NCBI GenBank assembly: GCA_015056245.1
Contig: SVGQ01000009.1
Location: 1 to 43,782, forward strand
Direction of reading: 5' to 3'
From: Clostridiales bacterium
GTDB lineage: Bacteria > Bacillota > Clostridia > Christensenellales > Aristaeellaceae
DNA: 43,782 nucleotides
The number at the start of each line of letters is the position of its first letter. The stretch's first letter is position 1. The notes under the pieces were generated by a model. It was not told the DNA's origin. It was given only the letters and a program-made list of their open reading frames with translations, and did no database searches. Made by a program: the position numbers and the translations under genes. Of the stretch, positions 1 to 43,782 are shown one piece after another.

Positions 1-203
1 TCGTCAAAAAACTCGCCTTTGGCGACTTTTTTGACGACTCATGCACCGTTTGCCTAGGAGCCTTCGGCTCCCCGGGCGGCAAACGGCGATAGGAATCCCT
101 TGCTACGCAAGGGTTCCGAAACCACCGTACACGCCGCTGGTTTCGGATTGGCAATCAGAGGGCTGCGGCCCTCCGATACCTCCAAGGCTTTTTCGACAGT
201 CTG
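1..203. mobile_element. Hairpin-rich intergenic element, probable left-truncated member of a dispersed family
   Basis: No gene is visible here; the segment is a chain of hairpins. They are 1-37 (17-bp stem, one mismatch, TTT loop), 46-86 (9-bp outer stem CCGTTTGCC/GGCAAACGG around GGAGCC-TTC-GGCTCC), 92-117, 117-145 (CGAAACCA/TGGTTTCG) and 158-173 (GAGGGC-TGCG-GCCCTC). The right end, TTTTTCGACAGTCTGAA at 189-205, is identical to 27235-27251, the right end of the better preserved element in this window. CTGGTTTCGGATTGG at 137-151 recurs exactly at 7876-7890. GTCAAAAAA at the left margin resembles the left end of the 27-kb element, so the true left boundary probably lies at or just before base 1. 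That the element is mobile is inference; the palindromes and shared words are seen directly. Confidence 0.55.
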
Positions 204-237
204 AAACCTGCGACAGACACTCTGTCACAGGTTTTTC
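203..237. terminator. Terminator-like hairpin abutting the left-edge element
   Basis: A 14-bp stem (204-217 with 221-234, one mismatch) has a CAC/CTG-type short loop and is followed rightward by TTTTT at 232-236. It lies directly past the stop codon of the leftward DUF3472-like gene, whose transcript would cross it from the other side; the T-run is better in the rightward direction. It touches the end of the repeat element just as the hairpin at 27250-27277 does. Confidence 0.55.
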
Positions 238-238
238 A

Positions 239-1393
239 TCAATCATTTAAGCATTGCAAAGATTTCAGTATTACAACAACAGCAACACAGGACAACAGCG
301 CCATGCAAATCCAGAAAAAAGGGGTTCCGCTGTCACCAGTAGACGGTATCGCTTCTACATCGGGAACAGTCACAGGCGTTGGCAGCGGCTCCTGATCATG
401 AATATTTCCTGTATTCGGGATCCTGTCAGGTCCTTCGGTTGACCGAATGGTGTAAGTATCGCTGATATCCGCATCAAGCTCATAGGCAGATGCTCCATAT
501 CCGTTTGCTATCCCAAAAAAACGATCCTCAATAGCGCCAAAGAGCGCATTGCCTTTCTTATTGTCCCACCAAGTATCCACAGACAACCTGGACGTATTGA
601 GCGTCGTCCAATTCCCGTTTCCATACTCTCTCACACGAATATTGCGATACTCGAACGTTCTGGTTTCATTTGCATATTCATAATCGTAGTTTTCCATGAA
701 CTGTGACATATCACCCTCGAAATAAGAATGATAGAGACCCGTATCAAAACGACTGATCAAAGTCCATTCTTCAGTTGACAAATCTTCCACCCATTGTTCT
801 ACAAAAGTCTTACCATTTTCGTTTTGATAACAGTTCAGATACATACGATACCATTTGCCTGCTTCCCATTGGTATGTGCATATATAATTCGTGCCTTCTC
901 CTTCGCCATCGAATCTGTTTGTATCTTCTGCAGAAGGATACACCCTTGTTGCCTCGATCTTCTTCTCGTTGCCATATGTGTCTAAATAATTGATCTCCCA
1001 AAACGACATGATTGCTTTCGGTCCATCCGGGCGCATCTGCAAACCCGCGTACGCGCCTGCATACTCATCCGTCACAACATATTTGCTCATCAAATCGTCT
1101 ATGTTCATTTGCCAATTACACAGTGCCCAATAGGTAGCTGTTCCAGCTTTGTCGGCTTTGAAATCAATCATAAATCCATCAAATTTTCCAGCCGTACCGC
1201 TCAGGTCCGGATCCGAATATATATTATGGGCCATTCTCTGTTCAGGATTCTCTTCGTATTGAGCGTCCTGCGGAACCGAGAGAATCGCATCCCAATCGAT
1301 CCTGTTTTGATCTGTTGCGAGGGCACTGGTCTGAAACAAGCAAACTGTCAAACAAAAAGCGATAAACATCAGGGTCTCTTTGATTCTTTTCAC
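239..1393 (-). CDS. Secreted DUF3472-like protein with C-terminal membrane anchor
   Basis: About 384 residues. I place the start at a GTG (1391-1393) because GGGGGT lies 10 bases upstream and the reading then opens with a clean signal peptide (KRIKETLMFIAFCLTVCLF). The longer open frame, to 1489, would overlap a good candidate promoter. The middle contains a segment around GAYAGLQMRPDGPKAIMSFW that resembles the DUF3472 family of extracellular, carbohydrate-associated proteins. The C-terminus has two TG motifs (IPNTGN and IPSTGD), a Thr/Pro-rich stretch and a hydrophobic helix, like a degenerate sortase or spacer-anchor tail. It is probably exported and attached to the surface. The biochemical function is unknown. 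Base composition is more AT-rich than the genes to its right. Confidence 0.75.
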   Translation of the reverse strand: MKRIKETLMFIAFCLTVCLFQTSALATDQNRIDWDAILSVPQDAQYEENPEQRMAHNIYSDPDLSGTAGKFDGFMIDFKADKAGTATYWALCNWQMNIDDLMSKYVVTDEYAGAYAGLQMRPDGPKAIMSFWEINYLDTYGNEKKIEATRVYPSAEDTNRFDGEGEGTNYICTYQWEAGKWYRMYLNCYQNENGKTFVEQWVEDLSTEEWTLISRFDTGLYHSYFEGDMSQFMENYDYEYANETRTFEYRNIRVREYGNGNWTTLNTSRLSVDTWWDNKKGNALFGAIEDRFFGIANGYGASAYELDADISDTYTIRSTEGPDRIPNTGNIHDQEPLPTPVTVPDVEAIPSTGDSGTPFFWICMALLSCVAVVVILKSLQCLND

Positions 1394-1460
1394 GATAACC
1401 GATACCCCCGTATATGCAATAATGTACGGCATGTCCATGCAAAACAGCGCCATCTTATGA

Positions 1461-1489
1461 AGAATAACACATATTTCCAAGCAAAGCAA
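1461..1489 (-). promoter_or_regulatory. Candidate SigA promoter for the DUF3472-like gene
   Basis: On the minus strand TTGCTT (1484-1489) is separated by 17 bp from TATTCT (1461-1466). Transcription would start near 1454, about 60 bases before the proposed GTG start. This placement argues against the longer reading frame that begins at 1489. Confidence 0.45.
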
Positions 1490-1588
1490 TTATTCGTACT
1501 GTACAGACCGTGGTCATCTGTGGTAACCACCGATAATCATCCTGCAAAGGCTACTCAAGCCTTCTTCAGTCCCCTTGTGGTCATTGAA

Positions 1589-2158
1589 TCACACATGAAA
1601 CTTCTTATGGTACTCATGCATCATAGGTTTCCAGTACAAAATCAGCATCAACAGCTGAATGCCCAGGCTCACGCTGCCGATGACGATCATAGGCCAGGTA
1701 AGGCGGATGCGGCAGCACAGCATCACCAGGGTGGCTACCATGCCCGCCACCAGCAGCTCAAACAGCGGCAGAAAGTTCCGCTTCTGGTCCCGGAAGTAGA
1801 ACAGAAAATACACACCCAGCAGGATCAGCATGCCAAAGTAGACGATCTGCGCTACAAAGGTGCCCCACTGACCGCCGATGACGCTTTCCAGCAACAGCAG
1901 GTACAAACACACCGCTACCAGCACGTCGCAGCCTTTTTTGATGAGGGTATTCTCCACCTGCGGGCGGTAAAGCAGGGCAATCCACAAAACGCACAGGCCG
2001 CCGATAACGATCAGGCTCCAGTGAATGCCCGGGGTGAGCATATCCACAATGACGCAGGTATAGCTAATGATGGTGAACAGCGCCCGCCACAAATCATGGG
2101 CGTTGCGCCGGAAGAAGTTTTTCTTCTTCACGGTGGGGTAAGTCACATGCACCTCCAC
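1589..2158 (-). CDS. Six-TM membrane protein (DUF6320-like)
   Basis: 189 residues, beginning 3 bases after the stop codon of the condensation-domain gene, so the two are almost certainly co-transcribed and translationally linked. After a short basic N-terminus (VKKKNFFRRNAHD) there are about six hydrophobic helices spanning residues 25-180, with a charged FRDQKRNF loop between helices 4 and 5. Size, topology and the fixed position behind a condensation/acyltransferase-fold gene match what I recall of DUF6320 proteins; the family name is from memory. It may provide a membrane partner for the upstream acyltransferase-like protein. No catalytic motif is visible. Confidence 0.8.
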   Translation of the reverse strand: MEVHVTYPTVKKKNFFRRNAHDLWRALFTIISYTCVIVDMLTPGIHWSLIVIGGLCVLWIALLYRPQVENTLIKKGCDVLVAVCLYLLLLESVIGGQWGTFVAQIVYFGMLILLGVYFLFYFRDQKRNFLPLFELLVAGMVATLVMLCCRIRLTWPMIVIGSVSLGIQLLMLILYWKPMMHEYHKKFHV

Positions 2159-2161
2159 GGA

Positions 2162-3649
2162 TCAGCCGCTCCCTTCCATATACGGCTCAAGGCCTTCGTT
2201 TCGCAGGTACTGGTACAGTGCGTCCTCAAACAGGGTCAGATGGGTGTTCTTGACCACGGTGAGCACGGTGGTGTCCCCGTAGCTGCATACGGACAGCACT
2301 GCCCGGTTTTCCACCGGCGGTCCCAATACAAAATCGAATTTTTCCACATAGGCTGACATTTCCTCCGGCAACCGGATGGCTCCCAGATTGCTCAGGGTGG
2401 TGGTAAACACGCCGTCACCCAGCTTGCCGTAAATAAAGTACGCGATCGGCCGCTTGATGATCAGCGGCACAAACCGCAGCCAGCGCACCAGACGGCAGCT
2501 GAGACGCATGGTTTCCTCCAGCGGCTGCTGCGCCGTACCCGCCTTGATCTGCGCCATGATGTCCGGCATCATCTCCTCCAGGGTTGTGATCTGGCTGGGA
2601 TGCAGGCGGATGCTTGTATACATGGAGAAATTTCGCAGGGTTTTGACGGGATAAAACTTGCGCATGTTCACTGGCAGCTGGATCTGGATCTTTTTACCGC
2701 TATGCCTGCCAACGCGGCTGGCATCCCGGCAGGCTAGCATACACAAGCCCAGCAGAAACCCGGTCATGGTGCCGCCGCGGCGGTGAGCCGCCTCCAGCAG
2801 GGCTTTGGTGCTCAGATTGTAATGCAGCACCCGGTTGGGCTGCTCCAAGGGTACCATGCCCTTCATCTGCAAGGCGGGTTTGTCGGAAAAACCATGGGCA
2901 GGCCCCTTACCGGATACCGGGAAGGCGTCCTTCCATTCTGCCGGATCGGGTTCATCTGCCAAGGAAAACGCGCCGTCAAAGTCCGGGATAGCCGCTCCCA
3001 GCAATTCAAGATAGGTTTTGACCAGCGTACGCAGGAATATGCTGCCACCGGTGCCATCCGTCAGGATGTGAAAAAACTCCACGCTGATGCGGTTCTGGTA
3101 ATATACCACCCGCAGGGAAGGCGAATGCACCGCGCCCACCTTCATTACAGCGCAGGGCAGTTTGGTCTCCGGGTGCACGGCATAGCGGCACATACCCGAA
3201 TCCAGATAGTGCCAGAAGAATCCGCACTTGATGGTAGTGGCAAAGGACGGAAAGCGACGCATTACATAGGTCAGCGCCATTTGCAGCATTTCCGGCACCA
3301 CCGGTTCCTTCAGGTAACAGCTGAGACGGAACACCATCATCCGCTTGACGCTCATGCTCAGGGGGTAGATCTTGGCTGCCACATCCAGCGGATACCAGTC
3401 GGTACGCTCCTGCTGGTAAAAACTGCCCAGCTGCGCGGGACCCAGGCGTTCCATGGCAGCTTCCAGCGATTGTCCCCGATCACACAGCCAACGCAGGGCC
3501 CGCACATGATCCTCCAGCATTTGGTTGGTATGCTTTCGGCTCAAGCGCAGACGATGGTTCACCATGGTCAGGTATTCCAGCAGATTGGGCTGCTGGTCCG
3601 GCGGGAACAGCTTGCTTGCCAGCGGGCAGCGTACAGGCTTGTTTTTCAC
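2162..3649 (-). CDS. Condensation/alcohol-acetyltransferase-fold protein
   Basis: About 495 residues. The start is a GTG at 3647-3649 with GGAGG seven bases upstream; the open frame extends further but without a ribosome site. FHILTDGTGG places an HxxxD motif at H194 and D198, the signature of the CoA-dependent acyltransferase superfamily that includes NRPS condensation domains and alcohol acetyltransferases. The first His of the HHxxxDG consensus is Phe here. The length fits a two-lobe CAT-like fold. There is no carrier or adenylation domain nearby, so a peptide synthetase is unlikely. It probably acylates an alcohol, glycan or lipid acceptor, perhaps with the following six-TM protein. It sits 69 bases after the transglutaminase gene in the same direction. 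Confidence 0.8.
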   Translation of the reverse strand: MKNKPVRCPLASKLFPPDQQPNLLEYLTMVNHRLRLSRKHTNQMLEDHVRALRWLCDRGQSLEAAMERLGPAQLGSFYQQERTDWYPLDVAAKIYPLSMSVKRMMVFRLSCYLKEPVVPEMLQMALTYVMRRFPSFATTIKCGFFWHYLDSGMCRYAVHPETKLPCAVMKVGAVHSPSLRVVYYQNRISVEFFHILTDGTGGSIFLRTLVKTYLELLGAAIPDFDGAFSLADEPDPAEWKDAFPVSGKGPAHGFSDKPALQMKGMVPLEQPNRVLHYNLSTKALLEAAHRRGGTMTGFLLGLCMLACRDASRVGRHSGKKIQIQLPVNMRKFYPVKTLRNFSMYTSIRLHPSQITTLEEMMPDIMAQIKAGTAQQPLEETMRLSCRLVRWLRFVPLIIKRPIAYFIYGKLGDGVFTTTLSNLGAIRLPEEMSAYVEKFDFVLGPPVENRAVLSVCSYGDTTVLTVVKNTHLTLFEDALYQYLRNEGLEPYMEGSG

Positions 3650-3718
3650 AGGCCACCTCCAAAAGAAACATCGCGGGGCGCAGGCTGAAAACAGTCCGCG
3701 TCCCGCGATCTGCATGGA

Positions 3719-6529
3719 TCATTCCTGCCTTCTGCGGCGGCGGAGCGGCTGCTCCGGCATCGCAGGAGTGGGATTTTGGGGATAGGGTTGCGTGGGCTTG
3801 CTCACAGGCGGCATAGGTCTGCCAGCAGGCCGCGCCGCTTCCCCGCTGCGCTGGGCAAACTCCTGAGCGTTATGGTCAGGGATTTCCCCGCTGTAAGCGC
3901 CATGGGAACCGGATGTATGCGCCCTGTTCAACGGTTGCCGCTGCAATGCGCCGTTCTGCTCACCACGGGAAAGGGATTGCATCTGCCGGTCTTCCTGCAC
4001 CGGCCGGGACGGCATGGGGCGGGCTGTTGGCGTCACATCCCCCGCAGGGGTTGCAGAAGCCTGGCGGCTTTTTTCAACCGGTTTGGACAGGCTTTCATCC
4101 ACCGTACGGTCGATCTCCGCATGCTCCTGTATGCGCCGTTCCTGCTGTGCCCTGCCGGCAGGCGGTTTGGGCGGGTTCTTCCCCTTCTTCTTGCCGCTGT
4201 CCTTAGGCTTGGGCAGCTCATAGAGTTTCTTGGGTTCCACATGCTCTACCTGTGTCTCCAGCATACGGTAAAAATCTTTACTGAAGGCAGCTGACAGCAG
4301 GAAGCGCAGCTTCACAAAGATGGGCTGGGGCTGATAAACGCTATGGAAAATCTCACGCGCCTGATCGCTCAGCTTCTGGGTGGGATTACGGCGGGAATAG
4401 TTGCTCAGGGCCATGGCACGCCACAGAGGCGTGATAGGTACGCCGCCTGCGTTCAGTTTATCCATCCGGCGGGCGAACAGCATGGGCGTTTCGCCGGGCT
4501 GCACCTTGTTGCCCCGCATACGCAGCACCTGCGCTGTGGCATTGCCGTACGTGAACAGTTGATCCTGCACCGCTGCCTGCCTGGCAGCCATCCGATCCGG
4601 CGAACGCAGTACCATCCGGGCGATCAAAGCCGCAAGCGCAGCCGCCACCAGCAGCCACCACAGCCAGCTCAGATTGGGCTTGTCCTGATCGGGATCCTGC
4701 CGGATCTCCGGCTCCGGGGTCAGCGGAGGCGGTTCAGGCGTGTTCTCTGAATGGGGCGGGGTAGGCGTGGGCGTGGGCTCATCGCTGTTGGGATCATGGG
4801 TGGGCGTGGGCGAAGGCGTGGGCTCCGGAGTGGGGGTGGGGGTCGGCGTCGGGTCGGGTTCATCCGGCTCATTCTGCTGCTGATCCATGTTTTGCATCAG
4901 CGGCGTGGGATCGAAGGGCACCCAGCCAAAGCCCTCGAAGTAGACCTCCGTCCATGCGTGGGCGTTGAGGCCCGTCACATAGGCAATGCCATCCCCGGAG
5001 GGCTGCGCCACAAAGCCTTCCACATAGCGGGAAGGCAAGCCTGCCATCCGGCACAGCACCGTCATGGCAGAAGCATAGTAGGTGCAATAACCTTCCTTGC
5101 CCACATAGAGGAAGTAGGTAACAAAGTCTTGATTTTCCGGCGGTTCTTCCGGGGTAAGGGAATAGCGGTAATACCGCTGCAAATGCCGCTGAATGGCACA
5201 GGCCTGCTCATAGGGCGTGGCAGAAGCGGCAATGATATTCTGCAAGTCGTAATAAAGTGTTTCTTCCAGATGGCCCGGCAGCTTGGTATAGCGGGCATAG
5301 ATCTGCATATAGTAAGGGTCTGTCTGGCTGGCAGCCGCGTTGACCAGCGCGCCCAGCTGCTGATCACCGCCTTCAATAACCGGCGCGATGACGGAGTAAC
5401 GGTCATCCAGCTGCAGATCGCGGGTAACGAACACTTCGCTGCCCTCGTTGAAGTACGGCACCAAACTGCCCTGAGGCTGAAGATCCCGGAGAAAAACAGG
5501 GGTAAACAGGGTACTGGCAGCCTTATTCTGCATCTGGATATTGATCGCCTTGGGGTCCAGCAGTGTGGATGCGCCCTGTACAGCCTTATCCGGCATGTTT
5601 TCGAGGAACGCGGCGATGCGCAGGCTGCGCCAGCCGGGATTGACATACAAAAGGCGGCGGCCGGAGGAGGTATCCTGCCAGTTACGGCCCGTGTAGTGAT
5701 CCTTCACCACGCCGCGCAGCAGGGTCTTTTTCTCCGTCTGCACCATCATCACCGGGTATTCAGAGGGTTCCGCGGGACCGCCCAGCTTGCCCTGCCCCAT
5801 GGGATAGTAGCCGTAGCTGCCGATGGTGAACACATTGCGGGGCTCGGTAAAGAACAGGTAATCCGCGATGGTTTCCTTCAGCTGCATGGCTGCCTTGTGC
5901 AATGGCTCAATAACGGTTTTGCCTGCCGGGGTGATCAGCATCGCCAGCGCCACCACCACCGCTGCCATGGGCAGCACCTCAAACAGGTTGATCTTCTCGT
6001 GGCTGGACTGGGAGATGATCATCAGCAGCGCCACCAGACCGGGGGCGGCAAACCAGAAGAAATTATGCTTGCCCAGGCTCCACAGACCGAACAATACCAG
6101 CACCAGCAGCACCGTTGCCGGGATGAAGCCCGCGCCCTTGTGGGAGAACAGGTAGCTCACCACTGCCGCCAGCACCGCCAGCGTCAGCGCCAGCGGGATG
6201 CGGTACAGGGAAGCCGCACAGTTAAAGCCGTTCAAATACAGAGCAAAAGCCTTTACTGCCTCCACGATCTGCCCGATCACGCCAAAGCGGGGCAGAAACA
6301 GCTGCACCAGCAGAAACAACGCCGCTGCCATACCGATCAGAAAGCGGAGCTTCCGGTTGGTGCCCGACAGGGTGCACACCGAGATGACTGCGACTGCAGT
6401 CAGTGTAGCAGCCACAAACGCGCCCTGAATCTCGATGGCCCACAAGAGGGGCCATAAAACACCCAGACACAAAAGAAGGCTGACCATCAGACGGCTCAAG
6501 CGCTCATAGGAAAACAGCGATTTCAGCAT
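3719..6529 (-). CDS. Membrane-anchored transglutaminase-like protein (TgpA/DUF3488 type)
   Basis: 936 residues with GGAGG before the start. The N-terminal quarter is a series of hydrophobic helices. The transglutaminase-like core has the full catalytic triad: Cys482 (GYCTYYAS), His524 (NAHAWTEVYF) and Asp540 (PFDPTP). It is followed by a Pro/Thr linker of TPTPTP and EPTPSP units (about residues 556-605), another membrane helix (WLWWLLVAAALAALI) and a DUF4129-like region. The long Gln/Pro/Arg-rich tail ends in RRRRRQE. Such proteins are encoded with DUF58 and MoxR genes, as here. The core probably faces outside and acts as a protease or amide-modifying enzyme in the envelope. The charged, low-complexity C-terminal 200 residues are longer than usual for the family. 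Confidence 0.92.
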   Translation of the reverse strand: MLKSLFSYERLSRLMVSLLLCLGVLWPLLWAIEIQGAFVAATLTAVAVISVCTLSGTNRKLRFLIGMAAALFLLVQLFLPRFGVIGQIVEAVKAFALYLNGFNCAASLYRIPLALTLAVLAAVVSYLFSHKGAGFIPATVLLVLVLFGLWSLGKHNFFWFAAPGLVALLMIISQSSHEKINLFEVLPMAAVVVALAMLITPAGKTVIEPLHKAAMQLKETIADYLFFTEPRNVFTIGSYGYYPMGQGKLGGPAEPSEYPVMMVQTEKKTLLRGVVKDHYTGRNWQDTSSGRRLLYVNPGWRSLRIAAFLENMPDKAVQGASTLLDPKAINIQMQNKAASTLFTPVFLRDLQPQGSLVPYFNEGSEVFVTRDLQLDDRYSVIAPVIEGGDQQLGALVNAAASQTDPYYMQIYARYTKLPGHLEETLYYDLQNIIAASATPYEQACAIQRHLQRYYRYSLTPEEPPENQDFVTYFLYVGKEGYCTYYASAMTVLCRMAGLPSRYVEGFVAQPSGDGIAYVTGLNAHAWTEVYFEGFGWVPFDPTPLMQNMDQQQNEPDEPDPTPTPTPTPEPTPSPTPTHDPNSDEPTPTPTPPHSENTPEPPPLTPEPEIRQDPDQDKPNLSWLWWLLVAAALAALIARMVLRSPDRMAARQAAVQDQLFTYGNATAQVLRMRGNKVQPGETPMLFARRMDKLNAGGVPITPLWRAMALSNYSRRNPTQKLSDQAREIFHSVYQPQPIFVKLRFLLSAAFSKDFYRMLETQVEHVEPKKLYELPKPKDSGKKKGKNPPKPPAGRAQQERRIQEHAEIDRTVDESLSKPVEKSRQASATPAGDVTPTARPMPSRPVQEDRQMQSLSRGEQNGALQRQPLNRAHTSGSHGAYSGEIPDHNAQEFAQRSGEAARPAGRPMPPVSKPTQPYPQNPTPAMPEQPLRRRRRQE

Positions 6530-6573
6530 CTGTTATCAGCCTCCTTTCCGTTGGATATTCAGGGAATAATCAA

Positions 6574-7740
6574 TCAGTTCAGGCCGCCCTGGGGGGTTAC
6601 ATAGTTCACTTCCACGCCCGCCTGTTGCATCCGCACCGCCAGCGCAGCCCGCTCCGGGTCCTCGGCCTTGTAGGTGACAAAGTACAGCCGCACATTGGGG
6701 CCCAGCCGCTTCATACGGACGATCAGATCCGCCACGGGAGCGGTGAGACGGGTGGTGATGATGACCACCGCACCGGTCTTGCGCAGATCCTGCATCTGCA
6801 TCATGAGCACCCGCTCGAAGCGCTCGGTTTCATTGAAGGTGCACCGGGCCAGTTCATCCAGCAGCACCGGCAGGCCCATATGGCTGGAATATTCCATGGG
6901 ACGGTCGCCCACCAGCGGCAGACGCACCGAGTTATCCTGACGGATCTGGCACGCCACCACGGACGCGGCGGTCTCCAGCAGGGCATCCTGCAGGAATGGC
7001 TTGTGTTCCTCGCTGTAGCCCCGGGAAATATGAGGCGGCGAGGTATCCAGCATCACCAGCGCGTCGGGCAGAGCCGGTTCCTCAAACTGGCGCACGATGA
7101 TCTCCCGCTTGCGGGCGCTCATCTTCCAGTGGATGCGTTTCAGCGGGTCGCCCTGCTGATAGTTGCGGAAATCGCTGGGGCTGAAGGGGTCTTCCATGGC
7201 GCGCTTCATGGTTTCCACGCCCATATCGCCTGCGGCGAAGGTGAGGGGTTCCACCTCAAAGGGCACCGGCAGCACCATCAGCTCATGACCTTCCGCGTCC
7301 GGCACGTGCTTGCGCTTGAAAAAACCGAACACATCTGCCACGGTATAGTTTTCCACGCCGGGGAACATAGCGCCCACGTGATCTGCTGCGAATTTATGGG
7401 TGACCCGCTGCTTGCGCTTGCCCAGCTGGGTCAGGTGGATGGTGCCGGCAGGGGTATTGCTGGTAGCCCGCATGTGCAGGGCAACCGGCGCAATGGGCAG
7501 AAGGCTCTTGTGGCTCACACCGATCTCCATGCTCACCACTTCGCCCCGGTTCACCTTCTGGCTGGACAGCTCGGTTTCCACCTTCACGCTTTTTTCTGCC
7601 ATGCGTACGCTGGCATAAGCGAAAGCCCAGGCCAGCAGAATCAGGACGGCGATGAGCAGGTACATCCGGTTGCCCATGGACAGGGCGCAGAGCATAAAAA
7701 AACCGAAACAGATACCCATGATCAGGTTTGTATTGCGCAT
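6574..7740 (-). CDS. DUF58 domain protein
   Basis: 388 residues. I start at ATG 7738-7740 (MRNTNLIMG) because AAAGGAG lies upstream; the longer frame would run into the palindromic array. Two N-terminal membrane helices (residues 6-45) precede a beta-rich region and the DUF58 hallmark (PSDFRNYQQGDPLKRIHWK, near residue 200), then a von Willebrand A-like part (ALVMLDTSP). DUF58 proteins accompany MoxR ATPases and transglutaminases and are thought to act in assembly or activation of envelope complexes. The transglutaminase gene starts 44 bases downstream. moxR lies upstream but is separated by 326 bases of repeat, which is unusual since these genes are normally adjacent. Confidence 0.93.
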   Translation of the reverse strand: MRNTNLIMGICFGFFMLCALSMGNRMYLLIAVLILLAWAFAYASVRMAEKSVKVETELSSQKVNRGEVVSMEIGVSHKSLLPIAPVALHMRATSNTPAGTIHLTQLGKRKQRVTHKFAADHVGAMFPGVENYTVADVFGFFKRKHVPDAEGHELMVLPVPFEVEPLTFAAGDMGVETMKRAMEDPFSPSDFRNYQQGDPLKRIHWKMSARKREIIVRQFEEPALPDALVMLDTSPPHISRGYSEEHKPFLQDALLETAASVVACQIRQDNSVRLPLVGDRPMEYSSHMGLPVLLDELARCTFNETERFERVLMMQMQDLRKTGAVVIITTRLTAPVADLIVRMKRLGPNVRLYFVTYKAEDPERAALAVRMQQAGVEVNYVTPQGGLN

Positions 7741-7764
7741 ATGGGCATCTGCTCCTTTCGGTGT

Positions 7765-8050
7765 GGTGTTGGCAGGGGCGCTGCCCCTGCACCCCGCCCA
7801 AGGGATTTCATCCCTTGGGAATCCCATCATTGCGCCATTTCATGGCGCAAAAGATGGATGGGGTGTGATTTCATACTGGTTTCGGATTGGAAAGTGGGGA
7901 GGGACTTCTTGGGCTGTCCTCCGCCGCTTGGGCACGCAAGCCGCACATCTTGCGCCTATGGCGCTCGCTGTGCTTGCTGTAATGCGCTGTGGCGCAGAGG
8001 TTGCGAGGCGCTGCCTCGCGCTCCGCCAAAGGGATTTCATCCCTTTGGAA
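7765..8050. repeat. Modular palindromic array between moxR and DUF58 gene
   Basis: The gap 7741-8066 holds no gene. It contains at least five near-perfect hairpins: 7772-7790 (GCAGGGGC-GCT-GCCCCTGC), 7797-7819 (CCCAAGGGAT-TTC-ATCCCTTGGG), 7830-7850 (TTGCGCCAT-TTC-ATGGCGCAA), 8003-8019 (GCGAGGC-GCT-GCCTCGC) and 8026-8048 (CCAAAGGGAT-TTC-ATCCCTTTGG). Three share the AT-TTC-AT tip while their stems differ yet remain complementary. 7942-8000 matches 27156-27213 in reverse complement. 7876-7890 matches 137-151. Read on the minus strand, 8003-8019 and its flank match 43413-43429. The RNA would lie inside the moxR-DUF58 transcript unless transcription stops here. Confidence 0.75.
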
Positions 8051-8066
8051 TCCCACCTTTTTTCCC

Positions 8067-9014
8067 TTAGCCCAAGCGCAGCGGCACGGGCACATTCTCT
8101 ACCACAGCAATCAAAATCCGCTCGGCAGAGATATTCTTCATCTTGGCTTCCGCGCTGGGCTGGATACGGTGCGCCAGCACCGGCAGCACCATGCGCTGCA
8201 CATCCTCCGGCAGCACATAGTCACGGTCATTCAGCAGCGCGCAGGCCTGTGCGCCCTTGATCAGCGCGATGGCGCCGCGGGTACTGACGCCCAGCTGCAA
8301 GCTGGGATGGGTGCGGGTCATGGCTGCGATGGACGCAATATAGTGCCGCACTTCCTTGGAGCAATACACATTGCCGATCATGTTCTGCATCTCGATCACA
8401 TCTTTGGCAGAGCAGACCGGGGTCAGGCTGGCCTGAGGCTTCACTGTGCCGCTGAAGCGTTCCAAAACCGCCATTTCTTCCTCCAGCGTGGGATAACCCA
8501 TGGAAATACGGATGAAGAAACGGTCCATCTGCGCCTCCGGCAGCGGATACGTACCCACGAACTCCGTGGGGTTCTGCGTTGCCAGCACCAAAAACGGCTT
8601 GGGCAGCGGATGAGTCACGCCGTCCACCGTCACCTGATACTCTTCCATAACCTCCAACAGCGCGGACTGGGTCTTGGGCGAGGTACGGTTGATTTCGTCC
8701 GCAAGGGCGATCTGGCACATGATGGCGCCGGGCTTGAACTCCAATTCGCCGGTTTTCATATTCACCATGGTGAAACCCGTCACATCGGAGGGTACCACGT
8801 CCGGGGTGAACTGGATACGGTTGAAGCTGCAATCCAGCGACTTGGCCAGCGCGCTGACCATGGTGGTCTTGCCTGTGCCGGGCACATCCTCGATCAGCAC
8901 ATGTCCCTTGCACAGCATGGCGATGAGCAGCAGCTCGATCACTTCGTCCTTACCGACGATCACCTTTCCGATATTCTGTTTGAGGGCGGAGATAACCTGA
9001 CGTGGATTGAGCAT
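8067..9014 (-). CDS. MoxR family AAA+ ATPase
   Basis: 315 residues. The start ATG at 9012-9014 (MLNPRQVIS) has AAGGAG seven bases upstream. Walker A is PGTGKTT at residues 45-51 and Walker B is ALADEINR, followed by sensor regions (LVLATQNPTE) and the C-terminal lid typical of MoxR. MoxR ATPases act as chaperone-like activators of von Willebrand/DUF58 partners, and both the DUF58 and transglutaminase partner genes lie downstream. It is the first gene of the leftward set and has its own SigA promoter at 9079-9107. Length and motifs are normal for the family. Confidence 0.95.
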   Translation of the reverse strand: MLNPRQVISALKQNIGKVIVGKDEVIELLLIAMLCKGHVLIEDVPGTGKTTMVSALAKSLDCSFNRIQFTPDVVPSDVTGFTMVNMKTGELEFKPGAIMCQIALADEINRTSPKTQSALLEVMEEYQVTVDGVTHPLPKPFLVLATQNPTEFVGTYPLPEAQMDRFFIRISMGYPTLEEEMAVLERFSGTVKPQASLTPVCSAKDVIEMQNMIGNVYCSKEVRHYIASIAAMTRTHPSLQLGVSTRGAIALIKGAQACALLNDRDYVLPEDVQRMVLPVLAHRIQPSAEAKMKNISAERILIAVVENVPVPLRLG

Positions 9015-9078
9015 AGGAACGCTCCTTACTATCATTCAATGATGGGAAGTTGTGAAGCAACAAATGCAACCATGCTAT

Positions 9079-9107
9079 ATTATAACGAAAACCACGATGT
9101 TTTACAA
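9079..9107 (-). promoter_or_regulatory. SigA promoter of the moxR operon
   Basis: On the minus strand TTGTAA (9102-9107) is followed after exactly 17 bp by a consensus TATAAT (9079-9084). Transcription would begin near 9072, about 60 bases before the moxR start. Confidence 0.75.
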
Positions 9108-9162
9108 GTGTATGACAAAAGTTTTACGAACTCATACAGGCTGGCAGGTCAGCGGGGATGCC

Positions 9163-9191
9163 TTGCACTTTTTGCCATTGACGCTTATAAT
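9163..9191 (+). promoter_or_regulatory. SigA promoter of the site-2 protease-scpAB operon
   Basis: TTGCAC (9163-9168), a 17-bp spacer, then TATAAT (9186-9191). The start point would be near 9198, directly before a small hairpin (ATACCCC/GGGGTAT, about 9199-9218). The rest of the 302-base gap 9015-9316 holds this promoter, the divergent moxR promoter and the leader; no other gene is visible. Confidence 0.75.
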
Positions 9192-9316
9192 GAAAGATAC
9201 CCCTTTCTCAGGGGTATGATGGCATCAGAACGCTTCTCCCCTGCGGTGGCAACATTTCTTTTCCGTTGGCTTCCGCTTTGCCAAACCCTGCAACTGGATG
9301 TAAGGAGGTTGTCTGA

Positions 9317-10117
9317 TTGGGTATTCTGAACCGTTTGCAATCCTACATAAGCTGGCTCACCACCGACCCGCTGGGGTTTATCGTCTATGTGGTGTATTTC
9401 TCTGTTTCCATCCTGGCCTCGCTGATTTTGCATGAAGTAGGCCACGCCTATGCCGCCTACCGTTGCGGCGACCCCACCGCCAAAATGCTGGGCCGCCTGA
9501 CCCTGAACCCCGCCAAACATCTGGATCCCATCGGCACGGCATGCATGGTGCTGCTGGGCTTTGGCTGGGCCAAGCCTGTGCCGGTGAATCCCCGCAATTT
9601 TTCCAACTACCGCCGGGATGATTTCCTGGTGAGCATTGCCGGCATCACCGTCAATATGACGCTGTTCATCCTGTCGCTGGCGCTGGCAGTGGGATTTAAT
9701 GGGCTTTTGTGGCGTCCTGAGGTGATCGAAGCCAATGGCGGTGCGAGGGAGTTCCTGTCCTCCGACGGCATCGGCAGCGCAGTGCTGCTCTCCGGCATGG
9801 GCAAGCAGTTCGGCAGCTACATGCTCCACCCCTGGGTGCAGTACATCCAGCGGTTCCTGCTGATGTTTGCCTACATGAATCTGGGCCTTGCAGTGTTCAA
9901 CCTTTTGCCCATCCCCCCGCTGGACGGCTTCCACATCTTCAACGATATCCTGCTGGGCGGCAAGCTCCGGCTGAACCCGCAGACCTTCCAGATCGCTCAC
10001 ATGGCGCTGATGGTGCTGTGCTTCACCGGCCTTTTGAGCCGTCTTTTGGGCTTTGTGACCGGCGCGCTGGAAGGTGCCATCCTGAACCTGCTGCTTTTGA
10101 TGGTGGGCAAGGCATAA
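9317..10117 (+). CDS. Site-2 protease family (M50) membrane metalloprotease
   Basis: 266 residues, starting at TTG 9317 with AAGGAGG at 9302-9308, an ideal spacing. HEVGH at residues 39-43 is the zinc-binding HExxH motif inside a membrane helix. NLLPIPPLDG carries the third metal ligand at D203. The protein has about five or six hydrophobic segments and no PDZ domain, like the small S2P family members of Firmicutes. It overlaps functionally uncharacterised territory: in many Clostridia this gene lies directly before scpA, as here with one intervening base. The protease would cut membrane-embedded substrates such as anti-sigma factors or signal peptides; the substrate is unknown. Confidence 0.93.
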   Translation: MGILNRLQSYISWLTTDPLGFIVYVVYFSVSILASLILHEVGHAYAAYRCGDPTAKMLGRLTLNPAKHLDPIGTACMVLLGFGWAKPVPVNPRNFSNYRRDDFLVSIAGITVNMTLFILSLALAVGFNGLLWRPEVIEANGGAREFLSSDGIGSAVLLSGMGKQFGSYMLHPWVQYIQRFLLMFAYMNLGLAVFNLLPIPPLDGFHIFNDILLGGKLRLNPQTFQIAHMALMVLCFTGLLSRLLGFVTGALEGAILNLLLLMVGKA

Positions 10118-10118
10118 C

Positions 10119-10853
10119 ATGGCAGTACATATTCGACTCAAACAGTTCGATGGCCCGCTGGATCTGCTCCTGCATCTGATCGGCAAGGCCAAGATCGACC
10201 TGAAGGATATTTTCGTCAGCCAGATCACCGAACAGTACATCGACATCGTCAAAAACGCCCCGGACTACGATATGGACGAAGCCAGCGAATTCATCGCCAT
10301 GGCGGCTTTGCTGGTGGAGATCAAGAGCCGCAGCCTTTTGCCCAAGCCGCCCAAGCCCGAGGAAGAGGATCCGGAACAGGTGCTCATCGAGCGCCTGATC
10401 GCCTACAAGCAGTTCAAGGAAACCGCCAAACAGATGGCGGACTTTGAGAAAAGCGCCAGGCAGATCTTTGGCAAACTGCCGGAGGAATACCCCCTGCCGC
10501 CGCCGGAAGTGCAGCTGGATAACCTGACCGTAGAAGCTCTCTGGCAGGCCCTCCAGCGCATCAGCCAGCGCACGCCCGCCGAGCCGCAGGAGTCGGTGTT
10601 CCGCCTTCGGGATATCCGCCGGGACAGCTTCACCGTGGAGGGCTGCATGGAAGCCATCGAAAGCCGTCTGCAGGAAGGCAGCGTACGTTTTGAGGCCCTT
10701 TTCACCGATCAGCCCACCAAGGAAGAGGTGGTCACCCTGTTCATGGCGGTGCTGGAGATGCTCAAGCTGGGCAAAGTGCATGTGCGCCAGACGGATATGT
10801 TCCGTCAGATCACCCTGATGCCGGGAAGGAGGCCTGAGGATGGAGAGCCGTAA
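10119..10853 (+). CDS. scpA: Segregation and condensation protein A
   Basis: 244 residues. The N-terminus (FDGPLDLLLHLIGKAKIDLKDI) and the following EQYIDIV and FIAMAALLVEIKSR segments are classic ScpA/kleisin signatures. A variable acidic middle (PKPPKPEEEDPEQ) leads to a winged-helix C-terminal region that binds the SMC head. ScpA with ScpB bridges the SMC dimer in chromosome condensation and segregation. The gene starts one base after the protease stop and overlaps scpB by 14 bases, indicating translational coupling. No smc gene is in the window, which is usual since smc is normally elsewhere. Confidence 0.96.
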   Translation: MAVHIRLKQFDGPLDLLLHLIGKAKIDLKDIFVSQITEQYIDIVKNAPDYDMDEASEFIAMAALLVEIKSRSLLPKPPKPEEEDPEQVLIERLIAYKQFKETAKQMADFEKSARQIFGKLPEEYPLPPPEVQLDNLTVEALWQALQRISQRTPAEPQESVFRLRDIRRDSFTVEGCMEAIESRLQEGSVRFEALFTDQPTKEEVVTLFMAVLEMLKLGKVHVRQTDMFRQITLMPGRRPEDGEP

Positions 10854-11388
10854 CATTGCCAATATCATTGAAGCCATCCTGTTTGTAGCAGGCGAGCCCG
10901 TCACCGTGGGCGACCTGGCTGCCGCGCTGGAATTGAGCGAGATGGAAACCATGCATGTGATCGAGAACATGCAAAAGCAGTATGACGATGACCATCGGGG
11001 CGTGATCCTCCGTCGTTACGGCGACCATGTGCGCATGGAGACCCGTCCGGAATACGCGCCCTACGTGGAGCGGCTGCTCCAGCCGGTGCAGAAGCAGAGC
11101 CTGAGCCAGACCGTGCTGGAAACCCTGGCGGTGATCGCTTACCGTCAGCCCGCCACCAAGGGCGAGGTGGAGCAGGTACGCGGCGTAAAATGCGACTATT
11201 CCGTGCAGGCCTTGCTGGCAAAGGGACTCATTCAGGAGGCTGGCCGTAAGGAGGCCTTGGGCCGTCCCATCCTGTACGTAACCACGGACAAGTTTCTGGA
11301 GCATTTCGGCCTGTCGGACATCCGGGAGCTGCCGCCTCTGCCAGACCCTGTGCCTGTGGAAAAGGTGGAAGAACCCCTTACGCCGTAA
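10840..11388 (+). CDS. scpB: Segregation and condensation protein B
   Basis: 182 residues with GGAAGGAGG before the ATG, located inside the end of scpA. The two winged-helix domains are evident: IIEAILFVAGEPVTVGDLA at the start and VLETLAVIAYRQPATKGEVE near residue 90, then the family-typical LGRPILYVTTDKFLEHFGL. ScpB dimers bind ScpA and regulate SMC. A short Pro-rich tail (LPPLPDPVPVEKVEEP) ends the protein. The operon ends here with an intrinsic terminator at 11484-11513. Confidence 0.96.
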   Translation: MESRNIANIIEAILFVAGEPVTVGDLAAALELSEMETMHVIENMQKQYDDDHRGVILRRYGDHVRMETRPEYAPYVERLLQPVQKQSLSQTVLETLAVIAYRQPATKGEVEQVRGVKCDYSVQALLAKGLIQEAGRKEALGRPILYVTTDKFLEHFGLSDIRELPPLPDPVPVEKVEEPLTP

Positions 11389-11483
11389 GTCAGCACAAAA
11401 AAGAATGCCATGCATGGCACGGAACCGAAACCGCCCAGTGCATAGGCAAGCGCCCAGCGCGCAAACACCATGGGTATATATTC

Positions 11484-11513
11484 CCGGAGCTTCGCGCTCC
11501 GGTTTTTTCTTTT
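11484..11513 (+). terminator. Intrinsic terminator of the scpAB operon
   Basis: CCGGAGC (11484-11490), loop TTCGC, GCTCCGG (11496-11502), then TTTTTTCTTTT. Between the scpB stop and this hairpin lies a perfect 14-bp palindrome, TGCCATGCATGGCA (11406-11419), of unknown role. Confidence 0.85.
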
Positions 11514-11629
11514 CCGCAGTCCTCACGCAAACTGCATATTCCTGCCCGCAGCGGCATATGCTACCACCGGGAACATTCGTCTCCCGGCGCGGCGCAGGTC
11601 GCGCCATCACGCCCGGGGAGCGTAGCGCT

Positions 11630-13006
11630 ATGAAACAGATCCTTGCTTTGATGACGATTTTTATGGTATTGCTGCTGATGGTCACCACCGTCATGGCAGT
11701 GGGCAACAGCAAACAGTCCCAGCAAATGGCTCAGCGCGCCCAGCTGATCAGCAGCCTCCGGGCTGAACTGCGCCAGTCCCAGCAGGAGACGCAGACGCTC
11801 ACCGATCAGCTCACCACCCAACGCGCAGCAGCATCTGCCCTGCGCACCGAGCGTAACGCGCTGAACATGCGCTATGCCCGCCTGATGTCGCTGGTCAAAA
11901 CCTCGCAGGAAAGCAGCAATATGCCATTGATGAAAGCAAGCGCAATTCTGTCAAAGCCAACCACCCCTTCTTTGCCGACGGATCATCTGGCAGGCGAAAG
12001 CTGGCTGCAGGCACAGGCATTGATGCAGGTGATGGGGCGTATGGGGGCAGAGGCTCCTGCAGCCCTGACGAATCAGAGCGCTTCCCAAAATCTGACGCAG
12101 GCGTTGGTGCCAGCAACGGAGGCAGCCATCGATGCAGCATCTGAAATGCCTGCGGGGACTGTATCCTCAGTACCTGATATCACCGCCATCCCCTATACTA
12201 CCGCGACTGCCGAACCGCCTGCGGGAACTGTTTCCCCCGTACCTGATATCACCGCCATTCCCCGCACCGCCGCGACTGTCAAACCGCCTGCGGGAACTGT
12301 TTCCCCTGCACCCGATAGCACCGCCATTCCTCACACTGACGCGACTGCCGAACCGCCTGCGGGGACTGTATCTTCCACCCCCGATAGCACCGCCATTCCC
12401 CGCACCGCCGCGACTGTCAAACCGCCTGCGGGAACTGTATCTCCCGCACCTGATATCACCGCCATTCCCCGCACCGCCGCGACTGCCGAACCGCCTGCGG
12501 GAACTGTATCTCCCACACCCGACAGCACCGCCATCTCCTATACTGCCGCGACTGCCAAACCGCCTGCGGGAACTGTATCTCCCGCACCCGATAGCACCGC
12601 CATTCCCCGCACAGCCGCGACTGCCGAACCGCCCACGGGGACTGTATCTCCGACACCCGCCAATGCAGCAGCCTCCGCCGGATCATCGCCCCTCGTCTCC
12701 CCGTCGGACCTGCGCCGGGCATTCATCAACGGCACCGATGCCATCCGGCAGGTCTTCCAGTGGATCAAACAATGCTGGGTAAGAGCATTTGAGTATCTGC
12801 AAACCGTCAGCATGCCTGAATCGAAATCGACGAAACAAACCAGCCTCTGCCCGTTCGGCAAAGGCTGGTTTATTTTATCGCCTATTCCCCCTGCGCTGCG
12901 TAGCGCTGATTCAGTTCTTCAAGATCCCGGAGCCGGAGAGGCGGGTTGCAGAAGGTGCAGGTTCTCAGTTGGGCATAAGCTTCCTCTTCCAGCTGCCCGT
13001 AAGTGA
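11630..13006 (+). CDS. Membrane-anchored coiled-coil protein with 23-residue Pro/Thr tandem repeats
   Basis: About 458 residues from ATG 11630 (GGGGAG nine bases upstream); the longer frame back to 11405 would cross the scpB terminator. Residues 1-24 form a membrane helix or uncleaved signal (MKQILALMTIFMVLLLMVTT). A Gln-rich coiled coil follows to about residue 85, then a linker and seven full plus one partial copies of a 23-residue unit of the form (E/K)PPAGTVSPxPDxTAIPxTAATx. The last 50 residues are translated from sequence that contains a terminator and part of the convergent transpeptidase gene, so the natural end may be near residue 400, with the stop codon lost. I recognise no family. 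A wall-spanning spacer protein, related in function to the neighbouring envelope enzymes, is a guess. Confidence 0.7.
   Translation: MKQILALMTIFMVLLLMVTTVMAVGNSKQSQQMAQRAQLISSLRAELRQSQQETQTLTDQLTTQRAAASALRTERNALNMRYARLMSLVKTSQESSNMPLMKASAILSKPTTPSLPTDHLAGESWLQAQALMQVMGRMGAEAPAALTNQSASQNLTQALVPATEAAIDAASEMPAGTVSSVPDITAIPYTTATAEPPAGTVSPVPDITAIPRTAATVKPPAGTVSPAPDSTAIPHTDATAEPPAGTVSSTPDSTAIPRTAATVKPPAGTVSPAPDITAIPRTAATAEPPAGTVSPTPDSTAISYTAATAKPPAGTVSPAPDSTAIPRTAATAEPPTGTVSPTPANAAASAGSSPLVSPSDLRRAFINGTDAIRQVFQWIKQCWVRAFEYLQTVSMPESKSTKQTSLCPFGKGWFILSPIPPALRSADSVLQDPGAGEAGCRRCRFSVGHKLPLPAARK
12143..12673 (+). repeat. 69-bp coding tandem repeat, seven full copies plus a partial
   Basis: Units begin at 12143 and repeat every 69 bp to 12625, with a diverging eighth copy from 12626. 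The period is a multiple of three, so the protein frame is kept. The first residue of each unit alternates mostly between Glu and Lys. Copies differ at third positions and at a few amino acids, so the array is not a very recent expansion. Confidence 0.9.
12837..12876. terminator. Bidirectional intrinsic terminator inside the 3-prime end of the repeat gene
   Basis: AAACCAGCCT (12837-12846) pairs perfectly with AGGCTGGTTT (12862-12871), with an inner TGCC/GGCA stem, followed by TATTTTAT. It stands between convergent genes and would serve the rightward repeat gene and the leftward L,D-transpeptidase gene that ends at 12882. The rightward reading frame nevertheless continues through it. Confidence 0.8.
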
Positions 13007-13973
13007 TCTGCTGCATGGGAAAATAGATGGGATCGATATCATAGCAGTTGGACTGGCTGTGATAGGCATTGCTGAGTCTGGGCAGCACATAAACCGGCGT
13101 CTCTGCCGGCGGCACAGCCACTTGCCGCCCCGGTACATCTTCCCAGATGAGCAGCTTGGTCTGCTTCTGGTCGTAGAGACGCTTCCACAGCCAGAGCATG
13201 TTGACGCCCTCGGCAGTACGCCTGTACTGGACGCGGATGCAACCTGCGCTGGCTTTTTCCCCCAGCGTGCGCTCGCATACGCTGTAGTCCTTCTGACCAT
13301 TGGCGGCAACGGTGTAAGGCACACCGTGGAGCAGATCGCCATCGTTGAAGCGGATGGCATCCTCGCAGATGGCGCCGTTTTCGGAAACAAAATCCCCTAC
13401 CATGCTCACCAGATGAAATTCACCAGCATTGGTGTCCCGCTGAGGCTCCTTTTCGGTGGGCTTGCCGGTGGATACCAGCAGCGTGCTCAGCAGCTGCCCT
13501 TCCTGAAAAACATACAGCCGCTGTGTCATCTTATCCACCACAAGGCCGTATTTGGTTTTGGTCTGCCGTTCCTCCAGCAGTTCTGTCGGCAGATAGCCCC
13601 GCACCAGCGTGCCAAAGACCTTCATTTTGGACATGTTGTTGGAGCTGGAATAGCATTCCACCAGCGACCAGCCGTTGTCCAGCGTTTCCAGCACATGCAC
13701 ACCCTGAGAGTGGCAGGTGACCTCCCCCACCTTCTGGGCATCTTCGCTGGGTTCAGCCCGCAGCTGCACCTGTACACGCTGCTTGCCCTTCACCACGGTC
13801 ATGGGCTGAATGAGCACATTCCAGACGGTCTCCGGATCGGAGATGTCCATAGGGGTCTCCCAGTAGCAGTATTCCTTGCCGCAGGTGCCTGTGCCGGGAG
13901 TAGGATTGGTCAAAGCACAACCTGTTGAAGGAAATAGCAGCATCACCAGCAGCAGGACCGCAATCAGTCGCAT
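12882..13973 (-). CDS. Lipoprotein L,D-transpeptidase (YkuD) with C-terminal His/Cys motif
   Basis: 363 residues. The N-terminus MRLIAVLLLVMLLFPSTGC has a lipobox-like ending, so the protein is probably a lipoprotein. An SH3-like segment (RVQVQLRAEPSEDAQKVGEV, near residue 55) precedes the YkuD domain. That domain includes LLHGVPYT and the catalytic SAGCIRV with Cys245. Such enzymes form 3-3 cross-links in peptidoglycan. After the catalytic domain comes an unusual tail with YHSQSNCYDI and RTCTFCNPP, a His/Cys arrangement that could bind metal. The gene follows the metallophosphoesterase gene by 21 bases and ends at a bidirectional terminator. Confidence 0.92.
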   Translation of the reverse strand: MRLIAVLLLVMLLFPSTGCALTNPTPGTGTCGKEYCYWETPMDISDPETVWNVLIQPMTVVKGKQRVQVQLRAEPSEDAQKVGEVTCHSQGVHVLETLDNGWSLVECYSSSNNMSKMKVFGTLVRGYLPTELLEERQTKTKYGLVVDKMTQRLYVFQEGQLLSTLLVSTGKPTEKEPQRDTNAGEFHLVSMVGDFVSENGAICEDAIRFNDGDLLHGVPYTVAANGQKDYSVCERTLGEKASAGCIRVQYRRTAEGVNMLWLWKRLYDQKQTKLLIWEDVPGRQVAVPPAETPVYVLPRLSNAYHSQSNCYDIDPIYFPMQQITYGQLEEEAYAQLRTCTFCNPPLRLRDLEELNQRYAAQGE

Positions 13974-13994
13974 TCACATTCCCCTTCCGGCCCG

Positions 13995-14888
13995 TCAGGA
14001 GCCCTTTTTCAAAACGATCAGATGAATCTGGGGCGAGGCAAACAGGCGCAGCGGCACAAACTCTGTGCCCACCCCATTGGATACCAGCAGATGCGCCCGG
14101 TTCTCCTCCAGCCAGCCGGAGCGGTAATGGCTGCCCATTTCCGTGCGCAGTTTGCGAAACGGCGTATAGCCGAACAGATTGATCTGCCCGCCATGGGTGT
14201 GACCAAACAGGGCCAGATCGTACCAGTGGCTGTTGCCCGCACTGTCCCGGGCATCGTGCATGGCAGGCAGCAGATTGGGCGAATGCCCCGCGAAGATCAC
14301 AAAATCATCCTCGTGTACCTGCGATGCCACTTGATCCACCTTGGGATACCCCTTGGCATAATCATCAGCGCCAGCCACATAGATATAGTTCCGGCCCAGC
14401 TTGATGGAAGCCACGCTGTTGACCAGCCCCGTCACGCCCCGGTTTTTCATCTCCGACAGCAGCAGCGCCAGCGTGCCGTCCTCATCGGAACGGTCCCTGT
14501 CGCCTGCCACAGCGTACACGCCCAGCCGGGCGGATACATCCGGCAGATTGCGGAAAAAAGCTGCAGCGCTGGCTGCGTCCTGTGCGTAGTCGCCGCCAAA
14601 GATCACAATGTCCGCGCTCAGGCCATTCACCTGATGGATCACCTGATCCACCTGCTTCTGGGAAAACCATGGCCCCTGATGGATATCGCTCAGGTATACA
14701 ATGCGCAGGTTTTTCAGATTATCCGGCAAGTCGGCAATGCGCAGGTCATGCTCCTGCACGGTGACCGTCCGCGTGAAGGCCAATGCGCCAAACGCCACGG
14801 CTGCCAGTATCACCAGCGCCATGATCCATTTGAAAGCCTTCGCCAGATCGATTCTGTGTCTGCGTCTGCGGTAGCGGTATCGGGGCAT
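13995..14888 (-). CDS. Membrane-anchored calcineurin-like metallophosphoesterase with altered GNHD motif
   Basis: 297 residues, AAGGAG before the ATG. A basic N-terminus (RYRYRRRRHR) and one helix (IMALVILAAVAFGALAF) give an N-in membrane anchor with the enzyme outside. Phosphoesterase motifs are YLSDIHQGPW, GGDYAQD, AGHSPN and FGHTHGGQ. The usual GNHD/E motif is replaced by GDRD at residues 129-132, so the metal-binding Asn and catalytic His are absent. The layout resembles YkuE-type enzymes that act on envelope lipids. Reduced or altered activity is inferred from the substitution. It is co-transcribed with the L,D-transpeptidase gene. Confidence 0.9.
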   Translation of the reverse strand: MPRYRYRRRRHRIDLAKAFKWIMALVILAAVAFGALAFTRTVTVQEHDLRIADLPDNLKNLRIVYLSDIHQGPWFSQKQVDQVIHQVNGLSADIVIFGGDYAQDAASAAAFFRNLPDVSARLGVYAVAGDRDRSDEDGTLALLLSEMKNRGVTGLVNSVASIKLGRNYIYVAGADDYAKGYPKVDQVASQVHEDDFVIFAGHSPNLLPAMHDARDSAGNSHWYDLALFGHTHGGQINLFGYTPFRKLRTEMGSHYRSGWLEENRAHLLVSNGVGTEFVPLRLFASPQIHLIVLKKGS

Positions 14889-14933
14889 TTGTGTCTCCTT
14901 TCGCCGGGCGGGCCGCGCCGGTCTCGTCCATTG

Positions 14934-14963
14934 TTGACAATCGGTTCCAGTTCATTGTACACT
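14934..14963 (+). promoter_or_regulatory. SigA promoter of the flavoprotein-HAD operon
   Basis: TTGACA (14934-14939), 18-bp spacer, TACACT (14958-14963). Its -10 box overlaps that of the divergent phosphoesterase promoter, so the two promoters probably compete. Confidence 0.6.
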
Positions 14964-14982
14964 TTCAGCAAACAGGAAACAA
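14954..14982 (-). promoter_or_regulatory. SigA promoter of the phosphoesterase-transpeptidase operon
   Basis: Minus strand TTGTTT (14977-14982), 17-bp spacer, TACAAT (14954-14959). It shares two bases of its -10 region with the rightward promoter. Confidence 0.55.
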
Positions 14983-14997
14983 GGGGGAAGTCGCATC

Positions 14998-15612
14998 ATG
15001 GAGAAAAATGCCAATTTCCGTTCCATCGGAGCCACTACCTATCTCAGCCCCGTACCCGTTGTGATGCTGGGCTGCGCCGACCCGGCAAACAACATCGCAC
15101 CCAACCTGATCACCGTGGCATGGGCAGGGGTCGTGTGCTCCAAGCCGCCCATGATCAGCGTCAGCATCCGCAAAGAACGCTTCAGCCATGGCATTATCAA
15201 GGATACCGGAGAATTCACCCTCAACCTGACCTCTCAGGCTCTCTGCCGCGCCACGGATTTCTGCGGCGTAAAGAGCGGACGGGAAGTGGACAAATTCGCC
15301 GCCATGAATCTGACCCCCATCCCCGCGCCGGGGCTGGAGGTAGCCCCCGCTGTGGCGCAGGCTCCTGCTTTCCTCAGCTGCAAGGTAAAGGAGATCATCG
15401 AGCTGGGCAGTCACGATCTGTTTCTGGCAGAAGTGGTGGATGTGAATATCGCTGAAGAATACTTTACCGAAAGCGGCTCCATCAACGAGGAAGCCATGGA
15501 ACTGGTGGGCTATGTGCACGGCAAGTACCGAGCCCTGAGCGATGTGCTGGGCTTTTTCGGCTACTCCATCGCCTCCGATGAAGCGCTGGAACGCCGGGGC
15601 ATGAAGCGATAA
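14998..15612 (+). CDS. Flavin reductase-like FMN-binding split-barrel protein
   Basis: 204 residues. The opening YLSPVPVVMLGCAD, NLITVAWAGVVCSKPPMISVSIR and FTLNLTSQALCRATDFCGVKSGREVDKF segments match the flavin-reductase-like/FMN-binding split-barrel family. VDVNIAEEYF and the final region are normal for the group. Such proteins bind FMN and reduce flavin or an unknown substrate in the cytoplasm; the physiological role in anaerobes is mostly unassigned. It is followed after 16 bases by a HAD phosphatase gene, likely in one operon. Confidence 0.9.
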   Translation: MEKNANFRSIGATTYLSPVPVVMLGCADPANNIAPNLITVAWAGVVCSKPPMISVSIRKERFSHGIIKDTGEFTLNLTSQALCRATDFCGVKSGREVDKFAAMNLTPIPAPGLEVAPAVAQAPAFLSCKVKEIIELGSHDLFLAEVVDVNIAEEYFTESGSINEEAMELVGYVHGKYRALSDVLGFFGYSIASDEALERRGMKR

Positions 15613-15628
15613 ACAAAGGAGGAACACC

Positions 15629-16312
15629 ATGCGTTATCAGGCGCTCCTGTCCGATGCGGACGGTACTCTTTTCGATTTCAGGGCAGGCGAAAAAAACGCC
15701 ATCGCCACCACCTTTGACCGGTTTCACATCCCAGTGACGGAAGAGAACACCAGCCTGTACCACCGCATCAATGATGCCCAGTGGAAGAAGCTGGAGCGGG
15801 GCGAGACCACCCAGCAGAAGCTGCGGGTGGATCGTTTCCGGGAGTTTCTTGACCAGAGCGGTTACGCCGCAGACCCGGAGGAAATGAGCGCATGCTTTGT
15901 TATCCAGCTGGGCCAGCAGCGCATCCTTCTGCCCGGCGCAGAGGATTTCTGCCGCCTTGTCAGCGAAAAGATGCCCATTTATCTGATCACCAACGGCATC
16001 TCTGCCGTACAGCGCAGCCGTTTCACCGATTGCGTACTGACCCCCTACATCTCCGGCATGGTCATCTCCGAAGAGATCGGGCACTCCAAGCCCCACCCTG
16101 CCATGATCCACAAGGCCATGGCGGATGCCGGAGTCACCGATCCCCGCAAAGCTGTGGTTTTCGGCGACAGCATCACCGCCGATATCGCCGCTGCCAACAA
16201 TGCCGGGGTGGACAGCATCCTCTACACCAACGGCGGCAATGCCCCCGAGGGGCACGGAGCCACCTATGCAGCCCGGGACTTTGAGGAAGCGCTGAGGATC
16301 GTTCTGGGGTAA
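15629..16312 (+). CDS. HAD family hydrolase, YjjG-type nucleotidase
   Basis: 227 residues with AAAGGAGG before ATG. Motif I is SDADGTLFDF (both aspartates present), motif II ITNG, motif III the lysine of GHSKPHP and motif IV VFGDSITADI. The cap region and length agree with the YjjG/YfnB pyrimidine nucleotidase group, which removes phosphate from noncanonical or surplus nucleotides, but other small phosphate esters are possible. It is the second gene of the flavoprotein operon and ends before a strong terminator. Confidence 0.9.
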   Translation: MRYQALLSDADGTLFDFRAGEKNAIATTFDRFHIPVTEENTSLYHRINDAQWKKLERGETTQQKLRVDRFREFLDQSGYAADPEEMSACFVIQLGQQRILLPGAEDFCRLVSEKMPIYLITNGISAVQRSRFTDCVLTPYISGMVISEEIGHSKPHPAMIHKAMADAGVTDPRKAVVFGDSITADIAAANNAGVDSILYTNGGNAPEGHGATYAARDFEEALRIVLG

Positions 16313-16337
16313 ACAACCTATGCAAATCATTGCCCTG

Positions 16338-16373
16338 CAGCAAGCCATGCCGCCGTGCATGGCTCGCTGTTTT
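16338..16373 (+). terminator. Intrinsic terminator after the HAD gene
   Basis: CAGC-A-AGCCATGC pairs with GCATGGCT-C-GCTG (to 16369) and TTTT follows. It lies in the 105-base gap before the Xre-type regulator. Confidence 0.7.
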
Positions 16374-16417
16374 CATCTGGCAATGGCAGAACAAGGACAA
16401 CAACCTGGAATGGGGTG

Positions 16418-16837
16418 ATGCCGGTGACGTTCGGAGAACGCCTTTACCAGCTTCGGAAAGACAGGGATCTATCCCAGGAAGAATTGGCAGCATTGCTGGA
16501 TGTATCGCGGCAATCCATTTCAAAATGGGAAAATGACAAAGCATACCCGGAAATGATGCGCCTGCTCTTTATGAGCGACTATTTTGATGTTTCGCTGGAT
16601 TATTTGATGCGGGGGACGGAAGCCGGAGACGGCCCCGCTGCCGCCTCATTGTCTTACAAAGCAAAGGATCTGTTGGCTGTTTGGAATACCTTTGTTTCAA
16701 ACCTGTCTGGCAAACAGCGGAAATTGCTGCTGGTACTGTATGCTTTGGCTGTCTGTGTTTGCCTTGCCGCCATTGCCGCCTTTATTTATGGGGCCGGGTA
16801 TGCCATTGGTCAGTTCATCGGTCATGTCATCCACTGA
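16418..16837 (+). CDS. Xre-type HTH regulator with C-terminal membrane helix
   Basis: 139 residues from ATG 16418; GTG 16424 is an alternative with better spacing to GGGG. Residues 3-60 are a Cro/CI-type helix-turn-helix (LRKDRDLSQEELAALLDVSRQ then SISKWENDKAYPE) with the YFDVSLDYLMRG extension typical of Firmicutes regulators. Unusually for Xre proteins, the C-terminus is a membrane helix (LLLVLYALAVCVCLAAIAAFIYG) followed by a short amphipathic tail (YAIGQFIGHVIH). It therefore probably binds DNA while attached to the membrane, sensing something there or through a partner. The next gene, for a small membrane protein with a similar tail, is the obvious candidate. Confidence 0.88.
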   Translation: MPVTFGERLYQLRKDRDLSQEELAALLDVSRQSISKWENDKAYPEMMRLLFMSDYFDVSLDYLMRGTEAGDGPAAASLSYKAKDLLAVWNTFVSNLSGKQRKLLLVLYALAVCVCLAAIAAFIYGAGYAIGQFIGHVIH

Positions 16838-16945
16838 ATCAGCATGTGCAACCCTGCGTTTACACAGGTGCAACCCCAGATGTATGGCACTTTTCCAAAG
16901 ATTCTGTTACTTTGTGAATGCAAATCCAATAAGGAGGACATCCAA

Positions 16946-17110
16946 ATGAGCAAAGCACACAGCATCATTGAAAACGTCGCAAACTGGTTGAAAGAAGGTA
17001 CAGCCGCCCGGGTTTTACTCAAGAAAGTTCTGGTGATTTCAGCAGCCTTCCTGATCCTTTACCGATTGGGATATGCCGTTGGCAAGCTACTGTTTCATAT
17101 CAGTCCCTAA
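16946..17110 (+). CDS. Small single-helix membrane protein (54 residues)
   Basis: A perfect AAGGAGG (16931-16937) precedes ATG 16946. The product has an amphipathic start (SIIENVANWLKEGTAARVLLKK) and one membrane helix ending in RLGYAVGKLLFHISP. That tail resembles GAGYAIGQFIGHVIH at the end of the upstream regulator: GYA(I/V)G, then a hydrophobic pair, then H. The two may have arisen by duplication of the membrane part and could associate in the membrane. I recognise no family. Strong translation signals support that it is real despite its size. Confidence 0.75.
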   Translation: MSKAHSIIENVANWLKEGTAARVLLKKVLVISAAFLILYRLGYAVGKLLFHISP

Positions 17111-17130
17111 CCAAAAACACAGTGCATGCA

Positions 17131-17180
17131 AAAGCGTACGAGCTCACTGCCTTGCGGGCAATGGATTCGTGCGCTTTGTT
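17131..17180 (+). terminator. Long-stem terminator-like hairpin
   Basis: AAAGCGTACGA (17131-17141) pairs with TCGTGCGCTTT (17167-17177), with an inner TGCC/GGCA hairpin, followed by GTTTG. It would end the regulator/small membrane protein transcript. The rest of the gap to 17272 shows nothing else. Confidence 0.5.
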
Positions 17181-17272
17181 TGCTCTGCTGTTCCCTGTGA
17201 ACGGGACACATCCCGCCATGATAGGCCGCGCCCTGCCGTCTGCTGACCGGCTGCCGGGGACGGGCTGACTCT

Positions 17273-17806
17273 CTATGCTTTCGACTCCTGAAGCTGCATC
17301 CACTCAACCCTTGTGATGGCATAGGCATAGGAAATCTGATTCTTCTCATCCGGGTATTCCTTCACCTTTTTCATGCCGTTGGCCATGGCGGTGGCAGCCG
17401 AGGCCGCGTTGGTGTATTTCATATAGGAATACAGGCAGTCATACGCGGTGTTGCCAAAAGCCCAGTCCCGCACCGCCCGGGCCGCCTCGCTGCCCAAGCC
17501 CCTGCGCCAGTACCTCTTGTGGATGTGGTAGCCGATCTCCGGCAGCTGCTCCCCATCAATGTTCTGGAGGGTCAGGCCGCAGTCGCCGATAAACTCGCCG
17601 GTTGTTTTCAGAATCACAGCCCAGATGCCGAAGCCATGCTCCCGGTAATGCTGCCTGTTCCACTGAATCCAGCGCCGGGTCATGGCTTCATCATAGGGCT
17701 TGGGATAGTGCTGCATGGTTTCTGCATCCGACAGGATCTCATGGATGGCATCAAAATCCTCCATGGTGTATTCCCTGAGCAACAGATGCTCGGTTTCCAG
17801 AATCAT
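17273..17806 (-). CDS. GNAT family N-acetyltransferase (RimJ/RimL-like)
   Basis: 177 residues; start at ATG 17804-17806 with GGAGG six bases upstream. MILETEHLLLREYTMEDFDAI is the common opening of RimJ/RimL-type acetyltransferases. IGDCGL and YHIHKRYWRRGLGSEAARAV contain the acetyl-CoA binding motif A (R-R-G-L-G-S). The protein probably acetylates a protein N-terminus or a small amine; the acceptor cannot be told from sequence. It is monocistronic by arrangement. Confidence 0.92.
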   Translation of the reverse strand: MILETEHLLLREYTMEDFDAIHEILSDAETMQHYPKPYDEAMTRRWIQWNRQHYREHGFGIWAVILKTTGEFIGDCGLTLQNIDGEQLPEIGYHIHKRYWRRGLGSEAARAVRDWAFGNTAYDCLYSYMKYTNAASAATAMANGMKKVKEYPDEKNQISYAYAITRVEWMQLQESKA

Positions 17807-17862
17807 TGAATCCCTCCATTCTGCATGCTTTTCTTTAATGCATGCGGTCAAGCACAGGCAGC

Positions 17863-17898
17863 AAACCGGTGCAGCCGCTGGGTCCGCTGCACCGGTTT
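17863..17898. terminator. Strong hairpin between amidohydrolase and GNAT genes
   Basis: AAACCGGTGCAGC (17863-17875) pairs perfectly with GCTGCACCGGTTT (17886-17898). It lies just past the stop of the leftward amidohydrolase gene. The T-run is short, so termination is likely but not certain. Confidence 0.6.
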
Positions 17899-17908
17899 CA
17901 TTGGGGCT

Positions 17909-18706
17909 TTATTTCAGCCCTGCAAGGAAATTCTCAAAATTTTCATGAGCGATCATCTCCTGCTCCCGCTCTGTAAGCGGCAGCTGCAGAAAACGCTCCA
18001 CCTCCTGCTCCGGTTTCCACATGGGATAGTCCGTGCCGAAGAACACCCGGTCCGCGCCATAGTGCCGGATCACCTCTGCCGCCTTGTCCGGCTCCAGAGC
18101 ATACAGGCTGCTGCAGGTATCCACCCACACATTGGGGCGGCCTGCCAGAATGCGCCACGCCTCCGTCCACACCGACCAGCCGCCCAGATGAGCGCAGATG
18201 ATCTTCAACTCCGGCACCTGATCCAGTACCCGGGCAATGCGTTCCGGCTGGCTGTAAGGGTAGCGCATATCACCGGTATGCACCAATACAGGCAGGCCAT
18301 GCGCTGCCAGAATGCGGAACATCGTAACCGCCTGGTCGCTGTCGGAGAGGAACTGCTGGATATCCGGGTGCAGCTTCACGCCATGGAGACCGCCCGCCTT
18401 GATGCGCTTGGCCTCGCCTTCCACGTCCGGGTAGTCCGGATGCAGGGTGCCAAAGCCCACCAGTTTTTCCGGGTGTTCGGCAGCGGTGCGCATCAGATAG
18501 TCGTTGATGGCATGCACCCGCTCCTGCGTAGTAGCTACACTGTGCACCAGAAAACGCTCAATGCCCGCCGCCGCGCCATGGGTAAACAGCCCGGCCAGTG
18601 TGCCGTCCATCAGGCAGGGGATGTCGTAAAACGTGCCAATGGATGCCGCTGCTTTCAAAGCGATGGCGTCGGGATAGATATGGGCATGGGTATCAACGAA
18701 ATACAT
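17909..18706 (-). CDS. Amidohydrolase 2 family metal-dependent hydrolase
   Basis: 265 residues with GGAGG before ATG at 18704-18706. Metal-binding motifs of the TIM-barrel amidohydrolase superfamily are present in order: DTHAHIYP (His7, His9), VKLHPD, VLVHTGD, ICAHLGG and GTDYPMW. This is the arrangement of PF04909 decarboxylase/lactonase-like proteins. The substrate is unknown. It lies 105 bases downstream of the E2-like gene in the same direction and may belong to its transcript. Confidence 0.9.
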   Translation of the reverse strand: MYFVDTHAHIYPDAIALKAAASIGTFYDIPCLMDGTLAGLFTHGAAAGIERFLVHSVATTQERVHAINDYLMRTAAEHPEKLVGFGTLHPDYPDVEGEAKRIKAGGLHGVKLHPDIQQFLSDSDQAVTMFRILAAHGLPVLVHTGDMRYPYSQPERIARVLDQVPELKIICAHLGGWSVWTEAWRILAGRPNVWVDTCSSLYALEPDKAAEVIRHYGADRVFFGTDYPMWKPEQEVERFLQLPLTEREQEMIAHENFENFLAGLK

Positions 18707-18811
18707 GGGCAGCCGCCTCCGTTTGTCTGGTATCGATGAGAGATTCAAGCAAGGGGCAGCCAACGCATACCGCGCAGGCCGCCCCTGTGTGGTTTTTTTC
18801 AAGCTGCGCGC

Positions 18812-19738
18812 TTACGCCTGAACAGCTTCTTCCTTGGCCCCGGGCACGAAAACGCCCTCGGGCTTGGGCACATGGTATTCCACGCCGTTGTTGTACAGCA
18901 CCTGCTCCGGCTCCACTTCCAGCAGTTCCGGGTTCTTCAGGTGCTTGTTCATCACCGCGAAGAAGCGGGCATAGGTAGCGCCGCCGCACACGCGTTCATC
19001 GGCAGTGATGCCAATGGGCAGCGTGCACTTGCGGATCGGGTTGCCCTGCGCATCCACCGTGTTGTAGCGGTTGGACTTGCCCATGCCGATAAACATGCTG
19101 GTGTTGCCGAAATTGTAAATGTGGTGGTACACCTTCATCAGGCCGATGGAAGCGTTATTGGTGATGAACATGCTGGTGTGGAAGGGCAGTTCATCGATCA
19201 GCGCCTTGGGGCACAGTCCGTAGCGGTCCAGCAGCTTCACCAGACCCACCACCGTGGTGGCCAGACCGGGAATCTTCAGCAGCGCGGAAGCCAGCTTGAT
19301 GACAAAACTGCCCTCCTCCGGGTCGCGGTTATTGGCGATCTTCTGCTGGCAGCGGGCGCTGACATCGTAGATGGTATCGCTGGGATCAAAGAAGATCTTC
19401 ACGGCGTTTTCCTTGATGCTACCATCGGGGGTATTCAGCAGCAGGGTAAAGCTCACCGTCAGTTCCTTGCGGTTGTAGAACTGCTTGTTCATGATGAAAC
19501 GGTTGATTTCCGGAACCTGAGACACGCCGCGCACAAACGCCGCGATGATGATATCCATAAAGGTGATCTTCACGCCTTCGCGGGCTTTCTTGGCGATGTA
19601 GCGCATCAGGGTTTCGTATTCGATCTCATGATCCAGAAACACCTGCGCGTCGCAGCGCATGGGCATCAGGTACGGGGTGATCTGCACGATGGGATCGATA
19701 TCCTTCACGCGGCGGCCATCCGGGCGAAATCCAAACAT
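18812..19738 (-). CDS. Stand-alone 2-oxoacid dehydrogenase E2-like acyltransferase domain, catalytic residues missing
   Basis: 308 residues from ATG 19736-19738 (AGGAAGG upstream). The protein resembles the E2 catalytic domain: AQVFLDHEIEYETLMRYIAKK, VKITFMDIIIAAFVRGV, PEINRFIMNKQFY, and HTSMFITNNASIGL. It has no lipoyl or E3-binding domain, and no E1 or E3 gene is nearby. The active-site consensus DHRxxDG reads DERVCGG at residues 247-253, so the catalytic His is Glu and the Asp is Gly. Such orphan E2-like proteins occur in Clostridia. A non-enzymatic or different acyl-binding role is inference. Confidence 0.82.
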   Translation of the reverse strand: MFGFRPDGRRVKDIDPIVQITPYLMPMRCDAQVFLDHEIEYETLMRYIAKKAREGVKITFMDIIIAAFVRGVSQVPEINRFIMNKQFYNRKELTVSFTLLLNTPDGSIKENAVKIFFDPSDTIYDVSARCQQKIANNRDPEEGSFVIKLASALLKIPGLATTVVGLVKLLDRYGLCPKALIDELPFHTSMFITNNASIGLMKVYHHIYNFGNTSMFIGMGKSNRYNTVDAQGNPIRKCTLPIGITADERVCGGATYARFFAVMNKHLKNPELLEVEPEQVLYNNGVEYHVPKPEGVFVPGAKEEAVQA

Positions 19739-19861
19739 AGATATCCTTCCTTTCCTTTGGCTGCGCCCGGATGCCTCGGCGGGATGTTTTTTCCCGCGGC
19801 AGAATGATGGCTGATAAATCGTTGAATGGGCATCTTTGCGCAACGTTCCATAAACAAAGGT

Positions 19862-19891
19862 ATTGTACCGTGAAAGGTCTGCATGCGTCAA
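19862..19891 (-). promoter_or_regulatory. SigA promoter of the E2-like gene
   Basis: Minus strand TTGACG (19886-19891), 18-bp spacer, TACAAT (19862-19867). The -35 box is followed by CATGCAG, exactly as in the divergent guaA promoter. Confidence 0.6.
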
Positions 19892-20027
19892 GATTCGCAC
19901 CTGCCCAAGGCGGGTTTTTCCGTGTTTTTTCGCGTTGCTTCGCGGATCGGTCCAGCCTGCACATCCTAATTGGATGGCTTTCATCACCCGCCCCTACAAT
20001 GTGGCGAAAAATCGCCCATCAAAAACG

Positions 20028-20056
20028 TTGACACATGCAGTTTATGGGAGTATCCT
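20028..20056 (+). promoter_or_regulatory. SigA promoter of the GMP synthase subunit gene
   Basis: TTGACA (20028-20033), 17-bp spacer, TATCCT (20051-20056). The intergenic stretch 19739-20109 (371 bases) holds this promoter and the E2-like gene promoter. I see no purine riboswitch or gene in it. Confidence 0.6.
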
Positions 20057-20109
20057 GCTAAGTGGACAACCTTTTTCATTTATGCGATATTGTCAGGAGG
20101 ATGGTAGCC

Positions 20110-21096
20110 ATGGAGATCATTGTACGTCCCGAGAACATGCAGCGCATCACTACGCCCGAGCTGGCTCAGGCATTTATCGACGAACAGGTAGACCTGATCC
20201 GCAAGCAGGTCGGCAACAAGAAGGTGCTTCTGGCCCTCAGCGGCGGCGTGGACAGCTCCGTTGTGGCAGCACTGCTCATCCGTGCCATCGGCAAGCAGCT
20301 GATTTGCGTGCACGTGAACCACGGCCTGATGCGCAAGGGCGAAAGTGAAAATGTGCTGGAAGTTTTCCGCAATCAGATGGACGCCAATCTGATCTATGTT
20401 GACGCTACCGACCGTTTCCTGAATCTGCTTGCCGGCGTTGCCGAGCCCGAACAGAAGCGCAAGATTATCGGCAACGAGTTCATCAATGTCTTTGCCGAAG
20501 AAGCCCGCAAAGAAGATGGCATCGCCTTCCTGGCGCAGGGCACCATCTACCCCGACATTCTGGAAAGCAAGGGTGTCAAGGCGCACCACAATGTGGGCGG
20601 CCTGCCCGATGATCTGAAGAAAAAGTTCGAACTGGTAGAGCCTCTGGCTCTTCTGTTCAAGGATGAAGTCCGCGTGGTGGGCGTTGAGCTGGGTCTGCCG
20701 GCTGAGATGGTCTACCGTCAGCCCTTCCCCGGCCCCGGTCTGGGCGTGCGTTGTCTGGGCGCCATCACCCGCGACCGTCTCCATGCCCTGCGCGAAGCCG
20801 ATGCCATCCTCCGCGAGGAGTTTGATGCCTGCGGCCTTGCCGGCAAGGTGTGGCAGTACTTCGTCGCTGTGCCCGACTTCACCAGTGTGGGCGTACGCGA
20901 TGGCAAGCGCTACATGGGCTGGCCCGCCATCATCCGCGCCGTGAACACCACCGACGCCATGACCGCCACCATCGAAGAAGTGCCCTACGCGGTTCTGCAC
21001 AAGATCACCGCACGGATCACTGCCGAAGTGGAAGGCATCAACCGCGTGCTGCTGGATCTGACGCCCAAGCCCGTGGGAACTATTGAGTGGGAATAA
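20110..21096 (+). CDS. guaA: Stand-alone GMP synthase ATP-pyrophosphatase subunit
   Basis: 328 residues from ATG 20110 with AGGAGG at 20094-20099. The PP-loop LALSGGVDSSV (residues 41-51), the FLAQGTIYPDILES region and the dimerisation domain (QPFPGPGLGVRC and the C-terminal KPVGTIEWE) define the synthetase half of GuaA, which adenylates XMP and aminates it to GMP. The N-terminal glutamine amidotransferase domain of bacterial GuaA is completely absent and no glutaminase gene lies nearby. The organism either encodes the amidotransferase elsewhere, as in archaeal GuaAa/GuaAb, or this enzyme uses ammonia. The gene is monocistronic. Confidence 0.93.
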   Translation: MEIIVRPENMQRITTPELAQAFIDEQVDLIRKQVGNKKVLLALSGGVDSSVVAALLIRAIGKQLICVHVNHGLMRKGESENVLEVFRNQMDANLIYVDATDRFLNLLAGVAEPEQKRKIIGNEFINVFAEEARKEDGIAFLAQGTIYPDILESKGVKAHHNVGGLPDDLKKKFELVEPLALLFKDEVRVVGVELGLPAEMVYRQPFPGPGLGVRCLGAITRDRLHALREADAILREEFDACGLAGKVWQYFVAVPDFTSVGVRDGKRYMGWPAIIRAVNTTDAMTATIEEVPYAVLHKITARITAEVEGINRVLLDLTPKPVGTIEWE

Positions 21097-21210
21097 TGAA
21101 CAGCCTCCGTTTTTCCCAGTAAACACGGGCAAAAGCGGGATCTCAAAACAGATTTGATACTGTTTTGATACTGTCATCAAAAATCCCACGATCATCACAC
21201 AAGAGGAAAT

Positions 21211-21260
21211 CCCTCCTGTATGAACGCTTATGTTCATGCAGGAGGGAGTTTTATGTTTTC
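21211..21260 (+). terminator. Intrinsic terminator of guaA
   Basis: A 15-bp stem (CCCTCCTGTATGAAC at 21211-21225 with 21232-21246) is followed by AGTTTTATGTTTTCGGTTTTC. The gap 21097-21315 otherwise holds only a short direct repeat of GATACTGT. Confidence 0.85.
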
Positions 21261-21315
21261 GGTTTTCTGTTCAGGAAGGAGTCCGGCATCCAAGAAAGAA
21301 CCACGGATATCATTT

Positions 21316-22740
21316 TCAACCGATCTTCAGGGTATCAAAAAGAGCAAGCATGATCTGATAAAGTCCTTCGTACATCTCAAAATCGAATTGCGTCTCAATC
21401 ACCATGCAGCCGCCATCAACAGGGATTATGAAAAAGTGGCGTTGATAGGTGGGGCAGGCTGTTTCGCCATCAAACTGCACAGTGGTTGCATCGTAGCTGC
21501 CAACCTTGACCGCAAAAACATTCTTATTGGCATATGCTTCACCATACTTTGCAAAAAGCTCTTCACAGATCTGGTTCGGACTGCTCTGTGCAATCTGGTA
21601 AACCGAATAGTACACTTCGCGCTGGCCGATCCAGGCATCATAGGTGAAGGTATCAGCGCCCTCGCGAACGGTGTGGGTGAAATATGCGGGATCCATCGCG
21701 ATGGTGGCGCCAGAGTTGGCAACGCGGACAGTCTCAACGGGAATCCTTTCCACAACGCCCTCGCGGCTGATCTCAATATAGCGCGACTCCCCCTCTGACT
21801 CAGTGCCTGCGGTCGCCCGGGGCTCCTGCACAGGCCTGCCCTTTTCGTTTTCAATCACAGAAAAATCAAAGGTATTCGCCAGATCTTCCAGATCGTCAAA
21901 GGTGATTCCCTCATCGGTGCCGCCCATCACATTGATGCTGACAAAGCACGAATCGAATTCAGCAAAGAGCACCGATTGATATTCCGAAATAGCCGCTGCG
22001 AGCTCAACGCCTGAATCCGTCGTGAGCGACTGTTCCTGATAATCCTCAATATCTCCGATGTTGAGGAAAATGGGATCGAAAACGCCCTTGACCGAACGTC
22101 TGAACTGATAATACACCGACAGACGCCCGACTGCTGCATCAAAGATCCCGTCAAAGCTGAAGGTGCCGTCATCGTACATATATCCGTCCAACATGGTGTT
22201 GTATGCTGCGTCGGAAAACTCTGTTTCGTCATTCACAATCAGTTTTTCGGTGATCGGGGTCAATTTTTCGGGTACAAAGCTGCCGTACAGCGTCAATCCG
22301 TATTTTGCGGTAATTTCATCGAGCTTGTCAGCCATTTCCTGTGTATATACATCATAATGCATATACTTTTCGCCAAGTTCGATGTCATCAGGGCCCTCCG
22401 GATCAGCCTGAGCAAGGAGAGCCCCGTCCGGATCGTAGTGATCCGCGAACGCTTTCCACTCGGCTACTGCCATATATTCATTGCAGTCGGTAAAGTCGGA
22501 AAGGAGGATCTCACTTTTGATCTCAGGATCATTGGACTCAACAAGAGCAGCTCTTAAGCTGATCAATCTTGCCGCAACGGCTACGGTTGCAAAGGCGATA
22601 AGCAGACACAGCACCGCCGCAAGCAGAAGCGTTCTTTTGGTAAATCGTCCATGATATTTCACCGTCCTGTCGACCTCGCTGTTCTCAATGGTTTTTTCAT
22701 CAATGCATTCCATGGCAGCAAACAAATCGTTTCTATTCAT
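21316..22740 (-). CDS. Probable transmembrane anti-sigma factor
   Basis: 474 residues. The first eight bases of this gene overlap the end of the ECF sigma gene, indicating co-translation. A short cytoplasmic part (MNRNDLFAAMECIDEKTIENSEVDRTVKYH) could bind sigma. One membrane helix (LLLAAVLCLLIAFATVAVAA, about 37-56) leads to a large extracytoplasmic domain of over 400 residues rich in acidic and aromatic residues. I recognise no zinc-binding anti-sigma motif and no named sensor family. The role is inferred from position and topology. What the outer domain senses is unknown. Confidence 0.8.
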   Translation of the reverse strand: MNRNDLFAAMECIDEKTIENSEVDRTVKYHGRFTKRTLLLAAVLCLLIAFATVAVAARLISLRAALVESNDPEIKSEILLSDFTDCNEYMAVAEWKAFADHYDPDGALLAQADPEGPDDIELGEKYMHYDVYTQEMADKLDEITAKYGLTLYGSFVPEKLTPITEKLIVNDETEFSDAAYNTMLDGYMYDDGTFSFDGIFDAAVGRLSVYYQFRRSVKGVFDPIFLNIGDIEDYQEQSLTTDSGVELAAAISEYQSVLFAEFDSCFVSINVMGGTDEGITFDDLEDLANTFDFSVIENEKGRPVQEPRATAGTESEGESRYIEISREGVVERIPVETVRVANSGATIAMDPAYFTHTVREGADTFTYDAWIGQREVYYSVYQIAQSSPNQICEELFAKYGEAYANKNVFAVKVGSYDATTVQFDGETACPTYQRHFFIIPVDGGCMVIETQFDFEMYEGLYQIMLALFDTLKIG

Positions 22741-23296
22741 CGAAATAACCCTCCTTTGAAAGGTGGATCCGTAACCGTTTGCGAACTCGGCTGAGCATCA
22801 CATTTACAGCGTTTTCGTTCATTTCATAACGGTCAGCGATCGTCTTAATCGCTTCGGAGAAGAAATATCTTCTGATAAATAGCTTCTGCTCCCGCTCTGG
22901 CAAGCGCTCAACAAACTGATTGATCACCTCGCCAAGTTCTCTTGCATTGACCTGACCTTCCACATCCGATTCGTCTGCGATGCATTCTGCCAGTTCTTCA
23001 AGCACAAGCATTGTTTCTCCGCCGCCGCGCTTCAATGACTTTCTCGCCTTGTATCGGTCAAAAGACAGATGGCGGGTGATCTTTGCCAGAAACACTTTCA
23101 GGACGGTTGGTCTGGTGGGAGGGATCGCATTCCACGCCCTCAGCCATGTATCGTTCACGCACTCCTCGGAATCCTGCGCATCATCCAGTATACCGTTGGC
23201 TATGGTAAAGCAATACGCTCCGTACTGTTCCATTGAAGCGGGGATTGCTTTCAAATCTTTGTTCCAGTAGAGTCCTATGATCTCGGAATCTTTCAC
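22733..23296 (-). CDS. ECF-type RNA polymerase sigma factor
   Basis: 187 residues; start is GTG 23294-23296 with AGGAGG six bases upstream. Region 2 includes SEECVNDTWLRAWNAIPP and LAKITRHLSFDRYKA. Region 4 includes RLPEREQKLFIRRYFF and the helix-turn-helix IADRYEMNENAVNVMLSRVRKRL. It directs RNA polymerase to a specific regulon and is probably held inactive by the overlapping downstream membrane protein. A matching ECF-type promoter lies 40 bases upstream, suggesting autoregulation. Confidence 0.94.
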   Translation of the reverse strand: MKDSEIIGLYWNKDLKAIPASMEQYGAYCFTIANGILDDAQDSEECVNDTWLRAWNAIPPTRPTVLKVFLAKITRHLSFDRYKARKSLKRGGGETMLVLEELAECIADESDVEGQVNARELGEVINQFVERLPEREQKLFIRRYFFSEAIKTIADRYEMNENAVNVMLSRVRKRLRIHLSKEGYFDE

Positions 23297-23338
23297 AATG
23301 AGCCTCCTTTCAGGCAATCAAGGATCCTTTCACCCTAT

Positions 23339-23366
23339 AAGACGACAAACAGAGGGAAAACTTACA
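23339..23366 (-). promoter_or_regulatory. Candidate autoregulated ECF promoter
   Basis: Minus strand TGTAAG (23361-23366), 16-bp spacer, CGTCTT (23339-23344). This agrees with the AAC-like -35 and CGTC -10 preferences of Firmicutes ECF sigma factors, though the -35 has AAG for AAC. A hairpin AGCAAATC/GATTTGCT (about 23367-23390) lies directly upstream. Confidence 0.5.
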
Positions 23367-23390
23367 AGCAAATCAAAAAAAGATTTGCTC

Positions 23391-23780
23391 ATCAGAAAAA
23401 ATGGTTCAGGAGCGCCATTTTCCACTGCGTGTATACGCAAACCCGTTCCAGATCAAAAAAGATCCCAGGGGGATCAGCAGCCTTTGGAACACCCACAGCT
23501 GCAGAACAAGGATTCACGAGTTGTAAGATCCCTCGATGTTTTATTCCGCTATATATAATACTTCAACGGTCTGCCGACACCTTCCCCCAAACCAAAGCAT
23601 TCAACACCTCAAAAGCGAACCGGGGTCTGCCGGTCTGCTCTTTGTCCGCCGGGAGGGGTGAGAACCGTGTATTGTCGGTTATTTCACAATCATTTGACTG
23701 GATTTTTTCCCACTGATAGGGTATACTGGTTGCATTCAAACAAATCATCAGGGAAAACCACACTGCACTCGGAGGAAAAC
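23391..23780. other. Gene-free stretch before the amino-acid symporter
   Basis: No gene is visible in this AT-rich stretch. TATACT at 23722-23727 could be the symporter -10 box, but the nearest TTGACT (23694-23699) is too far away at 22 bp, so the promoter is uncertain. I looked for glycine riboswitch and T-box signatures here and found none convincing. The region from 23391 to about 23640 has lower GC than the flanking genes and may be decayed sequence. Confidence 0.4.
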
Positions 23781-25190
23781 ATGCTAGATATCATCACAAA
23801 AGTCAACCAGGTTCTCAATGATTTCATCTGGGGCGTTCCCGCCATGGTCTGCATCCTTGGCGTGGGTCTGTATCTGGCCATCCGCACCGGCTTTATGCCC
23901 CTGCGCAAGTTCGGCTACGCCATGAAAAACACGATGGGTCGGCTGTTCAAAAAGGAAGAAGCTGCCGAAGGCGCGCTGACTCCCTTCCAGGCGGTCTGCA
24001 CCGCTCTGTCTGCCACGGTGGGCACCGGCAACATTGCCGGTGTGGCTGGCGCTATCGCCATCGGCGGCCCCGGCGCTGTGTTCTGGATGTGGGTCTCCGC
24101 CATTCTGGGCATGGGCACCAAGTTTGCCGAAGTAACGCTGGCGGTTCACTTCCGTGAGCGCAACAAGAACGGTGACTATGTGGGCGGCCCCATGTACTAC
24201 ATCAAGAACGGTCTGGGCAAAAACTGGATGTGGCTGGCATATTTATACGCTTTCTTTGGCGTATGCGCCGTGTTCGGCACCGGTAATGCCACGCAGGTCA
24301 ATACCATCACTGCCTCCATCAACACCGCGCTGACCAATTACAAAGTCATCAGCGCTGATTCCCTGCCCATCAGCAACCTGATCATCGGTATCGTTATCTG
24401 CGTCGTTGTGGCGCTGATCCTCATCGGCGGCCTGAAGCGCATCGGCAGCGTTTCTGAAAAACTGGTGCCTGTGATGGCTGTGCTGTACATCGTGCTGGGC
24501 ATCGGCCTGATCGTGAGCCGTATTGACAAGGTTCCCGCCGTGTTCGCCTCCATCTTCCAAGGCGCTTTCAATCCCGCTGCCTTTACCGGCGGTGTGGTGG
24601 GCAGTTTCTTCATCAGCTTACAGAAGGGCGTATCCCGCGGCATCTTCTCCAATGAAGCTGGTCTGGGTACCGGCTCCATCGCCCACGCCTGTGCTGATAC
24701 CAACGATCCCGCAAAGCAAGGTCTGTACGGCATCTTTGAAGTGTTTATGGATACCATCGTTATCTGCACCCTGACCGCGCTGGTGATCCTGCTCAGCGGC
24801 GTGGAGGTTCCCTATGGTCAGGCAGCCGGCGCAGAGTTGACCATCGGCGGCTTCACCACCGTATACGGCAACTGGATCTCCATTTTCACCGCCATCGCCA
24901 TGTGCTGCTTCGCCTTCTCCACCATCGTGGGCTGGGGCCTCTACGGTGCCCGCTGCGCGGAGTTCCTGCTGGGAAGCAAGATCCTGCTGCCCTTCAACAT
25001 TGCCTACTGCCTGGTTTCCATTCTGGGCGCCACCACCGATCTGGGCCTGATCTGGGGCATCAGCGACACCTTCAACGGTTTTATGGCAGTGCCTAACCTG
25101 ATCGGTGTCTTCCTGCTGGCTCCTGTGGTGCTGCGGCTGATCAAGGAGCATTTCAGCAAGGAGAAGGATGGGGCTGCTGAGGTGGAGTGA
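23781..25190 (+). CDS. Alanine/glycine:cation symporter (AGCS family)
   Basis: 469 residues; ATG 23781 with GGAGG five bases upstream. PFQAVCTALSATVGTGNIAG and VAGAIAIGGPGAVFWMWV are the AGCS signature. About eleven hydrophobic helices follow, with GGPMYYIKNGLGKNW and GLGTGSIAHACADTNDPAKQG typical of the family. It imports alanine or glycine with sodium ions. The gene stands alone and ends at a strong terminator. Confidence 0.95.
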   Translation: MLDIITKVNQVLNDFIWGVPAMVCILGVGLYLAIRTGFMPLRKFGYAMKNTMGRLFKKEEAAEGALTPFQAVCTALSATVGTGNIAGVAGAIAIGGPGAVFWMWVSAILGMGTKFAEVTLAVHFRERNKNGDYVGGPMYYIKNGLGKNWMWLAYLYAFFGVCAVFGTGNATQVNTITASINTALTNYKVISADSLPISNLIIGIVICVVVALILIGGLKRIGSVSEKLVPVMAVLYIVLGIGLIVSRIDKVPAVFASIFQGAFNPAAFTGGVVGSFFISLQKGVSRGIFSNEAGLGTGSIAHACADTNDPAKQGLYGIFEVFMDTIVICTLTALVILLSGVEVPYGQAAGAELTIGGFTTVYGNWISIFTAIAMCCFAFSTIVGWGLYGARCAEFLLGSKILLPFNIAYCLVSILGATTDLGLIWGISDTFNGFMAVPNLIGVFLLAPVVLRLIKEHFSKEKDGAAEVE

Positions 25191-25218
25191 CCATACGGAA
25201 TCAGTTTTTTTCGACAGA

Positions 25219-25256
25219 CAAACGAGCATCCGGCGTACGGATGCTCGTTTGCTTAT
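25219..25256 (+). terminator. Intrinsic terminator of the symporter gene
   Basis: CAAACGAGCATCCG (25219-25232), loop GCGTA, perfect complement to 25251. It is preceded by TTTTTCGACAG (25207-25217), a word also found at 189-199 and 27235-27245, and its stem GAGCATCCG resembles the hairpins at 27059 and 27250. Confidence 0.85.
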
Positions 25257-25283
25257 GTGGCGCAACAAACGCATTGGGACTTG

Positions 25284-25880
25284 TCAAAACGACAAGATTT
25301 CTTGCGCCAATTCATCAAAACCATGAACGGAAACACATTCGCATGATACGTTTCTGCTGTTGAACAGAATCGGATTCATGCCTACTTTGTTAGCTGCCCC
25401 CAAGTTGCGCCTTCGATCATCTACATATATGCAGTCCTCTGCGTTCACCCCCAATTTCTCGAGTGTTAACAAGAAAATGCGCTCATCAGGCTTTTTCACT
25501 CTCAGATCGCCACTTATACTGATTACATCAAAATATCGGTTGATATTGAATTTTTCCCGAAGATACCTGCTCCATCTGCTGGAGTCATTCGATAGAATGG
25601 CCAGCTTATATTGGGTTTTCGCCTTTTCAACAAAATCGATAAAGCCATCCGCCAATTCTATTGTATCAAGGTACTCCTTTTCCATCTTTTCCAAATCACC
25701 TTGAAACCCAATGGCTTTCCACACATCAATAGAGGATATTTCTCCAACATTCGCTCTGAACCATGGTTCATATATCTCTTCGGCACTTACGTTGGGGAAT
25801 GTTTGTTGCACATAGGGAACGAAATCATCTCCTGTTTGCTTTACGATTACACCATACATATCCAAAATGATCGCTTTCAT
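25284..25880 (-). CDS. HAD-like protein with variant nucleophile motif
   Basis: 198 residues; ATG at 25878-25880 with AAAGGA upstream. HAD motifs II (LSNDSS), III (RVKKPDERIF) and IV (YVDDRRRNL) are normal for HAD subfamily IA. Motif I reads ILDMYGV, so the nucleophile Asp7 remains but the second Asp of DxD is Tyr9, as in some epoxide-hydrolase-like or non-phosphatase HAD proteins. Codon use is clearly more AT-rich than its neighbours, which hints at later acquisition. Function unknown. Confidence 0.85.
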   Translation of the reverse strand: MKAIILDMYGVIVKQTGDDFVPYVQQTFPNVSAEEIYEPWFRANVGEISSIDVWKAIGFQGDLEKMEKEYLDTIELADGFIDFVEKAKTQYKLAILSNDSSRWSRYLREKFNINRYFDVISISGDLRVKKPDERIFLLTLEKLGVNAEDCIYVDDRRRNLGAANKVGMNPILFNSRNVSCECVSVHGFDELAQEILSF

Positions 25881-25920
25881 AACAGAAAATCCTTTCGTCT
25901 CATTCGGTTTACTGGTTTTC

Positions 25921-25950
25921 ATTCTATCATAGCAGTGCACGAAACCTCAA
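25921..25950 (-). promoter_or_regulatory. Candidate SigA promoter of the HAD gene
   Basis: Minus strand TTGAGG (25945-25950), 18-bp spacer, TAGAAT (25921-25926), 40 bases before the start codon. Confidence 0.45.
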
Positions 25951-25995
25951 GCCGCCCACCCATCATTTTTGTCCCATATCCATCCCCCATTGCTG

Positions 25996-26024
25996 TTGAA
26001 AAGCATCCATCACTCCGATATACT
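25996..26024 (+). promoter_or_regulatory. SigA promoter of the esterase gene
   Basis: TTGAAA (25996-26001), 17-bp spacer, TATACT (26019-26024), with the transcript starting about 40 bases before ATG 26070. Confidence 0.65.
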
Positions 26025-26069
26025 GAAAGGTGATGAAACCCATATCACACAACAAAGGAGATGGACGCA

Positions 26070-27020
26070 ATGAAGAAACTGTTGGCATTCCTGCTGGCGG
26101 TCCTGCTGCTGGCAAGCGGTTTTGCTTGTGCCGAGGAAAGCGCACGCAAGACGGATTTCCCGGATAACACCTTCGTGGAGATGGATCCCAACTACATCAC
26201 CGGCGTTACCCAGCGGGGCAAGACCGTTCTGTTCCGCTATGATGCCCAGACCGAGAGTGGCGAGACCTACACCAAGAGCGCTCTGGTGTACGTGCCCTAT
26301 GGCTACGATGAGACTGATACCGCCACCCGCTACAACGTGCTGTACCTGATGCATGGTCATGGCGGCGGCTACACCACCTTCTTCAAGGGCGCGGGTTCCT
26401 TCTCCAACATGCAGTTTACGCTGGACGCCATGATTGAGAAAGGCCACATCGAGCCCCTACTGGTGGTGGCACCCACCTATATGGTACCCGGCAAGGACGA
26501 ATTCTGGTGCGCAGGGAATTTCTGGTATGAGCTGAACAATTACCTGATTCCCGCCTTTGAAAGCGCCTATCACACCTATGCCGAAGATGTGACCCCCGAA
26601 GCGATCCGCGCCTCCCGTACCCATCGTGCTTACAGCGGTTTTTCCATGGGTTCTGTTTCCTGCTGGGCCACCTTTGAGCACAGTCTGGATCAGATCGCCT
26701 ACTACATGCCCTGCTGCGGCGGCGCCAGCTTTGGCGGCGATGCGGCAGCAGCTGCTCAGAAGCTGGCAAACAGCGTCGCTCAGGCTGGCTACACCAAGGA
26801 TGATTTCTTCATCTATGCCGGTTGCGGCGGCGAAGGTGATGTGGGTTATCCGGGCATGACCGCCCAGGTGGAAGCCATGAAACTGCTGCCCGATACTTTC
26901 GTGTACTGCGAGAACTTCCGTGACGGCAACCTGTACTACACCCAGTGCAGCGGCGGTCACAGCACCAAGAGCGTGGAACTGATCATGTACTGCGCCCTGC
27001 CCACTTTCTTTGACAAGTAA
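26070..27020 (+). CDS. Secreted esterase of the feruloyl-esterase/EstD (alpha/beta hydrolase) type
   Basis: 316 residues. ATG 26070 is preferred because AAAGGAG directly abuts the earlier ATG at 26061. The N-terminus (MKKLLAFLLAVLLLASGFACA) is a signal peptide with cleavage probably before EES. VYVPYGYDETDTATRYNVLYLMHGHGG and the nucleophile elbow GFSMGS match PF00756 esterases. GGHSTKS near the end supplies the catalytic His. Such enzymes often release feruloyl or acetyl groups from plant xylans, fitting the glycosidases downstream. Six or more cysteines (CGGAS, CGGEG, CCGG, QCSGG) are unusual for an exported protein of an anaerobe. Confidence 0.9.
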   Translation: MKKLLAFLLAVLLLASGFACAEESARKTDFPDNTFVEMDPNYITGVTQRGKTVLFRYDAQTESGETYTKSALVYVPYGYDETDTATRYNVLYLMHGHGGGYTTFFKGAGSFSNMQFTLDAMIEKGHIEPLLVVAPTYMVPGKDEFWCAGNFWYELNNYLIPAFESAYHTYAEDVTPEAIRASRTHRAYSGFSMGSVSCWATFEHSLDQIAYYMPCCGGASFGGDAAAAAQKLANSVAQAGYTKDDFFIYAGCGGEGDVGYPGMTAQVEAMKLLPDTFVYCENFRDGNLYYTQCSGGHSTKSVELIMYCALPTFFDK

Positions 27021-27058
27021 TCAAGGCTGATGGGGCTGCCCCGCAGTGAGAGACAAAC

Positions 27059-27277
27059 AAGCATCCGGTGAACGTACCGGATGCTTTAGGTTGTCAAAAA
27101 AGGGGAAGGTGCAGGAAACTCAGTTTCCTGCCGGGTGTGGGCAGAGCCCACAAAACCTTGCGCCGCAGCGCTTTTCAGCAAGCACAGCGAGCACTGTAGG
27201 TGCAAGATGTGCGACTTTTGAACAGAAGTATGGGTTTTTCGACAGTCTGAAGCATCCGGTGAACGTACCGGATGCTT
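27059..27277. repeat. Two identical 28-bp hairpins flanking a 163-bp insert
   Basis: 27059-27086 and 27250-27277 are identical and each folds as AAGCATCCGGT-GAACGT-ACCGGATGCTT. The left copy is preceded by ACAAAC (27053-27058) and the right copy is followed by GTTTGT (27278-27283), which are complementary. Joined without the insert they form one terminator with a 17-bp stem and a T-rich tail. The pattern is that expected if the insert entered a single terminator and its core was duplicated. Confidence 0.85.
27087..27249. mobile_element. MITE-like non-coding element inserted in a terminator
   Basis: 163 bp with no reading frame of note. The ends TAGGTTGTCAAAAAAGGG and GGGTTTTTCGACAGTCTG form imperfect inverted repeats around a TGTCRAAAAA core. 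Inside are perfect palindromes at 27108-27132 (GCAGGAAACT-C-AGTTTCCTGC) and 27136-27152 (TGTGGGC-AGA-GCCCACA). A stretch at 27156-27213 matches 7942-8000 in reverse complement. It encodes no transposase, so mobility would depend on an enzyme supplied elsewhere. That it is mobile is inferred from the ends and the duplicated flanks. Confidence 0.6.
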
Positions 27278-27283
27278 GTTTGT

Positions 27284-27736
27284 TTATAATTCTTTGACAT
27301 ACAGACGGTCCGTTCCATTTCCATAGTTCACGATATCTTTCACATAGTGGTAGCCGTATTTTTCGTATAAACCTATGTGGTCTGTCGGAATATAGGTATT
27401 CATAAATCCGATCGCTTTGGCATATTGATTGGCAAACTCGATGAGTTTTTCGCTGATTCTGTTGCCACGATACTCTTCGCTTACAAACAAAGTTGATATC
27501 CAGGGAAAGATCTCTGGCAATGGGTAATAGTCCGTTTTCATGATCGTCACCATTCCAACAATTCGTCCATTCACGATAGCTGCAAATGGCGTCTCCCACT
27601 CTTCGAACTCCCAATTCTGAAGCAACCTCACCGTATGTTCCTTTACATCCATCCAAGAAAAGTTCTCCACAAAGCGCAGTAAGTCATCTGCCAGCGGAGT
27701 GCCCTTATCGACTTTTTGAAGTTCTATTGCTTCCAT
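27284..27736 (-). CDS. GNAT family N-acetyltransferase
   Basis: 150 residues with AAAGG before the ATG at 27734-27736. TLFVSEEYRGNRISEKLIEFA is the acetyl-CoA binding region (R-G-N-R-I variant of RxxGxG/A), and LYEKYGYHYVKDIVNYG the typical end. Substrate unknown. Its stop codon touches the right flank of the duplicated terminator. Base composition is AT-rich relative to the adjacent operon, similar to the HAD gene at 25.3 kb. Confidence 0.88.
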   Translation of the reverse strand: MEAIELQKVDKGTPLADDLLRFVENFSWMDVKEHTVRLLQNWEFEEWETPFAAIVNGRIVGMVTIMKTDYYPLPEIFPWISTLFVSEEYRGNRISEKLIEFANQYAKAIGFMNTYIPTDHIGLYEKYGYHYVKDIVNYGNGTDRLYVKEL

Positions 27737-27822
27737 GTGATTCGCCTTTCGTATTGCTCAAATTCAAATGGACCCCCTAACACAGCAGCACGAAAACACA
27801 CCGCAAGCCCTTACTTACTCCA

Positions 27823-28437
27823 TCACCACGAAATCTCCCGCATCATCCCATCCCGCATCACGATGCGGTTTTCCTCCGAATGGATATACTCCTCCCTCAC
27901 ATCATAGCAGAAATCCATGTGCATATACTGCCCGGCGCACAGGCCGGAGCCGTCCTCGTTGGGGCAGAACACCCGGAACGTGAAGCCCTCCGGGCGCAGC
28001 TTGTTGAAGTACAGCTTCCACAGCATGTGCAGGCCGGCTTGGGTCATGGCAAAGGCGAAATCCTTGGTTTCCTTGGGCTCACGGGTGCTGGTGGCGGCAG
28101 AGGTGATCAGCCCCAGCCGCTTTTTGCCCTGCCGGAGGAAGGGGAGCATCTTCTCCACCAACGCATGGGTTCCGTTCACACCCAGATCAAACACGCGGCT
28201 GATGTCCTGATCATCCAGTTGCCCCAGCGGCTGTACATTTTCGCCGCGATGGGTGGCCTGCACGATCAGATAGTCCAGTTTTCCTTCAGCTTGGATGGTT
28301 TCCAGCGCTCCCGCCAGCTCTGCCGCATCCGCTGCGGTTGTCATCTCAATGACGACAGCGCCCCGCTGCCTGAACCACTCCGCTGCCCCGGCAGCTTCCT
28401 GAAAACAGGTTCCCGCAATCAATACGATCTCTTTCAT
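27823..28437 (-). CDS. Degenerate short-chain dehydrogenase (SDR-fold) paralogue
   Basis: 204 residues from ATG 28435-28437 (GAGGTG seven bases upstream), beginning 10 bases after the stop of an intact SDR gene. The fold is kept: VLIAGTCFQEAAGAAEWFRQRG in place of the TGxxxGIG loop, DLGVNGTHALVEKMLPFL, ITSAATSTREP. The catalytic Tyr-x-x-x-Lys reads FAMTQ (Phe129, Gln133), so both key residues are lost. KLRPEGFTFRVF mirrors ALRPEGYTFRLF of the neighbour, indicating tandem duplication. It may be a structural partner of the active copy or a binding protein. It is the last gene of the GH63 operon. Confidence 0.8.
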   Translation of the reverse strand: MKEIVLIAGTCFQEAAGAAEWFRQRGAVVIEMTTAADAAELAGALETIQAEGKLDYLIVQATHRGENVQPLGQLDDQDISRVFDLGVNGTHALVEKMLPFLRQGKKRLGLITSAATSTREPKETKDFAFAMTQAGLHMLWKLYFNKLRPEGFTFRVFCPNEDGSGLCAGQYMHMDFCYDVREEYIHSEENRIVMRDGMMREISW

Positions 28438-28447
28438 GGCACACACC

Positions 28448-29137
28448 TCAGAACGGCCAGTACTGACCCTGAATATCCCGCAGGATCAGCACATCGTCGA
28501 TTTCCTCATCACTGACAAAATACCGGTAGGCCACCGGCGCAGCCTCTTCGGGCTCAAAATCGCCCACGGTACTTTTTTGACCGGACATGTAGCTCTTTAC
28601 CCAGCCCGGATGGAACAGCCGGAAGGTGTATCCTTCGGGGCGCAGGGCTTTGAAAAGCATATGCATTTCCATATTCAGCGCGGCTTTGGAAACGCAGTAG
28701 GGAAAGTCCTTCACCCGCTGCATCAGCGGGATCACGCCGGTTTCGGAAGAAAAGGTGCAGAGCCTCCTGCGGCCCTCCTGCATCAGGGGCAGGAAGGCTT
28801 CCACCATGCGCAGCGGACCCAGCGAGTTGACCTGAAACGCGCTGTTGAATCCATCCGCATCCTCGGTTTTGGGGAAGATGCCGGCGCAGTTGATCAGGTA
28901 ATCCACCCGATGGGTCAGGCTGCCGACGAGCGCGGCAGCTTCCTTGACGGATTGGGTATTGCCCACATGAAGGGGAATGATGTGCATCCGCTGCGGATAG
29001 AGTGGCTGCAAATCCGAAAGCTGAGGCCACTCCGGCATAAACTGACCCGCATAGACGGTGTATCCATTGCGCAAAAAAGTTTCCGTCAGCGCAAGACCGA
29101 TGCCTCTGTCCGCGCCGGTAATGACGACATGTTCCAT
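28448..29137 (-). CDS. SDR family oxidoreductase
   Basis: 229 residues with AGGAGG five bases before ATG. TGADRGIGLAL is the NAD(P)-binding TGxxxGIG motif, INCAG the NNAG equivalent, and Ser in FSSETG with Tyr147 and Lys151 (YCVSK) the catalytic set. It should oxidise or reduce a hydroxyl/keto group of a small molecule, perhaps a sugar from the same operon. Its start codon directly follows the ThuA stop codon, so translation is coupled. Confidence 0.93.
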   Translation of the reverse strand: MEHVVITGADRGIGLALTETFLRNGYTVYAGQFMPEWPQLSDLQPLYPQRMHIIPLHVGNTQSVKEAAALVGSLTHRVDYLINCAGIFPKTEDADGFNSAFQVNSLGPLRMVEAFLPLMQEGRRRLCTFSSETGVIPLMQRVKDFPYCVSKAALNMEMHMLFKALRPEGYTFRLFHPGWVKSYMSGQKSTVGDFEPEEAAPVAYRYFVSDEEIDDVLILRDIQGQYWPF

Positions 29138-29827
29138 TTATACCTCCTGTTCTTTCATGCACCAATGGATGGCATTGGTCAGCAGCTTCTGGAATTGCGG
29201 ATTCTGCCACACCGCCAGAATGTGCCCGGGAATCAGGGCACAGAAACGCCCCTTGCCCATCTCCCGCACATAGGCAGCAGGCATGGTGGCGGCTTCTGAG
29301 GAGGTGGATTCCATCAGGATCCGGGCATCATCGCCGGTCATTTCGATCTGATAATGTTCATCCCGCACGCAGAAGGGTTCCACCCCTGCGGTGACCGGAT
29401 GCGTGCTGTCCACCACCTGATAGGTGACCGGGCAGCGGGGCGGATGGGTCACGAAGCGGCAGCCCACAAAGTCGATGTACTCCCTGCAGGGCTTTTGGCA
29501 GTTCTCCGGCAGGTTCTTCTCCGAGAAAGAACAACCCGCATGCACCGCCAGAAAACCTCCGCCCTGCTGCACATAATTCGCAAAGTCCCCGGGGCTGCAT
29601 TCGTTCACGTTTTCCTCAAACCATGGCACGCTGTTGCCGCTGGTCACGTTGTTGCCCTTACAGCAGATCACCAGATCGTACCCCGCCAGATCGGCGGCGG
29701 TAAGCATATCCTTGGCATCCTCCACAAAAGTCATCTGATCATATAAATCCGTCAGACAGGAAAAGCCCGCCTTGACCACTTCCGTGGTGTGCCAGATATC
29801 ACCGCAGATCACCAGTATTTTTGCCAT
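29138..29827 (-). CDS. ThuA-like domain protein
   Basis: 229 residues from ATG 29825-29827 with AAAGGA upstream. ILVICGDIWHTTEVV, GYDLVICCKGNN and GGGFLAVHAGCSF are ThuA/trehalose-utilisation signatures of a glutamine-amidotransferase-like fold. RFVTHPPRCPVTYQVVDSTHPVTAGV and the final GRFCALIPGHILAVWQNPQF complete it. ThuA proteins occur in sugar operons, with disaccharide oxidation or modification roles that remain poorly defined. It sits between a GH63-like glycosidase and two SDR genes, consistent with keto-sugar metabolism. Confidence 0.9.
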   Translation of the reverse strand: MAKILVICGDIWHTTEVVKAGFSCLTDLYDQMTFVEDAKDMLTAADLAGYDLVICCKGNNVTSGNSVPWFEENVNECSPGDFANYVQQGGGFLAVHAGCSFSEKNLPENCQKPCREYIDFVGCRFVTHPPRCPVTYQVVDSTHPVTAGVEPFCVRDEHYQIEMTGDDARILMESTSSEAATMPAAYVREMGKGRFCALIPGHILAVWQNPQFQKLLTNAIHWCMKEQEV

Positions 29828-29886
29828 CGTGATGTTCCTTTCTGTGTGAGTTGTTATCGGTTGTGCCCGCCTGCCAAACCGGCTGT

Positions 29887-31749
29887 TCATTCTGCCATCT
29901 CATCCAGCGGCTGGCCCAGACCCGGCACATATCCGGCGTCCGCCAGCGCGATCATGCACAGCAACGCGCCCCAATGATAGAACTTGTCGCTGTTGCCGCT
30001 GTCGCAGCCCTCGCCGGTGATGGCGGAGTAATTTTCATGCACATGACGGTGCTCCCGCCATTCCTTGCGGAAGAGCTGCGCGGATTTTTCCGCCAGATCG
30101 CGGCGCACATCCGCCAGTTCCGTACGGGCCAATGCCAGATACACCAGGAAATTCAGCGGAGCCCAGACCCGTCCCCGCCAATAGTTCTGCTCAGGATAGG
30201 CGGGATCGTTGCGGGCGATGGAGGGCAGCATCCACTCCCCGTAGAACTCCTCTGGGTTGTAGTAGTGCTCATCCGCCATGCGCCGTTGCCGTTCCGGGGT
30301 CACATCCGGGGAGAAGAGAGCGTAAAAGTTGGTGGGCGAGATGCGCCGGGAGAAAGCGCCCGTATCCGTGCGGCGGTTGTAGTAGAAGCCGTTCTCCTCA
30401 TCCCAGAGGCCTTCCAGACCTGTCCGGGCGGCATCCATCCGCTGGCGCAGGGCCGGAATGTCTTCCTCCCGCCCAATCAGCAAGGCCAGTTCCATCAATG
30501 AGCGGCAGTCCAGAATGTACAGGCCCGTCAGACCCACATCCTCCAGCTCCAGCCGGTGGGTATCCCTGTTGAAGGGGATATCATCGTACATAGGCGAATT
30601 GTCCAGCCCGCTTTCCAGCGCCGCGCCATAGGTGGCGTGCACACCCTCGCTTTCCCAGCGGTTGCCGTAGAGCACCGGGATCTCTTCGCTGCCCCAGCAC
30701 AGCGCGCCGCTATCGTTCATACGGTGCTGGGCAAACCACTCATTCCAGCGGAGCAGATCGGCGTATAGATCCTCCACGATCCACTTTTCGCCCAGTACCC
30801 GGTAGGTTTCCAGCAGCATGGCGCTGCCCACCGGAGGCTGGGAACGGTCCGCGCTCACCTGCCCGGTGGCATAGGAAAAGTTCGGCACAAAGCCTGCCGG
30901 GGTCTGCTGGTTCAGGATCTCCCGCAGGTTGCTGTAGGCCATCTCCCGGTTGCCCAGGCTCGCCATGAAACCCGCAAAGAAGTTATCCCAGCAAAACAGC
31001 ACATACCCGCCGCTGCCGATGCTCCACAGACGGCTCACCGGGGAGATGACCCGGTCGCCAGCGGCATCGTAGAGGGTATCCCAGCCAAGGGCTGATTCCA
31101 TGGCCTCATAAAGCTCTGCCAGTTGTCCGTAGCGGGCGCAGGAGCGCTGATGGGCCTCCCGGCGGGCAGCGATCAGCGACCGGGCTTCCTCCAGGGAGCA
31201 AGCCTTGCCCACGCTGACTGCCACCGGGCCAGCCAGCGCAACGCTGAGATAGGCGGTCTGCACCGGAATGTTGGGATCCTCCATGGGCTGGCCCGTGATA
31301 TACACCGTCCGGTCGCCGCTGAGCGCGTGGGCCACCAAGTGTCCCTCCCGCTTTTCCACCCAGCCGGGACGGCCCCACAGAAAACCGCCCTCCAGCACAA
31401 GCATGGCAGGACGCACCTGCTGGCGAAGCGGCGTAATCAGCAGCACAAGGTCATCCCCCTGAGCGGTGGATTCCACCTGTATCTCCATGTCGCACCAGCG
31501 AAATCGCATTTCAGTATAGGATTCATCAAAGGCATGGGGGCCGGGATAGGCGGTCTCTGCCGGTTCACGCCCGTATTCGTTGGTGAAGCGTCCCACCAGC
31601 GTTTCTTTCAGGTAGTGGCCTTCCCGGTATTCCTTGAACGCCGCGTTGATGGCGAAACCATCCGGCATATATACATGAGACAGCACACTGCGCACATTCC
31701 ATGTGTGCCAGCCATTGAGATAGGCTCTTTTCATATCCTGATAATTCAT
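29887..31749 (-). CDS. GH63/trehalase-like (alpha/alpha)6-barrel glycosidase
   Basis: 620 residues with GGAG about 10 bases before ATG; no signal peptide, so it acts in the cytoplasm. The N-terminal 200 residues are beta-rich. The catalytic barrel includes FCWDNFFAGFMASLG, LESGLDNSPMYD and ENYWRGRVWAPLNFLVYLAL, which match GH63 and the related mannosylglycerate hydrolases. The acid pair is probably the Asp of GLDNS and the Glu in HENYSAITGEG. It likely hydrolyses an imported alpha-linked disaccharide or glycoside. It is the first gene of a four-gene leftward operon with ThuA and two SDR proteins. Confidence 0.87.
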   Translation of the reverse strand: MNYQDMKRAYLNGWHTWNVRSVLSHVYMPDGFAINAAFKEYREGHYLKETLVGRFTNEYGREPAETAYPGPHAFDESYTEMRFRWCDMEIQVESTAQGDDLVLLITPLRQQVRPAMLVLEGGFLWGRPGWVEKREGHLVAHALSGDRTVYITGQPMEDPNIPVQTAYLSVALAGPVAVSVGKACSLEEARSLIAARREAHQRSCARYGQLAELYEAMESALGWDTLYDAAGDRVISPVSRLWSIGSGGYVLFCWDNFFAGFMASLGNREMAYSNLREILNQQTPAGFVPNFSYATGQVSADRSQPPVGSAMLLETYRVLGEKWIVEDLYADLLRWNEWFAQHRMNDSGALCWGSEEIPVLYGNRWESEGVHATYGAALESGLDNSPMYDDIPFNRDTHRLELEDVGLTGLYILDCRSLMELALLIGREEDIPALRQRMDAARTGLEGLWDEENGFYYNRRTDTGAFSRRISPTNFYALFSPDVTPERQRRMADEHYYNPEEFYGEWMLPSIARNDPAYPEQNYWRGRVWAPLNFLVYLALARTELADVRRDLAEKSAQLFRKEWREHRHVHENYSAITGEGCDSGNSDKFYHWGALLCMIALADAGYVPGLGQPLDEMAE

Positions 31750-31784
31750 ATTGACTTTCTCCTTTGGCCTGATGGACCATCCGT

Positions 31785-31831
31785 TGATACCAGTGTATCA
31801 CGAAAACCGATCAAGGAACAGTATCACTGTT
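31785..31831. promoter_or_regulatory. Two inverted repeats upstream of the GH63 operon, possible operators
   Basis: TGATAC-CAGT-GTATCA (31785-31800) and AACAGT-ATC-ACTGTT (31817-31831) lie 36 and 68 bases before the GH63 start codon. They could bind a regulator encoded elsewhere; no LacI or GntR gene is in the operon. Confidence 0.45.
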
Positions 31832-31889
31832 GGAAAGCATTTGTTATATTATTCTATCACGCTGAGCTGTGCATCTGGGCTGCAAAAAA

Positions 31890-31941
31890 GTGCCACTTAC
31901 CCCTGTGCACATTGAAAAACGACCTTTATCGATGCTACAAT
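31890..31941 (+). promoter_or_regulatory. Promoter and likely LytTR operator of the LytTR operon
   Basis: TTGAAA (31912-31917), 18-bp spacer, TACAAT (31936-31941). Immediately upstream is GTGC-CACTTACCCCTGT-GCAC (31890-31910), whose ends are complementary. Its position just before the -35 box suits autoregulation by the LytTR protein. Confidence 0.5.
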
Positions 31942-31963
31942 GCCAAAGGAGAGGAGGGGCGCC

Positions 31964-32416
31964 ATGAAATACAGGTTTGAATCCATCCCGGAGGGCGAAA
32001 ACGAGGTTATCATCCGCTGCCGGGAGATAACGCCGGAAATCCGGCAACTGCTGACCCATCTGCAATCCTCCGGTCAAAAGCTGATCGGCAGCAAAGACGG
32101 CACCCAAGTGGTGATCCAGCCCCGGGATATCCTCTACATTGAAAGCGTGGATGGCAAAACCTTCGTTTACACTGCAATGGATGTACTACGGGTGGAGTAC
32201 ACCCTCATCCAGCTGGAGGAACGGCTGAACGGGGTGAACTTCTTCCGCTGCTCCAAATCCATGATCCTGAATATCGACAAGGTGACCGCCCTGAAAAGTC
32301 TGGCTTCCAACCGTATCGACGCCACCTTGCAGGGCGGGGAACATATTCTCATCTCCCGTACCTACGCATCCGATTTCCGCAAACGGCTGAAAGGAGGAAC
32401 CCGGCATGATCCATAA
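31964..32416 (+). CDS. LytTR-type DNA-binding regulator
   Basis: 150 residues; ATG 31964 with AGGAGG upstream. Residues 40-145 form a LytTR domain: VVIQPRDILYIESVDGKTFVYT, LIQLEERLNGVNFFRCSKSMILN and ILISRTYASDFRKRL. There is no receiver domain. This is the LytTR regulatory-system type in which the regulator is restrained by a small membrane protein encoded next to it, here the DUF3021-like gene overlapping by 11 bases. It probably activates its own operon. Confidence 0.93.
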   Translation: MKYRFESIPEGENEVIIRCREITPEIRQLLTHLQSSGQKLIGSKDGTQVVIQPRDILYIESVDGKTFVYTAMDVLRVEYTLIQLEERLNGVNFFRCSKSMILNIDKVTALKSLASNRIDATLQGGEHILISRTYASDFRKRLKGGTRHDP

Positions 32417-32879
32417 GCTGTGCCGCCTGATGGAAAAATGGCTCACCATCAAGATCGGTGTGGAGATCCGCTGTTGCCTGAGCTTTTTTCTGATGCTGTT
32501 TTTCTACTGCGTTTACCGGCTTGTGGGGGGCGTGACGGAAGCCAACATCTGGCACATCGCGGAAATGATCCTGATGGCCTATGTTTTTGGCTGGGTGCAG
32601 GCCCTGCTGCGGGCGGACTACGACCAGATGGATCAGCTGGGGCTGAAGGAGTGGGCGGTGCTTATGTTCAGCGGCGCGGTATATGGCTTCACCGCGTGGC
32701 TGGGCCGCTGGTTTGAGGGAAGCTGGCCCATCACCCTGCTGTTTGCCCTGTACATGACCGGCTGCGGGCTTTGTACTGTGCTGATCTGCCACATCAAGCG
32801 TTTCATCGATGCCAAGCTGCTCAACGATGACCTGAAAGCCTTCCAGCAGCGCGCCCAGAATGAAAGCGAGGAAGAATGA
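32406..32879 (+). CDS. DUF3021-like membrane inhibitor of LytTR
   Basis: 157 residues. Four membrane helices (CLSFFLMLFFYCVYRLV, IAEMILMAYVFGWVQALL, WAVLMFSGAVYGFTAWLG, ITLLFALYMTGCGLCTVLI) and a charged C-terminus match DUF3021. In LytTR regulatory systems these proteins hold the regulator inactive at the membrane. The start lies within the end of the LytTR gene, so production is coupled. Confidence 0.88.
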   Translation: MIHKLCRLMEKWLTIKIGVEIRCCLSFFLMLFFYCVYRLVGGVTEANIWHIAEMILMAYVFGWVQALLRADYDQMDQLGLKEWAVLMFSGAVYGFTAWLGRWFEGSWPITLLFALYMTGCGLCTVLICHIKRFIDAKLLNDDLKAFQQRAQNESEEE

Positions 32880-32882
32880 CCC

Positions 32883-33521
32883 ATGAAAAACACCAACATT
32901 TCCGCATGCAAGCGCCTCATCCGCTCCAAACCCATCCCCTGCAGCCTGCAGCAGGGCTTTGTGGAAAATGGCTGGGCTCATCTTCTGCCCGGGGTATACC
33001 AGCGCACAGCGGAACTGTTTGCCGAAAACGCGGCGGCTTCCAAGCAGCTGATCATGCATTACGGGCAGATCCTGCCCACCATCGCCCTCTACGAAGCCGC
33101 CATTCAGGCTGCCGGCAGCCGGGAGGCGGCGCTGGCTTTTCTGGAAAGCTGGGCCTATCGGAAAATGGAGAAAATGCTGCCCATTGCCCGGGGCCTGATG
33201 AAGCTGGGCCTGTACCGGCTGATGCCCTCCCTGTGCAGCCTGATGCTGGACAAACTCTTTGGCAGAGCGGCGGGCTTTGACTACCGGCTGGTGCCGGATG
33301 CGCCCAAATTCGCCGTGGACATGACCCGCTGCCCCTATCTGGACACCTATACCCGCTATGGTTACCCGGAGCTGACCCAGTTTGCCTGCCGGGCCGATGA
33401 CCTGACCTATGGACAGCTGCATCCCAAGCTGGTATGGGGGCGCACCCAGACGCTGGGCATGGGCGGCAGCTGCTGCGAGTTCCGGCTGCATCTGAAGCAA
33501 AACGCAAAAGGAGAAGGCTGA
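32883..33521 (+). CDS. L-2-amino-thiazoline-4-carboxylic acid hydrolase-like protein
   Basis: 212 residues, beginning 3 bases after the DUF3021 gene. The C-terminal half carries the ATC-hydrolase family pattern: MTRCPYLDTYTRYGYPELTQFACRADD split over residues 145-170, then a LVWGRTQTLGMGGSCCEF ending. The known enzyme opens the thiazoline ring on the way to cysteine, but in this family most members are uncharacterised and have varied roles. The Cys residues of CPY, FAC and SCC are conserved. Placement under a LytTR system is interesting and suggests a stress or peptide-related role. Confidence 0.82.
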   Translation: MKNTNISACKRLIRSKPIPCSLQQGFVENGWAHLLPGVYQRTAELFAENAAASKQLIMHYGQILPTIALYEAAIQAAGSREAALAFLESWAYRKMEKMLPIARGLMKLGLYRLMPSLCSLMLDKLFGRAAGFDYRLVPDAPKFAVDMTRCPYLDTYTRYGYPELTQFACRADDLTYGQLHPKLVWGRTQTLGMGGSCCEFRLHLKQNAKGEG

Positions 33522-34219
33522 TGGAAAAGCAAACGAAACACAGCATCTGCACCTGCCTGCTGATCGGTTTGATCGCTTCCATCCTGACGGTGGCTGGCGG
33601 CGAGCTGCCCATTGGCTGGGTGGACTATCCTCCTGTGGAGGGCGACCCCACCGGCATGATGGGCATGATGATCGGCAGCGGCAACCTGTCCCTTGTGCAG
33701 CTGGCCTTGGGGGCGTTGTTCGGAGGCATTTTCATTCCGCTGCAGTATTTCGGTTTTGAAGGCGCGTCCCGGCTGGTGGCGCAGGGCGGATGCGTAAAGG
33801 CGGCGAGGATCATCCACTGGGGTGCGGCAGCCACGGGCTTCTGGGGCGGCATCGTGCATGTGATCTGCGTGGCGCTGATGTTCCTGTGCCGGATGGTGGA
33901 TGTTTCGCAGGGCACCTTGCCACAGCCTCTTTGGGATTTCACCCTGTGGCTGGTGCTGCCCATCAGCGTGGTGTTCATGCCAGTGTACTATGCCATGTGC
34001 ATCGCGCTGTTTGCGGCGGTGGTGCGCGGCAAAACAGCCCTGCCCCAGTGGGCGGCGGTGTTCAATCCCCTTACCGCCACCCTACTGCTGAATGCGCTGC
34101 CCATGATCGTCCCCGGCAGCAAGCTGGTGAACGCATTGGGCATGGCGAATATGGGCATCGGTTCCGTGATCACCTTTGGCGGGCTGCTGGGCTTGCTGGG
34201 AAAAACAAACGAACAGTAA
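33521..34219 (+). CDS. Seven-helix membrane protein (DUF6796-like), function unknown
   Basis: 232 residues. The ATG shares one base with the preceding TGA, so the genes are coupled. About seven hydrophobic helices start at residue 10 (TCLLIGLIASILTVAGGE). WVDYPPVEG and FGGIFIPLQYFGFEG form a conserved-looking region. Size and layout resemble what I recall as DUF6796, from memory only. It is the last gene of the LytTR operon and thus a likely regulated target together with the ATC-hydrolase-like protein. Confidence 0.78.
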   Translation: MEKQTKHSICTCLLIGLIASILTVAGGELPIGWVDYPPVEGDPTGMMGMMIGSGNLSLVQLALGALFGGIFIPLQYFGFEGASRLVAQGGCVKAARIIHWGAAATGFWGGIVHVICVALMFLCRMVDVSQGTLPQPLWDFTLWLVLPISVVFMPVYYAMCIALFAAVVRGKTALPQWAAVFNPLTATLLLNALPMIVPGSKLVNALGMANMGIGSVITFGGLLGLLGKTNEQ

Positions 34220-34221
34220 AG

Positions 34222-34270
34222 AACAACACCACCAGACGAAGCGCATCGCCCGTCTGGTGGTGTTGTTTGG
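34222..34270. terminator. Bidirectional terminator between LytTR operon and GH53 gene
   Basis: A perfect 17-bp stem (34222-34238 with 34251-34267) built on AACAACACCACCAGACG, with T-rich sequence on the right and A-rich on the left, so it can work in both directions. Confidence 0.85.
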
Positions 34271-34302
34271 TATGGCCTTAGGCGGGACGAAACTGCCGCC
34301 CC

Positions 34303-36246
34303 TTACTTCACTGAATTCAGCATGGCATCGTCGATCTTGCCCCAGGCGCCGTTGCCCTCGCCCTGGCACTTGACGTACACGCCTACGACCACCTGCGCGC
34401 CAGCGGGGTGGTCAAACGCGGGGATGATGCCTTCGCTCCAGTTGCCGTAGGAGGTGATGGTCATGGGGGCGGTGCCCACGGTCTGCCCGTCCACCTTCAC
34501 GTAGGCATAGGCTTCATGATTGCCTGCGTCGCCGCCCATGAGGGAGACGGCGAAGCGGAACTTGCCCTCGGGCAGATTGGTGACGGTCTGCTCCAGCGTG
34601 AATTCCACGCTGTTTTGGGCAGCGCTCCAGAAATGCATGTGCTTGCTGCCGGTGAGGGAGTCGGTGGCTTTGTCCTCCACATAGAGTTCGTCGGCGTGGG
34701 CAAGGTCGGTCCATACCCAGCCAGTGCCGCCTTCTTCAAAGCTGTAATCGGTCAGATAGTTATAGTCCACCATGGAAACATCGCAGCGGGCTTCCATGCC
34801 CCCGGCCTGACCGGTGATGGTGTACTGAGCCACGCCGCCGTCCCGCATCTGCTGGCGCATGTCGTCGGTCAGATTCCACTGGACGGGGATCTGCTGGCGG
34901 CTGTCGTCGGTCATGACGGCGTTGATGGTTTCGGGCAGTACCAGCTCTGCGTTCAGGTCGCAGATCAGGGTCACATCCTCCAAGGCATCGGCGACCACGG
35001 GGATTTCGTTGCCCTGCCCCATGAGACGGAACACCTTGAGGGATTCCAGCGGATGACCGGTGGCATCGAACAGGGCCTGATTGTCCACGGCGCAGCCGCC
35101 GTAGTATTTACCGGCATCGTAGGGGTCATAGGGGGCGGCATAGCTGGAGGCCCAGCCGGAACCGTACTGCTCCCAGAGGGCGTGGTTTTCCTCCCAGCTG
35201 TTCTGGCCTACGGAGATCCATGTGCCCTCCCAGTACACCACGCCGATGCCCGCCGGGGTATGGTTGACGATGGCATCGGTAATGGCGCGCAGGTTGTTGG
35301 CCTGTCCTTGCACGGTGTAGGGGTAGTTCTTCACCACGGCGCTGCCGTCGCCGATGGTGTTGCCGGTAAAGTCGGTATCCGCGCCGGTGTAGGCGTAGGA
35401 GGTCTCCATGACCATGACCTTTTTGCCGTAGGTATCGGCAATGGTGGTGAGCAGGGAGGTCAGGTTGTCCAGACTGCCGTGCCAGTAGGGATAATAGGAG
35501 GAGGCAAACACATCATAGTCCACCTGATAGTAGTCCATCTTCTTGGCGTAGGTCAGGTAGCTGTCGCCTTTTTCCGGGTTGGCGAAGTGCAGGGCCACCA
35601 GCGCCTCGGGAAACACCTCCCGGGTGGCTTTGGCGCCGGCCTGCATCAGGTACTGGATGTTGAACCAGATCTTCTCGCCGCACATGAACTGGTTGGTTTC
35701 GTTGCCGATCTGCACCATACCCACATCCACGCCCGCGGCTTTCAGCTGTTCCAGACTTTCTTTGGTGAACTGGTAGACGGCTTCCGTCTTTTGCTCGATC
35801 TCCATGCCCTGCCATGCCTTGGGCACCATCTGCTTACCCGGATCGGCCCAGAAGTCAGAGTAGTGAAAATTGACCAGTAGCTTCATGCCGTATTGAGTAG
35901 CCCGCTGACCGATGGCGATGGCGTTGGCCAGATCGCAGTTGCCGCCGCCGTAGCCATTGCCGTTGGCATCGTAGGGGTCGTTCCAGATGCGTACCCGGAT
36001 GTGGGTAATGCCGTTGTCCGCCAGCACCTTGTATACATCGGTTTCGTTGCCGTCAAAGCCGTAATACTTTACACCGCTTTTTTCCAGCGCAGGCACGCAG
36101 GAGGCATCCATGCCGAAGATGAAATCCTCCGGCAGGTTTTCCACCTTTTTTACATACAGGGAGCTGTCCTCCGCCAAGGCGGCAGGGCAGCAGGCGGCAG
36201 CCAGCAAGATGAAAGCCAGCGCCATGGACAGGGTTTTCAGGAACAT
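34303..36246 (-). CDS. Secreted arabinogalactan endo-beta-1,4-galactanase (GH53) with accessory domains
   Basis: 647 residues. A signal peptide (MFLKTLSMALAFILLAAACCPAALA) is followed by a GH53 catalytic domain (about 35-400): FIFGMDASC, ITHIRVRIWNDPYD, acid/base Glu183 in IGNETNQ and nucleophile Glu281 in VMETSYAYT. A short Big_4-like segment (about 415-490: LPETINAVMTDDSRQQIPVQWN) and a C-terminal beta-sandwich like a carbohydrate-binding module (about 500-645) follow. It cleaves beta-1,4-galactan side chains of pectin outside the cell. It is the third gene of a leftward operon with two membrane proteins and is divergent from amylase and alpha-galactosidase genes. Confidence 0.94.
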   Translation of the reverse strand: MFLKTLSMALAFILLAAACCPAALAEDSSLYVKKVENLPEDFIFGMDASCVPALEKSGVKYYGFDGNETDVYKVLADNGITHIRVRIWNDPYDANGNGYGGGNCDLANAIAIGQRATQYGMKLLVNFHYSDFWADPGKQMVPKAWQGMEIEQKTEAVYQFTKESLEQLKAAGVDVGMVQIGNETNQFMCGEKIWFNIQYLMQAGAKATREVFPEALVALHFANPEKGDSYLTYAKKMDYYQVDYDVFASSYYPYWHGSLDNLTSLLTTIADTYGKKVMVMETSYAYTGADTDFTGNTIGDGSAVVKNYPYTVQGQANNLRAITDAIVNHTPAGIGVVYWEGTWISVGQNSWEENHALWEQYGSGWASSYAAPYDPYDAGKYYGGCAVDNQALFDATGHPLESLKVFRLMGQGNEIPVVADALEDVTLICDLNAELVLPETINAVMTDDSRQQIPVQWNLTDDMRQQMRDGGVAQYTITGQAGGMEARCDVSMVDYNYLTDYSFEEGGTGWVWTDLAHADELYVEDKATDSLTGSKHMHFWSAAQNSVEFTLEQTVTNLPEGKFRFAVSLMGGDAGNHEAYAYVKVDGQTVGTAPMTITSYGNWSEGIIPAFDHPAGAQVVVGVYVKCQGEGNGAWGKIDDAMLNSVK

Positions 36247-36270
36247 AGGGTTGCCTCCTTTGAAGATGGG

Positions 36271-36882
36271 TCAGGGGAGATTCAGAAACGCTTCTGCCAA
36301 CAGGATGGCCCGGTCATCCAGCCCGCCGGGGTTGGCGGTGAGATGCAGGGAAGCCTTGCCCAGCATCAGGTAGTAATCCTCATCGGGCAGGGCAGGGTCC
36401 TGGTAGGGGAGAAAGGCTTGGGCGATGCCAGTGCCCGTGGCGGCATGATAGACGCGGATGCCGTAGGGTACGCCGTCCAGCACAAGCAGGTCGGGGCTGG
36501 TAGCGGGCTGCGCCTCCAGGGATGCCTCCGGCGATCCGGTGGTCAGGCTCTCCGGCAGCGGCGCGAACCAATCCCGGTATTCCTCTACATGGGAAGCCCG
36601 CACAATATACGCATCCGACTGGCGCAGGGGTTCGCTGTCCAGCATGGCATAGGTGAAGGGGTGCACCTTCACCATGGAGATGGTATCATCCAGCAGGGGT
36701 TCTTCCAGCTGCACAGCAAGGCCGGTGCCATCGGTGACAGCGGCATCGATGAACAGGGTCAGCTTGTTTTCCGGTTTGGTGTCGGTGAGGAAGGTGAAGA
36801 TCCAGCCCCAGAGGAACACGCTGACCATGGCCCAGAGGATCATGGCGGGGATCAGGTTCCACAGGCGTTTCATGGGCTTCAT
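36271..36882 (-). CDS. Membrane-anchored protein of unknown function in the glycan locus
   Basis: 203 residues from ATG 36880-36882, with GGAGG seven bases upstream and a four-base overlap with the preceding gene. One N-terminal membrane helix (LIPAMILWAMVSVFLWGWIFTFL) anchors a 165-residue outer domain with LTLFIDAAVTDGTGLAVQLE and SDAYIVRASHVEEYRDWF. These fragments faintly recall type-2 substrate-binding proteins, but the protein is too short for one. I do not recognise the family. It lies directly before the GH53 gene. Confidence 0.78.
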   Translation of the reverse strand: MKPMKRLWNLIPAMILWAMVSVFLWGWIFTFLTDTKPENKLTLFIDAAVTDGTGLAVQLEEPLLDDTISMVKVHPFTYAMLDSEPLRQSDAYIVRASHVEEYRDWFAPLPESLTTGSPEASLEAQPATSPDLLVLDGVPYGIRVYHAATGTGIAQAFLPYQDPALPDEDYYLMLGKASLHLTANPGGLDDRAILLAEAFLNLP

Positions 36883-37361
36883 TCCACCACCTCCAGATGA
36901 GTGATGAACTTTTTCTTTACCGTTACCCGCACGGGAGTTCCCGGGGCGGGCATGCGGGCAGCGAAGCGGGCGTTCAGGTTCAGGGTGAGGGTTTCCGCTT
37001 CGGTTTGCAGGCGGGCTTTGCGCACCACGATGCTGCCGGGGATTTGGAAGCCGTCCTTGCTGACGGTAAGGGTGCCGGTATGGTGTTCCTCCGGTGCGTC
37101 CCATAGGCCTTGGATATGCCCGGCCTCTGCCTTGGCGGGCCGCTGCCCGAAGACGATGAGCAGCATCACCGCCCAGCCGCCCAGAACGGATAAGCCGATG
37201 GTGAGGCCCAGCAGCCGGGAAGCGTTAGCCGTATGCACCTGTGTGCAAAGAAAAATACAGCCTGCCAGAGACAGCGCCGCCACGGCAAAAGAGATCCATT
37301 GGTACCGGTCAGCCCGCTTTTTCAGCTGGCTGGCCCGCTGGGGAGAATACCAGTTGTTCAT
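36879..37361 (-). CDS. Two-helix membrane protein, function unknown
   Basis: 160 residues from ATG 37359-37361 with AAAGGA upstream. The reading frame stays open much further upstream, but that part is the complement of the amylase gene. A basic N-terminus (SPQRASQLKKRADRYQW), two membrane helices (about 22-44 and 52-72) and a soluble beta-rich C-terminal region (TGTLTVSKDGFQIPGSIVV, VRVTVKKKFITHLEVVE) are visible. No family is recognised. It is the first gene of the leftward GH53 operon, with its promoter at 37387-37415. Confidence 0.78.
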   Translation of the reverse strand: MNNWYSPQRASQLKKRADRYQWISFAVAALSLAGCIFLCTQVHTANASRLLGLTIGLSVLGGWAVMLLIVFGQRPAKAEAGHIQGLWDAPEEHHTGTLTVSKDGFQIPGSIVVRKARLQTEAETLTLNLNARFAARMPAPGTPVRVTVKKKFITHLEVVE

Positions 37362-37386
37362 GCTGTCAAATCCTTTCTGTATAAGG

Positions 37387-37415
37387 AGTATAGCATGTTC
37401 TTCCCGCCTTGACAA
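37387..37415 (-). promoter_or_regulatory. Promoter of the GH53 operon, back to back with the amylase promoter
   Basis: Minus strand TTGTCA (37410-37415), 17-bp spacer, TATACT (37387-37392). The same bases give TTGACA (37409-37414) on the plus strand, pointing toward the amylase gene, though its -10 box is weak (GATGAT or ATGATA near 37432). One bound factor could thus control both operons. Confidence 0.6.
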
Positions 37416-37475
37416 GCAGCGTGATTTATGGGATGATACCTTCACAGAGGAAAAACCAAAGAAGGAAGGCTGTCT

Positions 37476-39116
37476 ATGAAACGTTTTGTCTGTCTGCTTC
37501 TGGCGCTTTTGATGGCGGCGGGATGCTGCTTTGCCGAGGAGGACTTTTTCATCAAACGCTATCCCCTGAGCGAAGGGGGCGAGTGCATCGTGGATGATGT
37601 GCCGTTCCTCGCCGGGGCGGCTCCCGATGACAACAACCGGGTGTTTTACGAGATCTTTGTGGGGTCTTTCTCCGACTCCAACGGGGATGGCATCGGGGAT
37701 CTTCAGGGCATTATCAACCGGATGGACTACCTGAACGACGGCGACCCGGCATCCGGTCTGAGCCTTGGAGTGGAGGGTCTGTGGCTGACCCCGATCTTCC
37801 TGTCGCCCTCCTACCATAAATACGATGTGACCGACTATTACACCATCGACCCCCAGTTCGGCACCATGGAGGACTTGCAAGCCCTGATCGATCTGTGCCA
37901 CCAGCGCGGGATGAAGATCATTCTGGATCTGCCCATCAACCACACCGGGCACCAGAGCCGCTGGTTCAAGAACTTCAAGAATGCCCATCTGCTCAACAAT
38001 CCGAATAATCTCTACTACGATTTCTACGACTGGGCCACCGTGGGGGAAACCTTGCCGGCCGGGCGCGTCTACGCGCAGGTGTTCGGCACGGATCTTCTGT
38101 ATGAGGCCAACTTTTCCGACCAGATGCCGGAGCCGGATTTCCACAACGCGGCAGTGCGGCAGGCCATGCTGGATGTGGCGCTGTTCTATCTGGACATGGG
38201 CGTGGACGGCTTCCGCTTCGATGCCGCCAAGTACATCTACATGGGCGACCATGAGGCCAGCGCAGCGTTCTGGGAGTGGTACACCGGGGAACTTCGCAAG
38301 GTGAAGCCGGATGTGTACACGGTTGCCGAGGTGTGGGACGGGGACGGGGTGATCGACCAGTACCTGCCCGCCACCAGCTGCTTCCACTTCGGGGCCAGTC
38401 AGGTGGGCGGCATCATTGCGGAAACCGCCAAGGGCGGCGATGTGAACCGCTTTACCTCCTATATGGAAAGCTACCTGACCAAGGTGGAGAGCATCTCCGA
38501 TGTGGCGCTGCCCACCCTGTTCATCTCCAACCATGATATGGACCGGGCTGCCGGATACCTCACCGCCGCCAGCGGGCATATGAAGGTGGCAGCCAGCCTG
38601 TATCTGCTGATGCCCGGCTCGCCGTTCATTTATTATGGCGAGGAGATCGGCCTTAGGGGCAGCCGGGGCGGCGCCAACACCGATGCCAACCGGCGCATGG
38701 CCATGGTCTGGGGTGATGGAGATACCATCCAGAACCCGGCAGGCACCACCTACGACAAGCAGACTCCCTACAGCGTAAAGGATCTCTATCGCATTGGGGA
38801 CAGCCTGTACAACCATTACAAACAGCTACTCATGATCCGCAAGGCCAACCCGGAGATCGCCCGGGGCCAGTACCATGCGTTGCAGCTCAGCGGCACCAAG
38901 CTGGGCGGCTTCACCTGCACATGGGAAGGCAGCACCGTGGCGGTGTTCCACAACACCACCATCAATGAGGTGACGGTGGATCTGAGCACAGTGACCGATC
39001 TGCCGCTGAATACCATCAGCGGCACGGCGGGCGCTGGCGAAGTCAAACTGGAGGGCTCAGTGCTGACGGTACCGGGCCAGACCAGCGTGGTGCTCAGGCA
39101 GATGCCAGAAACTTGA
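37476..39116 (+). CDS. Lipoprotein alpha-amylase family glycosidase (GH13)
   Basis: 546 residues. The N-terminus MKRFVCLLLALLMAAGCC has a lipobox (LMAAGC), so the enzyme is probably a surface lipoprotein. GH13 motifs are present: DLPINHTG (region I), DGFRFDAAK with nucleophile Asp249, AEVWDGD with acid/base Glu285, and SNHDMDRA with Asp354. The C-terminal all-beta domain is short. It acts on alpha-glucans such as malto-oligosaccharides; exact specificity is unknown. It is followed by an alpha-galactosidase gene after 25 bases. Confidence 0.95.
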   Translation: MKRFVCLLLALLMAAGCCFAEEDFFIKRYPLSEGGECIVDDVPFLAGAAPDDNNRVFYEIFVGSFSDSNGDGIGDLQGIINRMDYLNDGDPASGLSLGVEGLWLTPIFLSPSYHKYDVTDYYTIDPQFGTMEDLQALIDLCHQRGMKIILDLPINHTGHQSRWFKNFKNAHLLNNPNNLYYDFYDWATVGETLPAGRVYAQVFGTDLLYEANFSDQMPEPDFHNAAVRQAMLDVALFYLDMGVDGFRFDAAKYIYMGDHEASAAFWEWYTGELRKVKPDVYTVAEVWDGDGVIDQYLPATSCFHFGASQVGGIIAETAKGGDVNRFTSYMESYLTKVESISDVALPTLFISNHDMDRAAGYLTAASGHMKVAASLYLLMPGSPFIYYGEEIGLRGSRGGANTDANRRMAMVWGDGDTIQNPAGTTYDKQTPYSVKDLYRIGDSLYNHYKQLLMIRKANPEIARGQYHALQLSGTKLGGFTCTWEGSTVAVFHNTTINEVTVDLSTVTDLPLNTISGTAGAGEVKLEGSVLTVPGQTSVVLRQMPET

Positions 39117-39141
39117 TTTCAACCAATCGGAGGTGCTTTTT

Positions 39142-41202
39142 ATGACCATTCTGAATCAATATCAGCTGGGTGAAATGCTGCTGCAATACCATCGGAATGA
39201 CAAGGGACAGGTGGGGATGTGTCTGATCCCCGCTGACCGTGAAAACGATCTTTTGGAGAAGAACTGGGCCATTGAGCCGCTGGTGCAGCTCCATGCACGG
39301 GGCGATCAGCTGCCCAACGGCTACGGCAACGGTCATACCATGGCGATGACCCCGGCTTCCGACCGCATGACCTATGTGAGCCAGCAGCAGGAGGGGGATA
39401 CCATCACCACCACGCTGGCGGACGGTATGGGCCGGGTGGCGTGCCACAAGGTGCGCTGGCAGGAGGGCCTCAAGGCACTGCGGGTGACCACGGTGTTTGA
39501 GAACCAGTCGGATAAGCCCATCCAGCTGAATCTGCTGTCCAGCGTGAATCTGGGCTGGATCAGCCCCTTCACCCCCGGGGATGCCAGCGGCTGCCTGCGG
39601 GTGCACCGTGCCCGCAGCGCATGGAGCGCGGAAGGCCGCCTGCAAACGGAAACCGTGGAACAGCTGCATCTGGAGCGTTCATGGACAGGCCACGCCATCC
39701 GGGTAGAGAAGTTCGGGCAAGTGGGCTCTATGCCGGTGCGGGGCTGGTTCCCCTTTGCGGCGGTGGAGGATACCCATGCAGGCATTACATGGGCCATGCA
39801 ACTTGCCTGTCCCTCGTCGTGGCAGATGGAGCTGCGCCGCAAGGATGACGGCCTGTGCATGATGGCCTCTCTGGCGGATGATGATTACGGACACTGGATG
39901 AAGACCATTGCTCCCGGGGAAAGCTTTGAGACCCCGGAAGCCTATCTGACGGTATGTGAGGGCGGCGTGGACGAGGCCTCCCAGCGGCTTTTGTCCATTC
40001 ACCGGGCCAACTGGTTGGGCCGGGACCGGGAACTGCCGGTACTGTTCAACGAGTACTGCACCACCTGGGGCGACCCCAATCATTGCAACATGGTGCGTAT
40101 CGCGGATGCCATCAAGGGCCATGGCTTTGACTATCTGGTGATGGACGCGGGCTGGTACGCCAAGGATGGCAAGGGCTGGAGCGAGGCCGGCGGGGACTGG
40201 ATCCCCAACGAGACCACCCTGTTCCCCCATGGCTTGAAAGCCACTGCCGATGCCATCAAGGCGGCGGGGCTGAAGCCGGGCATCTGGTTTGAGGCAGAGA
40301 ACGTAGCCAGCGAATCCGACACCTTCCAGCAGGAGGACATGCTGCTCCACCGCCACGGCACGGTGATCGACACCGCCAACCGCCGCTTCCTTGACCTGCG
40401 CAAGGAAACGGTACAGGCCCATCTGGAGGAGCGGGTCATCAACCTTCTGAAAAACAACGGCTTTGAATACGTGAAGATCGACTACAACGACTGCATCGGC
40501 GTGGGCTGCGACGACCCGGACAGCCTTGGCGAGGGCCTCAGGCAGAATATGCAGGGCAGCCTGCGGTTCTTCCGGCGCATGCGGGAAGCGGTACCCGGCC
40601 TGTGCATCGAAAACTGCGCCTCCGGCGGACACCGGCTGGAGCCCTCCCTGATGGGGGTCAGCGACATGGCCTCTTTCTCCGATGCCCACGAATGCCCAGA
40701 GATCCCCATCATTGCCGCCAACCTGCACCGGCTCATCCTGCCGGGCCAGAGCCAGATCTGGGCGGTGGTACGGGCAGAAGACAGCCTGCGCCGCATCAAC
40801 TATTCGCTGGTGAATACCTTCCTTGGCGTGCTGTGCCTCAGCGGTGATATCGACCACCTGTCCCCGCAGCAGTGGGAGAAGGTGGATGAGGGTATCGGCT
40901 TCTTTAAGGCAGTGCGGCATATCATCCGGGACGGCGTGTCCCGCTTCCATGGGGAGGTAGCCCCTGCGTGGCGCAAGGCCGAGGGCTGGCAGGCGGTGTG
41001 CCGTCAGCTGGGCGGGGAGACCCTTGCGGTGATCCACACCTTTGGCGGCAGCTTCCCGGAGGAAATCCGGCTGCCGGTTGGCAGCAAGCGGATCCTGCGG
41101 GTGATGTGCAGCGAAAACAACCCGGTGCGTCTGGAGGACGGTCAGCTGGTGATCGGCCTGAAAGCGCCCTTTGAGGCCATTGCCGTGCATCTGGGAGAAT
41201 GA
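39142..41202 (+). CDS. Alpha-galactosidase (GH36)
   Basis: 686 residues; ATG 39142 with GGAGG eight bases upstream. There is no signal peptide, so the enzyme is cytoplasmic. An N-terminal beta-sandwich (to about residue 290) precedes the TIM barrel: FDYLVMDAGWY, GLKPGIWFEAENV, nucleophile Asp447 in VKIDYND, CASGGHR and acid/base Asp514 in FSDAHE. It removes alpha-1,6-galactose from raffinose-type sugars or galactomannan fragments taken into the cell. It is transcribed with the amylase lipoprotein and ends at a strong terminator. Confidence 0.94.
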   Translation: MTILNQYQLGEMLLQYHRNDKGQVGMCLIPADRENDLLEKNWAIEPLVQLHARGDQLPNGYGNGHTMAMTPASDRMTYVSQQQEGDTITTTLADGMGRVACHKVRWQEGLKALRVTTVFENQSDKPIQLNLLSSVNLGWISPFTPGDASGCLRVHRARSAWSAEGRLQTETVEQLHLERSWTGHAIRVEKFGQVGSMPVRGWFPFAAVEDTHAGITWAMQLACPSSWQMELRRKDDGLCMMASLADDDYGHWMKTIAPGESFETPEAYLTVCEGGVDEASQRLLSIHRANWLGRDRELPVLFNEYCTTWGDPNHCNMVRIADAIKGHGFDYLVMDAGWYAKDGKGWSEAGGDWIPNETTLFPHGLKATADAIKAAGLKPGIWFEAENVASESDTFQQEDMLLHRHGTVIDTANRRFLDLRKETVQAHLEERVINLLKNNGFEYVKIDYNDCIGVGCDDPDSLGEGLRQNMQGSLRFFRRMREAVPGLCIENCASGGHRLEPSLMGVSDMASFSDAHECPEIPIIAANLHRLILPGQSQIWAVVRAEDSLRRINYSLVNTFLGVLCLSGDIDHLSPQQWEKVDEGIGFFKAVRHIIRDGVSRFHGEVAPAWRKAEGWQAVCRQLGGETLAVIHTFGGSFPEEIRLPVGSKRILRVMCSENNPVRLEDGQLVIGLKAPFEAIAVHLGE

Positions 41203-41209
41203 GAAATGA

Positions 41210-41270
41210 CAACCGCCCGCAGGCGACAGGAACGGTGCTGTCGCTGGCGGGCGGTTGCTTTATCTATTTT
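41210..41270. terminator. Bidirectional terminator between alpha-galactosidase and GGDEF genes
   Basis: CAACCGCCCGC (41210-41220) pairs with GCGGGCGGTTG (41247-41257), and inside it GCGACAG pairs with CTGTCGC (41223-41229 with 41238-41244). A T-rich stretch follows to the right. Confidence 0.8.
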
Positions 41271-41277
41271 CCCTCTC

Positions 41278-42489
41278 TCACATTTCCCGGAGAAAATACT
41301 GATGGCGTCCATTGTTTTTGGATATATACAGAGCCTCATCCGCCTGCTGGAACAATTCTTCACTGGTCATGGTCTTTTCTGGCGGCAGAAACGCCGCGCC
41401 GATGCTGCAGGCCACAGGCACTTGTCCATTGGCATTTTCGCAGTTGAAATTCAATTCGCTCAGGGCGTGCTGCAAATCCCGGTATAGCTGTTCCAGCGAT
41501 ACCTCCGGCTGGAACACGCAGAACTCGTCGCCGCCGAAGCGGGCCACCGGCGTACCTTCCGGGAACAGATTCCCCAGCCGGGCAGAGACCGCCATCAATA
41601 CCTGATCGCCCATGGCGTGACCAAACTGGTCATTCACCTGTTTGAATTCGTCCAGATCCAGCATCCACAGGGCACAGCCTTCAGTGCGCTGTTGTTCAAG
41701 CGCCTTGTCTGCCTGACGCAGCAATACCTTGCGCATCAGCAGCCCGGTCAGGTCATCGGTTTCCGCGTCGTACAGGGTTTCCTGATAGGCCTTGCGGGTA
41801 CGGGTCAGTTCCTGATCCGCTTGTTCCAGTCGGGCAACGCTGCGCAGGTGTACCGTTACATAGATCAGCAGCATGGAAACGGTCATGGAGCAGTAAGTCA
41901 GGGAAGACAAACCATAGAAGAATATCTGAAACACCACCGTTGCTACCGGCAGAAACGCATAGGTAAACAGCGCCAGCTTATGCCGCCGGGACAATCCTCT
42001 GTCAGACAGGGCAAGGCCCACACCGATGATCATCACCACAAAATGATAAGTATGGGTCAGCAGATACAAAGGCCCGCGAAAGTAACATCCGTTTTCATCC
42101 ACACCGTAGAATACTTCACTGTACAGATTGTATAGATTCAACGCCATCCATACCGTGCACAGCACAGTCAGCGTCCGGGTAAGTCCGCGCAGGCGCGCAG
42201 CCCGAAAACCGAGCAGTTCCAGTACATAATGATAAAACACCAGCGCTGTTACCTCAGCCCCGGCAAAGATGATGAAATTGACAAACAACAGCAGCTGGGA
42301 ATATAGCGGTTTGCCCTCGCATAACCAGTTGATGGCATCAGAGGCCTGCTGCACAAAAATCAGCGCCAGCAGCAGGATCACCATGCGTCCGCGCTTTTCC
42401 TCCATCTGGTTGCTCAGCACGGCCCCCAGCATCAGCGTCAGAATGACCGCCATGCCCATGGCATCCAGCGCCACATTGACCATAATCAT
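41278..42489 (-). CDS. Membrane diguanylate cyclase (GGDEF)
   Basis: 403 residues. I use ATG 42487-42489 because GGAGG lies eight bases upstream and inside the longer frame. Seven or so membrane helices fill residues 5-215, followed by a short coiled linker (VARLEQADQELTRTRKAYQETLYDAETDDLTGLL). The GGDEF motif at 319-323 (RFGGDEFCV) is intact, so c-di-GMP synthesis is likely. No RxxD inhibitory site precedes it, so product inhibition may be lacking. The membrane domain resembles no sensor family I know. Confidence 0.93.
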   Translation of the reverse strand: MIMVNVALDAMGMAVILTLMLGAVLSNQMEEKRGRMVILLLALIFVQQASDAINWLCEGKPLYSQLLLFVNFIIFAGAEVTALVFYHYVLELLGFRAARLRGLTRTLTVLCTVWMALNLYNLYSEVFYGVDENGCYFRGPLYLLTHTYHFVVMIIGVGLALSDRGLSRRHKLALFTYAFLPVATVVFQIFFYGLSSLTYCSMTVSMLLIYVTVHLRSVARLEQADQELTRTRKAYQETLYDAETDDLTGLLMRKVLLRQADKALEQQRTEGCALWMLDLDEFKQVNDQFGHAMGDQVLMAVSARLGNLFPEGTPVARFGGDEFCVFQPEVSLEQLYRDLQHALSELNFNCENANGQVPVACSIGAAFLPPEKTMTSEELFQQADEALYISKNNGRHQYFLREM

Positions 42490-42605
42490 GCTGTTCGCCT
42501 CCACTGCTTTCTAATGATAAATATCGTCCATTCAGTATATCAAATCATTCGGTTTGATGCAATCATTTCCTTCTTTTCAACCTTCTTCTCAGCCTCTCCC
42601 CATCA

Positions 42606-42635
42606 GGGATTCAGGGAGTTGCCCCCCTGAATCCC
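42606..42635. terminator. GC-rich hairpin before the GGDEF gene
   Basis: GGGATTCAGGG (42606-42616) pairs with CCCTGAATCCC (42625-42635). It lies past the stop of the leftward unknown gene. No T-run follows, so it may stall or stabilise RNA rather than terminate. Confidence 0.4.
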
Positions 42636-42648
42636 ACAAAAATGTTCC

Positions 42649-43155
42649 TCATTCCTGAGAAAACTGGCGTTTTCCCTCCTCACCGTTAAACCATACCGCC
42701 GCCAGAGGCTGGCACTCATCACAGGCAGCCATGCATTCCGCCCGCAGGATCAACCCGGTTTTCAGATCGTTCTCGGGTAAACGCTCCCCACGGAATGTAT
42801 AGGTGCAATCTCCCATCGCCAACAGGGAACATCCGTCATCCGCAGGCAGTATCGAAAAGTCAGGCATACGACCCATCACATTCCCGGCTTCTTCCTCAGC
42901 CTCTTCCAGCACCTCCTCCAATGTCTTTCCCCGGGTCAGAATCACCGTTCTTTCATCCATCAGCACACAACTGCCCCGCACATCCGTGTAATAACGGAAA
43001 TGACGAAGCGTTTCCAGCGAAAGGTCGGACAGTTCACTCCCCTCCGGCACCATGATCAACGCACCCCGGAGATCCTTATTGGGCGTTTCATGCATTTTCA
43101 GGGCCATTTCTTCCTTTTCATCCACCACAGCATAACAAACCCAACGATTTTCCAT
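42649..43155 (-). CDS. Small acidic protein of unknown function
   Basis: About 168 residues; AGGAGG precedes two adjacent ATGs at 43158 and 43155. The protein is soluble and acidic, with an EEVLEEAEEEAG stretch. Two segments look like a repeated beta domain (SLETLRHFRYYTDVRGSCVLMDERTVIL and DFSILPADDGCSLLAMGDCTYTF). A C-A-A-C-D-E-C motif near residue 145 could bind metal. I recognise no family. Its leader contains a small terminator-like hairpin, suggesting attenuation. Confidence 0.7.
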   Translation of the reverse strand: MENRWVCYAVVDEKEEMALKMHETPNKDLRGALIMVPEGSELSDLSLETLRHFRYYTDVRGSCVLMDERTVILTRGKTLEEVLEEAEEEAGNVMGRMPDFSILPADDGCSLLAMGDCTYTFRGERLPENDLKTGLILRAECMAACDECQPLAAVWFNGEEGKRQFSQE

Positions 43156-43194
43156 CATCCATTCCTCCTTTTCACTTTTACACACAGAGACAAC

Positions 43195-43212
43195 AAAAAC
43201 CGCCCAATGCGG
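43195..43212 (-). promoter_or_regulatory. Possible attenuator in the leader of the unknown gene
   Basis: On the minus strand CCGC-ATTGG-GCGG (43200-43212) is followed by TTTTTGTT, 40 bases before the start codon and downstream of the promoter at 43266. A terminator here would limit expression unless opened. Confidence 0.4.
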
Positions 43213-43265
43213 ATGTTTCAGTCGGTCGAACAGTTCACATTGACGGTTTTAACGATAGGGTGCAT

Positions 43266-43294
43266 AGAATAGCATGAATGCACACATGTGTCAA
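43266..43294 (-). promoter_or_regulatory. SigA promoter of the small acidic protein gene
   Basis: Minus strand consensus TTGACA (43289-43294), 17-bp spacer, TATTCT (43266-43271). The leader would be about 100 bases long. Confidence 0.7.
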
Positions 43295-43337
43295 GCAAAA
43301 AATGGAATCTTTTCTATTTTTCTTTGCATAAAGAAAT

Positions 43338-43359
43338 GCCCGCCTCATGGGAGACGGGC
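43338..43359 (-). terminator. Intrinsic terminator of the NhaC-type gene
   Basis: On the minus strand GCCCGTCTC pairs with GAGGCGGGC with a CCAT loop, then CATTTCTTTATG. It lies about 75 bases past the antiporter stop codon. Confidence 0.65.
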
Positions 43360-43366
43360 TCGTGGG

Positions 43367-43429
43367 GTATCAAAAGGTGCGGGGTGCAGGGGGATCATCC
43401 CCCTGCCGGAGCGCGAGGCAGCGCCTCGC
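43367..43429. repeat. Partial copy of the palindromic element next to the antiporter stop
   Basis: TATCAAAAGGTGC (near 43368) resembles the left end of the 27-kb element. Two perfect hairpins follow, 43386-43406 (GCAGGGGGAT-C-ATCCCCCTGC) and 43413-43429 (GCGAGGC-AGC-GCCTCGC). The second and its flank match the reverse complement of 8003-8025. The copy ends four bases before the antiporter stop codon. Confidence 0.7.
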
Positions 43430-43433
43430 ATAT

Positions 43434-43782
43434 TTACGCTTCCTTCTTGTAAACAAACTTCTTCATCAGGATCAGCGCGCCGATCATCATCGCGATGGCG
43501 ATGGGCAGCACCACATACCATACGGGCACGAAGCCAGCGATGATGTAAGCCAGGAAGCTGACACCAGCCACGGTGATGGCGTAGGGCAGCTGGGTGGACA
43601 CGTGGTTGACGTGGTTGCACTGAGCACCGGCAGAAGCCATGATGGTGGTATCAGAGATGGGAGAGCAATGGTCGCCGCACACAGCGCCAGCCATGCAGGC
43701 GGAGACACACACCACGCCCAGCGGATTGGTGAGCGGGAACACGCTCAGGCAGATGGGAATCAGGATGCCGAAGGTGCCCCAG
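43434..43782 (-). CDS. C-terminal end of an NhaC-type Na+/H+ antiporter (cut by the window)
   Basis: 116 codons are visible on the minus strand; the gene continues past the window edge. LTNPLGVVCVSACMAGAVCGDHCSPISDTTIMASAGAQCNHVNHVSTQLPY, read in pieces, is the NhaC/YuiF-type signature (GAVCGDHCSPISDTT). Two membrane helices and a lysine-rich end (MKKFVYKKEA) follow. It exchanges sodium for protons across the membrane, supporting the sodium gradient used by the amino-acid symporter. N-terminal features cannot be judged. Confidence 0.9.
   Translation of the reverse strand, partial: WGTFGILIPICLSVFPLTNPLGVVCVSACMAGAVCGDHCSPISDTTIMASAGAQCNHVNHVSTQLPYAITVAGVSFLAYIIAGFVPVWYVVLPIAIAMMIGALILMKKFVYKKEA

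Follow-up and report, generated by a model that had tools for sequence, protein, structure and literature searches.

The feature under study lies in the window, the whole 43,782-nucleotide stretch analysed here, between two convergent genes: an upstream gene on the plus strand (26061..27020), whose 319-aa product matches no Pfam family at E ≤ 0.001, and a GNAT acetyltransferase gene on the minus strand (27284..27736). In the intergenic region, AAGCATCCGGTGAACGTACCGGATGCTT is present twice on the plus strand, at 27059-27086 and 27250-27277, and the two 28-bp hairpin copies are 100% identical and spaced by 191 bp from start to start. They are flanked on the plus strand by ACAAAC (27053-27058) and GTTTGT (27278-27283), which are complementary to each other and constitute the A-rich and the T-rich outer arms of the original terminator. 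Setting aside the insert and one hairpin copy leaves a single stem of 17 pairs, by direct reading, with a T-rich tail. The 163-bp insert (27087..27249, plus strand) has no room for a transposase gene and is annotated as a non-autonomous MITE, based on its copies in the own genome and on their common ends. These ends are imperfect inverted repeats, TAGGTTGTCAAAAAA on the left (27087..27101, plus strand; starting with CAG in most copies) and CAGACTGTCGAAAAA on the right (27235..27249, read on the other, minus, strand), recognised both by reading and by matches to the end consensus described below. The original prediction had listed these components, namely two identical 28-bp hairpins around a 163-bp insert, complementary ACAAAC and GTTTGT, a terminator with a 17-bp stem and a T-rich tail rebuilt by removal of the insert, and imperfect inverted ends, and all of them were borne out.

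A terminator scan of positions 26900-27500 returned two terminator-like sites, one per strand, where 0.5 would be expected. The plus strand is served by the right hairpin copy, with the tail GTTTGTTTAT, and the minus strand by the left copy, with the tail GTTTGTCTCT, so that what was one bidirectional terminator seems now to be two, one for each convergent gene. In this copy the complementary arms run six pairs past the duplication, indicating that the boundary is not always placed at the outermost pair. An Rfam search with 551 bases around the element returned no family at the gathering score, the sole match at E ≤ 1 being a weak one to nrdJ. Within the element, the pairing of an internal hairpin, GCAGGAAACTCAGTTTCCTGC (27111-27131), is kept through two-sided base changes in related copies; such changes were found at 4 pairs among 29 non-redundant copies, in counts that are inflated by the kinship of the copies. 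Since pairing is kept despite these two-sided changes, the data suggest that the folded form of the element matters.

The window also holds a second element of the group at its very beginning (1..203, plus strand), with another interior and the same right end, terminating in ...TTTTTCGACAGTCTG and adjoined by a hairpin (204..234, plus strand). This element is cut by the contig start, and would be about four bases short if it belongs to the 207-bp class. Many contigs of the own genome terminate inside elements of this group. In addition, TTTTTTTCGACAGAC is located immediately before a single stem-loop at 25205-25250, after a Na/Ala symporter gene; it looks like the remnant of the right end of an element of this group, a similarity that may be due to chance.

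Hairpin duplications around a family of short elements

The own genome, G000, is represented by an assembly of 189 contigs that is 81% complete. It carries at least 40 copies of the element (40 among at least 44 matches to the query, with 40 of 141 first-look candidates scored), and the end consensus CAGRYTGTCRAAAAA matches it 86 times, as compared with 0 matches for the pattern read backwards. A paired-end search of the fetched stretches of this genome yielded 47 candidate end pairs, five of which were alternative pairings of the same copies, leaving 42 rows that represent 41 elements, L014 filling two rows. Ends are common to all rows, of which 27 measure 162-164 bp, ten 206-207 bp and five 271-308 bp, and the 22 distinct copies that were aligned display a median pairwise identity of 0.96, with a minimum of 0.83. 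The elements are short and non-coding, bear terminal inverted repeats and occur in many near-identical copies, as MITEs do; an autonomous element of the same genome with common ends, a further mark of MITEs, was not found in G000 at 81% completeness. The 163-bp class exhibits no orientation bias relative to the T-tract (12 right, 10 left, 4 ties).

Direct repeats, 15-47 bp long (median 29), are present on either side of 38 of the 41 elements with both ends recognised; duplicated hairpins around other copies are what the original prediction had named as support for its reading. The duplicated sequence is different at each site, and no common target sequence is apparent by eye. Duplication scores range from 11 to 47 at the 38 sites, whereas 1,500 random point pairs, which were free to fall on real copies, gave a 99th percentile of 3 and a maximum of 20. 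Since the same arrangement recurs at all these sites, with another hairpin each time, the hairpin arrangement around the element is far beyond chance. To examine pairing, the 38 target sites were rebuilt by scripted joining of the flanks; an earlier symmetry score was dropped, its random control being nearly as high, and a simple end-pairing test was used instead. In register, pairing (G-T allowed) between the nine outermost positions at either end of the duplication amounts to 0.79, and this value falls to 0.28-0.45 when the boundaries are slid by 1-6 bp; pairing is 0.24-0.55 outside the boundary and mostly 0.7-0.87 inside it. At least 7 of the 9 pairs are formed at 27 of the 38 sites, versus 2.1% of 38,000 random windows. 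As pairing drops on sliding, we conclude that the two joints lie opposite each other in the stem, with a spacing that varies with the stem-loop.

The duplication is absent at three of the 41 elements, L045, L109 and L113, exceptions that count against the pattern. L109 carries on its left the hairpin that L113 has on its right, indicating recombination or replicative transposition, by which these two elements seem to have swapped their hairpin partners. Two BLAST copies outside the 41-element count, L020 and L026, are each accompanied by a single hairpin, on one side, and have one degraded end, without the inverted repeat. At 31 loci, a one-sided end lies at a contig end: 13 of them were matched by their hairpin (score ≥19), making 7 contig-end pairs, and the remaining 18 had no partner among the contig ends fetched, two weaker matches (L029-L057 and L042-L105) being found among these.

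At one copy, L004, the element and its two hairpins are bordered by genes for a HAD-type hydrolase and an RlmL-type methyltransferase, and this locus is empty in two genomes of the same genus. In G001, the flanks are side by side with a 34-bp overlap, with one closely similar hairpin and no element; in G011, about 90 bp of a single contig separate them, an interval with one hairpin of other sequence and no element. At the window locus, none of 15 named relatives has an element end within the 330 bases that follow the upstream gene. These 15, the closest relatives of the upstream gene (61-90% identity over the best segment), are Clostridia MAGs which, when a source is given in the title, come from sheep, goat or water deer gut. 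By eye, a single terminator is seen in most of them, with a sequence that varies, as do the genes downstream; the upstream gene is also present in four genomes of the genus, and the three that were inspected give the same picture. Because of these differences the window locus provides a weak empty-site test, and the L004 locus was used for this purpose. An empty site with one hairpin, which the original prediction had called for, is thus found at L004, whereas the window locus offers relatives that lack the element but whose terminators are of different sequence.

Element matches were detected in 11 of 60 genomes, the own one included: nine of the 16 other genomes of the genus, where several of the matches are fragments, and one marginal match outside the genus. 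In two genomes of the genus, G014 and G002, long duplications are present at the element ends of 18/20 and 15/20 loci, respectively (33/40 together), each locus being counted at ≥17 bases of about 90% identity and array loci getting their repeat from the neighbouring unit. A scripted tally of the G014/G002 set gave a duplication score of at least 12 at 39 of the 60 places tested, with 15 of these 39 obeying the pairing rule; this tally is lower because boundaries float and because several places are second, partial BLAST hits. Tandem (hairpin-element) arrays are found in G014 at L248, L254 and L262, with 4.1 copies at a period of 189 bp in L248:267-1050. The other copies with duplicated hairpins of their own, the empty sites of L004 and the duplications in two more genomes of the genus support what had been proposed for the window copy, an insertion into a terminator with a long target duplication.

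Autonomous relatives and the IS1182-type transposase

No match to PF13751, PF05598 or the G002-type transposase was found in the 81% complete assembly of G000, which counts against movement by such an enzyme; given this completeness, the transposase partner may be missing from the assembly or lost. G002 encodes an IS1182-type transposase in two frames, bounded by the ends CAGACTGTCAAAGAA and CAGTCTGTCAAAAAA, and these frames match NF033551 with 222.8 and 91.5 bits (cut-off 270) as well as PF05598/PF13751. A larger segment of this genome, L092:446-3048, has like ends, with a copy of the same 40-bp hairpin on either side. It holds the broken transposase together with some 1.1 kb of additional DNA, in which a 191-aa frame is found, and looks like a composite or cargo-carrying form.

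The transposase was sought in 297 genomes of the order, 8 of which gave matches at E ≤ 1e-20, in 391 genomes of the class, with 14 at E ≤ 1e-60, and in plasmids (277 records, of which four were examined). Twelve autonomous-type elements, including the G002 one, had both ends recognised, these ends being of the CAG..TGTC.AAAAA type; the remaining order and class loci, with one such end or none, were left out of this set. A stem (score ≥7) adjoins 21 of the 24 ends, versus 8.6% of random positions. The same hairpin is found on both sides of six of the 12 elements (L127, L133, L176, L179, L190 and L198), one of them carried by plasmid NZ_CP082921.1 of Sutcliffiella horikoshii. In the six others the hairpins at the two ends differ, which counts against simple insertion, as they do in a thirteenth element, on a Thermocaproicibacter plasmid and outside the 12-element script; differing hairpins would be produced by replicative transposition, and are expected from cointegrates, adjacent deletions or recombination between copies. 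Five intact transposases exceed the NF033551 cut-off of 270 bits (L176, 411; L179, 417; L190, 386; L198, 477; L197, 483), and four of the five corresponding elements have the same hairpin on both sides, the exception being L197. The broken transposase genes of L092, L124, L127 and L133 match NF033551 below the cut-off. At L190 (G359:C44), the second hairpin fits better as an inverted copy, with a loop of GA versus TC.

The like-ended elements thus encode an NF033551 transposase, as members of the IS1182 family do, and their terminal repeats are common to them and to the 163-bp element, which itself has no transposase gene and is at most a derivative of this family. Other IS1182 transposases of the genus, L090 and L091, are without CAG-type ends, and ends of this type are therefore confined to a subgroup of the family. 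Around L090, another inverted pair is present, with no obvious hairpin duplication by eye. Compared with the earlier reading of the window copy, two features are added: the dependence of the duplication length (15-47 bp) on the hairpin, and the assignment of the transposase to the IS1182 family.

Proposed insertion at hairpin feet and competing explanations

We consider it very probable that the element is a MITE which owes its mobility to an IS1182-type transposase and is joined by it at the two feet of a hairpin. The ends of the MITE would belong to the IS1182-family subgroup defined above, a DDE transposase would be supplied in trans, and the targets would be stem-loops, often intrinsic terminators, whatever their sequence. 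The target would be extruded, either as a cruciform or in the form of single-strand hairpins, and on each strand the DDE transposase would connect one 3' end of the element with the 5' foot of the hairpin; repair of the two single-stranded hairpins by gap filling would then leave the stem-loop duplicated. Since terminators between convergent genes are bidirectional, insertion would turn each into two, one facing each gene. As such a division would come at little cost to the host, a high copy number could be reached.

The symmetric boundaries would follow as well if a transposase dimer read the palindrome as ordinary duplex DNA and made a very long staggered cut, with no cruciform or single-strand hairpin involved. 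We regard this explanation as unlikely, in view of targets that have no common sequence by eye and of joints spaced by anything from 15 to 47 bp, a range that is hard to accommodate for a dimer of fixed geometry. The original prediction had offered another alternative, the capture of the segment by unequal homologous recombination between two terminator copies. The swapped hairpins of L109 and L113 do indicate that recombination between copies, or replicative transposition, occurs, but the same 163 bp lie between dozens of different and unrelated hairpins, single-hairpin empty sites exist and the element ends are constant, so that recombination is highly improbable as the general origin.

That the hairpins travel with the element, as its part rather than its target, would be in line with the (hairpin-element)n arrays of G014 such as L248; however, each locus has a hairpin sequence of its own and the G001 empty site displays a closely similar single hairpin without any element, observations that contradict it for the own genome, and we give this possibility practically no credence. 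Group IIC introns, which insert at terminators beside the hairpin by retrohoming and without duplicating it, and REP/RAYT systems also favour terminators or palindromes, raising the question of whether such a system, or another hairpin-guided one, might act here in place of a DDE transposase. This is very doubtful: the 551 bases searched gave no group II intron match in Rfam at E ≤ 1, IS1182 transposase genes are found between ends of this kind, and we know of no such terminal repeats and no target duplication in group II introns or REP elements.

Insertion at the feet of a hairpin by an IS1182-type transposase can be extended, with somewhat better than even confidence, to the whole widespread IS1182 subgroup with CAG..TGTC.AAAAA ends. 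This subgroup would be structure-guided, joining at the 5' feet of an extruded hairpin and duplicating one stem-loop of any length; each bidirectional terminator would become two one-directional ones, providing targets that are nearly cost-free and self-renewing. A further insertion into an already duplicated hairpin would give rise to arrays.

Relation to known elements and significance

ISfinder reportedly gives direct repeats of 0-60 bp for IS1182, a range that suggests its curators may have met long duplications. Hairpin targeting by IS1182 elements is already known, and whole-hairpin duplication is a new variant of it. According to the available portion of Wan et al. (PMC5678879), IS1272 replaces the stem-loop without target duplication, some IS1182-family members are cited as targeting palindromes, and duplication of the whole stem-loop figures only as a possible pathway (pathway b, Fig 13 legend and text). 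Terminator hairpins are deleted by IS1272 and TnSha1, as stated in the accessible part of PMC4923244. The present elements resemble these two, as far as both texts describe them, in their transposase family (via the autonomous relatives), in their stem-loop or terminator targets without sequence preference, which are palindromes as for some IS1182-family members, and in their terminal inverted repeats. By contrast, the stem-loop that is deleted or replaced by IS1272 and TnSha1, neither of which produces a target duplication, is here kept and duplicated, as attested by the 38 duplications among 41 elements and by the empty sites of G001 and G011. ISPse1 of Paracoccus has the same IS1182 family assignment and differs by an apparent 4-bp direct repeat, the figure 4 standing in what seems to be the direct-repeat column of the available part of PMC3281130. 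Because IS1272 replaces its target and ISPse1 apparently duplicates 4 bp, the IS1182 family holds several insertion outcomes, the present subgroup being one that duplicates the stem-loop. Like the bacterial MITEs described in the accessible text of a review (PMC10969869), the elements are short, non-coding and intergenic, with inverted ends and many copies; that text names no MITE that duplicates a terminator hairpin, and the term IS1182 is absent from it. In the titles and abstract beginnings of the literature surveyed, whole-hairpin duplication as a rule was not reported.

The 38 natural sites in one genome and the empty sites in two relatives provide direct evidence for an outcome that had been no more than a possible pathway in the work on IS1272. 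With most DDE transposases, the target duplication comprises a few bases and is constant in length; here, target secondary structure determines how long it is. Since a complete hairpin copy is left on each side, each of the two adjacent genes probably retains a functional terminator, suggesting a way for a transposon to enter terminators without breaking gene ends. The subgroup offers a sequence-independent, structure-directed insertion activity.
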